Assembly: GCF_030247195.1 (NCBI RefSeq)
Contig: NC_080672.1
Span: forward strand, 189,089,344-189,153,343
DNA from: Topomyia yanbarensis
Taxonomy: Eukaryota > Arthropoda > Insecta > Diptera > Culicidae
DNA: 64,000 nt
Reading direction: 5' to 3'
Shown here: one piece after another, positions 1-64,000 of the stretch
Layout: each line of letters begins with the position of its first letter
Numbering within the stretch: position 1 is the first letter of the stretch
Program-made: the position numbers and the translations under genes
Notes under the pieces: generated by a model
What the model was told of the DNA's origin: nothing
Database searches by the model: none
Seen by the model: the letters and a program-made list of their open reading frames with translations, nothing else

Positions 1-190
1 ACCATATATCAATCCTTAATAGTTTACAAGTTAGGGAACATATTATACGTTAGACCCCTTAAAATTAGTTTTTTCATGATATTTTTTTCAGACATGCTCC
101 TATCATTTTGGAATCTTCCAGAAAGTTGTTTGCGGTATCGAAACACATATTTTTGCCGAACATTGTTACTTCCTATCTGTTGAATTTAAA
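1..190. repeat. Left arm of a ~190-bp inverted repeat (cut by window edge)
   Basis: This segment is the imperfect reverse complement of 1959-2147. Shared stretches include the blocks around the words ATAGGAAGTAAC and CGATACCGCAAAC. The two arms enclose about 1.77 kb that contains the ribozyme-bearing tandem insert. The arm starts at the window edge, so its true length is unknown. It may be the terminal inverted repeat of a foldback or DNA transposon, or two inverted copies of one interspersed repeat; the sequence does not decide. Confidence 0.7.
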
Positions 191-711
191 ACGATTTTTT
201 ACGATATTTTTGGGGTAACTTCCACCAGGTCGTTGAGATTTTTCTGAGGTGAAAAAATCTGTGGTCACGTCTTCCTTCGGAAGGGAAGTAAAGCCGTTAA
301 TCAACGGTCCATGAGTTGATGGATCAATATATAGTCCAGATAGTGGAATCATCTCTCTGGCGTCGGTAAAGAAGAAGTAGAATCCTTCTTCTATACTTAC
401 TAACAAATATCCTCCTCCTGTGATACTTGTGGAGTGCGCAGTAGTATATACGGCCTCTAGCAAAAGCAAGTATAGGACTAAACATTCCTTCCCTTTCCTT
501 CCGCGATCTACGTTCGGGCCTGGCCGGCGCCGGTATTGGTCAATAAATTCTTTAGGATTACCAAGAGTTGCATAATCGTTTTCTCCATCATCTTCAAAGC
601 TTCCGCTAGAAGAGCTTTGGCGTCTTCTAAAAAACGTTTTTAGATTACTTTAGATACTTTTTTTAGCCATCCCCGAGCTTCAGTCACGACAGGATCCACA
701 TTGTGAACAGG
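191..711. other. Stretch with no recognised gene
   Basis: There is an open frame of 98 codons on the minus strand (469 to 173), which extends upstream without an ATG to about 640. Its translation matches no family I recognise. Composition is unremarkable and no splice or poly(A) architecture was seen. It could be a decayed transposon ORF. No function is proposed. Confidence 0.4.
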
Positions 712-724
712 CGACGTTTATCAA
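712..724. repeat. 13-bp direct repeat, left copy (target-site duplication)
   Basis: CGACGTTTATCAA occurs here and again at 1497-1509, exactly bracketing the 772-bp tandem insert. This is the expected signature of a target-site duplication made on insertion. Its length (13 bp) is LINE/Penelope-like rather than the 4-6 bp of most LTR integrases. Confidence 0.8.
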
Positions 725-848
725 CTATGCTATATTTCACCCTAAGGAGGAAAATTAGGTAAAAACCAAAATTTCTCACTAGGGTGAAAATTTGTTGGTA
801 AAAACCAGTCTTTGTACAGGAGGGCACAAATCCTTATTTCATACTATG

Positions 849-923
849 TTGCGTTTCGGCTTCGCCTCTTCAGAAACCGACACTAACGTATTGTCGGAAT
901 AGATTAGCGCCGGCTTGACGCAA
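849..923 (-). ncRNA. Hammerhead ribozyme, unit 1
   Basis: Read on the minus strand from 923 to 849. Stem III 5' strand is TTGCGT, followed by C17 at position 917; cleavage is predicted between 917 and 916. Stem I begins AAGCCGGCGC and pairs with GTGTCGGTTT, and it extends a further three or four pairs. Then come the core CTGAAGA (matching CUGANGA), stem II GGC with loop GAA and GCC, the core GAA, and the stem III 3' strand ACGCAA. All invariant hammerhead residues are present: C3, U4, G5, A6, G8, A9, G12, A13, A14, the 15.1-16.1 A-U pair and H17. Helix III is the open helix, so the topology is type III. A chance match to this whole pattern with three perfect helices is very unlikely. Confidence 0.88.
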
Positions 924-1192
924 ATCCCTTAAAACTAAAACACACTATGTGTTTCAATCAAACGACTGATCAAACGTGATGTCCCGTTCGAGCAGAAGTT
1001 CTGTTTATGCCGATGAGACACAAGTGAAGCCGAAACTTGTCTTGGCTTAGCAGGCCTATGCGAAAGCACTATGCTATATTTCACCCTAAGGAGGAAAATT
1101 AGGTAAAAACCAAAATTTCTCACTAGGGTGAAAATTTGTTGGTAAAAACCAGTCTTTGTACAGGAGGGCACAAATCCTTATTTCATACTATG

Positions 1193-1267
1193 TTGCGTTT
1201 CGGCTTCGCCTCTTCAGAAACCGACACTAACGTATTGTCGGAATAGATTAGCGCCGGCTTGACGCAA
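1193..1267 (-). ncRNA. Hammerhead ribozyme, unit 2
   Basis: Identical to the first copy at a distance of exactly 344 bp. Predicted cleavage on the minus strand is between 1261 and 1260. Two tandem ribozymes in one transcript would release a unit-length 344-nt RNA with the 5'-hydroxyl and 2',3'-cyclic phosphate ends that RNA ligases can circularise; the cutting and circularisation are inferred from the ribozyme family. Confidence 0.88.
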
Positions 1268-1496
1268 ATCCCTTAAAACTAAAACACACGATGTGTTTCA
1301 ATCAAACGACTGATCAAACGTGATGTCCCGTTCGAGCAGAAGTTCTGTTTATGCCGATGAGACACAAGTGAAGCCGAAACTTGTCTTGGCTTAGCAGGCC
1401 TATGCGAAAGCACTATGCTATATTTCACCCTAAGGAGGAAAATTAGGTAAAAACCAAAATTTCTCACTAGGGTGAAAATTTGTTGGTAAAAACCAA

Positions 1497-1509
1497 CGAC
1501 GTTTATCAA
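1497..1509. repeat. 13-bp direct repeat, right copy (target-site duplication)
   Basis: A perfect copy of 712-724, immediately following the last partial unit of the tandem insert. Confidence 0.8.
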
Positions 1510-1958
1510 GCTCCTTTATAAATGTCACGAAAGACATTAACAAACCTTCTGGTGGGATTTCCATCATCAAGTTTGCAAGTATCCACTGATGGTTTAAATT
1601 TCACTTGACACACTTCTCGAACGCACGATATGCTACGTTTCGTACTTTGATCTTGGTTGTGGTCAAAGTTCCCTTTTCCTTTTTTTTGGACATCGATGAA
1701 TATGTTTTATGCAATTTATCATGAAACGATGAAGCTACTTATCGCAGTGCGCTTGAATATTTCATTTGGGGGGAGGGGGGGGGGGGGATATTGGGATATT
1801 GTTTTGAACATAACACTCGGGGAGAATCGCGTCGACTAACAATCGGGCGACTATATAAAAGTTAAAAGCTAGTACTTTCAGTATGTGTATTTGCTCCTTA
1901 ACAAGTTATTTAAAGTGGAAATTACACCAAAAATATCGTAAAATTTGAAATATCTTTA
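1510..1958. other. Stretch with no recognised gene; poly-G tract
   Basis: No gene is recognised. A G-rich run occupies about 1768-1788, including ten or more consecutive G. A 60-codon ORF across it is low-complexity and is not credited. Confidence 0.4.
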
Positions 1959-2147
1959 TAAATTCAACAGATAGGAAGTAACTATGTTCGTCAAAAATAT
2001 GTGTTTCGATACCGCAAACAACTTCGTGGAAGATTCCAAGAAGATAGGAGAATGTGTGAAAAAGTTATCATGAAAAAAACTAATATTAAGGGGTCTACCG
2101 TATAATATGTTCCATAACTTGTAATCTATTAAAGCTAGATATATGGT
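1959..2147. repeat. Right arm of the inverted repeat begun at position 1
   Basis: This is the reverse complement of 1-190 with scattered mismatches and small indels. Between this arm and the LINE that begins near 2500 lies about 350 bp of AT-rich DNA (2148-2500) in which I recognise nothing, apart from the motif TTTGCCGAAGAC that is common in mosquito repeats. Confidence 0.7.
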
Positions 2148-2566
2148 ATCTTCAGCAATTTCTTTTGCAATAACATTTGCTACAACTTTGCCGAAGACAC
2201 AAAGTCTCCATCTTAATTAGTTCGGAAAATAAATTTCGTATATCACTTATAGGTGAATTAATCACTGAACGGTATACTCCTGTGGATGCGAACAGCAACT
2301 TCTTCGAATAAACGATACTTCTAAAGTTAACAGTTGAGACGCTATTAATTTTGAGCATGAAAACGACGTTTTAAAAAACTGTGCATTGTCCTTATTCGTT
2401 CAGCTGAGTCGATTGGTAAATTGGTAAATTTTTCGTATTGTAACATGAAGATATGTTTTTTCTTCCATGAGAAACTATCTTTTTTTGTATTTGTATTTGT
2501 ATAAAAAAAGTCCAACTGACAATTTGTCTTAATGAACTATACTAAACTAAGGTAAACTAAACATAA

Positions 2567-5500
2567 TTAAAATAGTGACAATACACGACGACGAAACTGC
2601 GAAGATTTCATGACGAAGTCGAAAATTTCAGCAAACTCGTTGAAGCGACGACTCATTGCTAAAATTGGACTATTGGTAGCGTAGCTAGTGCTGCGCATTT
2701 CAGAATGCAGCAGGGCTCGAGGGCGAAGAGAACGGGGAGGCGCGTAGAGGTTGATTTGCGCTAGTAGCTCCGGATCATCATACTCAGCCAGCAGAATCTT
2801 TGACACGAAGGTAGCTTGCGCTGCATGTCTCCGGCATGTTAAAGTATTAAGTCCTAAAAGACGACAACGGTCCTCGTACGGTGGCAGGTTTAATGGATCG
2901 TTCCATGGCAATTCACGTAACGCATATCGTATGAATTTACGCTGGACTGCTTCGATCCTAAGGCTCCACGTAGCTTGATACGGGCACCAAACGACGTTTG
3001 CAAATTCCAACTGCGGGCGCACCAATGAGCAATAAAGAGCCTTGAAGCACAGAGGATCCCGAAATTCGTTGGATATTTTGAAAATTAAGCAAACGATTGG
3101 CTCTGTCGATGGTCGCTGATACGTGATGAGTATACGTTAGCTTATCATCAAGAATGACTCCTAGATCCTTCACGTGGTCAACGCGTTGTAGTAGAGTTCC
3201 TGCGATGTTATAATTGAAGGTAACCATATTTCTCGTTCGATAATAGCTGATGACAAAACATTTTGCAACGCTAAGGACCATCATATTTCTTACACACCAG
3301 CTATAAAAGGTAAGATGCTGTAGCTCACGGCAATCGGCTTCATTCCGTATAACAAGAAAAAAATTCAAGTCGTCGGCAAAAAACAGCTTTCCTCCATGGC
3401 TTAGAACGAAAACCGCATCGTTCACGAACAGTGAAAAAAGTAGTGGACCTAGCGTACTACCTTGAGGAACTCCGGAAGTGTTGAAAAAGGATTCTGAAAC
3501 AATATCGCCAATTTGAACAACGATTTCACGGTGCACAAGGTAGGATCGAAACCAATGGCAGAATCTAGTAGAACACCCTAGCTTATCAAGCTTTGTTATC
3601 AGTATCTCATGATTAACTCTATCAAAAGCTGCCTTTAGATTAGTGTAAATAGTATCCACCTGCAATTTCTTAGACATTTGTTCCGTGCAAAATGACGTAA
3701 AGCAGACGAGATTCGTCTCGACTGAACGTCCTGGGAAAAATCCGTGCTGAGATGTACTAATGTAGTGTCCACAAGCAGAAAATAACGCCTCGTTGATAAT
3801 TGATTCAAACACTTTAGATTCGACTCCTAGCGAAGTGATTCCGCGATAGTTCGCTATGTTGCGTTTGTCACCTTTCTTGAATACCGGGAACATAACTGAG
3901 CATTTCCACTCCTCAGGAAACGTTTGCTGCTGAAGCGATAGGTTAAAAATATAAGCAAGTGGTGTTACAAGTAAGTCCGAACATTTTTTCAATATAGTTG
4001 AAGGTATAGCACTGAGGCCGGGTGCATAAGATGACTTGGTTTTCCGGATTGCAAATATAACTATTTGTTCAGAGACAGTAAACACATCCATATCAACAGC
4101 ACAAGCAGGAACGTCGCGAGAAGCATTTTCGAGTTCGATTGCGGTTGGCGAGTCAGTTGAAAAAACACTTGAGAAGAACCTGGCAAACAGCGTACATTTC
4201 GCCACAGTTGTCGTAGCTTCTTCGCCGTCGTAAAGAATCCTTGATGGAAGTCCAATTTCTTTTCGCTTCGTGTTGACAAATGACCAAAAGCCCTTCGGGT
4301 TTCGGCGTAGATTATTCTGGATGCGGTTTACATAGCGTTTGTACAGAAGCTTGTTGTAACAACGGTACTCATTACTGGCTAAAGTGAACATGCGCTTAGA
4401 GAGAGGACACCGTCGATTTGTGTACGCACGTAGGGTTTTTGCTCGAGTACGTTTTAGCTTTCGAAGAGTGCTGTTTGACCAGGGCGGCTTGCTAGGAGGC
4501 TGACATTTAGGCACTGAGGTCTCAACACAGTTCAGTAGTAGTCGCTTGTAGATGGCAACTGCAGCATTAACACTCACTTGGGCATGCAGTACACTCCAAT
4601 CAATTTGCGACAGAGAACTGCGCAGCTTTACAAAATCAGTTTTGCGAAAGTTGAGACGGTCGACAGAAAGAGTTTCTACATACTGAACTGATCGAATAGT
4701 GCCAATTGAGATTTCAAGCGCGGGATGAAAGTTGTCAAGTGGAACAATCACGCGGGATGCTTCATTGACGGAACATACAGGTATAATAGTTTCACTAACA
4801 AAGACGAGATCCAGAAAGCGTGATTGATGGTTAGGAATCATGCTTACTTGACTTAGCCCGTTGAAAGCAAATCCGTCCAGTAGCAAACGACTGGCGATGT
4901 TGGTTGTCGAAGCAGTCGGGTCTGGGTAAGCGTATCCGTGTCGTGACGGCACCCATATGAGCCCTGGCTGATTGAAATCACCAAGGACAATCACGCCATC
5001 CGCGCCAGCTTGTGAAGAAGCGTTATTCACAGCATCCATGTGAAGTTGCATGATATTGCAGACGAGTCGCTTTTCAGGAGGAATATAGACAGCACCAATA
5101 TAAAACTTCCTCGATGGAGTTGTAATTCTAACCCAAACAGCCTCAACACTGGTTAAACTACCTACATCAATCTCACATGAGGCAAATGCGGTGGAAACAG
5201 CAATCAAAACTCCTCCTCCACGTCCGCGAATACTGTTGCTACTATTTCGGTCCGCACGGTATACGGTGTAAGCATCGCCGAAAAGCTGCACTGATGTTAT
5301 ACGCGCATCGAGCCATGTTTCGGTGAAGACACAAACATCGTAGTCACCGTCCACAGCAGCTAAATACACGTCATCAATTTTCGTCTTAAGCCCTCTCGCG
5401 TTCTGATAGTAAATCCGCAAACCATCAGTGTCATGTGAAAGGTGTCGTGCTGCATTCCAAGTTTCAGGACTGCGGGCTCGATGATCACTATCACCGCAAA

Positions 5501-5834
5501 CAGCGCGAGGAGAGCAAGATGTACTGTTGTCAGGAAGAGGAACAAGCTGCGATACGGAGGGAATGACTGCGTCATAACTGTTGTGTCCAGCGGCTGACTG
5601 CAATGGGAGGCATACTGAGCGGACAGATGCGATGCGATCGAAATTATCATTTTGACATTGAAGGTTCGCTGGAGCGGTAGAGTCGATTGAGTTGTGTTCA
5701 TCGCCAGACTGTAAGTGAAATTTACATTGAGGGTGTGCAGCATCTTGAAGTGCTTCGGAAGGACATATACCCTTCTTGGCTTTACCTGACACAGAAGAAG
5801 TTGCCGATTCGTCGGGTAGTCCGATGTCGCTCAC
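2567..5834 (-). pseudogene. LINE ORF2 (endonuclease + reverse transcriptase), frameshifted
   Basis: The main frame runs from about 5834 to 2958 (958 codons) and continues in another frame to 2567 (last 152 codons), so one frameshift lies near 3000. The endonuclease is around residues 140-330, with an ETWL motif and a GDFN motif near 285. The reverse transcriptase spans about 600-880, with GVPQGS near 790 and the catalytic FADD near 820. The frame then enters a typical LINE C-terminal region (VKDLGVILDDKL). The upstream limit of the open frame has no ATG: a GTG is the first candidate, so translation would depend on ORF1 or on re-initiation. The product would nick target DNA and prime reverse transcription. 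The catalytic residues remain, but the protein is broken. Confidence 0.85.
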
Positions 5835-5882
5835 CGAGGAACATGAAGTTAGACAGACGAGTTTATCCGGGATAGCTTGGCG

Positions 5883-6675
5883 CTACTGTCCACCACCAGA
5901 TGGATTCTTCTCCGCAGCAATCCTGAGGATAGGCCGTTGAATTTTTGAATTGGTCACAAATTCACGAAAGTAGATGTTCTCCGGCCAAGAGTCTTTGGAC
6001 AGAGCCTTATCCCTGCATGATTTGCTAACGCCAACTTTGAAGGTGATGAAGCTCAGCGATGAGAGATCCTTGTCCTTAGGAACTAGGCGAACTATTTTTG
6101 GTTGCATATCCTTTCCCAGACAATCTTTCGCAAGTCTAGAAACTTCATCGTCCGTCGTGCTGGGATCAAATGCAGACAAGTAGACCCATAACAGCTCCTC
6201 AGGTGGTGATACTGTTTTTATCGTTTCAAACGCAGCTTTTGCTCCACGAATATTAGTGATTTTTGCTTTGAGCGGATCATCTTCACGCTTGCGCTTAGGA
6301 GTGTTTGGAACGGGATTATATGCAGCAACCCTTGTCCAAGGTGTATTTACCGTTGGAGATAGTGGTTTTGTGTCGACTTCAACCGAGAGAGCTTTAACGA
6401 CATCTTTTAAATCAGCTATGTCATCCTTTAATGATTTCAGAGAATTGTCGTCGGGTATTGCATTGTCGCGAAGCCATTCTGCGGAAATTATCGTTACAAA
6501 ACAAATCAGCACATCCGTTACACATCCAGATTAAATTCCGTGAGTGGATTCCCAGGACATGACGAACGTCATAATCCAACTTGACACGTATCATGTGAAA
6601 CGAATTTCCGCAATACCCACGACAAGTGATTCGCTCAGAATCATTTATGACTTTCGAGCAGTTGGTACAAGCCAT
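5883..6675 (-). pseudogene. LINE ORF1 with PHD-type zinc finger, frameshifted
   Basis: Two overlapping open frames (6675-6421 and 6512-5883) together give the whole ORF1 of the family; copy 2 at 47827-48621 is the intact counterpart at 264 aa. Residues 1-65 form a cysteine/histidine cluster of PHD type (CxxC, then CRGYC, FHM, and CNGC). The middle has a lysine-rich stretch (PKRKRED). The C-terminal half is a conserved domain ending in GGGQ. ORF1 proteins of this type bind the element RNA in a ribonucleoprotein. The frame breaks near 6440-6510, shortly after the zinc finger. One codon, Cys to Arg within FHMIR, also departs from copy 2. Confidence 0.8.
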
Positions 6676-6830
6676 GCTTTAGAGCGAAGAAAATAACGCC
6701 TACCGGGTATGCAATAAACGCAGCAAAAATGAAGCGAACTTGCATGCAACTATCAGCTATCCACCAGAAGATGTCGCTTTTGCCAACAAATTGAGCGTAA
6801 CGTTGGGCAAAGTGATAACGTCAAGTAGAA

Positions 6831-7859
6831 AAAACCTGTTTTAATCCACCTAGCGGTGCAATTGTGCCTTTCTCATTTCTCTAAACTATAGAGAAAGGCT
6901 TTTTATGTTCAACATAGTTGTGGAAATGTCCATTACATTCTTAGTACACTTTGCATTTATACACAATGGCATGCCAGCCACGAACTTGATAAGCTACACA
7001 CCAAAAAATAATGAAATTTAAACGACATGTAAATCAATACGAATGTAAACATACAACTATTGAATCAAAAATTTGATTGGAAATTACGTTAAAATCAATT
7101 GGAGCATCAAACAGCATACAATTTTCCACTTTCATTCGTGTAATATTACATGTCATTCATTTTACAGCAGTTTTCGAGTAAAAATACATTGAAGTGCATT
7201 GGTTTTCCGTTTAAAGAAACTGTAATTTTCAATCCACGTGTAAAATTCTAATAAAATTCGTTGAAGAAAGCACAACAAGTCGTGTGTATTTGTGGTGGAA
7301 CTTAATATTTTACATTTAAATTCATGCTCCAAATATGTGCATGAAAATAAACTTAAAATTACAAAATATTTTTTTCTGTGTACGTGTCGACGGTGAAACA
7401 CTTGAAACAAAAAAAATATCGCACTTCATTAGCCTAATCAGTATTAGATCAATGTTATCTGCTTGCTAACTCATTTTGTCATGCGGGGGTGGGTATGTGA
7501 GGAGGGCGAAAGTTCCATGAACGAACGACACCCAAGCTTAAATTGGTATGCTTTGTGATATAGTGGTGGTTTACAGATGATGGGGTAGAAGGGGAGGGGT
7601 ATGAGGGCTGAGGGGTGATTTAAGGAGATTTTTAAGGGAGGGGAGTGAACGGCAGAGGGGGGGGAGGTGTAACCCCTCTCCTTAAACCATCAACTACGCC
7701 CCTGTTAAAATCCAAAAACCTTATGCGAGTCAGAAAAAAATTGGCTCGGCCGGGATTAGGTTGACGTTTTCAGAGTGTTTGCTAACCTTTCTATATGAGA
7801 AAGGCAAAAATGTGCCAAAATCCAAAAAAGTGAAGCGTCGTCAAATTTTTTTTCGAGTT
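6831..7859. other. AT-rich intergenic stretch, G-rich patch, short hairpin
   Basis: No gene is recognised. Near 6866-6899 the sequence GCCTTTCTC and its later reverse complement GAGAAAGGC form a small hairpin of the kind that borders the mosquito interspersed repeats seen elsewhere in this window. About 7485-7680 is G-rich on the plus strand, with several runs of five or more G. An 82-codon minus ORF (7410-7162) has no recognisable similarity. Confidence 0.4.
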
Positions 7860-8139
7860 TGCATCAAATCTCGACGTTTCATGCACCTTGAACACATTTA
7901 GCATCAAAAATAAAAATTCTATTTTTAATTTTTCCTATAATTTATATGAGAAATTTCTGCGTGGCCGCACTCTGAAACCCGTAATTCCGGAACCAGAATT
8001 CCGATCGATCCAAAAATCAATAGCAGCTGATGGGAAGGTTACACCTTTCATTTGAGACTAAGTTTGGGCAAATCGGTCCAGCCATCTCTGAGAAAAATGA
8101 GTGACATTATTTGACACATACGCACATACATACACACAC
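7860..8139 (-). repeat. Mosquito interspersed repeat, 3' half (reverse)
   Basis: On the minus strand this reads as the family also seen at 21997-22715 and 24077-24740: TTTCTCAGAGATGG, then AAACTTAGTCTCAAATGAAAGG, then a TTCCGG-rich portion. It ends at a CA-rich microsatellite (about 8114-8139) that serves as the junction with the R1 fragment. The class of the repeat is unknown to me; it is non-coding. Confidence 0.65.
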
Positions 8140-9273
8140 GCCTCAGAGCTAGACGTAGGATGCAAAGAGCTCGCACCGAGGATGCAAGAGAGAACCGCCG
8201 TGAAGTGTTTCGAGCTGCGAAATTGGCCCTTAACAAGGCCATTAAAAGCAGCAAGAGAGCGTGTTTCGACAACCTGTGTGAGAGTGCCAACGCGAATCCG
8301 TGGGGTGACGCCTACAGGATTGTGATGGCCAAGACCAAAAGGGGCTCTTCACCCCCAGAACGGTCTCCAGAACGGTTGGCAACGATTATCGAAGTACTCT
8401 TCCCGTCTCGAGCCACAAGCCCCTGGCCACCTGCACTACGAGACAGTGCGGGCACGGCCGAAATGGTGGCTCCAGTCACGAATGAAGAACTACTCGCAGT
8501 GGCTAAATCCCTAGCAATGAACAAAGCTCCAGGGCCGGATGGAGTTCCAAACAACGCTCTCAAGGCAGTGATCATAGCGAACCCGAACATGTTCAGGCTA
8601 GCTATGCAGAGATGCCTTGACGAGTGCCGTTTCCCCGATAGATGGAAAAGGCAGAAATTGATGCTGTTGCCGAAGCCCGGGAAGCCGCCAGGCGACCCAT
8701 CGGCGTACAGACCAATCTGTCTGATCGACACGACTGGCAAACTGCTTGAGAGGATCATCCTCAACAGGCTCACCCCGTACGCGGAAGGTACGGACGGTCT
8801 GTCAAGCAACCAGTTTGGCTTTCGGAAGGGTAAGTCCACAGTAAACGCTCTCAACCCAGTGATAAATACTGCCGAGAAAGCGATCCAACGGAAAAGGCGA
8901 GGTATTCGATACTGTGCGTTAGTGACACTTGACGTGAAGCTGGGATGCCATCGCGCTCTCGTTACACCGGCTTAGCCTACCGGTGGGTCTGTACCGGATC
9001 TTGGAAAGCTACTTCCAGAACCGCGTACTGCTATACGAGACCGATGCCGGTCAGAAAAGGGTTCCGATTACCGCCGGAGTCCCGCAGGGCTCGATCCTAG
9101 GCCCGGTGCTATGGAACCTCATGTATGACGGGGTTCTGAGACTGAAGTTCCCTCCGGGGGTCAAGATCGTCGGCTTTGCTGACGACGTAACCTTGGAGGT
9201 CTACAGGGAGTCAATTCCTGAGGTAGAACTAACCGCAGAACACGCGATCAGCACGGTGGAAGAATGGATGAGC
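8140..9273 (+). pseudogene. Internal fragment of an R1-clade LINE ORF2
   Basis: This plus-strand segment is more than 90% similar to the middle of the R1-clade ORF2 of the three larger copies. It begins in the linker before the RT domain (RTEDARENRREVF) and ends after the catalytic FADD block (EEWMS). A deletion of about 20 bp near 8938, removing the codons of NAFNSA within the DVKNAFNSASW motif, shifts the frame. The frames therefore are 8160-8975 and 8983-9273 onward. Both ends are truncated, so no promoter or tail remains. The left junction is an ACAY-type microsatellite inside the interspersed repeat. Confidence 0.9.
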
Positions 9274-10500
9274 ACGAAACTATCACTTTCACTAAAAACA
9301 ACACTTGCAGCTATCAGATATGATGCTGGTTCAGTTCACGAAACTTCAAAGTTCTTGCACAACCGATTAACACGAAAAATAAATAGTACAAAAATAAAAA
9401 CGATCACGATTGTTCAACAAGTATAAATTAAAAAGAAAACTACTAGCTTTGTTGACGACCGGGGTGTAGCAAACAGTGATGCCAAATTTTTTGACGGTTT
9501 TCTAGAATTTTTTTGTTCACTTTGATAAAAATAATTCAATGTTACATTATTCATGGTTATTCGGGAAAGATTTAATTTCGTCCACATAATTGTAATTTTC
9601 AATGTTTTGTAGTACTTGTGCCAGTTTTTTTAGTGGTAGAAAATTCAACTTTGGTCGAATCTAAATGCATTAGTAGTAGTACAGTAGTCTAGATAGCCTA
9701 AAAAAAGATAGAAATATTTTCTGAATTTTTTGAGCGACTGCTAAGACATAACGAGATAGAAATTCCGCTTTCGAGGTTTGATTATTAGAGTGTTAAAATG
9801 ATGACTGGCATGACCCTATATCCCTTTTGGTTTAGTACCGAGCATATGAGCATAAGGTGTAATGTTTCTTCCTTCGAGCCTCTTGCTCTCGTGTACATAT
9901 TTTGTCTTTGTCGCATTTATTACCGCATTTTTTTCAAGAGTCAGTCAATTTTCATTATTTTCGGCACAGTTTACTGCCTCCCGGTTATCAAAAGTGTGAA
10001 TAACGGTGCAATTCAACGATTGTAAAAAGTGAAGTGGCTTCTAAAAGCATTTTTCGGCATATTTTCGACTGACACTCGTGGTGACAGTTTGAAAAAAAAT
10101 CTTTTTCTCGCATTACGGGCCGTCGATTCCCGATGCAAGGACAATAAAAGTGCACAGAAAACATTTAGAAACACAGTGTATATTCGAAAAATAGTTTTTC
10201 AGAGAAAAAAATTCGATCCGAAAAGTAAAAAAAAATTTAAAAAAAATACGGCGATAAGAATAATTGGCATAATCAAATAATTGGTGGGGTGACCGGCGAC
10301 TAGCGACTACCAGGTATCGCCCCAAAATTCTTCGCCCGAAAAATAGGTGGCAAACCAGCCGGTCGGTGCTCAGCTATTTTCGTCCGCTTCCCTTGTCACC
10401 TATTTTTTTATTGGGTGTTTCATTGGCTGGTGCTATCTTTGAAAATGAGCCGCCTTGGATATTCAACTGTTTTTTGCGATCTTATTTTATTGCAAATGAG
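9274..10500. other. AT-rich intergenic stretch, no recognised gene
   Basis: Short ORFs of 62-83 codons occur on both strands with low-complexity, lysine- or phenylalanine-rich translations and no recognisable motifs. A GGTGACCGGCGACTAGCGAC patch near 10287 stands out in composition but has no identifiable role. Confidence 0.35.
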
Positions 10501-10529
10501 TAGAGGTTTTGATTCTCTTATATTTCAGC

Positions 10530-11149
10530 CATCTCATACATACATACATACACACACACAGACATTTGCCGATCTCGACGAACTGAATCGAATGGTGTAT
10601 GCCACTCGGCCCTCCGGGCCTAGGTTAAAAAGTCGATTTTAACAGTGATTGCATAGATAATAACAGTGATTGCATATGAGAAAGGCAAAAAAATTCGAGA
10701 TAACATAAAATCTCGACGTTTCATGCATTTTAAAGATGTTTGGCATCAAAAATACGAATTCGATTTCTGAAATTTCATGGGGTCTCCCCTTTGAAAATTT
10801 TTTTGGGATTATATGGGAATTTCATATGTGACCGGACGGTTCAGTCTATATTTCCGGAACCATATAAGCGATCCATGCGAAATTTTATAGACATCTGTGG
10901 GGATAATATAGCTATCATTTGGTACTAAGTTTGCGAAAATCGACTAAACCATTTCCGGGAAATTGATGTGAGTTCGTTAATTTTGAAAGATGGCTGCTTT
11001 TCCCGGGCACTTCCGGAACCGTCTATGATGGTCAATGCAGCCAACGAAAGTTTGGTCGGTGTCGGTGATCTAGAACTGCAAATTCAAGTAGTTTGAGAGA
11101 CATTTTAGCGAAATTTTTACTTTTTTTGCTTTCATCGGAGTATCGGTTT
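10530..11149. repeat. Mosquito interspersed repeat segments (mixed)
   Basis: 10530-10692 is the reverse-oriented 5' half of the family (CATACATACATACACACACA, then CGACGAACTGAATCG, then GAGAAAGGC). 10700-10980 resembles the sequence around 7860-7990 (AATCTCGACGTTTCATGCA). 10968-11149 is the same as 22540-22712 in reverse (GAAAGATGGC, TTCCGGAACCGTCTATGATGG). Together they form a composite of at least two repeat units, ending abruptly at the palindrome boundary at 11150. Confidence 0.55.
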
Positions 11150-11525
11150 GAAACTTTTTTAAAGCAATTAGCGAATGCAGTCACGTTTTACAATTTATAC
11201 ATGCCTGTTTTTTCAAATTTTCTAAACAATAAACAGATGGTATCTACGATAACGTGACTTTTGAGATACACCAAATAGCTTGAAACTTGTCCTCAAATAT
11301 TCCGTAGTAACATATTTGTATTTGGTAGAAGTTACAGCTTCGCATTTCCACCATCTACGTTTTGAGGTACTGTTATGTTCAAAAACATTAGTCAAGCAGA
11401 ATCATTTGCTTCGCATAACAAATTGCAAAACGTTATAGAATGTAATGACATTTTATACAGCATCTCAGTTTATATAGATAATGACACCATTGAAGTAAAG
11501 GTAAATGACCTGACACCGCGTTAGT

Positions 11526-11626
11526 ATCCCTAGTAACAATTTAGGTTTTATGACAGTTTTAAAGCCACTCATAAAACTTAGATTGCACTTGTAGCATGCT
11601 ATAAAACTGCTATTGTTACTTGGGAT
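11526..11626. repeat. ~100-bp MITE-like segment within palindrome arm
   Basis: It begins ATCCCTAGTAACAAT and ends ATTGTTACTTGGGAT, imperfect terminal inverted repeats around an AT-rich core with internal partial dyads (TTTTATGACAG, CTATAAAACTG). A matching copy lies in the right arm at 15516-15616. It could be a small MITE that was present before the arms were duplicated. Confidence 0.4.
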
Positions 11627-11654
11627 GCGCTATGCTTGCATTATCAAATAACAC

Positions 11655-12380
11655 ATGTCAAAATACAGGGAAGTGGATACCATTAAGAAAGATAGTTGGA
11701 GAAGCTTCTTCCCAGGTCTTCGCAACCGCGTTCTCATAGTGAGAATGCGTTCGACAAAGCCTATCCCCTCCTACCTGACCATCCAATGCAAATCAGTCCA
11801 TGGTGTTGGATATATTCAGCGAACATTGGTTACGCATCCAGGGCAGAGTCCAACATGCCAATTCTCTGATCAGCCTTCACACCACATAAAACTTGCCCTG
11901 GCGCCTCTAAGTAAGTTATATCTAGGTTACAACAACGAACGGTACACAGTTGTCGTATGCTAAACCACAATCTGTTCTTAAACCAATGACCCCGGATCGG
12001 GCAGTAACAAACACTAACGCAACAGGACCAGTACCACTAAACCAACTGCATTTACCAACAGCAAAGTAATAACGATTACACCTAATGCCTCCAAAACAAC
12101 AACCAACACCATCAAAAAAGAATCAAGTACCGATTAAGATGGAATTACAACAGTGATCCGTAAGCACAAGAGACAAATAAGAACTGACCCTTGATCAACA
12201 TATAAGCAATACCGATGACGACATGGAACTGAATGAAAACGCCAGAGAAGGCGACCCGAATGAACCTTAAGTTGCGTCAGCCAACACAGCCAATGTTAGA
12301 CAACCAAGGAAGAGTGTCTCAACACGCAGCAGCAAGAAGCGTCAACAAGACCCGATGAACAAGCATTTTGAAAGCTAACT
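11655..12380 (+). pseudogene. LINE ORF1 (gag-like) fragment, degenerate
   Basis: The open frame 11655-11963 contains the pattern RMRSTKPIPSYLTI, then LVTHPGQSPTCQF, then DQPSHH. This is the typical C-terminal half of LINE gag-like ORF1 proteins, where a conserved IPSY block precedes a zinc-knuckle region. Here the knuckle cysteines are partly lost (CQFSDQPSHH). Downstream codons to about 12378 remain partly readable (ending NKHFES, stop). No reverse transcriptase follows before the 3' end, so the parent unit seems to be gag-only. The family is not assigned. Confidence 0.55.
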
Positions 12381-12637
12381 TTTATTTTACATGATGTGAT
12401 ATTCGTTATGGAATATTATTTGATGGCTAGATTCTATTGAGCACAAAATCCTATGAAAAAGAAGAATGTAAGATAATTATTGTGCGCTCAGCACTGTCTC
12501 ACGGCATTTATTATATTACATATTGCGAATACCCATTACGTAAGATGACGGCTGGAAAGGTAGATAAGCATTTCAATAACATTCAGGATATTAAGAAATA
12601 ATCATCGAGCTTGACATAACGGCATTATATATATATA

Positions 12638-12663
12638 CACTGCTGGCCAATAAAATAGGTGTG
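12638..12663 (+). repeat. Tc1-like left terminal inverted repeat
   Basis: 26 bp, a perfect reverse complement of 14245-14270; begins CACTGCTGGCC and is preceded by TATATA. Confidence 0.9.
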
Positions 12664-12979
12664 TTATAGATTATTTTGTTTTTCTCTCAATTACACATAC
12701 CAAGTTACAGCAGTCTCAATCACACCTACCGCACACACAAGCCTTGGTATCTGTCAAGTTACTAGTGGGTTGTTGGCGCTGATTATATTTGCAATCTTTG
12801 TCAAGATGCAAAACAAGACTACCACAGGCTTTTTTGTGTGGTCAATATAATAGGTGTGTTAAGTATATTAACTGGTTATTATTTTACTAAATACCATTAT
12901 ATGTTTAATTTGGTAAAGTTTGTATGCTGCATGCTAATAAATGTATTTAAATGTTAAATAAGTCAAAGATTTGTTATAG

Positions 12980-13994
12980 AATGGGTCGAGCATCTCACTG
13001 TACTCAAGTGGAATGAGTTTTGCTAAGAAATTTTGCTAAAGAAGATAAGACGTACAAATAAACCGCGAATACACTTTGGCATTCCGAAAACTTCTTTACA
13101 AATTCCTTAAAACCTTTGAAAAAAGAAGCACGCAAAAAAAACCCAAGAAAACATCTACAGCAGCTGACCATTGTATTGCATTATTGGCGAAATTTGATCC
13201 ATTTGCGGCATCCAGGACTATTACAGCACAAATTGGAAATGTGGTAAGTCCGAGAACAGTTCGCCGTAGGCTGAAAAACTCCAATCTTCCAGAAAGAATT
13301 GCTAAAAAGGTTTCACTATTGCGAAGCAAAAGACTTCGCAGAAATATGCAATTTACATTTCAACACCGTTAATGGGCCTGGTTCAGAATGAATCAAAAAA
13401 TGGCGACATATCCTTCGGAGGGACGAATCAAATATAAACCTGTTTTCCTCCGATGCACAACGACACGTTAGACGTCCAAAGTGCAAAAAGTTTGATCTGC
13501 GACACACGCAAAATATGGTAAAGCACGGAGGCGAGAACAATGAGGTTTGGGGCTACTTTTCGTGGAATGGCACAGGTCCTATTTTTCGCAACACCACTAT
13601 AATGGCAAGATTCGAATGCAAGGCTAAAGGATGGACATCCTAAAGGATGTCATGCAGTCCTATGCCAAAGATATCGCGCCTTTATATGGCAGTTTCAGCA
13701 AGATATTGATCGAAAACACACATCGAAATATGTAAAGGAATGATTTCGGGATAATAAAGTGACTATAATTTCGGACCCTACCAATCTCCTGTCATTAATC
13801 TTGTAGAAAATCTACGGAATGTACTTAAAAATAAGTTATCCGGTCAAAATTTCAGAAATAAGGAGCGTTTGTGGGAAGCAGCTTAAAAGGTATGGTACAC
13901 TATGCCAACGGAAACTTATCAGCGTTTGAATGACTCAATGCCAAGACGAATGGATAAAATTTTGTTGAATAAGGGAGGTTACACAGGCTACTAG
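12980..13994 (+). pseudogene. Tc1/mariner-family transposase relic
   Basis: The start ATG at 12980 gives MGRASHCTQVE and then a stop. The helix-turn-helix region is open at 13076-13372 (TVRRRLKNSNLPERIAKK). The DDE domain remains recognisable in shifting frames: a DESN block near 13425, KHGGENNEVWGYFSWNGTGP near 13520-13590, a degraded QQDIDRKHTSK near 13695, and NLVENLRNVLKNK near 13800. Family members run about 340 aa, which fits the span. At least two stops and two frameshifts abolish function. The second catalytic block has D-I-D in place of the usual D-N-D. Confidence 0.85.
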
Positions 13995-14244
13995 TTGCTA
14001 AAAATATTAAAGTCTTAAAATCAATGGATTTGAAAAATTTTAATGCAATGGATTACAATACACCTATTTCATTGACCAGGTGCTTTTTTTGGATTTCATG
14101 GGGATGAGAGAGTTCCGGTAAAGCATAACAATTAATTTACAAATAAAAGTGTTATTTTTCATATTTACGACTGTGCCTAAGTATAAAATATTGGAATAAA
14201 AAAATATTTTTAGAGAAAACTCAAAATTTCATGTATTTTTATCT

Positions 14245-16059
<1,815 letters not shown>

Positions 16060-16117
16060 ACATTACATAAATGGGAACAATTTGGTAAACATCTGAAAAA
16101 AAATAAACACATTTTTG

Positions 16118-16251
16118 CCTTTCTCAATAGAAAGGTATTGCAATTGCTCTGAAAACCGACTTTTTAACGGAGGCGCGGAGGGCCGAGTGACATATACCAT
16201 TCGATTCAGTTCGTCGAGTTCGACAAATGTCTGTGCGTGTGTATGTATGTG
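16118..16251 (+). repeat. Mosquito interspersed repeat, 5' half, split by R1 copy 1
   Basis: It begins GCCTTTCTCAATAGAAAGG and continues CCGACTTTTTAACGGAGGC, then CGATTCAGTTCGTCG, then a TG-rich microsatellite. Its continuation resumes at 21982, on the other side of the R1 element. Confidence 0.75.
16237..16251 (+). repeat. Target-site duplication of R1 copy 1, left
   Basis: GTGTGTATGTATGTG occurs here and at 21982-21996. It is an ACAY-type microsatellite read from the element's own (minus) strand. Because it lies in simple sequence the true duplication could be a few bases shorter. Confidence 0.7.
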
Positions 16252-16499
16252 TTTTTTTTTTTTACAATGGAGAAGACCTTTATGTCCTAGCCCAGTACAC
16301 GTGCTAACGGTAGGGTCCAATCTACCACACGGGGTGCACTGGGGGCGTGTCGGACTCGAATGGTGACCAGCCATTAATACCGACTAAACTCCATTGGGCT
16401 CCGCCATCATTCCTCCCAGGAACTACCTCTCGGTATTACTTCTGGGGGGATGGCTGTACTAAATGTACTCATTCACTCTCACTTACGCGATCATACATC

Positions 16500-16940
16500 C
16501 TGTATGAGGCTTACTTGGGTGCTCTCTCAATCACACTTTGATTCACTCTCAAACACTCCCACATGAGGCTGACTTTTGTGCTCACCTTTTACGTTCCATG
16601 CGAGGCTGACTTGTGTGCTCACCCTACTCATTCCTTGCTAGGCTTACTTTTGTGCTCGCCCTACCCATCCATGTGAGGCTGACTTGGGTGCTCACCCTAT
16701 CACCTGATTCACTCTCAATCGTGCCACTCTATTGTACCTTTGTCACTCCCTCTGGCATCCCATGTGGGACATTTTTCTTAGGCCCCACTTCTGACATACC
16801 ATGCGAGGCTGACTTTTGTGCTCACCTTTTTCATTCCTTGCTAGGCTGACTTTTGTGCTAGCCTCTACCAACCTGTGAGGCTGACTTTTATGCTCACCCT
16901 TAACATGCAGTGTGAGACTGACTTGGATGCTCACCCTTTC
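16500..16940 (-). repeat. 36-37 bp minisatellite in R1 3' UTR
   Basis: The core (G/T)AGGCTGACTT followed by GTGCTCACC appears about nine times on the plus strand (near 16507, 16565, 16602, 16639, 16675, 16805, 16842, 16877, 16914). Spacing is mostly 35-37 bp, with one interruption. The same array is in copies 2 and 3, so it belongs to the element and is not host satellite. Repeated 3' UTR units can serve as reverse-transcriptase recognition or RNA structure; that role is inferred. Confidence 0.85.
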
Positions 16941-17182
16941 ACTCCTCTGCCACGCCATGAGGCATCGATAGCTTAGTTCCAACATACTACGCTACGACCC
17001 TCCCGTCTTGGCATGAGGCAGTCCACTTATACGCCTATACACTCACTCTTCTGTCTTGCTTCGGGGTGGCTGGGTTTACCCCTTACGCGGTTGCCATTCG
17101 CTGCGCCAACCTACCTCGGCATGAACAGACCATTCACTCTCTTATTTTGCGCTTGGTCTTTTTCGCTCCAACTAACCAATCA

Positions 17183-20158
17183 CTAGTTAGCCGTGCCCGC
17201 CGTCTGTTGCTCGGTTCGCCAGATTACCTGTAGCCTACTGGCAATCTGGATGGTAGCAGCCGAGACTGCGTTCCACTTCTCCACCGTTTGACACATCCGC
17301 TGAATAAGGGTATCCGGGGTTGTGTCCCAGCCACAGACGTCAAGCATTGCTCTTCTTTCGACGTCGAACCGATGACATACGAACAGTATGTGTTCGGCAG
17401 TTTCATCTACACCTGGGCAGTCCGGGCAGACTGGGACCTCCGCGTGTCCGAACCTGTGGAGGTACTGACGGAAACAGCCATGGCCTGACAGGAATTGTGT
17501 CAGGTGGAAGTGAACTTCCCCATGGGGTCTTCCCACCCAGCTCGATATGCTAGGTATCAGCCGGTGGGTCCACCTACCTTTCGAGGAGTTGTCCCACTCA
17601 CGCTGCCATCTGGCGACCGAGGTCACCCTGGTGCGCTCGCGGGCTCCCCTATTTCCACGTAGCTCAAAGCACTCCTCATCTTCCCGAATGACCAGCCCGA
17701 CTGGCATCATGCTCGCTATCACGCAGGATGCATCGTGTGATACCGTGCGGTAGGCAGATATCACTCTGAGGCACATCACGCGGTAGGTGGTCTCCAGTTT
17801 CTGTAGGTAACTGGTTACCCTCAGTGCTCTTGACCATGACGGGCCGCCGTACCTGAGGATAGATACGGCAACGCCTGCCAGTAACCTACGTCTACTGGCG
17901 CACACCTTTGAGCTGTTGGACATCATTCTCGATAGTGCCGCAACAGCAGTCGACGCTCTCTTGCACGTATAGTCGACATGGCTGCCGAAGGTCAGCTTGT
18001 CGTCTATAATGACTCCGAGAGACTTCAGACTTCGCTGTGAAGTGATCGCGACTTCTCCCACATGGATAACTGCATGTTGTGCCGACTTGCGGTTGTTGAC
18101 GATAACTACCTCCGTCTTATGATGAGCGAGCTCCAGGCCTCTCGCGCTCATCCATTCCTCCACCGTGCTAATCGCGTGTTCTGCGGTTAGTTCTACCTCA
18201 GGAATTGACTCCCCGTAGACCTCCAAGGTTACGTCGTCGGCAAAGCCGACGATCTTGACCCCAGGAGGGAACTTCAGTCTCAGAACCCCGTCATACATGA
18301 GGTTCCATAGCACCGGGCCTAGGATCGAGCCCTGCGGGACTCCGGCGGTAATCGGAACCCTTTTCTGACCGGCATCGGTCTCGTATAGCAGTACGCGGTT
18401 TTGGAAGTAACTTTCCAGGATCCGGTACAGACCCACCGGTAGGCTAAGCCGGTGTAACGAGAGCGCGATGGCATCCCAGCTTGCGCTGTTGAATGCGTTC
18501 TTCACGTCAAGTGTCACTAACGCACAGTATCGAATACCTCGCCTTTTTCGTTGGATCGCTATCTCGGCAGTATTTATCACTGAGTTGAGAGCGTCCACTG
18601 TGGACTTACCCTTCCGAAAGCCAAACTGGTTGCTTGACAGACCGTCCGTACCTTCCGCGTACGGGGTGAGCCTGTTGAGGATGATCCTCTCAAGCAGTTT
18701 GCCAGTCGTGTCTATCAGACAGATTGGTCTGTACGCCGATGGGTCGCCTGGCGGCTTCCCGGGCTTCGGCAACAGCACCAGTTTCTGCCTTTTCCATCTA
18801 TCGGGGAAACGGCACTCGTCAAGGCATCTCTGCATAGCTAGCCTGAACATGTTCGGGTTCGCTATGATCGCTGCCTTGAGAGCGTTGTTCGGAACTCCAT
18901 CCGGCCCTGGAGCTTTGTTCATTGCTAGGGATTTAGCCACTGCGAGTAGTTCTTCGTTCGTCACTGGAGCCACCATTTCGACCGTGCCCGCACTGTCTCG
19001 TAGTGCAGGTGGCCAGGGGCTTGTGGCTCGAGACGGGAAGAGTACTTCGATAATCGTTGCCAACCGGTCCGGAGACCGTTCTGGGGGTGAGGAGCCCCCT
19101 TTGGTCTTGGCCATCACAATCCGGTAGGCGTCACCCCACGGATTCGCGTTGGCACTCTCACACAGGTTGTCGAAACACGCTCTCTTGCTGCTTTTAATAG
19201 CCTTGTTAAGGGCTAATTTCGCAGCTCGAAACACTTCACGGCGGTTCTCTCTTGCATCCTCGGTGCGAGCTCTTTGCATCCTACGTCTAGCTCTGAGACA
19301 GGCTGACCGTAGAGCTGCAATCTCGGCACTCCACCAGTATACCGGGCATCTACCGTTTCTTGGAAGTGTTTTTCTCGGCATAGTGGCGTCGCACGCGCGT
19401 GATAGAACAGCTACCAGCGCATCCCCGCTTAGACTGTCGGTGTTGGCCTCCAGTCCCAGGGCCGCGGTGAAAGCTTCGCTGTCGAAGTGATTGGACTTCC
19501 ACCCGCGTACCTGACAGGGATCTCCCGCCCTCGGATGCTGCACACCATAGTTGATCTTAAAGCGGATTGCTAAATGATCGCTATGGGTGTAGCCTTCGTC
19601 TACCCTCCATTCCATGCCTGGAGCCAGACTCGGGTTGGCAAAGGTCAAATCAATCCACGCCTCCACTCCGTTTCTACGGAATGTACTAGCGGAGCCATCA
19701 TTAGCTAGCACAGTATCGAGTTTCGCAAACGCTTCCATTAGCGCTTCACCCCTGCTATTTGTACAGCGGCTGCCCCACTCCACTGCCCAAGCGTTGAAGT
19801 CTCCCGCTATTACTACCGGTTTCCGGCCCACGAGGTCCGACGAGAGCCTGTCGATCATCTGGTAGAACTGTTCTATTGGCCACCTTGGTGGGGCGTAGCA
19901 GCTGCAATAGAACACACCATTGATCTTGGCAATCGCCACACCCTCGGCGGAGGGGTGTATTACCTCTTGAACCGGGAACCTTCCCGTTGTACAGATTGCC
20001 ACCATTCCAGACCCGTCCGACACCCAATTGCCGTTGCCGGCAGGGATGCTGTACGGGTCTGATAAGAGGGCGACATCTGTCCTCGACTCCGAGACCGACT
20101 GCCACAGCAGCTGTTGGGCTGCTGCACAATGGTTAAGATTTAGCTGTGTGACTCTCAC
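17183..20158 (-). CDS. R1-clade ORF2: endonuclease-reverse transcriptase
   Basis: 991 codons, starting MRVTQLNLNH. Residues 1-230 form an apurinic-type endonuclease that nicks target DNA: LNLNHCAAAQ at the N-terminus, GDFNAWAVEWG near 119, SDHLAIRF near 205. The reverse transcriptase spans about 430-720 and includes YRPICLIDTTGKLLE, QFGFRKGKST, DVKNAFNSASW, GVPQGSILGP and the catalytic FADD near 640. The C-terminus holds a CPDCPGVDETAEHILFVCH zinc motif typical of the R1 clade. The start overlaps the ORF1 stop by four bases (20155-20158), a termination-reinitiation arrangement. No stops or frameshifts are seen. The protein would carry out target-primed reverse transcription in the nucleus. 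Confidence 0.95.
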   Translation of the reverse strand: MRVTQLNLNHCAAAQQLLWQSVSESRTDVALLSDPYSIPAGNGNWVSDGSGMVAICTTGRFPVQEVIHPSAEGVAIAKINGVFYCSCYAPPRWPIEQFYQMIDRLSSDLVGRKPVVIAGDFNAWAVEWGSRCTNSRGEALMEAFAKLDTVLANDGSASTFRRNGVEAWIDLTFANPSLAPGMEWRVDEGYTHSDHLAIRFKINYGVQHPRAGDPCQVRGWKSNHFDSEAFTAALGLEANTDSLSGDALVAVLSRACDATMPRKTLPRNGRCPVYWWSAEIAALRSACLRARRRMQRARTEDARENRREVFRAAKLALNKAIKSSKRACFDNLCESANANPWGDAYRIVMAKTKGGSSPPERSPDRLATIIEVLFPSRATSPWPPALRDSAGTVEMVAPVTNEELLAVAKSLAMNKAPGPDGVPNNALKAAIIANPNMFRLAMQRCLDECRFPDRWKRQKLVLLPKPGKPPGDPSAYRPICLIDTTGKLLERIILNRLTPYAEGTDGLSSNQFGFRKGKSTVDALNSVINTAEIAIQRKRRGIRYCALVTLDVKNAFNSASWDAIALSLHRLSLPVGLYRILESYFQNRVLLYETDAGQKRVPITAGVPQGSILGPVLWNLMYDGVLRLKFPPGVKIVGFADDVTLEVYGESIPEVELTAEHAISTVEEWMSARGLELAHHKTEVVIVNNRKSAQHAVIHVGEVAITSQRSLKSLGVIIDDKLTFGSHVDYTCKRASTAVAALSRMMSNSSKVCASRRRLLAGVAVSILRYGGPSWSRALRVTSYLQKLETTYRVMCLRVISAYRTVSHDASCVIASMMPVGLVIREDEECFELRGNRGARERTRVTSVARWQREWDNSSKGRWTHRLIPSISSWVGRPHGEVHFHLTQFLSGHGCFRQYLHRFGHAEVPVCPDCPGVDETAEHILFVCHRFDVERRAMLDVCGWDTTPDTLIQRMCQTVEKWNAVSAATIQIASRLQVIWRTEQQTAGTAN

Positions 20159-21639
20159 GGCTTCTTCTTATTTAACTCGCCGAAGGGACACGAAGGTCCG
20201 CCCATAGCATGTTTATGGGCTTGCTTCTTAGCGGTGCAGATAAGGCACGTATATGCCTTACTGCACCCCCGCTCTTTATGCCCCTCCTCGCCGCATCGAC
20301 GACATAGCTTGCTCCTGTCTATGCCTTTGCATTCGTAAGCTTTATGGCCGGATTCTAGGCACCGATAGCACCTGTCCACTGAAGGCGGCTGGGGTATACT
20401 AATAGGGCATACCGACCAGCCGATCTTCAGCTTCCCTTTCTCGGTTACCTTTTTGGCATCCGCATTCAGTAGCCTGAGGTAGGCTACTTGGGTGCCAGAG
20501 GGTCCGTCCCTCAATCGCACAGAGGCCCGCTCGATTGTGACGCCGCATTGCTCCTTGACGGCTGCGACGACGTCTTCTGCGGTCGTGAACTCGTCCAAGT
20601 GCTTGCACTGGAGAGTTGTTTCCGCACCTAGCGACCTGATTTGGGCGCCCTCACCCAGGACCTCTTGGGCCAAGGCCTTATATACTGCACTTGATTGTGC
20701 GCCTCGCTTCAGCACCAGGAGCATCTCTCCCGTATTGGTGCGTCTTACGCTACGCACATCCTGCCCAAGGGCCGAGAGACTTTCGGCCGCCTTCATCGAT
20801 TTAAGGACATCGGCATATTTGTCCTTGTCGGTTTTTAACCACAAGGCTTCGCCTCTGTCCTTGGCCTTCCTCGCAGGCCGCGGTACCTCCCGTGTCGGTG
20901 CCGGCTTTTTCTTGGTAACCAGCGACCAGGGGTTTGAGCCCCCCTGCCCCGGTCGTGCCGGGTTGCTGGTACCAACCCTCTCCACAGCGAGGTCACTCTC
21001 GCCCTCGCTTACCTCACCCAGGCGGCGTTTGACCTTGACGGTTGCACGCCGAGTGGTGTCGGTTTTGGCACCCTCGCCTGGCGACTTCCTAGGGCGCTTC
21101 GCATACGATGCCGTCTTGCGATTGCCCTTTCCCTTTCCCTTCGAGGGGAACTCGGTCGCCGCTCCGATCGACGTGGCTGCTCCGTAGAAGGTAAAGGCCA
21201 CTGTCTGTGAACCTCTATTGACCTTCTCTCTTTCCTCCCTATTGGAGGCCACTGTCTGGGTTTCTCTGTCGGGCCTCTCCCGACATTCCACCCTCTCAAC
21301 ATATGCCTGCTGTTCCTGTCTTGCGACACGAACAGCTTTCCGGAGCTCCAGAAGGCTCAACTTCAACTCCTTGGCTATGTTCTGCTTTGCGCTAGCGAAG
21401 TCGATTATAGAATCGAGTTGCTTCGCTACTTTGCGCATCGCAGCTATTGGCCCCTCCGATGCATTGGTAGGAGTATTGCCTACCGCTGCTGGGGGGTCAC
21501 TGGTGCTTTCGGGTGCAGCACTCATCGCTCCACTACTCTCCCCACGGGGGGGAGACCTCGCCAAACCACCTCTTGCGAAGGGGTTTGGCACCTCCGTCTG
21601 TTTGTTTTTATTTTTCTTTGCCTCCATGTATAGTCCCAC
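20155..21639 (-). CDS. R1-clade ORF1: gag-like nucleic-acid-binding protein
   Basis: 494 codons from MGLYMEAKKN. The N-terminal half is charged and low in complexity, with a possible coiled-coil around residues 65-130 and a basic stretch (KGKGKGNRKT, PRKSPGEG). Residues about 270-410 form a compact conserved region, and the C-terminus holds three cysteine/histidine knuckles (CYRCLESGHKAYEC, CRRCGEEGHKERGC and a third CLIC...H...C). Such proteins coat element RNA and guide the complex to its target. The four-base overlap with ORF2 suggests coupled translation. The frame is unbroken here, whereas copies 2 and 3 are frameshifted in the N-terminal part. Confidence 0.93.
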   Translation of the reverse strand: MGLYMEAKKNKNKQTEVPNPFARGGLARSPPRGESSGAMSAAPESTSDPPAAVGNTPTNASEGPIAAMRKVAKQLDSIIDFASAKQNIAKELKLSLLELRKAVRVARQEQQAYVERVECRERPDRETQTVASNREEREKVNRGSQTVAFTFYGAATSIGAATEFPSKGKGKGNRKTASYAKRPRKSPGEGAKTDTTRRATVKVKRRLGEVSEGESDLAVERVGTSNPARPGQGGSNPWSLVTKKKPAPTREVPRPARKAKDRGEALWLKTDKDKYADVLKSMKAAESLSALGQDVRSVRRTNTGEMLLVLKRGAQSSAVYKALAQEVLGEGAQIRSLGAETTLQCKHLDEFTTAEDVVAAVKEQCGVTIERASVRLRDGPSGTQVAYLRLLNADAKKVTEKGKLKIGWSVCPISIPQPPSVDRCYRCLESGHKAYECKGIDRSKLCRRCGEEGHKERGCSKAYTCLICTAKKQAHKHAMGGPSCPFGELNKKKP

Positions 21640-21981
21640 GAGTAGCGCGAGAAATATATGTCCGCCACGCCAGAGCTCCGCATTAGCGTGGTAAGGGACG
21701 CTTACTGTGGGGGTTGCCCAGGTACCCCACAGGCTCCGTTAACGATCGAGCATCTTTTTCACCCCCTCGATCACTCATCCCTCGGCACGGGTCGCTTCAC
21801 GCCTTGGAATTGGGGTTATGCCCTACCTTGCTTTACGTGGTGATCTCGGCCCGGATCATCACAACCATCCTCCTTTACCAGGGCTTTGGACCTGTAGCTC
21901 TGGTTCTCAATAGTTCCATGTACATATGTTATTACAGACATGCTACTATTGGGATCCGTCATTCGCTAGCGGAGTTATTCA
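21640..21981 (-). promoter_or_regulatory. R1 5' UTR / presumed internal promoter region
   Basis: About 340 bp between the 5' junction and the ORF1 start, conserved in all three large copies (30941-31287 and about 55430-55750). All share GCTAGCGAATGACGGATC at or very near the 5' end, read on the minus strand. LINEs need an internal promoter in this region; none is recognised by motif. Confidence 0.6.
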
Positions 21982-22715
21982 GTGTGTATGTATGTGTGTA
22001 GGTATGTATGTGTGTATGTGCATCTGTGTGTGTATGTGACCAAAAGTGTCACTCATTTTTCTCAGAGATGGCTGAACAGATTTTGACAAACTTAGTCTCA
22101 AATGAAAGGTGCAACGTTCCCATAGGCTGCTATTGAATTTCTAATGGATCCGACTTCCGGTTCCGGAATTACAGGATGATGAGTACGAACACGCAGAAAA
22201 TGTCGATTTTAATAAATTCTGCAATGAATGTATAAAGGTGAAAATTTTTCCAAAATATGACCACAACTTCTTCAATTTGTAGGATTAGGCCACTAACATC
22301 TATTCAAAGTCTCTTTGGCCATATTGGCCACCATCATCGGTTCTGGAAGCCCCGGCGGAAGTATCCAAATTCAGAATAACAGTCACATCGGATTCTCGGA
22401 GATGGGTAGACAGATTCAACCAAACTTAGTCTCAAATCAAAGCTGTTGCGCACCCGTAAATGGTTGTTAAATTTCATCCCGACTTCCGGTTCTGGAGTTA
22501 CGGGTTGTGGCGGGCGATCACATAGCAAATTGTGATTCAAACCGATACTCCGATGAAAGCAAAAAAAGGAAAAATTTCGCTAAAATGTCTCTCAAACTAC
22601 TTGAATTTGCAGTTCTAGATCACCGACACCGACCAAACTTTCGTTGGCTGCATTGACCATCATAGACGGTTCCGGAAGTGCCCGGGAAAAGCGGCCATCT
22701 TTCAAAATTAACGAA
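21982..22715 (+). repeat. Mosquito interspersed repeat, 3' half, right of R1 copy 1
   Basis: It continues 16118-16251 after the target-site duplication: TG microsatellite, TTTCTCAGAGATGGC, AAACTTAGTCTCAAATGAAAGG, a TTCCGG-rich section, then a second similar module (22390-22530). It ends at the truncated LINE 3' end at 22716. The first 15 bases (21982-21996) are the right target-site duplication of R1 copy 1. Confidence 0.75.
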
Positions 22716-24076
<1,361 letters not shown>

Positions 24077-24740
24077 GCCTTTCTCAATAGAAAGGTATAG
24101 CAATTGCTCTGAAAATCTTTTTAACCGAGGCCCGGAGGTGTTATATACTATTCGATTCAGTTCGTCGAATACTGCAAATGTCTGTGTGTGTATGTGTGTG
24201 TGTGTGTGTCTGTGTGTGAGTATGTGGCCAAAAATCTCAATTACTTTTCTCAGAGATGGCGGAACCAATTTTCACAAACTTAGTCTCAAATGAAAGGTAC
24301 AAAGTTCCCATCGGCTGCTATTGAATCTCTAATGGATCCGATTTCCGGTTCCGGAATTACAGAGTGATGAGTACGATCTCGCAGAAAATGAGGATTTTAA
24401 CAAATTCTGCAATGAATGTAAAAAGGTGAAAGTTTTTCCAAAATGTTGCCACATCTGCTTGGATTTTTAGTACTAGGTTAATAACAGCCATTCAAAGTCT
24501 CTTTGGCCACATTGGCCACCATCATCGGTTCTGGAAGTCCCGGCAGAGGAATCCAAATTCAGAATAACAGTCATAACGATTTCTCGGAGATGGCTTGACC
24601 GATTCGACCAAACTTAGTCTCAAATGGAAGGTGTTTTATCCCCGTAACTGGTTTTTAAATTTCTTCTCGATCCGACTTCCGGTTCCGGAGTTATGGGTTG
24701 TGGCGGGCGGTCACAAAGCAAATACCGATTCATAAATAAA
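24077..24740 (+). repeat. Mosquito interspersed repeat, near-complete copy
   Basis: This is the most complete copy in the window: GCCTTTCTCAATAGAAAGG at the left, CGATTCAGTTCGTCG, a TG microsatellite at 24180-24225, CTCAGAGATGGCGGAACC, AAACTTAGTCTCAAATGAAAGG, two TTCCGG modules, and a tail near GGTCACAAAGCAAA. It is non-coding. Copies of this family host two of the R1 insertions. The left end has a short inverted motif (CCTTTCTC/GAAAGG), but no matching right terminus was found, so a MITE label is not justified. Confidence 0.7.
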
Positions 24741-25014
24741 TCATAAATCATTTACATCCGGAAGTACCTGCCCGGCCCTGGTAGCCTAGGTCCATGCGTT
24801 CAGTTTCACCAATAAAAAATGACGCCTATAGACTAGACAACATGCTCCACGCCGTCAAGAGCGGGAAGTCCGGTGATATGGAAGAACTCAATTTCTTCTA
24901 ACATCTGAGCCGTATACCGAAAATTAACCCATTATTGTCCAACTTATTTTTCATGCGCCTCAAATTTTTCTGGGAAAAATGCTGATATGATTCCAGTACA
25001 ATTATTTTTGTACA
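24741..25014. other. Short spacer with no recognised gene
   Basis: Part of a 76-codon minus ORF (25128-24898) crosses it; the translation has a hydrophobic stretch but no family match. No regulatory element is recognised. Confidence 0.3.
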
Positions 25015-25036
25015 CAAAGTAGCTGATACAATAAGG
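25015..25036 (+). repeat. 22-bp target-site duplication, left
   Basis: A perfect 22-bp direct repeat of 25417-25438, starting CAAAGTAGCTGATAC and ending AATAAGG. It brackets a 380-bp insert that ends in a simple repeat. Confidence 0.85.
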
Positions 25037-25416
25037 CTAACTAAACAACTACCTAATAAAATATGCTTTATAGGTCGCATCGCTTGCTTGGAGCGAATCC
25101 TAGACCTGATACCCTTCCAAACTACCAACTCCGCGACACCTATGGAAGAGTCTGATGAATCGTCGTCCTTCCGTTAAGTAGGTGGAGCATCAACACTTCC
25201 TGTCTACCTTATCTTTTATCCTTCCCCGTGAACGATGAAGATGGGGGCGGCCGGCAATGATGGCTATCATGCTGTTGAGGTTTTAATGTGGGTAGGATAG
25301 GTATGAATTCCTACTTACCATTTCCTAAGCAACTCTTATTAGATAATCAGCAGTCAAACATGATGAAGTCAGTGTGCAATCCGCCAAAATCATCGTCACA
25401 ACACAACGCAACGCAA
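25037..25416 (+). mobile_element. 5'-truncated LINE 3' end with CAACG-type tail
   Basis: A 380-bp insert between perfect 22-bp duplications. Its right end is a short repetitive tail (ACAACACAACGCAACGCAA). A short open frame ends at a TAA near 25178 (TPMEESDESSSFR, stop), consistent with the last codons of a LINE ORF2, and is followed by about 240 bp of 3' UTR. The structure (5' truncation, repetitive tail, long duplication) is that of target-primed reverse transcription. The family was not identified; an I- or LOA-type LINE is possible. Confidence 0.65.
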
Positions 25417-25438
25417 CAAAGTAGCTGATACAATAAGG
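25417..25438 (+). repeat. 22-bp target-site duplication, right
   Basis: A perfect copy of 25015-25036, directly after the CAACG-type tail. Confidence 0.85.
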
Positions 25439-25589
25439 AACAACTAGTGGAAATTTCAGATTGATCGATTAATTAGTTACTGAGATATCGCGATCGCCAC
25501 GAATGAATTTTTTAACAAAATGCAACTTCGAGATAATCGAATTTTACTGTCGGTGCAGCGAGTCAACGGTCCAGCGTATCAAACACTAC

Positions 25590-25596
25590 ACACTGC
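25590..25596 (+). repeat. Short target-site duplication of R1 copy 2, left
   Basis: ACACTGC here and at 31288-31294 flank R1 copy 2. The left context (ACACTACACACTGC) is moderately CA-rich. Seven bases is short, so support comes mainly from the precise element ends. Confidence 0.6.
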
Positions 25597-25839
25597 TTTT
25601 TTTAACAATGGAGAAGACCTTTATGTCCTAGCCCAGTACACGTGCTATTGGTAGGGTCCAATCTACCACACGGGGTGCACTGGGGGCGTGTCGGACTCGA
25701 ATGGTGACCAGCCATTAATACCGACTAAACTCCATTGGGCTCCGCCATCATTCCTCCCAGGAACTACCTCTCGGTATTACTTCTTGGGGGATGGCTGTAC
25801 TAAATGTACTCATTCACTCTCACCCACGCGTTCATACAT

Positions 25840-26280
25840 CCTGTATGAGGCTTACTTGGGTGCTCTCTCAATCGCACTTTGATTCACTCTCAAACACTCC
25901 CACATGAGGCTGACTTTTGTGCTCACCTTTCACGTTCCATGCGAGGCTGACTTGTGTGCTCACCTTACTCATTCCTTGCTAGGCTTACTTTTGTGCTCGC
26001 CCTACTCATACCATGTGAGGCTGACTTGGGTGCTCACCCTATCACCTGATTCACTCTCAATCGTGCCACTCTATTGTACCTTTGTCACTCCCCCTGGCAT
26101 CCCATGTGGGATATTTTTCTTAGGCCCCACTTCTGACATACCATGCGAGGCTGACTTGTGTGCTCACCTTTTTCATTCCTTGCTAGACTGACTTTTGTGC
26201 TAGCCTCTACCAACCTGTGAGGCTGACTTTTATGCTCACCCTTAACATGCAGTGTGAGACTGACTTGGATGCTCACCCTT
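25840..26280 (-). repeat. 36-37 bp minisatellite in R1 copy 2 3' UTR
   Basis: The same GAGGCTGACTT...GTGCTCACC array as in copy 1, with about nine units and the same interruption in the middle. Confidence 0.85.
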
Positions 26281-26524
26281 TCACTCCTCTGCCACGCCAT
26301 GAGGCATCGATAGCTTAGTTCCAACATACTACGCTACGACCCTCCCGTCTTGGCATGAGGCAGTCCACTTATACGCCTATACATTCACTCTTCTGTCTTG
26401 CTTCGGGGTGGCTGGGTTTACCCCTTACGCGGTTGCCATTCGCTGCGCCAAACCTGCCTCGGCATGAACAGACCATTCACTCCCTTTTTTGCGCTTGTCC
26501 TTTTTCGCTCCAGCTAACCAATCA

Positions 26525-29466
26525 CTAGTTAGCCGTGCCCGTCGTCTGTTGCTCGGTTCGCCAGAATACCTGTTGCCTACTGGCAATCTGGATGGTAGCA
26601 GCCGAGACTGCGTTCCACTTCTCCACCGATTGACACATCCGCTGAATAAGGGTATCAGGGGTTGTGTCCCAGCCACAGACGTCAAGCATTGCTCTTCTTT
26701 CGACGTCGAACCGATGACATACGAACAGTATGTGTTCGGCAGTTTCATCTACACCTGGGCAGTCCGGGCAGACGGGGACCTCCGCGTGCCCGAACCTGTG
26801 GAGGTACTGACGGAAACAGCCATGGCCTGACAGGAATTGTGTCAGGTGGAAGTGAACTTCCCCATGGGGTCTTCCCACCCAGCTCGATATGCTAGGTATC
26901 AGCCGGTGAGTCCACCTACCTTTCGAGGAGTTGTCCCACTCACGCTGCCATCTGGCGACCGAGGTCGCCCTGGTGCGCTCGCGGGCTCCCCTATTTCCAC
27001 GTAGCTCAAAGCACTCCTCATCTTCCCGAATGACCAGCCCGACTGGCATCATGCTCGCTATCACGCAGGATGCATCGTGTGATACCGTGCGGTAGGCAGA
27101 TATCACTCTGAGGCACATCACGCGGTAGGTGCTCTCCAGTTTCTGTAGGTAACTGGTTACCCTCAGTGCTCTTGACCATGACGGGCCGCCGTACCTGAGA
27201 ATAGATACGGCAACGCCTGCCAGTAACCTACGTCTACTGGCGCACACCTTTGAGCTGTTGGACGTCATTCTCGATAGTGCCGCAACAGCAGTCGACGCTC
27301 TCTTGTACGTATAGTCGACATGGCTGCCGAAGGTCAGCTTGTCGTCTATAATGACTCCGAGAGACTTCAGACTTCGCTGTGAAGTGATCGCGACTTCTCC
27401 CACATGGATAACTGCATGTTGTGCCGACTTGCGGTTGTTGACGATAACTACCTCCGTCTTATGATGAGCGAGCTCCAGGCCTCTCGCGCTCATCCATTCC
27501 TCCACCGTGCTAATCGCGTGTTCTGCGGTTAGTTCTACCTCAGGAATTGATTCCCCGTAGACCTCCAAGGTTACGTCGTCGGCAAAGCCGACGATCTTGA
27601 CCCCAGGAGGGAACTTCAGTCTCAGAACCCCGTCATACATGAGGTTCCATAGCACCGGGCCTAGGATCGAGCCCTGCGGGACTCCGGCGGTAATCGGAAC
27701 CCTTTTCTGACCGGCATCGGTCTCGTATGGCAGTACGCGGTTTTGGAAGTAACTTTCCAGGATCCGGTACAGACCCACCGGTAGGCTAAGCCGGTGTAAC
27801 GAGAGCGCGATGGCATCCCAGCTTGCGCTGTTGAATGCGTTCTTCACGTCAAGTGTCACTAACGCACAGCATCGAATACCTCGCCTTTTTCTTTGGACCT
27901 CGGCAGTATTTATCACTGAGTTGAGAGCGTCCACTGTGGACTTACCCTTCCGAAAGCCAAACTGGTTGCTTGACAGACCGTCCGTACCTTCCGCGTACGG
28001 GGTGAGCCTGTTGAGGATGATCCTCTCAAGCAGTTTGCCAGTCGTGTCTATCAGACAGATTGGTCTGTACGCCGATGGGTCGCCTGGCGGCTTCCCGGGC
28101 TTCGGCAACAGCACCAGTTTCTGCCTTTTCCATCTATCGGGGAAACGGCACTCGTCAAGGCATCTCTGCATAGCTAGCCTGAACATGTTCGGGTTCGCTA
28201 TGATCGCTGCCTTGAGAGCGTTGTTCGGAACTCCATCCGGCCCTGGACTTGTTCATTGCTAGGGATTTAGCCACTGCGAGTAGTTCTTCATTCGTGACTG
28301 GAGCCACCATTTCGGCCGTGCCCGCACTGTCTCGTAGTGCAGGTGGCCAGGGGCTTGTGGCTCGAGACGGGAAGAGTACTTCGTTAATCGTTGCCAACCG
28401 GTCCGGAGACCGTTCTGGGAGTGAGGAGCCCCCTTTGCTCTTGGCCATCACAATCCGGTAGGCGTCACCCCACGGATTCGCGTTGGCACTCTCACACAGG
28501 TTGTCGAAACACGCTCTCTTGCTGCTTTTAATAGCCTTGTTAAGGGATAATTTCGCAGCTCGAAACACTTCACGGCGGTTCTCTCTTGCATCCTCGGTGC
28601 GAGCTCTTTGCATCCTACGTCTAGCTCTGAGGCAGGCTGACCGTAGAGCTGCAATCTCGACACTCCACCAGTATACCGGGCATCTACCGTTTACCGTCGC
28701 ACGCGCGTGATAGAACAGCTACCAGCGCATCCCCGCTTAGACTGTCGGTGTTGGCCTCCAGTCCCAGGGCCGCGGTGAAAGCTTCGCTGTCGAAGTGATT
28801 GGACTTCCACCCGCGTACCTGACAGGGATCTCCCGCCCTCGGATGCTGCACACCATAGTTGATCTTAAAGCGGATTGCTAAATGATCGCTATGGGTGTAG
28901 CCTTCGTCTACCCTCCATTCCATGCCTGGAGCCAGACTCGGGCTGGCAAAGGTCACATCAATCCACGCCTCCACTCCGTTTCTACGGAATGTACTAGCGG
29001 AGCCATTATTAGCTAGCACAGTATCGAGTTTCGCAAGCGCTTCCATTAGCGCTTGACCCCTGCTATTTGTACAGCGGCTGCCCCACTCCACTGCCCAAGC
29101 GTTAAAGTCTCCCGCTATTACTACCGATTTCCGGCCCACTAGGTCCGACGAGAGCCTGTCGATCATCTGGAAGAACTGTTCTATTGGCCACCTTGGTGGG
29201 GCGTAGCAGCTGCAATAGAACACACCATTGATCTTGGCAATTGCCACACCCTCGGCGGAGGGGTGTATTACCTCTTGAACCGGGAACCGTCCCGTTGTAC
29301 AGATTGCCACCATTCCAGACCCGTCCGACACCCAATTGCCGTTGCCGGCAGGGATGCTGTACGGGTCTGATAAGAGAGCGACATCTGTCCTCGACTCTGA
29401 GACCGACTGCCACAGCAGCTGTTGGGCTGCTGCACAATGGTTAAGATTTAGCTGTGTGACTCTCAC
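26525..29466 (-). pseudogene. R1-clade ORF2, copy 2, frameshifted
   Basis: Three open pieces: 29466-28684 (endonuclease domain, 260 codons), 28613-28155 (linker), and 28186-26525 (RT and C-terminal zinc domain, 553 codons). A 2-bp deletion near 28246, in the codons before APGPDGVPNN, and a deletion of about 27 bp near 28690 break the frame. A further 6-bp in-frame deletion near 27897 removes two residues. The catalytic FADD is still present. It encodes no complete polymerase. Confidence 0.92.
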
Positions 29467-30940
29467 GGCTTCTTCTTATTTAACTCGCCGAAGGGACACG
29501 AAGGTCCGCCCATAGCATGTTTATGGGCTTGCTTCTTAGCGGTGCAGATAAGGCACTTGTATGCCTTACTGCACCCCCGCTCTTTATGTCCCTCCTCGCC
29601 GCAGCGACGACATAATTTGCTCCTATCTATGCCTTTGCATTCGTATGCTTTGTGGCCAGACTCAAGGCACCGATAGCACCTATCCACTGAAGGCGGTTGG
29701 GGTATACTAATAGGGCATACCGACCAGCCGATCTTCAGCTTCCCTTTCTCGGTTACCTTTTTGGCATCCGCATTCAGTAACCTGAGGTAGGCTACTTGGG
29801 TGCCAGAGGGTCCACCTCTCAATCGCACAGAGGCCCGCTCGATTGTGACGTCGCAGTGCTCCTTAACAGCTGCGACGACGTCTTCTGCGGTCGTGAACTC
29901 GTCCAAGTGCTTGCACTGGAGAGTTGTTTCCGCACCTAGCGACCTGATTTGGGCGCCCTCACCAAGGACCTCTTGGGCCAAGGCCTTGTATACTGCACTT
30001 GATTGTGCGCCTCGCTTCAGCACCAGAAGCATCTCTCCCGTGTTGGTGCGTCTTACGCTACGCACATCCTGCCCAAGGGCCGAGAGGCTTTCGGCCTGCT
30101 TCATCGATTTAAGGACATCGGCGTATTTGTCCTTGTCGGTTTTTAACCACAAGGCTACGCCACTGTCCTTGGCCTTCTTCGCAGGCCGCGGTACCTCCGG
30201 TTTCGGTGCCGGCTTTTTCTTGGTGACCAGCGTCCAGGGGTTTGAGCCCCCCTGCCCCGATCGTGCCGGGTTGCTGGTACCATCGCTCTCCACCGCGAGG
30301 TCACTCTCGCCCTCGCTTACCTCGCCCAAACGGCGTTTGACCTTAACGGTTGCACGCCGAGTGGTGTCGGTTTTAACACCCTCGCCTGGCGACTTCCTAG
30401 GGCGCTTCGCGTTCGATGCCGTCTTGCGATTGCCCTTGCCCTTGCCTTTTCCCTTCGAGGGGAACTCGGCCGCTGCTTCAAGCGACGTGGCTGCTCCATA
30501 GAAGGTGAAGGGCACTGTCTGAGTGCCCGTATCGACCTTCTCTTTTCCCTCCTTCTTGGAGGCCACTGTCTGGGTTTCTCTGTTGCACTTCTCCCGACAT
30601 TCCACCCTCTTGGCATAAGCCTGCTGTTTCTGTCTTGCGACACGAACAGTTTTTCGGAGTTCCAGGAGACTCTGTTTTAACTCCTTGCTTATATTTTGCT
30701 TTGCGCTAGTGTACTCGATTATTGCATCGAGCTGCTCCACCACTTTGCGCATCGCCGATAATGGCCCCTCCGGTGCGTTGGTAGGGCTATTGCCTACCGC
30801 TGCAGGGGGTTACTGGTGCTTTCAGATGCAGCACTCATCGCTCCACTACTCTCCCCACGGGGGGGAGACCTCGCCAAACCACCTCTAGCGAAGGGGTTTG
30901 GCACCTCCGACTGTTTATTTTTATTTTTTGTTAACTCCAT
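29463..30940 (-). pseudogene. R1-clade ORF1, copy 2, frameshifted
   Basis: An open frame covers 30752-29463 (429 codons) and includes all three zinc knuckles. A single-base loss near 30810 separates it from the N-terminal codons up to about 30940. The first of the two start codons of copy 1 is also mutated. The remaining long frame could still make an N-truncated gag-like protein. Confidence 0.88.
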
Positions 30941-31287
30941 GTAAAATCCCACGAGTAGCGCGAGAAATAAATGTCCGCCACGCCAGAGCTCCGCATTAGC
31001 GTGGTAAGGGACGCTTACTGTGGGGGTTGCCCAGGTACCCGACAGGCTCCGTTAACGATCGAGCATCTTTTTCACCCCCTCGATCACTCATCCCTCGGCA
31101 CGGGTCGCTTCACGCCTTGGAATTGGGGTTATGACCTACCTTGCTTTACGTGGTGACCTCGGCCCAGATCATCACAACCATCCTCCTTTACCAGGGCTTT
31201 GGACCTGTAGCTCTGGTTCTCAATAGTTCCATGTACGTATATTATTACAGACATGCCACTATTGAGATCCGTCATTCGCTAGCGCCT

Positions 31288-33636
31288 ACACTGCCTACGA
31301 GTGGTCAATGGGTAGCGGTCTATGAATAGCTGTAATTCAAGTTGTAGTATTCCGATTTTAATGAAATTTTGAGAAAATTTTCCTCAGCGTATGTAATTTT
31401 AGAATATCTAATGTACCAAAAATCGATTTTTTTCATCATGACAAAAATGTGTAACACCTTAAGGGAAAATTTAATAAAAACAAAATATAAACACCGGTTT
31501 AACCACTCTAACTTCTCTAAACGCATTCTGCAAGAGTATATGAACAATATTAACTCATTGTTAATGCCTTTTCTGCGTTATTGGTAGAATGATAGGAGTT
31601 ATTCTTAGAATTTACTATATATGGTAGGTTGGGAAACAATGAGTTAAGTTTCAGATCCACGATCCGCACGCGATCATCCAAGCACACGCGAATATGCGAA
31701 TGGACACATGGTTATAAAAACGAATTTATACACGTGAAGTTACATACAGCAACATACAAAACGAATTTATACACGTGAAGTTAGCACACCCGACATACAA
31801 ACGTCCACGCGATCGAACACGTTAACACATAAACGCTCGAGATTTCCAGTCTCCCGCTTCGTCCGTTATGTCTAGGATGTATGAAATTCGCTAGCCAGCA
31901 CCCTCGGCCCTAGCAGCTTATATAGGGATAAAAAACAACAACAGGACTGGAAACTCTGTCCAGAATCTGGAGACAGTAACATCAACACTTTTTACGGGTA
32001 AGTTAAGTTCTATATCTACTTCTATATTGAATTCCCTATTTTCGTACGGTCAATCAGGATTCTATATATCTAATTGAGTTTGTTCCAGTATAGAGTTTCA
32101 ATTTTAAGTCAAATATACTCTACAAGATGCTGATGGAAAATGAGGTTGATTGAAGTTTATAGAATGAGCGAAGCAATGAAAAAAATTGTTCCTCTGTGCT
32201 ATAATACCCAGCAACTTGGCAATGTGTACTAATTTCGTACCGTCAAACGGGGTAACTTGCAACACTTCAACATGTTTCTGTTCAGATGAATTTAACAACG
32301 CTAATAATAATGTTTACAATTTAGCACTATACCTGCAGGGATGTAATACACCTAAGAGCAAATAAAGAGAAGAATAAAAAACGCTGTTTGCACTTTTAAT
32401 GTGAACCACCGCTCTTCTCTTTCACAATAAAACTCTTCACTCCGATGTGTGTTGCTCCCATACGTGCATTCTACTCCATGGCTGCATACCTCAAAGAGTA
32501 GAAATAAGTGTGAATTTTGGTCCCACACGCACGAAGGCAGAGAATGCAACCAGAAACATTTTAAAAGCGTTCTTCCGATCAATCTTTATCTGAATTGTAG
32601 TTTCATTCGCCTTCCTACCTGCTTGCCAGTGAGGGGAGGCACAAAAGAGTGGCTCTTCAAAGTGACTCTTTGCGCGAAATTGTGCAGCTCTTGGTGCACG
32701 AATCTTTCTCTTTTTCGTTTTCAAGCTTCTCTTTGTGCGGTGGTTCTGCACATTGCAGTGTTTTTGTGCTGCTCTATTTTTCATCGATGTTTTTCGCTCT
32801 TTGTACACATTGTGTGAGCAAATAACAAGCCTGTATACCTGTCATATGTTGGCATATGTTAAAAATTATTAGACTGATAAAACATATACATACATATATA
32901 CAGATACAATTTCACTTTAAAAATGTAAAGTTAAAAATATGTGTTTCACTTACCAGAAAGGTTTGACAAAAAAGTTCTATATGTCAAACATTGATGTATG
33001 TACCATAGAACAGTGGTCGCCATGGTACCGAAAAGGTGCGATTAATTAATTGTGCTCTAGGAGTTGTGTGGTGGATACTAGGGGCAGATCACTCTAGGAA
33101 TGTATAACAAATTTGCATCAAATTAGAAAAAATACATTTAATTTCCATTTTTGCATCTACTTTGCACTCCCTCGCATAAAAGTTTGTTTAACAATCGTCC
33201 TACGCTGAACCACTTTGTTCGACGTTGTGTTGAATATAGGGCTAGTTTTTTGTAGGGTTTTGACGTCTTACACGCAACGCAAAATACATTGCACGCAACG
33301 CAAAATACATTTTGAATTTCTATTTAGTGGAAAGAAATGCATTTAATTTCGCTGATTTTTCAAAATGCATCACAAGTGATCTGCCTCTAGGGTGGATATC
33401 AACCTACGTTTATTGGAAACATAAGCATTCCACATACACATCCCGTCGCGAAGCGACTAAAGAAGGCGTCAGCATAATCGAGTCTACTGCGCGACAACGG
33501 TTATGCTGACCATATCAAAAAGTGTCATGTAGGCACCACATACTGTAGCTCCATAGGAACACAAAGAGAAATAAAAATTCATTCCTAGTTAAACTTTCAG
33601 CTGTGATATATTTCGAACGCTCCGTAACACATGGCA
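31288..33636. other. AT-rich stretch, no recognised gene; small direct and inverted repeats
   Basis: No gene is recognised. 31716-31783 holds two copies of a 26-bp word containing CACGTG at 41-bp spacing. At about 31916 there is a TATA-like TTATATAGGG, followed near 31998 by a textbook donor-like ACGGGTAAGT; the pair could be a promoter and first exon of a lost gene or LTR, but no downstream exon is seen. 32390-32800 contains ORFs on both strands (122 and 105 codons) over an apparently inverted-repetitive sequence with GAACCACCGC at both ends. The 5' LTR of the downstream Ty3-type element should end about 33636, but its start could not be placed. Confidence 0.35.
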
Positions 33637-33652
33637 TGGCGATCCTGCCAGG
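33637..33652 (+). promoter_or_regulatory. Candidate primer-binding site of Ty3/mdg1-like element
   Basis: TGGCGATCCTGCCAGG matches, at about 13 of 16 positions, the tRNA-Arg primer-binding site that I know for 412/mdg1-type elements. It sits just upstream of the element's small first ORF, where a primer-binding site belongs. The upstream LTR was not delimited. Confidence 0.45.
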
Positions 33653-33692
33653 AGCCGTTTTGGTACAAGTAATATAATTGAAAAAAGTGAAG

Positions 33693-33896
33693 ATGGGCTG
33701 GTTCTCGGCAGACGAGATCGTCGCCACCCCAGCCGCGGGAAACACATTAAACCCACAATATATATCGTTATGTGTTCTCGCAGGGGTAGCCGTTGGCTAC
33801 CTACTAGTAAAAAGTGTAGTGAAATTACATCAACAGCACACCGAGATGATCTCGGAACGGGCCGCGCGACGCATCTCCGCGCAGGTGCAAGTCTAA
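33693..33896 (+). CDS. Small single-pass membrane protein of LTR element
   Basis: 67 codons from MGWFSADEIV; an in-frame ATG five codons upstream gives a 72-residue version. A hydrophobic segment (YISLCVLAGVAVGYLLVKSV, about residues 24-43) would span a membrane. The tail is basic. Short MGWF-type ORFs ahead of gag occur in some insect Ty3-type elements; their function is not established. It is the only unbroken frame of this element. Confidence 0.5.
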   Translation: MGWFSADEIVATPAAGNTLNPQYISLCVLAGVAVGYLLVKSVVKLHQQHTEMISERAARRISAQVQV

Positions 33897-34844
33897 TTAA
33901 ATTTGCAACCTTAATCGGTGGTAAAAGCTGAATAAATTAGTTGGGACATCATGTAGAAGTTGAGTGTGGCTTTGTTAGAAGAATGGAACCCGAATAACAT
34001 GTGTATTATTTTAGCCAATGAAACGAACAAATCTATACCCAAGTGAAATGAACAAATCTATACCGTAAGCAGTTTCAATGGACAAGCATATCAAAGTTTG
34101 GCTAGAAATTTTAAGCCTACTGTTATCGTTTCTACTGTCTCCGTGGAGCAAAGAAATCCTTCGTGAAAAGTGTTTTTTCAACTTCGTGGTTTTCAGTCCG
34201 CAGAGCAGAAAGTGATCCGAGGAAGAAAGAGCAAAGGTTTCCTTGGCCTAATAATTGATGTGGGGCAGAAAATACTACAATACTACACCCGTGATGATGG
34301 AATGGAACAAGGAAGCAACACAAAAGTCATAAACCGATATGAGCAAAACCGAGGTAGGGTAAAGTGCCTTTTTTCACCATACTAATCAGGGTGCCTCACT
34401 AATTTATTAATTTTTCGGCCTACAATCAATGGAATGCGTAAAAATTGCCATCAACAGCTTTGCTTCGTTGTTAACAACCAATATAATAACACAAAAGCGC
34501 TGAAAACAGTGAAATTTTCGTGTTTGAGCTCAACGAAAACTCGAATCGAAAGCCTCTATTGTTGCGCTACCATTTGACTCAATGCGTTGAACAAAGATGG
34601 CAGACACTGCTCTAACCAACGGCTTCAAATGGGTAGGGTGATAATAGAAACATGGCGAAAATGGGCTCATCACCCTATAATTCATTGAATCTAATCTTTT
34701 TATAGTGCTTGTTTAATTTAAAGAAACGTAGAGGAATGTGTTCGGTTGTCGGCACACTTTTGTTTTTGGCTCACAACATTACTGCAATTGAACAACATAA
34801 GGAATAAGAATACCAATGGAAAGCTAGATGCCTTAGCTAATAAC
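33897..34844. other. Non-coding leader / inserted sequence
   Basis: No gene is recognised. Near 34352 GTAGGGTAAAGTG may be the left end of a non-autonomous DNA element whose right end could be the CCACTTTCCCC at 35868-35878; the termini match only weakly. A 71-codon plus ORF (34170-34385) is not credited. Confidence 0.35.
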
Positions 34845-35176
34845 TTTTTTTACGTTTTAACGACATTCAATTAGCTAGAGATTTCTGGGTAGGGAAAGTT
34901 GTCACGGTAAAGATAGATACGTCTACCTTTATCAGGACACATGTTAGTGAACTCGGGTGATTCGTAGTTATTCTGCCTAAGCTCGACCCTCATTAACAGA
35001 AGGCAAAAATAAAGCCCGTACGATATAAAGCCTGTTCTAATGACCCTGCCACTTCTAGTTTTCCGATCTGTTTACTTCACATCCTTGCTCTCACTTGAGT
35101 ACTATGGCTCTAAGTTTCATAACTTTCCCTACCCAGTAATCTCTAGCTAATTGAATGTCGTTAAAACGTAAAAAAA
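34845..35176. mobile_element. 332-bp MITE-like element with 56-bp inverted ends
   Basis: 34845-34900 and 35121-35176 are reverse complements with a single mismatch over 56 bp (TTTTTTTACGTTTTAACGAC at the outer end). The 220-bp middle has no ORF. No clear target duplication flanks it. Long, near-perfect terminal repeats and small size are characteristic of MITEs or foldback elements. Confidence 0.7.
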
Positions 35177-35927
35177 GAAAATGTGACTAACATAGTCGAA
35201 ATAAAAAAGGAAATTAGCTAATAACTTATGAAAGAAATTAACTTATTCTGTTAACTTGAAAAAAATTATTAACAATTTAGTAAAATGATACTTTTTTACC
35301 ATTTTGAAATATGTGGTCGGTAGTCGGCACCCTAAGAAAATTTACTAAAAATAGTAAATTTTCTTAGGGCAGAGAATATTACGCACTGCTAAGGCACTGA
35401 CGGTTCGCATTCACTAGAATTAAGTTAGTTTCAGGCAGTCCATTTTTTACCAAGGCTTCAGACAGATCAGATAGATTTCAGCCAAAGCGGGAGGGGGGCT
35501 ACAGGGTTAAACCCTCCCCTCACACCAACTTGTATGGTCGTGACAATCTGACACTTCGATGCCATTCAATGTTGTATCACAAAATAGAATAAATTCACAT
35601 CGTAAATATTCAATGCGCATACTTTTTCGATCGATTTACTTCTTTCTATAACACTAAGTAAATCACCAAAAAATCTTTTAAATAGAGTTTCACTTGTTTA
35701 AAATATATATTGGTAGAACAGAACATTCGAGTCTGTTTGCTTCAGCAATCGGCACAAAAATACCATGCTAATATAACACACATATAATATTTATTAGAAT
35801 GTCCATGTATGGTTTCTATCAAAAGCTACATAGGGGTGCCGACAACCGACCAGTGCCGGCAACCGACCACTTTCCCCTTTATATTTCTGAAATAAATGTA
35901 GGAATAGTGTTAGAAGTCTAAAATTGT
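35177..35927. other. Non-coding DNA before gag
   Basis: AT-rich sequence containing the perfect hairpin at 35330-35369, a G-rich patch near 35488-35500, and a terminal-looking segment at 35835-35880 (GCCGACAACCGACC, then GCCGGCAACCGACC, a near-duplicate word). No gene is recognised. Confidence 0.35.
35330..35369. repeat. Perfect 18-bp inverted repeat with 4-nt loop
   Basis: CCCTAAGAAAATTTACTA, then AAAA, then the exact reverse complement. It lies in the non-coding insert upstream of gag. It may be a tiny MITE or a hairpin terminus. Confidence 0.85.
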
Positions 35928-37012
35928 TTGAATCATTGTCTGATGGAAGATATAACCTTAGATGTACAACATATAATAGCTCGATTAATAGTGAACCTCA
36001 CTAATTTGCAAAAAAGTTCCAAAAGGGAATATATCCGCAGTAACCTTTTAAAGAAACAGGAATATTGCAACAACATATTTAGAACAGGGATTAATATTTT
36101 AGAACAATTAAGACACAAGCTCCCTGGACTTCTAAAGGAAAAATTAAATAATATCAAAATGCCTCCAAAGCTCGATTTGAGCATTGGACTCAAATTAGTC
36201 GACAAATTCAGTGGTGATGCTGATAAACTCACCGTTTTTTGAATCAACTGAATTATTAAAAGACTATTCCGACGGAGTATCGGAAATATAATTAATCAAA
36301 TTTTTAAAAACACGGTTAATAGGTCCAGCGCATGGTGTAATAAACAACATTGCAACCCTAGATGACGTAAAAATTAAACTTAAACAAAAAATTTCGATTA
36401 AGTTTAGTCCACAGGCCATTAAATCCGAAATGGCCAGCGTGAATCAAAATAAAAAATCTATTAGCGAATACGGGCACGAAATAAGTGAACTTGCGGCGAA
36501 ACTTGCAGCAGCACACGTCTCAAGTGGTACCTTCGTTGACGAACCGGCATCTGGCGCGATTGTGCAGCCAATTGCTGTCAGGTCCTTCGTGAACGGCCTT
36601 AAGGATCACAGAGCACAATTTTTCTTAAAATCCGAGCACACTCACAAAGGCAATAAGCGATGCTCTGGAAGTTAACAACAATGAAGAAGAATCCGCAATG
36701 TGGATGTATGCCGGTCCATCACAGACATTCATCCCTAGAAACCGTGGATATTATCCAAGATACTTCCGCAGTGGAGGTAGAGGAAGGAACCATGGACATA
36801 ATCGCGGAAGGGGAAATTTTAATCAACAAAACCAAAATTTCCATCATAATACCAGAGGAAACAACTCCGGTAGGGGACGTGGAAATTATCGTGACCGGAA
36901 TGATGTAAATTTGGCAAAAGGTAGAGATGCTGAAAATCAGCAAGCAGCACAAAAAAACCAACAACAACAACAACAAGATCAAGAAAGCAATTTAATCGAT
37001 TTATTTCGTTAA
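35928..37012 (+). pseudogene. Ty3/mdg1-like gag, frameshifted
   Basis: Three frames together make one gag: 35928-36240, a shifted frame from about 36237 with an in-frame TAA near 36290, then 36430-36640, and finally 36698-37012. The first part has an alpha-helical leader with MPPKLDLSIGLKLVDKFSGD. The middle has the conserved block SISEYGHEISELAAKLAAAH. The C-terminus is arginine-glycine rich (GRGRGNYRDRND), followed by polyglutamine, instead of a CCHC knuckle. Gag would form virus-like particles in the cytoplasm. At least three breaks make it non-functional. Confidence 0.75.
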
Positions 37013-37037
37013 TTCACGAGAAACATCTACCACTACA

Positions 37038-38695
37038 GTTCTAAGAGCAAATTTCTTATTGGCTAATGTAAATTTAAAATGTATTGTTGATACTGGTGAG
37101 TCTTGTACCATCCTGGATCAACAATATGTTCCAAGAAATATACATATTTACCAGGAAGCGAAAATAAGGATACGAGGAATCAATGAAACATCGCAGTCCA
37201 TTGGATACATCAACACTTACTTAAAATTTGGAGATACTATTTTTCAAGTGAGATTACATATTGTACCGAGCCTACCGTTAAATATAAAAGGCCTACTAGG
37301 TACTGATTTTCTTAAACAATACGGTGTAAAAATTGATTTTCAGAAATACCTTCTAATGCTTCAAAAAGATAATAAAATTTTGAATATACCATTATCCCAA
37401 AATAGCTCTATCTCAGTCAATTTACCAGCTAGAACTGAAATTATAGCATATCTAGAATGCGAAAATAACATTGCTAACAATGAAGAAGTTATTATACTGT
37501 GTCAAGAATGCGAACCATCTGTCTATATAGCTGAGTTAGAGATGGAAAAATACCCGTTAGAATAATGAATTTAAGGAACTCCGATATAACATTAGACAAC
37601 TTGAAACCTAACATTTAAATGGAGAGGAAAAAAGTATTATTATGAAATATGTGCGAAGTACTCTGATTTTTTTTGCTTAAAAAATGACAAACTAACAGCA
37701 ACGCAAATTTATCAACCAACAATAAGCGTTAACCCTTAAATGCATACTGTTACCATTGCCATTTGGCAACATACCGAATTTTGTGATATAAAGCCTCAAC
37801 GAGAGGTGTATATCGTATCCAACCCGAAAAACGAGTACCAAGGAAAAGTGAAATTCATGGATTTAAGGGTTAAACCAAATACACATCCTGCATATACCAA
37901 ACCATATAGACTACCTCATTGTCATAAGGAAGAAATAGAAAAACAAATTGAACAAATGAAAAAAGACGATATAATAGAAGATGCCATATCAGAATGGAAT
38001 AGTCCAATTCTGGTAGTGCCCAAAAATCTAGTGGAGATAATAAAAAAGTGGAGCTTAGTAATTGATTTTAGAAAAATAAATCAAGTACTACAAAACGATA
38101 AATTCCCATTACCGAATATCGAAGATGTAATTGACTCTTTAGCAGGAGCTCAGTATTTTTCACACTTAGACCTCTCACAAGGTTATTATCAGTGTGAAAT
38201 AACAAAAGAAGATCGTCGAATCACAGCATTTTCAATTGGAACAGGACAATATCAAATGAAACGACTGCCAATGGGACTGAAAATAAGCCCATCATCTTTT
38301 TCACGATTGATGACAGTAGCATTGTCTGGTCTTACGGATATGTGTTTAATCTATTTAGATGACATATGTATTTTTGGAAAAATTCTTTCTGAACACAACA
38401 GAAATCTTATGGCAGTGTTTGAAAGATTGAATAGTTAACTTAAAGTTAAACCCATCAAAATGTATTTTTTTTACAAAAAGAATTAATTTCTTTGGGTCAT
38501 TTGATATCATCCGAAGGTATAAAAACGGATCCAGCAAAGAAAGAAGCTGTTAAAAACTGGCAGATACCAACCACAGCAGACGAAGTCAAACGCTTCGTTG
38601 CCTTTGCAAATTGTTATAGAAAACATATTCCATATTTTGCTCCAATCTGCCGACCACTTAACATTTTGACAAGAAAAAACGCTACTTTCAAGCAG
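37038..38695 (+). pseudogene. Ty3/mdg1-like pol (protease, reverse transcriptase), truncated
   Basis: The protease frame 37059-37565 holds the DTG active-site motif (CIVDTGESCTILD) and a GLLGTDFL block. After a broken linker, the reverse transcriptase is open at 37740-38438: EWNSPILVVPK, VIDFRKIN, FSHLDLSQGYYQ, and catalytic YLDDICIF near residue 205 of that frame. A stop and frameshift follow. The RT connection resumes at 38492 with GHLISSEGIKTD and ends about 38695, fused to hAT-derived sequence. RNase H and integrase are absent. Confidence 0.85.
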
Positions 38696-39776
38696 ACTTA
38701 CTGTACGCGCGCTCCACTTTCAAAAGATCATTTTTACTCATTCTCAAAACTCTACCTTGTGCGCGCTTACTCTCGGTATGTCGCTTATGAGATGAGTTTT
38801 TCTCTTTTGCTTCAAATTCAAAATCTGCCAGCGTTGCTCCCAAGGCATCTCGTCGCATTCTGCTAGGAGTGCGATGTACGTATTTTATGTACACGAGATA
38901 GCTCACGCTCTAGGTCTTGTGTACATTTTAGTTTGTGCTGCCCGTGCAAGGTACAGAGTGCGCTTGGTATTTGTTTCAGCTTTCAGCAGAATAATGGCGC
39001 GTAAATCAAGCGTTGCAGACGAAGAACTTTTTATTGTTAATATTCCCACGAAAGAAGCGATCTGTGTACTTTGTGGTAAAAAGTTAACTGATCTCAGAAG
39101 ATTTAGCTACAATAGACATTACAAAACGCTCCACAATGATTTTGCACGACAACGGGGTCTATTAGATGTTGAGGAGGAATATGAAAATACTGGTCCATCG
39201 AAAAAAAAAGATCCGCAAATAGAAGTACGCCTGGTCCCTGGATCAGAAAACTTACATGTCCTCAATTGTGGAATTGCTCAAATATCCAGCTTTCGAAAAA
39301 AAAATTATAAGGCCAATTGAAAAGGGGTTGAAACTAACTAGGCATCTGGATCCGGATTCACTGCGTAATGTTTTGTCGAACGTGGCAAATCAAATCGAGC
39401 ATTGCCTCGGAAGAGAAGTTGCCGGTAAAATAGTTTTCCTCAAGATGGATGCTGCTAGCCGAATGGAGAAAGAGTTCTTGGGAATCAACATACAGTACGT
39501 TGACAGAAACAAATTAAAATCCGAACGCTGATGGTTATTGAGCTTTACGATAGGCACACCGCAAAAAATTTAGCTGAAGAAATTTTAAAATGTCTATCAC
39601 CGTTTGAAATTGATATTCGGCGGCTTTTGACCGTCCCGCCTGATAATGCTAGTAACATACGCGCTACAGTGAGTCGCTTAAAACATGCACAACAATTGGA
39701 ACTGATCAGCACAATAACGCAAGATGCCGATGAGAGTGAGGATGAAGATGATGAAGAAGCGGAGGACGATGTGTAA
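38690..39776 (+). pseudogene. hAT-family transposase fragment
   Basis: It starts with MARKSSVADEEL at 38994 after about 300 bp of 5' non-coding DNA. Residues about 20-45 hold a zinc-finger-like CxxC...H...H (CVLCGKKL, NRHYKTLH), comparable to the DNA-binding finger of hAT transposases. The following frames (39256-39531 and 39531-39776) contain FLKMDAASRMEKEFLGINIQY and VPPDNASNIRATV, which correspond to the first two acidic catalytic blocks of hAT proteins. Two frame changes occur (near 39290 and 39531). It ends in an acidic tail (DESEDEDDEEAEDD) before a stop, without the C-terminal dimerisation domain, so it is truncated. Confidence 0.65.
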
Positions 39777-40254
39777 CACGATCCAGTCAATCCAGTCAAC
39801 AGTAGGGGAAACCGAGGAGATTTGAAACAGAGGAGAGTTGAAACAGTGTCCATTCCTATCGAAACAGTACCTTTAGGGATAAAACAATAATGTATTTGTT
39901 TTATTTATATCGTACCCACAAACCTTCCAATACACTCCAACTACGTTAAATGAGTGGTTGAGTATTTACGGTAAACACACTACAAAAATAAGCAAAAGTA
40001 AGTTTTCGTTTTCTTCAAATTGGTATAAATAGGACATTCACTGATGCTCGATCATGAAAATATCACTATTATGCAGTCTAAGAGTTAACATTTATGAATT
40101 GTATGCGTTTCTTTCTATCTTTGCGATGTATTTATTGTAAATTGTGGATCAAGCCTTACTTCTCGACCTAGGAGAGTTGAAACACCTTGTTTCAACTCTC
40201 CTCGAAGACGCACTTCTAATCTTATAGTAATATTATAATCACATTAACGTTTCT
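39777..40254. repeat. Non-coding repeat with GGAGAGTTGAAACA motifs
   Basis: The word GGAGA(G/T)TTGAAACA occurs at about 39817 and 39832 (direct), at 40171, and inverted at 40188. The last two form a perfect 14-bp inverted repeat with a 3-nt loop (40171-40201). It may be the remains of a MITE whose terminal repeat is this word. No ORF. Confidence 0.5.
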
Positions 40255-40458
40255 GTTCGCGATAGCGAAGATTTGCTTCAACCGGAATGTTCTCCGACAA
40301 GAATATTCTCTGACCAGCCCGACACACCGCTCAGCGAAACATTTTGAACCCAGCAAACTGCACAATTTGCTAGCAACGCCATGAAGGAGGGAGAAAAAAA
40401 AGGATGTGCACGCGCCAACATGCCACAGCACGAAACACACCGATGACGCCATCCTGAG

Positions 40459-40482
40459 CGCTGATTGGTGGGCCAATCAGCG
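40459..40482. promoter_or_regulatory. Inverted CCAAT-box pair in LTR
   Basis: CGCTGATTGG and CCAATCAGCG form a perfect 10-bp dyad around TGGG, placing a CCAAT motif on each strand about 35 bp ahead of the TATA box. It is present in both LTRs, except that the outermost base pair is lost in the 3' LTR. CCAAT motifs commonly bind NF-Y; that use here is inferred. Confidence 0.55.
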
Positions 40483-40516
40483 TCAGCCATTCAGTTCGCC
40501 GAAGCAGCAGTTCAGG

Positions 40517-40524
40517 TATAAATA
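40517..40524 (+). promoter_or_regulatory. TATA box of BEL LTR
   Basis: TATAAATA, conserved at 56865-56872 in the 3' LTR, upstream of an AATAAA at 40582. Confidence 0.7.
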
Positions 40525-41212
40525 CAAGTGTCCTGTTCTCAATTATTCATTAAGTTTTAAACCTCTGTAAAGGTAACGTAAAATAAAAGTGAAAAAGTCA
40601 AGCTGATTTGGAATTACATATTGAACTCCGAACGTTCCTGCTCCGACTGGTGCTAACTTTGCTGCAGTGCATCGTTGCTCGCTGCAATGTAAAGAGTTTA
40701 GCAGTGTTCTTTTCAGAACGCTTGCACCCGCAGTCGTTTGCAAATGCACTAGTATAGCAACACGTTAGCCTGTCAGTTGCAGTTCGCCTCCATCCAGCCA
40801 GAATTCTTTCGTCGCGTTTTGGAAGCGGCGCCAGAGGAATTTACCCGGTATTGAAAGTTTGGATTCTCTCATCGTATAAGGAAGCGGCGCCAGGGGAATT
40901 CATCGATGTGAAGTGCCAACTGACCGTTCTCGTTGCACCCGAATATGTCTTCAACCCTTATGTTGATAGCGACACCAACATATGTATGGTCCTTCGAACC
41001 GGATGAAACGCGTGAAAATTGTACTCAGTGTAGTAAGAAGAAATATCCCACTGCAAGTGATTTGTAAACGATAAAAAAGTGAACTGAACAGAAAACCTTT
41101 AAACAAGAAACAGTGACATTTACCAAGTGAAGAACTATTCTCTAGAAAAGGTGTGCTATTGTTGGTGCCTCTCAAGTTGTGTTCCGCTTCCTGTAGCATC
41201 ATTCCATTCCCG

Positions 41213-42480
41213 ATGCCACTAGCTCACACCCCAGACAAGAAGCCATCCACCATGGAAGACGCGAAGCCCCTCATCCATCAACGTGGCCAAGTGAGAGCAG
41301 AGATCACCGCCATCATAAGGCAGATTGAAAAAGCAGAACGAGGTACTTCTCAGGTGAGTCTCCAATTGCTGAGAGTTTATTCCAGAAAACTTGATGCACA
41401 TTATGATGAATTCAACGCGCTCCATAAAGAGATTTTAAACGTGATTCTATTCGGTAAAATTGATGTCAAGACGAAAAATTGTATGGATTTGAAAACATCC
41501 ACACTGAAGCTATGGCGCGTGTGGAATACTTAATTCTTAATCCTTATCAAAACCTTCTCCCAATGCAGTTATGTCAATCCCTTCTACCAGTTCCGGTCTC
41601 CCAGCACATTTAATTGTTCAACAGCAACCTCTTAAAGCTCCCATTCCTACATTTGGTGGTAAATGCGAAAACTGGCCTCGTTTCAAAGCATTGTTTACAG
41701 ACATCATCGGTCGTTGCACAGATTCCCATGCAATCAAGTTGCATGCAATCACCTTGAAAAGGCATTGGTGCAGCTGCTGGCATTATCGATTCAAAAACTT
41801 TAGTTGAAAATAATTATAATCATGCATGGGAGATTTTGGTAGAACGGTTTGAAAACAAACGTGTGGTTATCGATACGCACATTTCTGGGCTTTTTGACAA
41901 TGAAGAAAATTAATAAATAATATCACAGTGAGTTGCGCGATTTGATTGATAATTGTACTCGCCACATAGAAGGTTTGAAGTTTTTAGATCAACCAGTTGA
42001 TGGTACAGTTGCTCTGTTTATATGTAAATTGTTAACCCTGTCCCTTGATCCAATCACTCGTAAGCATTGGGAAAGAACATTGGAACATGGTGAACTTCCT
42101 GATTTAGAAAAAAACGTTGAAGTTTCTTAAAGATCAATGCCGTGTTCTCGAGCGTTGTGAGTCTGATCTGCCTCCTCCCATGAAACAATCACAAGGTAAA
42201 CCCCCTCAAGCGTTACCTAAGCCTGCTAGTGTGAAAATTCACGCGGCAGCCTCCGAATCCAAGGCTGATTCCTGCCAGTTATGTGGACAAAGCCATCTTA
42301 ATTACAAATGTCCAGATTTTCGAAAAATGTCTATACCCGAACGATTAGCCAAAGCACGAGATGCTATAGTATGCTTTAATTGTCTCTGCCGTTGACATCG
42401 TTCCGCTGATTGTCTCTCCAAAAGTGTTTGCAACAACTGCAAAAAACGTCACCATACCCTTTTACACAATGAAGCTACAG
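41213..42480 (+). pseudogene. BEL/Pao gag region, frameshifted
   Basis: Frames 41213-41533, 41571-41807, 41933-42130 and 42117-42395 cover gag. The first begins MPLAHTPDKKPSTMEDAKP, then a helical segment (REIEKAE-like). The middle contains APIPTFGGKCENWPRFKALF, the usual start of the BEL gag core, and LDPITRKHWERTLEHGELPD. The end has a zinc knuckle (CQLCGQSHLNYKCPDF), then CFNCL followed by a premature stop at 42394. Gag packages element RNA. At least three frame breaks. Confidence 0.8.
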
Positions 42481-42530
42481 CCCCCTCACCCACATCATAC
42501 AGTCCACCCTCTAAAGCAGAAATTATACCA

Positions 42531-44413
42531 ATGAAATTACCCGCCAAACCTGTAGAACAGAAGAATCCAGTTGAAGTGCCTCAACCCCAAACTGCTACCG
42601 TCTCCTCATCATGCTCCATCAATGGCCAAAAAACGTCCTTACCAAATGTCTTGTTACTTACAGCTGCAGTACATTTGATTGATAAGCATGGTCAATCAAT
42701 CCCTTGTCGTGCCTTTTTAGATTTCGGTGCTCAAACGAATCTTCTGTCCCTTGCCATGTACCAAAACCTAGGTCTTGAAGGTATTCCCGTAAACATTGAT
42801 ATCGTAGGAGTGAGCAACGTCCGTACCAAAACAAACTGCGTTGTTTCGGTTGAACTCCATTCTTTGTACAATGATTTTAAAACCAATATGAAGTGTTTGG
42901 TTGTCCCTAAGATCACGAATCCTATACCGTGTAAACCCATTGACGTATCAAAATGGAACATTCCCCCTAGCTTGCATTTGGCTGATCCTCAATTCCATGC
43001 CCCGGCTGATGTAGATTTACTGATTGGTCTAGGCCACTTCCTCGCGCTAATGAAAACTGGTCATTTCATTATTGGTGAAAATTTACCTAAGCTCCATGAA
43101 ACCGAATTTGGTTGGGTCGTTTCCGGTGGAATCCGTGATGAAGCGGCGGTCTTCATCAGTGTGCTGCAGATAAATGTAGTAACTTTGGAATCTTTGAATG
43201 AAATGATCAAACGGTTTTGGGAAATCGAAGAAGTGGAAGACAACTCCTTGCCCACCATCGAGTGCGAAGAAACATTCCGTCACACCCATCGACGCGATAC
43301 CTCTGGACGATATATGGTGGATCTCACTTTTCGTGAAAATGTCTCACAACTTGAGGATAATCGATCAGCAGCCCTTCGGCGCTTTATGTTTCTTGAAAGG
43401 CGTCTCCAACGAAACCCCGAGTTACACCTCCAATATGCTAATTTTATTCGAGAGTATAAATTGCTTGGTCATTGTATAGAAATCCAAGAAAGGAATGGTA
43501 CATGGTTGTTTTTTGATGCTTCGGCTAAGTTATCCCCCTTTTCTAAATCGTTGAACGATGTTTTGCAAGTCGGAGCTCCTGTACAAAGTGATTTGTTAAC
43601 AATATTATTACATTTCCGTCGTTTTCCCTACATGTTCACAGCTGATATAACTAAAATATACAGACAAGTTCGTGTCAGTCCTAAGCACACACCGGTTCAG
43701 CGCATGTTTTGGCGCTCCCATCCAAACGACACCCTCCGTGTTTTAGAATTGCAAACCATGACATATGGTACGGCCGCAGCGCCGTTTCTTGTTACTAGAT
43801 CATTAGTACAGCTTTGCGAAGATGAAGGTGATAAGTTACCCTTAGCTAAGCGCATTATCCTTGATGATTGCTATGTGGATGAAGTGTTGTCCGGTGCTGA
43901 CTCGATCGACGGAGGTGTTGAGTTTCAACGTCAACTCCGATCAATGCTCGATAGAGGAGGTTTTCCCATACACAAGTGGTGCTCAAATCATAAAGCGATT
44001 CTCCAAGATACACCAGAGTCTGAACATGAAAGGTTAGTGAATCTTGATCAACTATTTACTAATCAGGTAATTAAAACCCTCGGGCTCATCTGGGATCCAA
44101 CCGAAGATGAGTTTCTGTTTGCCACAGATTCACTGTCCTATGATGATAAACCCATAACCAAAAGACTAGTATTCTCTATCGTTGCGAAATCATTCGATCC
44201 ATTAGGACTCTTGTCCCCAACCATTGTAGTAGCAAAACAATTGATGAAAAAACTTGGATCGCCAAGATTGACTGGGATACGCCTTTAGAAGGAAAACTTC
44301 TTAACGAGTGGCAACAATTTTATTCATTCCTACAACAAATTAACGAAATAAAAATTCCAAGACCAGTTGTCTCCTCGAATTGTGATGTTTATGAGTTGCA
44401 TGGGTTGGCTGAT
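42531..44413 (+). pseudogene. BEL/Pao pol part 1: protease and reverse transcriptase
   Basis: 585 codons are open (42531-44288), followed by a frame change before the CR1 junction. The protease is near residues 55-200, with LDFGAQTNLLS where the family normally has a D-S-G active site, so one active-site position is changed. The reverse transcriptase lies about 320-560 (MFTADITKIYRQV, MTYGTAAAPFLVTRSL). The catalytic motif reads YVDEV where BEL elements normally have YVDDV. The first substitution alone probably abolishes maturation and the second probably abolishes polymerase activity. Confidence 0.88.
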
Positions 44414-44451
44414 TTTATTTTATAATTAATATCAACAGACACAGTGTGGTC

Positions 44452-47400
44452 CTAATGATAATTTCTTAATCTATTTAAAAAGTCAAATTGTAATCTGCTA
44501 CGTGGAATGTGAAGATCGAACTCGGATGAAACTCTGTTGAAAGTCCGCTGCAAACCAATGATGGCACCGTTCACTCCATAGTTAGTCCGGCGAAGAGGTA
44601 ATCGGAGGAATAAATTATTGCGAAGGGCGCGAGGGCGAACGTTCATGTTTATCGCACTGAGAAGCTCGGGGCAGTCAATTCGATCTTGCAAAATATCCGA
44701 AATCGTCATAGCACGGAATAGATCCCGTCGCACTTGCAATGTATCGAGTCCAATAAGCAAACCCCGGCTTTCATAACTTGGCAGCTGGTGAGGGTTGCTC
44801 CAAGGCAATCGACGAAGGGCAAACCGAACAAATCTGCGCTGTACTGCCTCAATTCGATGGACGCCGTTGAGATAATGAGGGTTCCACACAACTGAACAAT
44901 ATTCCAGAGTTGATCGAACGAGTGAGCAGTAGAGAGATTTCAAGCAGTAAATATCTGAAAAGTGCTTAGATATTCTCATTATGAACCCCAAACAGCGTGA
45001 TGCCTTTGCGACAATATAGCTGATATGCTGTTTAAACGTCAGTTGTTCATCGAGAAAAACTCCGAGATCTTTGACGCAATTCGCTCTGTCAATTGTGGAT
45101 TCAGCTAGACAGTAATCGAATCGAATTGGCGTTTTTTTCCTCGAGAACGTAATGACCGTACATTTCTTGGGGTTTAGGGTCATTCGGTTGATCTCGCACC
45201 ATTCCGCAAAGGTTTCCAGTTGGCGTTGAAGGAAAGCTGCATCATGAGTATTCCGGATTCTATGGTATAACTTGAGGTCGTCGGCGAAAGACAACCGTGG
45301 TCCTTCTAAACAAAAGTTAACGTCGTTGAAATACAGAAGAAAAATCAATGGACCGAGATGGCTGCCTTGCGGAATACCAGATGAAGCACAGAACTCTTCG
45401 GATACACAATCACCTATCTTGACTGCTAGACGACGATCACTGAGATACGATTGCATCCAACGGAGAATATTAGTACCAAAGCCGAGTCTATCCAATTTTG
45501 CCACTGCAATAGCGTGATTTATCTTGTCAAAAGCAGCTGAAAGGTCCGTGTAGATAACGTCAGTTTGAAGGCCGTCCGACATAGCATCTGTAACATATGT
45601 TGTGAACGACAGAAGATTCGTAGATGTTGAACGTTTCGGCATAAATCCATGCTGAGTCTCGGAGATATACTGTTTGCAGTGGCTGGAGATGGGTTCCAAC
45701 ACAGCCATTTCAAACAGCTTAGGAACTGCGCTTAGCGTTGTAATACCACGGTAGTTGTCAACTACCTTTTTATCACCTTTTTTGTGAACTGGAAACATGA
45801 AGGAGGATTTCCAGAGTTCGGGAAATACTCCGGTTGTTAGCGACAATTGAAACAGATGACAAAGAGGTTCAATTAGACCGGCAGAGCATTTTTTTAGAAT
45901 AATAGTTGGTATACCATCTGGGCCTGCCGAGGTTGAAGCCTTCATTTTCCTAACCGCCAGTTGTACCATATTATTGTCGATATTGATAGAGTTCAAAGAC
46001 TGGTATGATTGAGGTATATTGAGAGCCGCGCGTGAAGCCTGGGTCGGTGTCAACTTCTCGTTGGAGAAAACACTCGCGAACTTTTCAGAGAATAGTTGGC
46101 AGATCTCCTGTAAACTAGAGCTCATACGTCCTCCATAGCTCATCGTTGAAGGCAACCCGGATTCCTTTCTTTGCTCGTTTACATGCTTCCAGAATGTTTT
46201 AGGTTCGGACTTCAACTTACGTTGCACGTTTCGCAAGTAATCGGCATGGCAACGCTTCGATGTCTTTTTATAGACTTGGTTAACATGAACGTAGTGATGT
46301 CGCAGCACGTAGCCCCCAAACTTGGAGTACTTCTTCAGAGCGGCTCTTTTAGTCGCTTTTAACCGTCTCAGCTCGGCAGTGTGCCACGCTGGGTGCTTAG
46401 ATTGAAGGCCACTTCTTTTGGGTACATAGCGATCGATAGCATAGCTCATAACATTGGAGAAGGTCTGCACTGCAACGTTGACATCATCATTGTCGAGAAT
46501 TTCAGTCCAGTGGATATTCGACAGGAAGTCAATAATGCTATTATAGTTGGCTTTTCTAAAATTATAGCTGACGGTGTCAGAAGCATTGCAGTCATGCTTC
46601 ACTCGAATGGCTTCAAGCAATATATGCAGGGGAGGGTGGTGTCTAACAGTCTTTACCAGGGGGAACGGTGCTGCGGTAACTTTTGGCGCGTAGTCAGATT
46701 TGCTCGAAAAACAGAGATCAAGGATTCTGTTGTTCTCGTTCACCACATTATTCGTTTGGCGCAGCAGATTTAGACTGTAGCAGTCAAGCAAACTGGTGAT
46801 ACCAGCATGAAAAGATGACATTTCGGGATCAGCGAACATAAATCCGTCAGAAGCAGAGCGCCATTTTAATCCGGAGAAATTGAAATCACCAACAATCAGG
46901 ATCTCATCAACCGGGCTTGCTTGAGCGGAAATCCGTTCCAGTGACTCAGTATGTGAATCAATCAATGTCGAATCGCGAGTGCGATCCGGTGGAAGATAAA
47001 CCACGCAAAGATAAAGTGCGTAGCCAGCCAGTTTGATTCGCACCCACACCTGCTCGACACAGACCCCCAAAGTATCGTCAATCAGTTGCGCTTTCAATCG
47101 ACGATGGATAGCCACAAGTACCCCGCCGCCGGTAGCCTTGAGACTGTTGCGTGAGCTGCGATCAGTTCGGAAAACATCGTAGTTGGCACCAAATGCTTGC
47201 ACTGACAGAGTGCTATCGCTAAGCCACGTCTCTGTGAGGGCGATTATGTCGAAGCATTCATCTGAACTTGCTACCAGATAATCTTCGATTACTGAATTCA
47301 TACCACCGGCATTCTGGTAATATATTTGTAGGTTTGAATGCCGCGATTGATTGTCGTTGGTATCGATTTGGAAGACCCCTTCACCACTCCTGCACACAGG

Positions 47401-47736
47401 ACCGTGACGACTGGTGAACGCTGGCTGCAATGGCTCGACTGTGGCAGGGGGATCAAGGGCTTCCATAGTGCTAGCTGCAGTGCGTCCCAGGGTGCGATGA
47501 GTCATACCAGCATAGCATAGAGTGCTTAGTCCTTCTGTGATCGTTGTAGAGCCGAGTGTGCTGTGAAGAGACGAGCTCGTTACGATGGGATCCAAATTTT
47601 GTTTTTGACATTGAAGATTCACAGCGGCGGTAGAGTTGTGTTCATCAGCAGACTGTAAGTGAAATTTACATTGAGGGGGTGCAGCATCTTGTATTGCTTC
47701 GGAAGGACATATACCATTCTTGGCTTTACCTGACAC
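44452..47736 (-). CDS. LINE ORF2 (endonuclease + reverse transcriptase), intact
   Basis: 1,094 codons from MSGKAKNGIC; the frame is open further upstream to the ORF1 stop, so the real start could be earlier and use a non-ATG or coupled mechanism. The endonuclease is at about residues 145-340 (YYQNAGGMNS, LTETWLSD, GDFNFSGLKW near 285). The reverse transcriptase is at about 600-890: GPDGIPTIILKK, HKKGDKKVVDNYRGIT, QHGFMPKRSTSTNLL, DLSAAFDKINH, SGIPQGSHLGPLIF and catalytic FADD near 817. The C-terminus continues through VKDLGVFLDEQLTF and RIEAVQRRFVRF. All catalytic residues are present. The protein would nick DNA and reverse transcribe its own RNA. The BEL element upstream and downstream is only the host site. 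Confidence 0.92.
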   Translation of the reverse strand: MSGKAKNGICPSEAIQDAAPPQCKFHLQSADEHNSTAAVNLQCQKQNLDPIVTSSSLHSTLGSTTITEGLSTLCYAGMTHRTLGRTAASTMEALDPPATVEPLQPAFTSRHGPVCRSGEGVFQIDTNDNQSRHSNLQIYYQNAGGMNSVIEDYLVASSDECFDIIALTETWLSDSTLSVQAFGANYDVFRTDRSSRNSLKATGGGVLVAIHRRLKAQLIDDTLGVCVEQVWVRIKLAGYALYLCVVYLPPDRTRDSTLIDSHTESLERISAQASPVDEILIVGDFNFSGLKWRSASDGFMFADPEMSSFHAGITSLLDCYSLNLLRQTNNVVNENNRILDLCFSSKSDYAPKVTAAPFPLVKTVRHHPPLHILLEAIRVKHDCNASDTVSYNFRKANYNSIIDFLSNIHWTEILDNDDVNVAVQTFSNVMSYAIDRYVPKRSGLQSKHPAWHTAELRRLKATKRAALKKYSKFGGYVLRHHYVHVNQVYKKTSKRCHADYLRNVQRKLKSEPKTFWKHVNEQRKESGLPSTMSYGGRMSSSLQEICQLFSEKFASVFSNEKLTPTQASRAALNIPQSYQSLNSINIDNNMVQLAVRKMKASTSAGPDGIPTIILKKCSAGLIEPLCHLFQLSLTTGVFPELWKSSFMFPVHKKGDKKVVDNYRGITTLSAVPKLFEMAVLEPISSHCKQYISETQHGFMPKRSTSTNLLSFTTYVTDAMSDGLQTDVIYTDLSAAFDKINHAIAVAKLDRLGFGTNILRWMQSYLSDRRLAVKIGDCVSEEFCASSGIPQGSHLGPLIFLLYFNDVNFCLEGPRLSFADDLKLYHRIRNTHDAAFLQRQLETFAEWCEINRMTLNPKKCTVITFSRKKTPIRFDYCLAESTIDRANCVKDLGVFLDEQLTFKQHISYIVAKASRCLGFIMRISKHFSDIYCLKSLYCSLVRSTLEYCSVVWNPHYLNGVHRIEAVQRRFVRFALRRLPWSNPHQLPSYESRGLLIGLDTLQVRRDLFRAMTISDILQDRIDCPELLSAINMNVRPRALRNNLFLRLPLRRTNYGVNGAIIGLQRTFNRVSSEFDLHIPRSRLQFDFLNRLRNYH

Positions 47737-47826
47737 AGAAGAAGTCGCCGATTCGCCAGGTAGACCTGAATCGCTCGCCGGGATACAAGAAGTTGGACAG
47801 ATGAGTTTATCCGGAACAGCTTGGCG

Positions 47827-48621
47827 CTACTGTCCACCACCAGATGGATTCTTCTCCGCCGCAATCCTGATGATAGGTCGTTGGATTTTTGAATTGGTCA
47901 CAAATTCACGGAAGTAGATGTTCTCCGGCCAAGAATCTTTGGACAGAGCCTTATCCCTGTATGATTTGCTAACGCCAACTTTGAAAGTAATGAAGCTCAA
48001 AGATGAGAGATCCTTGTCCTTAGGAACTAGACGAACTATTCTCGGTTGCAGATTCTCCCCCAGACAATCTTTCACAAGGGTAGAAACTTCGTCATCCGTC
48101 GTGCTGGGATCGAATGCTGACAAGTAAACCCATAACAGCTCCTCAGGTGGTGAAATTGTTTTTATTGTTTCAAACGCAGCTTTGGATCCACGAATATTAG
48201 GAATTTTTGTTTTGGGCGAATCATCTTCGCGTTTGCGCTTAGGCGTGTTTGAAACTGGATTATATTCAGCAATTCGATTCCAAGGCGTTATAATTGGGGA
48301 TAGCGGTTTAGAGTCAACTTTAACCGAGAGTGCTTTGACGACATCTTTCAAATCAGCTATGTCGTTCTTTATAGATTTCAGAGAATTGTCGTCAGGCACT
48401 ATATCGCAACAACGCGAAGCCATTCTACGGAAATTATCATTCGAGAATAAATCAGCACAGCCATTACACATCCAGAATAAATTCCGTGGGTGGGTTCCCA
48501 GGACGTCACGAACATCATAATCCATCTTGACGCATATCATGTGGAACGAATTTCCGCAGTATCCACGACATGTGATTCGATCAGAATCATTAACCACTTT
48601 CGAGCAGTTGTTACAAGCCAT
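47827..48621 (-). CDS. LINE ORF1 with PHD-type zinc finger, intact
   Basis: 264 codons starting MACNNCSKVV. Residues 1-65 carry a Cys/His cluster of PHD type (CNNC, CRGYC, FHMIC, CNGC). Residues 85-110 are acidic and probably helical (KNDIADLKDVVKAL). A KRKRED basic stretch is followed by a conserved C-terminal domain (LLWVYLSAFDPSTTDDEV, SLSFITFKVGVSKS) ending GGGQ. Such ORF1 proteins bind element RNA; PHD fingers elsewhere read histone tails, which suggests but does not show chromatin targeting. It is about 90% identical to the broken ORF1 of copy 1. Confidence 0.9.
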   Translation of the reverse strand: MACNNCSKVVNDSDRITCRGYCGNSFHMICVKMDYDVRDVLGTHPRNLFWMCNGCADLFSNDNFRRMASRCCDIVPDDNSLKSIKNDIADLKDVVKALSVKVDSKPLSPIITPWNRIAEYNPVSNTPKRKREDDSPKTKIPNIRGSKAAFETIKTISPPEELLWVYLSAFDPSTTDDEVSTLVKDCLGENLQPRIVRLVPKDKDLSSLSFITFKVGVSKSYRDKALSKDSWPENIYFREFVTNSKIQRPIIRIAAEKNPSGGGQ

Positions 48622-48982
48622 GCTTTGATGTAGAAATAACGCCTAGCGGGTATGCAATATGCGCAGGAGACGTAACGTGCGTCAATGGAAGCAAACTTGC
48701 ACGCAACGTGTGACAACTCAACTACCCACCAGCAGATGTCGCTTTTGGCGAAAAAATTGAGCGTAACGTCTGTGCAGTGATAATGACAAGTGAAAACAAA
48801 AATCTCAACCAAAAACAATCACTTTCACGAATCACAACGGCAGATATAATCGTGCTTGAAGTCACGAAATTTCAATGCACACGTACTACCGAATAAAACG
48901 ATATACAGATAAAACGAGAATAAAAATGATCGCGAGTGTAAAACACTAAAAAATCAAAAAAAAAACTATCAGCTCTACTCGT

Positions 48983-50035
48983 GCATCAGCAATTGCATAC
49001 GGCGCCTGTCTTTATATCCGTAGTACCAATTCTCATGAAATTGTCATAGTACGTCTACTTTGCGCTAAATCGAAGATAGCCCCCATTAAAGAAATGACGA
49101 TTCCTCGCAAGGAGCTATGTGCTGCCTTATTGCCAACCCGCTTGGTTCGTAAGGTAATCCCTGCTCTCCGAATGAATTTCGCGATTGTTTGGCTAAGGTC
49201 AGACAGCCAGATTGTTTTAGCTTGGCTGAAAAACCCCTTAGGAATGTTAAAATCGTTTAACCAAACTAGAGTACGAGAAATTACTAAAGATGTTGCGAAC
49301 TTCCCTTGGTCTTATGTACGTTCGAAAGATAATCCTGCGGATGTAGTATCCCGTGGGCAGCTACCCGCATAATTGAAATCTAACGAGTTGTGGTGGGAAA
49401 GCTCTCCATTTCTCAGATCTGTAGAATACAAACCACTGCCCCTCGCATTCTTGACTATGTACAACGTTTTATCCGTAATTGTCGAATTAAATCTCCCACT
49501 GGTCGTACCTTATGTAAATTCCCCACTGTCGCAGAGCTTAGAAATTCACTACACACAACAGTGATTGTCATACAGCAAAATGTTTTGCTCGACGATATCG
49601 TCCGCCTGAAGGAGAAAGAGCCATGCAAGCGAATCGGCATGATTGGTCCAGTCCTGCAAGATAATTGCACTGCGTGTAGGTGGAAGACTTCAAAACTCCC
49701 CCTGCCGTTAGCAGCAAAACATCAATATATTCTCCCGAAACACCCGATTACAGACCTCATAATTCGAGCATACAGAGCATTTGCATGTCGGTCCATCTGC
49801 TCTTTTATCCGCTCTGCGCCAACGGTTCTGGTTGATTGGCTCCAGGTCCGCAATAAGAAAAATTACACGAAGTTGTGTTCGATGTTTCCGTGTCAAACCA
49901 AGGAACGTTACTCAGTACATGGGTAATCTTCCGAAATATCGAGTTACTCCTTCCGCTCCTTTCAAGATAACAGATGTAGATTACGCCCATTTTTTGTCAA
50001 ACAAGGTATAAGAAAGCCAGCCCTCGTAAAGGCCT
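48983..50035 (+). pseudogene. BEL/Pao pol part 2: RNase H and integrase start
   Basis: It resumes the RNase H domain after the CR1 insertion (ASAIAYGACLYI). The frame 49094-49372 contains PRKELCAALLPTRLVRKV, RSDSQIVLAWL and SKDNPADVVSRG, typical of the BEL RNase H C-terminus. Frames 49390-49926 and 49781-50011 cover the integrase zinc region (HPITDLIIRAY, LLSALRQRFWLIGSRSAIRK, CVRCFRVK). A frameshift occurs near 49800. It ends at the R1 target site at 50035. Confidence 0.85.
50026..50035 (+). repeat. Target-site duplication of R1 copy 3, left
   Basis: GTAAAGGCCT, repeated exactly at 55751-55760. It lies inside BEL integrase coding sequence and fixes the insertion point. Confidence 0.95.
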
Positions 50036-50276
50036 TTTTTTACAATGGAGAAGACCTTTATGTCCTAGCCCAGTACACGTGCTAACGGTAGGGTCCAATC
50101 TACCACACTGGGTGCACTGGGGGCGTGTCGGACTCGAATGGTGACCAGCCATTAATACCGACTAAACTCCATTGGGCTCCGCCATCATTCCTCCCAGGAA
50201 CTACCTCTCGGTATTACTTCTTGGGGGATGGCTGTACTAAATGTACTCATTCACTCTCACCCACGCGTTCATACAT

Positions 50277-50720
50277 CCTGTATGAGGCTTACTTGGGTGC
50301 TCTCTCAATCGCACTTTGATTCACTCTCAAACACTCCCACATGAGGCTGACTTTTGTGCTCACCTTTCACGTTCCATGCGAGGCTGACTTGTGTGCTCAC
50401 CTTACTCATTCCTTGCTAGGCTTACTTTTGTGCTCGCCCTACTCATACCATGTGAGGCTGACTTGGGTGCTCACCCTATCACCTGATTCACTCTCAATCG
50501 TGCCACTCTATTGTACCTTTGTCACTCCCCCTGGCATCCCATGTGGGATATTTTTCTTAGGCCCCACTTCTGACATACCATGCGAGGCTGACTTGTGTGC
50601 TCACCTTTTTCATTCCTTGCTAGACTGACTTTTGTGCTAGCCTCTACCAACCTGTGAGGCTGACTTTTATGCTCACCCTTAACATGCAGTGTGAGACTGA
50701 CTTGGATGCTCACCCTTTCA
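50277..50720 (-). repeat. 36-37 bp minisatellite in R1 copy 3 3' UTR
   Basis: Same array as in copies 1 and 2 (GAGGCTGACTT...GTGCTCACC), nearly base-for-base identical to copy 2. Confidence 0.85.
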
Positions 50721-50961
50721 CTCCTCTGCCACGCCATGAGGCATCGATAGCTTAGTTCCAACATACTACGCTACGACCCTCCCGTCTTGGCATGAGGCAG
50801 TCCACTTATACGCCTATACATTCACTCTTCTGTCTTGCTTCGGGGTGGCTGGGTTTACCCCTTACGCGGTTGCCATTCGCTGCGCCAAACCTGCCTCGGC
50901 ATGAACAGACCATTCACTCCCTTTTTTGCGCTTGGCCTTTTTTGCTCCAGCTAACCAATCA

Positions 50962-53935
50962 CTAGTTAGCCGTGCCCGCCGTCTGTTGCTCGGTTCGCCA
51001 GATTACCTGTAGCCTACTGGCAATCTGGATGGTAGCAGCCGAGACTGCGTTCCACTTCTCCACCGTTTGACACATCCGCTGAATAAGGGTATCCGGGGTT
51101 GTGTCCCAGCCACAGACGTCAAGCATTGCTCTTCTTTCGACGTCGAACCGATGACATACGAACAGTATGTGTTCGGCAGTTTCATCTACACCTGGGAAGT
51201 CCGGGCAGACTGGGACCTCCGCGTGCCCGAACCTGTGGAGGTACTGACGGAAACAGCCATGGCCTGACAGGAATTGTGTCAGGTGGAAGTGAACTTCCCC
51301 ATGGGGTCTTCCCACCCAGCTCGATATGCTAGGTATCAGCCGGTGGGTCCACCTACCTTTCGAGGAGTTGTCCCACTCACGCTGTCATCTGGCGACCGAG
51401 GTCACCCTGGTGCGCTCGCGGGCTCCCCTATTTCCACGTAGCTCAAAGCACTCCGCATCTTCCCGAATGACCAGCCCGACTGGCATCATGCTCGCTATCA
51501 CGCAGGATGCATCGTGTGATACCGTGCGGTAGGCAGATATCACTCTGAGGCACATCACGCGGTAGGTGCTCTCCAGTTTCTGTAGGTAACTGGTTACCCT
51601 CAGTGCTCTTGACCATGACGGGCCGCCGTACCTGAGGATAGATACGGCAACGCCTGCCAGTAACCTACGTCTACTGGCGCACACCTTTGAGCTGTTGGAC
51701 ATCATTCTCGATAGTGCCGCAACAGCAGTCGACGCTCTCTTGCACGTATAGTCGACATGGCTGCCGAAGGTCAGCTTGTCGTCTATAATGACCCCGAGAC
51801 TTCAGACTTCGCTGTGAAGTGATCGCGACTTCTCCCACATGGATAACTGCATGTTGTGCCGACTTGCGGTTGTTGACGATAACTACCTCCGTCTTATGAT
51901 GAGCGAGCTCCAGGCCTCTCGCGCTCATCCATTCCTCCACCGTGCTAATCGCGTGTTCTGCGGTTAGTTCTACCTCAGGAATTGACTCCCCGTAGACCTC
52001 CAGGGTTACGACGTCGGCAAAGCCGACGATCTTGACCCCAGGAGGGAACTTCAGTCTCAGAACCCCGTCATACATGAGGTTCCATAGCACCGGGCCTAGG
52101 ATCGAGCCCTGCGGGACTCCGGCGGTAATCGGAACTCTTTTCTGACCGGCATCGGTCTCGTATAGCAGTACGCGGTTTTGGAAGTAACTTTCCAGGATCC
52201 GGTACAGACCCACCGGTAGGCTAAGCCGGTGTAACGAGAGCGCGATGGCATCCCAGCTTGCGCTGTTGAATGCGTTCTTCACGTCAAGTGTCACTAACGC
52301 ACAGTATCGAATACCTCGCCTTTTTCGTTGGATCGCTATCTCGGCAGTATTTATCACTGAGTTGAGAGCGTCCACTGTGGACTTACCCTTCCGAAAGCCA
52401 AACTGGTTGCTTGACAGACCGTCCGTACCTTCCGCGTACGGGGTGAGCCTGTTGAGGATGATCCTCTCAAGCAGTTTGCCAGTCGTGTCTATCAGACAGC
52501 TTGGTCTGTACGCCGATGGGTCGCCTGGCGGCTTCCCGGGCTTCGGCAACAGCACCAGTTTCTGCCTTTTCCATCTATCGGGGAAACGGCACTCGTCAAG
52601 GCATCTCTGCATAGCTAGCCTGAACATGTTCGGGTTCGCTATGATCGCTGCCTTGAGAGCGTTGTTTGGAACTCCATCCGGCCCTGGAGCTTTGTTCATT
52701 GCTAGGGATTTAGCCACTGCGAGTAGTTCTTCATTCGTCACTGGAGCCACCATTTCGACCGTGCCCGCACTGTCTCGTAGTGCAGGTGGCCAGGGGCTTG
52801 TGGCTCGAGACGGGAAGAGTACTTCGATAATCGTTGCCAACCGGTCCGGAGACCGTTCTGGGGGTGAGGAGCCCCCTTTGGTCTTGGCCATCACAATCCG
52901 GTAGGCGTCACCCCACGGATTCGCGTTGGCACTCTCACACAGGTTGTCGAAACACGCTCTCTTGCTGCTCTTAATAGCCTTGTTAAGGGCCAATTTCGCA
53001 GCTCGAAACACTTCACGGCGGTTCTCTCTTGCATCCTCGGTGCGAGCTCTTTGCATCCTACGTCTAGCTCTGAGGCAGGCTGACCGTAGAGCTGCAATCT
53101 CGGCACTCCACCAGTATACCGGGCATCTACCGTTTCTTGGCAGTGTTTTTCTCAGCATTGTGGCGTCGCACGCGCGTGATAGAACAGCTACCAGCGCATC
53201 CCCGCTTAGACTGTCGGTGTTGGCCTCCAGTCCCAGGGCCGCGGTGAAAGCTTCGCTGTCGAAGTGATTGGACTTCCACCCGCGTACCTGACAGGGATCT
53301 CCCGCCCTCGGATGCTGCACACCATAGTTGATCTTAAAGCGGATTGCTAAATGATCGCTATGGGTGTAGCCTTCGTCTACCCTCCATTCCATGCCTGGAA
53401 TCAGACTCGGGCTGGCAAAGGTCACATCAATCCACGCCTCCACTCCGTTTCTACGGAATGTACTAGCGGAGCCATTATTAGCTAGCACAGTATCGAGTTT
53501 CGCAAGCGCTTCCATTAGCGCTTGACCCCTGCTATTTGTACAGCGGCTGCCCCACTCCACTGCCCAAGCGTTAAAGTCTCCCGCTATTACTACCGGTTTC
53601 CGGCCCACGAGGTCCGACGAGAGCCTGTCGATCATCTGGTGGAACTGTTCTATTGGCCACCTTGGTGGGGCGTAGCAGCTGCAATAGAACACACCATTGA
53701 TCTTGGCAATCGCCACACCCTCGGCGGAGGGGTGTATTACCTCTTGAACCGGGAACCGTCCCGTTGTACAGATTGCCACCATTCCAGACCCGTCCGACAC
53801 CCAATTGCCGTTGCCGGCAGGGATGCTGTACGGGTCTGATAAGAGGGCGACATCTGTCCTCGACTCCGAGACCGACTGCCACAGCAGCTGTTGGGCTGCT
53901 GCACAATGGTTAAGATTTAGCTGTGTGACTCTCAC
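50962..53935 (-). pseudogene. R1-clade ORF2, copy 3, inactivated
   Basis: It opens at 53935 and reads 754 codons to a 2-bp deletion near 51795. Remaining frames are 51705-51385 and 51315-50962, separated by a nonsense change near 51382 (a tryptophan codon to TGA). The RT catalytic motif reads FADV instead of FADD (near 52010), which removes a metal-binding aspartate. The endonuclease (GDFNAWAVEWG) and the C-terminal zinc motif are otherwise intact. Confidence 0.93.
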
Positions 53936-55405
53936 GGCTTCTTCTTATTTAACTCGCCGAAGGGACACGAAGGTCCGCCCATAGCATGTTTATGAGCTTG
54001 CTTCTTAGCGGTGCAGATAAGGCACTTGTATGCCTTAGTGCACCCCCGCTCTTTATGTCCCTCCTCGCCGCAGCTACGACATAATTTGCTCCTATCTATG
54101 CCTTTGCATTCGTATGCTTTATGGCCGGACTCAAGGCACCGATAGCACCTATCCACTGAAGGCGGCTGGGGTATACTAATAGGGCATACCGACCAGCCGA
54201 TCTTCAGCTTCCCTTTCTCGGTTACCTTTTTGGCATCCGCATTCAGTAGCCTGAGGTAGGCTACTTGGGTGCCAGAGGGTCCACCTCTCAACCGCACAGA
54301 GGCCCGCTCGATTGTGACGTCGCAGTGCTCCTTAACGGCTGCGACGACGTCTTCTGCGGTCGTGAACTCGTCCAAGTGCTTGCACTGGAGAGTTGTTTCC
54401 GCACCTAGCGACCTGATTTGGGCGCCCTCACCAAGGACCTCTTGGGCCAAGGCCTTGTATACTGCACTTGATTGTGCGCCTCGCTTCAGCACCAGAAGCA
54501 TCTCTCCCGTGTTGGTGCGTCTTACGCTACGCACATCCTGCCCAAGGGCCGAGAGGCTTTCGGCCGCCTTCATCGATTTAAGGACATCGGCGTATTTGTC
54601 CTTGTCGGTTTTTAACCACAAGGCTTCGCCTCTGTCCTTGGCCTTCTTCACAGGCCGCGGTACCTCCGGTTTCGGTGCCGGCTTTTTCTTGGTGACCAGC
54701 GTCCAGGGGTTTGAGCCCCCCTGCCCCGGTCGTGCCGGGTTGCTGGTACCATCGCTCTCCGCCGCGAGGTCACTCTCACCCTCGCTTACCTCGCCCAAAC
54801 GGCGACCTTGACGGTTGCACGCCGAGTGGTGTCGGTTTTGGCACCCTCACCTGGCGACTTCCTAGGGCGCTTCGCGTTCGATGCCGTCTTGCGATTGCCC
54901 TTTCCTTTTCCCTTCGAGGGGAACTCGGTCGCCGCTCCGATCGACGTGGCTGCTCCGTAGAAGGTAAAGGCCACTGTCTGTGAACCTCTATCGACCTTCT
55001 CTCTTTCCTCCCTATTGGAGGCCACTGTCTGGGTTTCTCTGTCGGGCCTCTCCCGACCTTCCACCCTCTTAACATAAGCCTGCTGTTCCTGTCTTGCGAC
55101 ACGAACAGCTTTCCGGAGCTCCATGAGGCTCAACTTCAACTCCTTGGCTATATTCTGCTTTCCGCTAGCGAAGTCGATTATAGAATCGAGTTGCTTCGCT
55201 ACTTTGCGCATCGCAGCTATTGGCCCCTCCGATGCATTGGTAGGGCTATTGCCTACCGCTGCTGGGGGGTCACTGGTGCTTTCGGATGCAGCACTCGTCG
55301 CTCCACTACTCTCCCCACAGGGGGGGGGGAGACCTCGCCAAACCACCTCTAGCGAAGGGGTTTGGCACCTCCGTTTGTTTTGTATATTTATTTTTGCTCT
55401 ATATA
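53932..55405 (-). pseudogene. R1-clade ORF1, copy 3, frameshifted
   Basis: Two frames, 54798-53932 (288 codons, with the zinc knuckles) and a longer N-terminal frame up to 55460, meet near 54795 where 4 bp of the KRRLGEV codons are missing. One zinc-knuckle residue is also changed (CRSCGEEGH). Additional G insertions near 55320 alter the N-terminal codons. Confidence 0.9.
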
Positions 55406-55750
55406 TCAAATCCCACGAGTCGCGCGAGAAATAAATGTCCGCCACGCCAGAGCTCCGCATTAGCGTGGTAAGGGACGCTTACTGTGGGGGTTGCCCAGGT
55501 ACCCCACAGGCTCCGTTAACGATCGAGCATCTTTTTCACCCCCTCGATCACTCATCCCTCGGCACGGGTCGCTTCACGCCTTGGAATTGGGGTTATGCCC
55601 TACCTTGCCTTACGTGGTGATCTCGGCCCGGATCATCACAACCATCCTCCTTTACCAGGGCTTTGGACCTGTAGCTCTGGTTCTCAATAGTTCCATGTAC
55701 GTATGTTATTACAGACATGCTACTATTGAGATCCGTCATTCGCTAGCGGA

Positions 55751-55760
55751 GTAAAGGCCT
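55751..55760 (+). repeat. Target-site duplication of R1 copy 3, right
   Basis: GTAAAGGCCT, exact copy of 50026-50035; BEL integrase coding sequence continues from here. Confidence 0.95.
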
Positions 55761-56759
55761 ACGCTGCTGTATTTGTATGCATGGTTACAAAATCAGTTCA
55801 CTTGGAACTTGTGCCAGACATGACCTCAGCTGCGTTTATTGCTGCCCTTCAATGGTTTGTCAGTCGTCGTGGTTTAGTCCGCGAGCTGCATTCTGATAAT
55901 GCAACAAATGTCCATGGATCAACAAATGAGCTACACGAACTATTCCGTCTATTCCATAATAGCGTTGCTGTGAATCACATCGAATCTTTTTGTAATAGCA
56001 AAGTAATCTCTTGGTTCTTTATACCACCTGTGATGCCCCTGAATTTGGTGGCTTATGGGAAACCGCCGTCAAAACCATGAAATACCACCTCAAACGCATT
56101 ATCAAACAAACTAACTTAACATTCGAAGAATTTGCTACCTTATTGTCTCAAATAGAAGCTATTCTGAATTTCCGCCCGCTGTTCTGTCATTCCGATGACC
56201 CAACCGAATCTGAAGTAATTACTCCATCACATTACCTCATAGGACGCCCAATTACTGCCATTCTAGAACCTTCCTATGAAAGTATAAGCTTTCCAGATGA
56301 CAGCATTTACAACAAATGCGTGAACATTTTTGGAAGTCTTGGTCCCGTGATTATCTTGTAAGTTTACAGCCAAGAGGAAAAAATTACCGTCTCCTTCCAA
56401 ATGTAACTCCTGGTATGATAGTTCTGGTAGAAGATAAAAATTTGCCAGCCCAAAATTGGAAATTGGGACGAATCGTTAACGTGTATCCTGGTGATGATAA
56501 TCTGCTCCGTACAGTTGATGTTAAAGTGGGAGACGTAGTATTCCGTCGTCCAGTCACTAAACTGTCATTACTACCTATTAACGATAATGAGCATTTAATT
56601 CATCGTTCCAAACTAGTATCTCAAGATAGGTCTTCCGAATCAACCCGCAACCCTGCCGGGGAGGATGTTCGCGATAGCGAAGATTTGCTTCAACCAGAAT
56701 GTTCTCCGACCAGAACATTCTCTGACCAGCCCGACACACCGCTCAGCGAAACATTTTGA
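55751..56759 (+). pseudogene. BEL/Pao pol part 3: integrase core and C-terminal domain
   Basis: Frames 55781-56080, 56011-56361 and 56316-56759. The integrase core shows VTKSVHLELVPDMTSAAFIAAL and LHSDNATNVHG, the latter containing the second catalytic aspartate. A frameshift near 56020 and another near 56340 break it. The last part, [26 protein letters not shown]...[11 protein letters not shown], is the C-terminal domain typical of BEL polyproteins. Coding continues 93 bp into the 3' LTR, ending TAG-free to a TGA at 56757. Confidence 0.88.
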
Positions 56760-57085
56760 ACCCAGCAAACTGCACAATTTGCTAGCGACGCCACGAAGGA
56801 GGGAGCGCCTGATTGGTGGGCCAATCAGCGTCAGCCATTCAGTTCGCCGAAGCAGCAGTTCAGGTATAAATACAAGTGCCCTGTTCTCAATTATTCATTA
56901 AGTTTTAAACCTCTGTGAAGGTAACGCAAAATAAAAGTGAAAAAGTCAAGCTGATTTGGAATTATTGAACTCCGAACGTTCCTGCTCGGCCTGGTGCTAA
57001 CTTTGCTGCAGTGCATCGTTGCTCGCTGCAATGTAAAGAGTTTAGCAGTGTTCTTTTCAGAGCGCTTGTACCCGCAGTCGTTTGC
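56667..57085 (+). repeat. BEL/Pao 3' LTR
   Basis: Homologous to 40255-40742 but lacking about 65 bp near 56805. It holds TATAAATA at 56865-56872 and the AATAAA poly(A) signal near 56930. Its first 93 bp are also the end of pol. Outside the deletion the LTRs differ at only scattered positions. Confidence 0.88.
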
Positions 57086-57126
57086 CAATGGGAAAATATA
57101 CTTTTGCATATAAAATATTTAAAATA

Positions 57127-57358
57127 ATCCATAAAGAATTGTTAAACGATCCATGAAAAAGTTGTCCCTGTTCCATAAAACAAAACTGAAAATCCATAAA
57201 ATAGTGTGAATGATCCATAAAAATGGTGATTTGATCCATAGATTATGAAGAATTGAACCATAAAATGATCGCAAAAGAGCAGTAAAATAGTAATAAAAGA
57301 GCAATTAAAATCAACCAATGCCCCATAAAAATATTGGAAATGTTCCATAAAATGTTAC
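57127..57358. repeat. 21-22 bp minisatellite with CCATAAAA core
   Basis: CCAT(A/G)AAA-type cores occur at 57129, 57151, 57173, 57194, 57215, 57236, 57258, 57323 and 57345. Intervals are 21-22 bp, and degenerate units at about 57280 and 57301 fill the gap. The array abuts the BEL 3' LTR. Confidence 0.8.
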
Positions 57359-59639
57359 ATTTTATATATATACTAGCTGTCCCCCGGTGCGCTTCGCTAC
57401 ACCCGCTTCGACTAAACGAAATATTTTAAATATACTAAAAATAACAAATATTTTTGTTACTAAGAAGAAACTTATTGTAATTCTCGCGGTGTCTATCTAT
57501 GTTCTTAGTTTGACCACCTGGAGCACAATTAAATAAATTGCTCTGTTTTCCTACACACAATCGTTTGAACTTCCTTGGTATCATTCGAATTCGAGGTAGC
57601 AGTACATCTGCTTCTATATATTTTCTAGTTACAATGGTCGCTTAAATGAAATTTTTCAACCAAAGCACAGTTGTGGTGGGTCGATGTTGCGCAGTAACTA
57701 ATATAATAGGCACACAAAGTTTCAATTGCAACACATACGGTGCACAGTGTTGCAGTGAGATAGAAAATTTATTTCCCCAAATAATTTTGCTAGAAGCTCG
57801 CTGTCTTCAGTAAAGTTCTAGAAAATATTATTGTGAAAAACTTTACTGAAGATACTAAAGCTCTATATAGTAACTGTAGCGAGATATGTAGGTTTACTTG
57901 GGATAGACCCCTTAAAACAGTTTTTCGAATATAACTTTTCACGATTACTTTAATTATTAAAAGTGTCTTCTATAAAGTTGTTAAAAGCGATAAAATACAC
58001 ATTTTTTATAACAACGATGGATCTGTAGCTCTCGAAACAACAAAGTTATTGTCAATTTTCGAATATTTTTAGGTCAATTTACACCTTAAGCAACTTCCTT
58101 AATCGCAAAAATTCGTAGAAAGAACTTTTTGCTTTCGATTAAATATAAAAACCCTCGTCTGACGGAGACTGCTGGGTAGGTTACGTATAAAATCAATACT
58201 CCTGAAAGCATGGTGGATCGACTGAATTAAATAATTCAGCACGATAATCCATAGATTTATATGCGTAACAGAATTTCCATCGATTTTATTTTGGATGGAG
58301 TAGTGTATGAAATTGAAGTCAATATACGCAATCGATTAATTCTTCAACGGATTGTATTATTTTACAAAATCATGTGGAAATGTGGTCGAATTTATTGTTG
58401 CATCGATTAACATTTTCCCAATTCAGATATCTAACTTTTTTTGGCGAATTGACCTGCGAAGGTGACTATAAAAATCATTCAATAAAAGAATGCACATATA
58501 GTGAAAAGTTCTGTTTTCGAAACATATTTCCAATGATACGAAGACATAACGGAGTGTTGATGGACGTGGGTAAAGTTAATTCATAAAAAATGGCGCGCTT
58601 AAAAAAATATTTTGGCGATACAGAGAGTGTTAGTATATTCATTCACTTTCCATATAATCACTGCACAATTGAATAATATTTCTTCAAATATCATAGCAGA
58701 ATACTGAAAATTGAGCCAGTGAAGAGAATCTCTACAGGTATCTCGTTGAAAACTTGCTTTGTCGTGTACATCATAAATCAAAATATATTGGACCAATCGC
58801 TTTCAAGGTTCGCACAGTTCTTCTACATATCCCCCGGTATTGATCGAAGCTTTTATTTTTTCTTCATATTTTTTTTAAATTTAAAAAAAAATAATAAAAC
58901 TTATTTTTGTGAACAAAGTTATGATCTTTAATAATGTTATGATATGAAGGAGAACTGTGCAAAATTTCAAACAATTTGGTTCAGTAGATTTTGAGTTATG
59001 CTGTACATCGCATTTATTCGAGTTGTCTCCTGAAGATTCACTGTAACACACCCAATTTTCAATATTTTGCGGTGAACATTAATGAAAATATTGCTTAAAT
59101 GTTGCATTATGGACTGAATAGACTAACACTCTCGGAATCGCCAATTTTTTTTTTGAGTACGATATTTTTTTCAACAATAATCCTACCCCCTTAAGCAAGA
59201 ACTGATTTCATCAGCAGGTGTCGACTAACGGGTAAAATTTGACAAAGATCGCCGACCACGCCACCAAATATACGATTGGTCCCTTTTATGGGTCATCGTG
59301 AATTAGTCCTATATAACAGTGTTGCATTCTTTCAGCATTTTGCTTACACCCGAATTTTAATTGATATTGTAACGTTTTTACGTATTTTACGGCAGAGCTG
59401 TTCGTCCATCATCCAGCAATGTTGATTTAACTTCAGATGAAGCGATCGCCAGTGCAATTTTCAATTTAATTTTCGACAAATTATTGCAATTCATCAGTAT
59501 TATGCTGTCATTCGCGTAATAGATCTCTATCAAATAAATTCTTGCCATTCCATTTATGTGCTGGTAAACATACAGGCAACAAAATTGTAGATTTTTGAAG
59601 TAATTGACAGATAATGCATCAGAAACCCTCCCTCTCCTT

Positions 59640-59640
<1 letters not shown>
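57359..59640. other. AT-rich stretch, fragments of interspersed repeats
   Basis: No gene is recognised. 57371-57405 (ACTAGCTGTCCCCCGGTGCG) resembles the start of a repeat seen in many insects. Near 57900 a segment resembles 50-90 of this window (GACCCCTTAAAA, TTTTTC). ORFs of 65-70 codons carry no known motif. Confidence 0.35.
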
Positions 59641-63015
<3,375 letters not shown>

Positions 63016-63217
63016 AAATCGGCTACCACCGGAGAGAAGAAAAACGTTGGTGGAGGTGGTGGCGGTGAGAAGGCCAAAAAGCCAAAGGCTAAGAAACGCA
63101 GTCTCTGAAAAGGCGGTAGTAACTGCCACTAAAAATGCCACCAAAACATCGAAGGCTGCAGCGAACAAGCCAAAGAAGGCCGCCAAACCTGCCAAGAAAG
63201 CTGCCCGAAGAAGATAA
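63016..63217 (+). pseudogene. Histone H1 C-terminal relic, frameshifted
   Basis: Codons 63016-63105 read ATTGEKKNVGGGGGGEKA and KKPKAKKRSL, then a TGA. The frame shifted by one base (63107-63217) reads KTSKAAANKPKKAAKPAKKA and ends ARRR, stop. Lysine/alanine/proline repeats of this order are typical of the C-terminal tail of insect histone H1, which binds linker DNA. The globular winged-helix domain and N-terminus are absent upstream. A canonical histone 3' stem-loop lies 31 bp after the stop. It is therefore a truncated gene copy, not a processed cDNA with a poly(A) tail. Confidence 0.75.
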
Positions 63218-63247
63218 GTAAATTCACGCGTCTCTAATGTTGCAAAC

Positions 63248-63263
63248 AGTCCTTTTCAGGGCT
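63248..63263 (+). terminator. Histone mRNA 3' stem-loop
   Basis: AGTCCTTTTCAGGGCT folds into a six-pair stem (one G-U) with loop TTTC, the standard stem-loop bound by SLBP at the end of replication-dependent histone mRNAs. It lies 31 nt downstream of the H1-like stop codon, at the expected distance. The loop and flank fit the consensus apart from the one wobble pair. Confidence 0.85.
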
Positions 63264-63350
63264 AACAAAATACTTGTAAAGAATTAGTGGTGCTTATTTT
63301 CCGTTAGCGCTGTTAATTAATTGTGGATGGATTTGTGTCATAGTTGTATT

Positions 63351-63499
63351 CAAACCGTCCTTAGGATGAATATATAATGGAAAAAGAATTTTATTAGGAA
63401 GTTCCTTTTATTAATTTGTATAATCAAAAATAATTATATAAGAAAATATTTTTCAAATTAATCTACAAACCCGAAGGTTTTTGCAAATCCTTCCAAGAA
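63351..63499 (+). repeat. Segment duplicated at 63754-63919 (first copy)
   Basis: Shared order with the second copy: AAACCGTCCTT, AATGGAAAAAG, ATTAG-AAGTT-CTTTTA, AAGAAAATATTTTTC, then TCTACAAACCCGAA and GTTTTTGCAAATCCTTCCAAG. There are indels between the blocks. The GTCCTT...AGGA word near the start resembles a decayed histone stem-loop. Confidence 0.7.
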
Positions 63500-63753
63500 A
63501 ATCAGTGAATGTGGTAACTCTGCCACTACGCGAAGGCCACACCAAAACGAATATTTTCATTTATCGTACAAAAGGATGGCCTTGCATCTGCATTGAAAAG
63601 TCAATAAGTAGGAACGCCTTGATGCAAAGCGTGCTCATTCGGTGTGAGCTGCGAAAGGGGAAAGATCGTATGTATGTACGCAGTAAAAAAAAATCGTCGG
63701 TAAAGTTTGAATTGTTTCAAAAGATTCTCGTCTTGAATCAACATAGTTATCTA
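63500..63753 (+). other. Sequence between the duplicated segments
   Basis: An open frame of 121 codons (63481-63846) crosses it. Near 63508-63543 the translation NVVTLPLREGHT is faintly like the histone H4 C-terminus, with 5 of 12 positions the same; this is too weak to name. Confidence 0.3.
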
Positions 63754-63919
63754 CAAACCGTCCTTATTAGGACGAATGCAAAATGGAAAAAGTATTTAAT
63801 TAGAAAGTTTCTTTTAGTATTATGTTTGCGCTTGTTAATTCTGTAGTTTTACCAGTGAATCATAAGAAAATATTTTTCTAATCTACAAACCCGAAAGTTT
63901 TTGCAAATCCTTCCAAGAA
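63754..63919 (+). repeat. Segment duplicated at 63351-63499 (second copy)
   Basis: It contains CGTCCTTATTAGGACG (63759-63774), a perfect six-pair stem with loop TATT, at the place where the first copy has a broken version. This resembles a histone stem-loop with an altered loop. The rest matches the first copy block by block. Confidence 0.7.
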
Positions 63920-64000
63920 CACTCCGGTTATGTCCTAGACATTACCCACCCATCTTTTTAAGCATTGATTTAATATATGAGAATCATGCGCGTTGCTGCA

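Follow-up and report, generated by a model that had tools for sequence, protein, structure and literature searches.

The insertion and its target site

The window, which is the whole 64-kb stretch of DNA analyzed here, was taken from Topomyia yanbarensis (tribe Sabethini), whose genome assembly comprises 1.168 Gb. A 772-bp insertion was located at 725-1496 and consisted of 2.24 units of 344 bp, read on the minus strand. The two full units were found at 725-1068 and 1069-1412, and an 84-bp partial third unit at 1413-1496 formed the RNA 5' end of the insertion. Tandem Repeats Finder gave 724-1495 with a period of 344, 2.2 copies and 99%. A preliminary description of this DNA had reported an exact 344-bp period over 2.25 copies. 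The period was reproduced, but its exactness was one base short because the full units differed at a single position, T at 946 and G at 1290. The unit was non-coding, with a GC content of 0.419 and a longest ATG-started open reading frame of 23 amino acids, and no LTR-like architecture was seen in the element. A Helenus-type TRIM with tRNA-like LTRs was considered and rejected; Helenus carries LTRs and 4-5 bp duplications (PMC10886601, in excerpt). With a tRNA-derived SINE in view, which would carry a Pol III promoter and a tRNA-like head, the Rfam tRNA model gave 16.6 bits against a cut-off of 29, and ARAGORN gave no hit. The hammerhead strand of the unit held seven T4/T5 runs and the plus strand no run of four T, a marked strand asymmetry.

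The insertion was flanked by the 13-bp sequence CGACGTTTATCAA, with a left copy at 712-724 and a right copy at 1497-1509, as reported before, and no third site was found within the 64-kb window. The host of the insertion was a foldback repeat with inverted arms (approximately 87%) at 1-225 and 1915-2147. It had many genomic paralogues (334 candidate places, 40 of them scored), and the best nine other places were compared with the window. All nine lacked the insert and carried one stretch that resembled the duplication, differing from it by a few changes at most, and the alignment around the insertion site was gapless in eight of the nine. Since the duplication was present and the paralogous sites were empty, the boundaries of the insertion and the insertion event were considered settled, which supported the earlier claim of a retro-insertion with target duplication. 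The assignment of the DNA to a mosquito was also borne out. The longest open reading frame of the window (1124 amino acids) belonged to a LINE, and its best named relatives were in Wyeomyia, Malaya and Sabethes, which we take to be sabethine mosquitoes.

A type III hammerhead and its predicted fold

A strict type III hammerhead descriptor (CUGANGA, GAA, A15.1-U16.1, H17 and the helices) was run on the whole window. It matched the minus strand only, once per full unit, with C3 at 873 and 1217. The hammerheads occupied 849-923 and 1193-1267 on the minus strand by descriptor, fold and covariance model, and cleavage was predicted between 917 and 916 (GUC^A) and between 1261 and 1260. Cutting at both hammerheads would be expected to release a 344-nt monomer RNA, 917-1260 on the minus strand. 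The parts were a helix III of UUGCGU/ACGCAA, a helix I of 14 pairs and a helix II of GGC-GAA-GCC. The preliminary description had assigned each full unit a minus-strand hammerhead with all invariant residues and three perfect helices. The hammerhead and its residues were recovered in both units, and helices III (six Watson-Crick pairs) and II (three pairs) were perfect, but the 14 pairs of helix I included G-U wobbles. Random sequence with the dinucleotide composition of the window was used to estimate the chance rate. Type III matches with helices I, II and III of at least 8, 3 and 6 bp occurred 0 times in 2.14 Gb, and 92 matches were obtained at the looser 4/3/4 setting. The unconstrained prediction for the isolated 78-nt stretch was the hammerhead fold. 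In the range scanned, 600-1620, there was no match to strict type I or type II hammerheads, and no plus-strand ribozyme was found with Rfam and the hammerhead scan. A plus-strand candidate at 1010 (CCGAUGA, with U4 changed) was rejected, as it showed no helices in a relaxed scan.

The covariance-model check proposed earlier gave opposite results with two kinds of model. Stock Rfam models found nothing at the gathering score in the 64 kb and gave no hammerhead row in 600-1620 at E<=10. Hammerhead_3 scored 14.2 bits on 845-926 against a cut-off of 48.5, in the wrong register and at background level. The probable reason is the length of helix I, which greatly exceeds that of the Hammerhead_3 model. 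A covariance model based on relatives approximately 70% identical to the window element (13 hammerheads in 11 diverged loci) was then constructed. Both window copies scored 67.9 bits (E 4.7e-16), with no further match up to E 10 in the 64 kb. Elsewhere, the model gave 69 matches in 32 of 33 other loci (L011 and L049 overlap). The diverged relatives were homologues with 68-76% identity across most of the part that matched, and therefore both sequence and structure fed the model score.

Covariation was examined in 36 distinct hammerheads, drawn from 25 loci in addition to the window. This set leaned towards structure because 27 of the 36 hammerheads had been picked by descriptor and the other nine by sequence. 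In the alignment, 92.4% of cells were paired, compared with 28-41% when the structure was slid. Two-sided cells numbered 29 against a shuffle mean of 12.4, and none of 500 shuffles reached this value. In helix II, G-C was replaced by A-U in 14 of the 36 rows and C-G by G-C in one. Pair 3 of helix I changed from G-U to U-A in 13 of 36 rows and to A-U in one. Two of the five measures were not above the shuffles (two-sided pairs, 4 vs 3.7; further pair types, 22 vs 22.9). Most of the double changes separated two main sub-groups, so they represented few events and not 29. In the aligned sequences, the hammerhead helices covary. Self-cleavage would be expected from the sequence of the hammerhead. 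Helix I ran as one long, regular duplex uninterrupted by an internal loop, and loop II consisted of GAA only. The loop-loop contact of fast hammerheads seems to be missing, and cleavage may therefore be slow.

The whole-unit context gave a different prediction from that of the isolated stretch. The hammerhead was disfavoured in the predicted fold of the circle, with -108.8 kcal/mol compared with -100.6 kcal/mol when the hammerhead was forced. A putative blocking strand, GUUUCGGCUUC, was located at 1026-1036 on the minus strand by complementarity and covariation and would pair with GAAGCCGAAAC of the hammerhead; its counterpart in the second unit was at 1370-1380. A complement of 11 nt was attained in 3 of 5000 shuffles. 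When 25-nt windows were scanned, with local hairpins inside each window uncounted, 30 of 344 had an 11-nt complement elsewhere in the circle, which is the count given by the two sides of the blocking helix. In the relatives, all 11 pairs of this helix were kept in 19 of 28 rows, and in 7 of 26 distinct rows pair 7 was A-U in place of G-C. The two-sided cells numbered 8, compared with 3.3 from shuffles, and two of the five covariation measures were not above the shuffles (2 vs 1.6; 6 vs 5.5). These results led to the prediction that the hammerhead is blocked by the 11-nt complement. The blocker was only part of the story because other pairings were still favoured over the hammerhead in a predicted 197-nt piece without the blocking strand. 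A stable hairpin was also predicted just upstream of the RNA 3' end, at 735-789 on the minus strand, with repeats at 1079-1133 and 1423-1477.

The minus-strand unit was highly self-paired (z -6.3). A self-paired RNA of 344 nt with one hammerhead and no ATG-started open reading frame above 23 amino acids would suit an infectious mosquito circular RNA of the viroid-like or HDV-like kind that was reverse transcribed by chance. We consider this origin very unlikely. No plus-strand ribozyme was found, unlike viroid-like RNAs with ribozymes in both polarities, the hammerhead was by eye without the GCCR/YGGC pseudoknot architecture of its HDV-like counterparts, and a close-copy family together with diverged relatives was present within one genome. 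Viral contigs were searched with three exact fragments of the element and with a single gapped pattern for its hammerhead, and neither kind of query gave a match. A general core pattern found one phage locus, L001:2185-2258 on the minus strand, where the match was a type I hammerhead whose helix II (GGC-GAA-GCC) is identical to that of the window element. It scored 41.4 bits (E 3.4e-4) with Rfam RAGATH-1, below the cut-off of 56.3, and a weaker second match was present at 2841-2910. Of two hammerhead pattern searches in genome contigs, one gave no match and the other matched a bacterial locus that was rejected as chance by eye, without a helix I.

Genomic copies, insertion ends and a LINE chimera

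Further genomic copies, whose absence had been named earlier as a refutation, were found. The first genome search, in which 40 of 64 candidates were scored, gave at least 54 matches when that of the window itself is counted, and a second search with the conserved part as the query gave 46 matches. We fetched 45 regions around the matches (one being a longer cut of the place of L029) and four longer cuts. The close-copy set comprised 27 loci, namely the window, L049, L012-L034 minus L015, L053, L057 and L058; L059 was the place of L029 again. Counts of ends and target duplications excluded L015/L050, which form a cluster, and the diverged L035-L048 and L054-L056. The place C1:39690599, in the L056 region, lay outside the examined set. 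Target duplications were accepted in 20 of the 27 close-copy loci, with lengths of 7-13 bp and a mean of 10.6. Fifteen were 10-13 bp long, four were 8 bp and one was 7 bp, and those of 7 and 8 bp were possible by chance. The duplication of L018 was counted but doubtful because two analyses had picked different 8-bp repeats. None was accepted for L016, L020, L021, L027, L033, L034 and L057, and a candidate for L020 was dropped because it lay inside the repeat.

The units of one insertion resembled each other more than those of different insertions. In figures pooled over eight insertions, the difference was 0.84% within an arm (34/4048), 1.30% between the arms of one insertion (62/4772) and 2.71% between insertions (1404/51826). 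Single cases ran against the pooled trend. L014 reached 2.14% within an arm, L016 and L059 reached 2.33% and 2.42% between arms, and the different insertions L013 and L049 were only 1.13% apart. The near-identity of the units had been described as fitting multi-round reverse transcription of one circular template. It does fit this explanation, and it also fits a recent insertion of an uncleaved tandem transcript.

Other arrangements of related sequences were observed in the fetched regions. L050:2808-5770 was a cluster of approximately 90%-identical tandem units with other repeated sequence between them and was more satellite-like. L039 and L047 contained two or more hammerheads of diverged relatives close together. 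A further hammerhead-like core (CTGACGA GGA GAA TCC GAAAC), distinct from that of the retrozyme copy, was present in the 5' flank of the L020 element, near 1566-1663 on the minus strand. It scored 23.3 bits with model R1 and may represent another family.

The ends of the insertions were compared using a unit numbering that starts, at 1, with the base directly following the cleavage site (window 1260). The RNA 3' end of the window insertion, ..UAUAGCAUAG, lay at 725-734 on the minus strand and corresponded to unit 192. We refer to it as the A end. A second site, B, which was a 3' end in other copies, was internal in the window (..CAUAGUAUG, 1184-1192 on the minus strand, unit about 77). The B end read ..GCAACAUAGUAUG at unit about 77; one sub-family had a variant, B', instead. 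Ends were classified by eye, and some overlapped the duplication by a few bases. Among 36 RNA 3' ends in the 20 insertions with a target duplication, 19 were A, 16 were B and one was at unit 136 (L013). None of the 36 was at unit 344, the end of a linear RNA cut by the hammerhead. In 16 of the 20 insertions (L049, L014, L017, L018, L019, L022-L026, L028-L032 and L053), the arms were inverted head to head, with an A end facing outward on one side and a B end on the other, and one arm was merely about 8-10 nt long in L019, L030 and L031. The window, L012 and L058 had an A end and a free 5' end. No A/A or B/B termini occurred among the 20 insertions, and the chance of obtaining 16 A/B pairs out of 16 is 0.5^16 = 1.5e-5. 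The two sites were about 115 nt apart with hairpins in between, and the stretch did not form a closed domain in the predicted fold, in which ten pairs around both sites reached outside. By eye, the short stretch AUAG(C/U)AU was present at both.

The RNA 5' ends were scattered. Two of 33 were exactly at the cleavage site (L013 and L030), with two further bases between this end and the duplication in L013. The probability was 0.004 for a pre-chosen site and 0.06 for the best 6-nt cluster anywhere, and a second cluster started at 154. The enrichment at the cleavage site was suggestive only, and the two ends were as expected for run-off on cut RNA. The pattern of A and B ends suggests that priming occurs at two sites (twin priming) and that the RNA does not end at the cleavage site. 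The template would have been a circle or an uncleaved multimer because priming was internal, arms crossed the 344/1 junction and the window arm exceeded two units. The second of these templates would make the hammerhead and the circle bystanders, and the copies would go back to linear multimer transcripts that older tandem loci had produced and that stayed uncleaved. Tandem source loci do exist, as L049 carried more than three units per arm, and the hammerhead is predicted to be mostly blocked. We judge this origin improbable in view of the core and helices conserved with compensating changes in the approximately 70%-identical relatives, the 5' ends of L013 and L030 at the cleavage site and the 3' ends at two internal sites.

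Rearrangement at the DNA level, by a foldback transposon, a satellite repeat or re-insertion of an extrachromosomal circle, was also considered, as the inverted copies look like foldbacks and the window copy sits inside a foldback repeat. The foldback was the target, with empty paralogues, and neither the variable 7-13 bp duplications, the 3' ends that were fixed while the 5' ends were scattered, nor the LINE sequence in one copy would favour such an event, which we regard as extremely improbable.

This LINE sequence was found in L029, which is contained whole in L059 (L029:17-1375 = L059:1543-2901). The insertion comprised an A-arm, an 804-bp LINE 3' end with its A-tail, and a B-arm, inside one 11-bp duplication. 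By eye, the LINE piece had no duplication of its own at its borders, and template switching is therefore the simplest account of the chimera. LINEs of this type were abundant and young, with at least 40 places at 98-100%, their own included, when 40 of 1939 candidates were scored. They were about 6.0 kb long, and the copy L067 had matches to an endonuclease, a reverse transcriptase and RNase H. Among three full-length copies, a 13-bp duplication was seen in L068 (two letters of it in the A-tail), a 7-bp duplication in L067 and none in L070. The LINE and the 344-nt unit shared no sequence beyond chance. This RNase H-type LINE family is a candidate mobilizing partner, as judged from the chimera. 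It could also be a bystander because it is very abundant and the link consists of one chimera.

Penelope-like elements encode a reverse transcriptase with a GIY-YIG nuclease, and tandem partial units are typical of them. The window element itself was excluded from being such an element, as it is non-coding and of type III. The same element could have been mobilized by a Penelope-like element instead of a LINE, since its tandem, partly repeated hammerhead structure resembles Penelope pseudo-LTRs, and the authors of PMC7229834, in the accessible part, lean towards such a partner. Two observations made us regard this partner as unlikely. The sole chimeric insertion carries LINE sequence, and the hammerheads of Penelope-like elements are minimal type I (PMC7761336, in excerpt), whereas that of the window is type III.

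Proposed mechanism and relation to described elements

The above results were brought together in a mechanism. Transcription over two units would allow both minus-strand type III hammerheads to cut out the 344-nt RNA, which a host ligase would probably close into a circle. The closed circle would fold so that the hammerhead is blocked by the 11-nt complement. Target-primed reverse transcription of the retrozyme RNA would then be carried out by a LINE reverse transcriptase, probably that of the abundant RNase H-bearing LINE, and would begin at two fixed positions within the unit, A (unit 192) and B (unit about 77). Priming by one target end would give a directly oriented tandem copy, as in the window. 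Priming by both target ends, with A used by one and B by the other, would yield a copy inverted head to head.

The conservation of the hammerhead, the target duplications, the A and B ends, the inversions and the one LINE chimera were observed directly. Cleavage, the circle, the ligase and the identity of the LINE are what we infer from these sequence features. We consider it likely that this is a non-autonomous, non-coding element of the retrozyme type, whose 344-nt RNA is released by the hammerhead and target-primed from A and B by a LINE. The fuller version, in which the ribozyme makes an endless RNA circle that a LINE integrates by concerted A and B priming as a distinct mode, in a plant-type self-blocked type III animal retrozyme, is held with only slightly more belief than doubt. 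The preliminary description had called the element an RNA-circle-based non-autonomous retroelement. The retro-insertion, the hammerhead and the copies were upheld, and the circle is a probable part of the mechanism.

The comparisons below are limited to the accessible parts of the cited papers. Non-LTR retrozymes of metazoans (PMC7229834, Cervera and de la Pena 2020) are described as tandem units of 170-400 nt with GC below 50%, no LTR, PBS or PPT, target duplications above 4 bp and expression as linear and circular RNA. The window element resembles them in unit size, tandem arrangement, GC content and target duplication; no LTRs were seen in it, and its own circle is putative. Their hammerheads are of type I and, some mussel ones excepted, mostly predicted to be free, whereas that of the window is of type III and predicted to be blocked by its complement. 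The element was therefore not simply an animal retrozyme, and the earlier comparison with animal retrozymes held in part. In the same source, blocked hammerheads are described for plant retrozymes and viroids, and the mobilizing enzyme (LINEs or Penelope-like elements) and the priming of the circle are left open for animal retrozymes. Two fixed 3' ends and mostly inverted insertions, as in the window family, were not found for metazoan retrozymes in the accessible part of that paper. Plant LTR retrozymes (Cervera et al. 2016, PMC4918200) share the type III hammerhead and the blocked predicted fold. They have LTRs of approximately 350 bp, 4-bp duplications and lengths of 600-800 nt, whereas here no LTRs were seen, the duplications were 7-13 bp and the unit was 344 nt.

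Type III hammerheads of Drosophila pseudoobscura, housefly and other dipterans (PMC7936874) have the same topology and a long helix I. They are likened to forms with a 6-bp helix II and the GCCR/YGGC pseudoknot, from which the window differs, and no element context is given in the accessible text. The hammerhead repeats of Aedes aegypti (PMC3088659) are likewise interspersed mosquito repeats with hammerheads. Their motif has a loop III and may need dimers, whereas stem III is open and 6 bp long in the window. In a review, insect elements with type III hammerheads are mentioned as in preparation (PMC7761336, in excerpt), so type III elements in insects have already been hinted at in print.

SINEs mobilized by LINEs show target duplications and 5' truncation, and in L1 twin priming, inversion arises by priming from both target ends. 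The window family is alike in its target duplications and in an inversion attributable to two-end priming. It differs in having no poly(A) or LINE-like tail, in its two fixed internal priming sites and in being inverted in 16 of 20 insertions with a target duplication. The element works like a retrozyme and fits neither described class as defined.

Literature searches, which left most subscription papers outside, found none joining retrozyme, hammerhead and mosquito, and none joining twin priming and hammerhead ribozyme. Retrozymes and target priming were joined in PMC7229834 and PMC10886601, and the search for viroid-like, mosquito and hammerhead returned fungi and cotton as subjects, in the accessible parts of these sources. 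In the literature searched, no animal was found for which a retrozyme with a self-blocked type III hammerhead of the plant type is described. The paired A and B 3' ends and the head-to-head inversions were new and suggest two-site priming. The A and B ends, their pairing in 16 of 16 two-armed insertions and the LINE chimera suggest that target priming is of the LINE type and acts on an RNA that has no end where the ribozyme would cut. This is a partial answer on the enzyme and on the priming of the circle, and the chimera in L029 names a LINE partner that can be tested. If true, two-site twin priming of a circle would be a distinct mode of integration. The combination of plant features (type III, blocked) with an animal-type insertion is relevant to how the two retrozyme classes, and also viroid-like RNAs, arose.

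Several other repeats were observed in the window. Four LINE copies, some of them broken, lay at 17183-21738, 26525-30809, 51671-55478 and 8115-9426 and belonged by eye to one family. Pfam analysis, applied to the first of the four copies only, identified CCHC, endonuclease and reverse transcriptase domains. A 37-bp minisatellite was present 3' of three of the LINE copies, at 16565-16898, 25906-26038 and 50343-50475. Perfect TA repeats of 250-429 bp were located at 14271-14552, 22828-23077 and 60063-60491.
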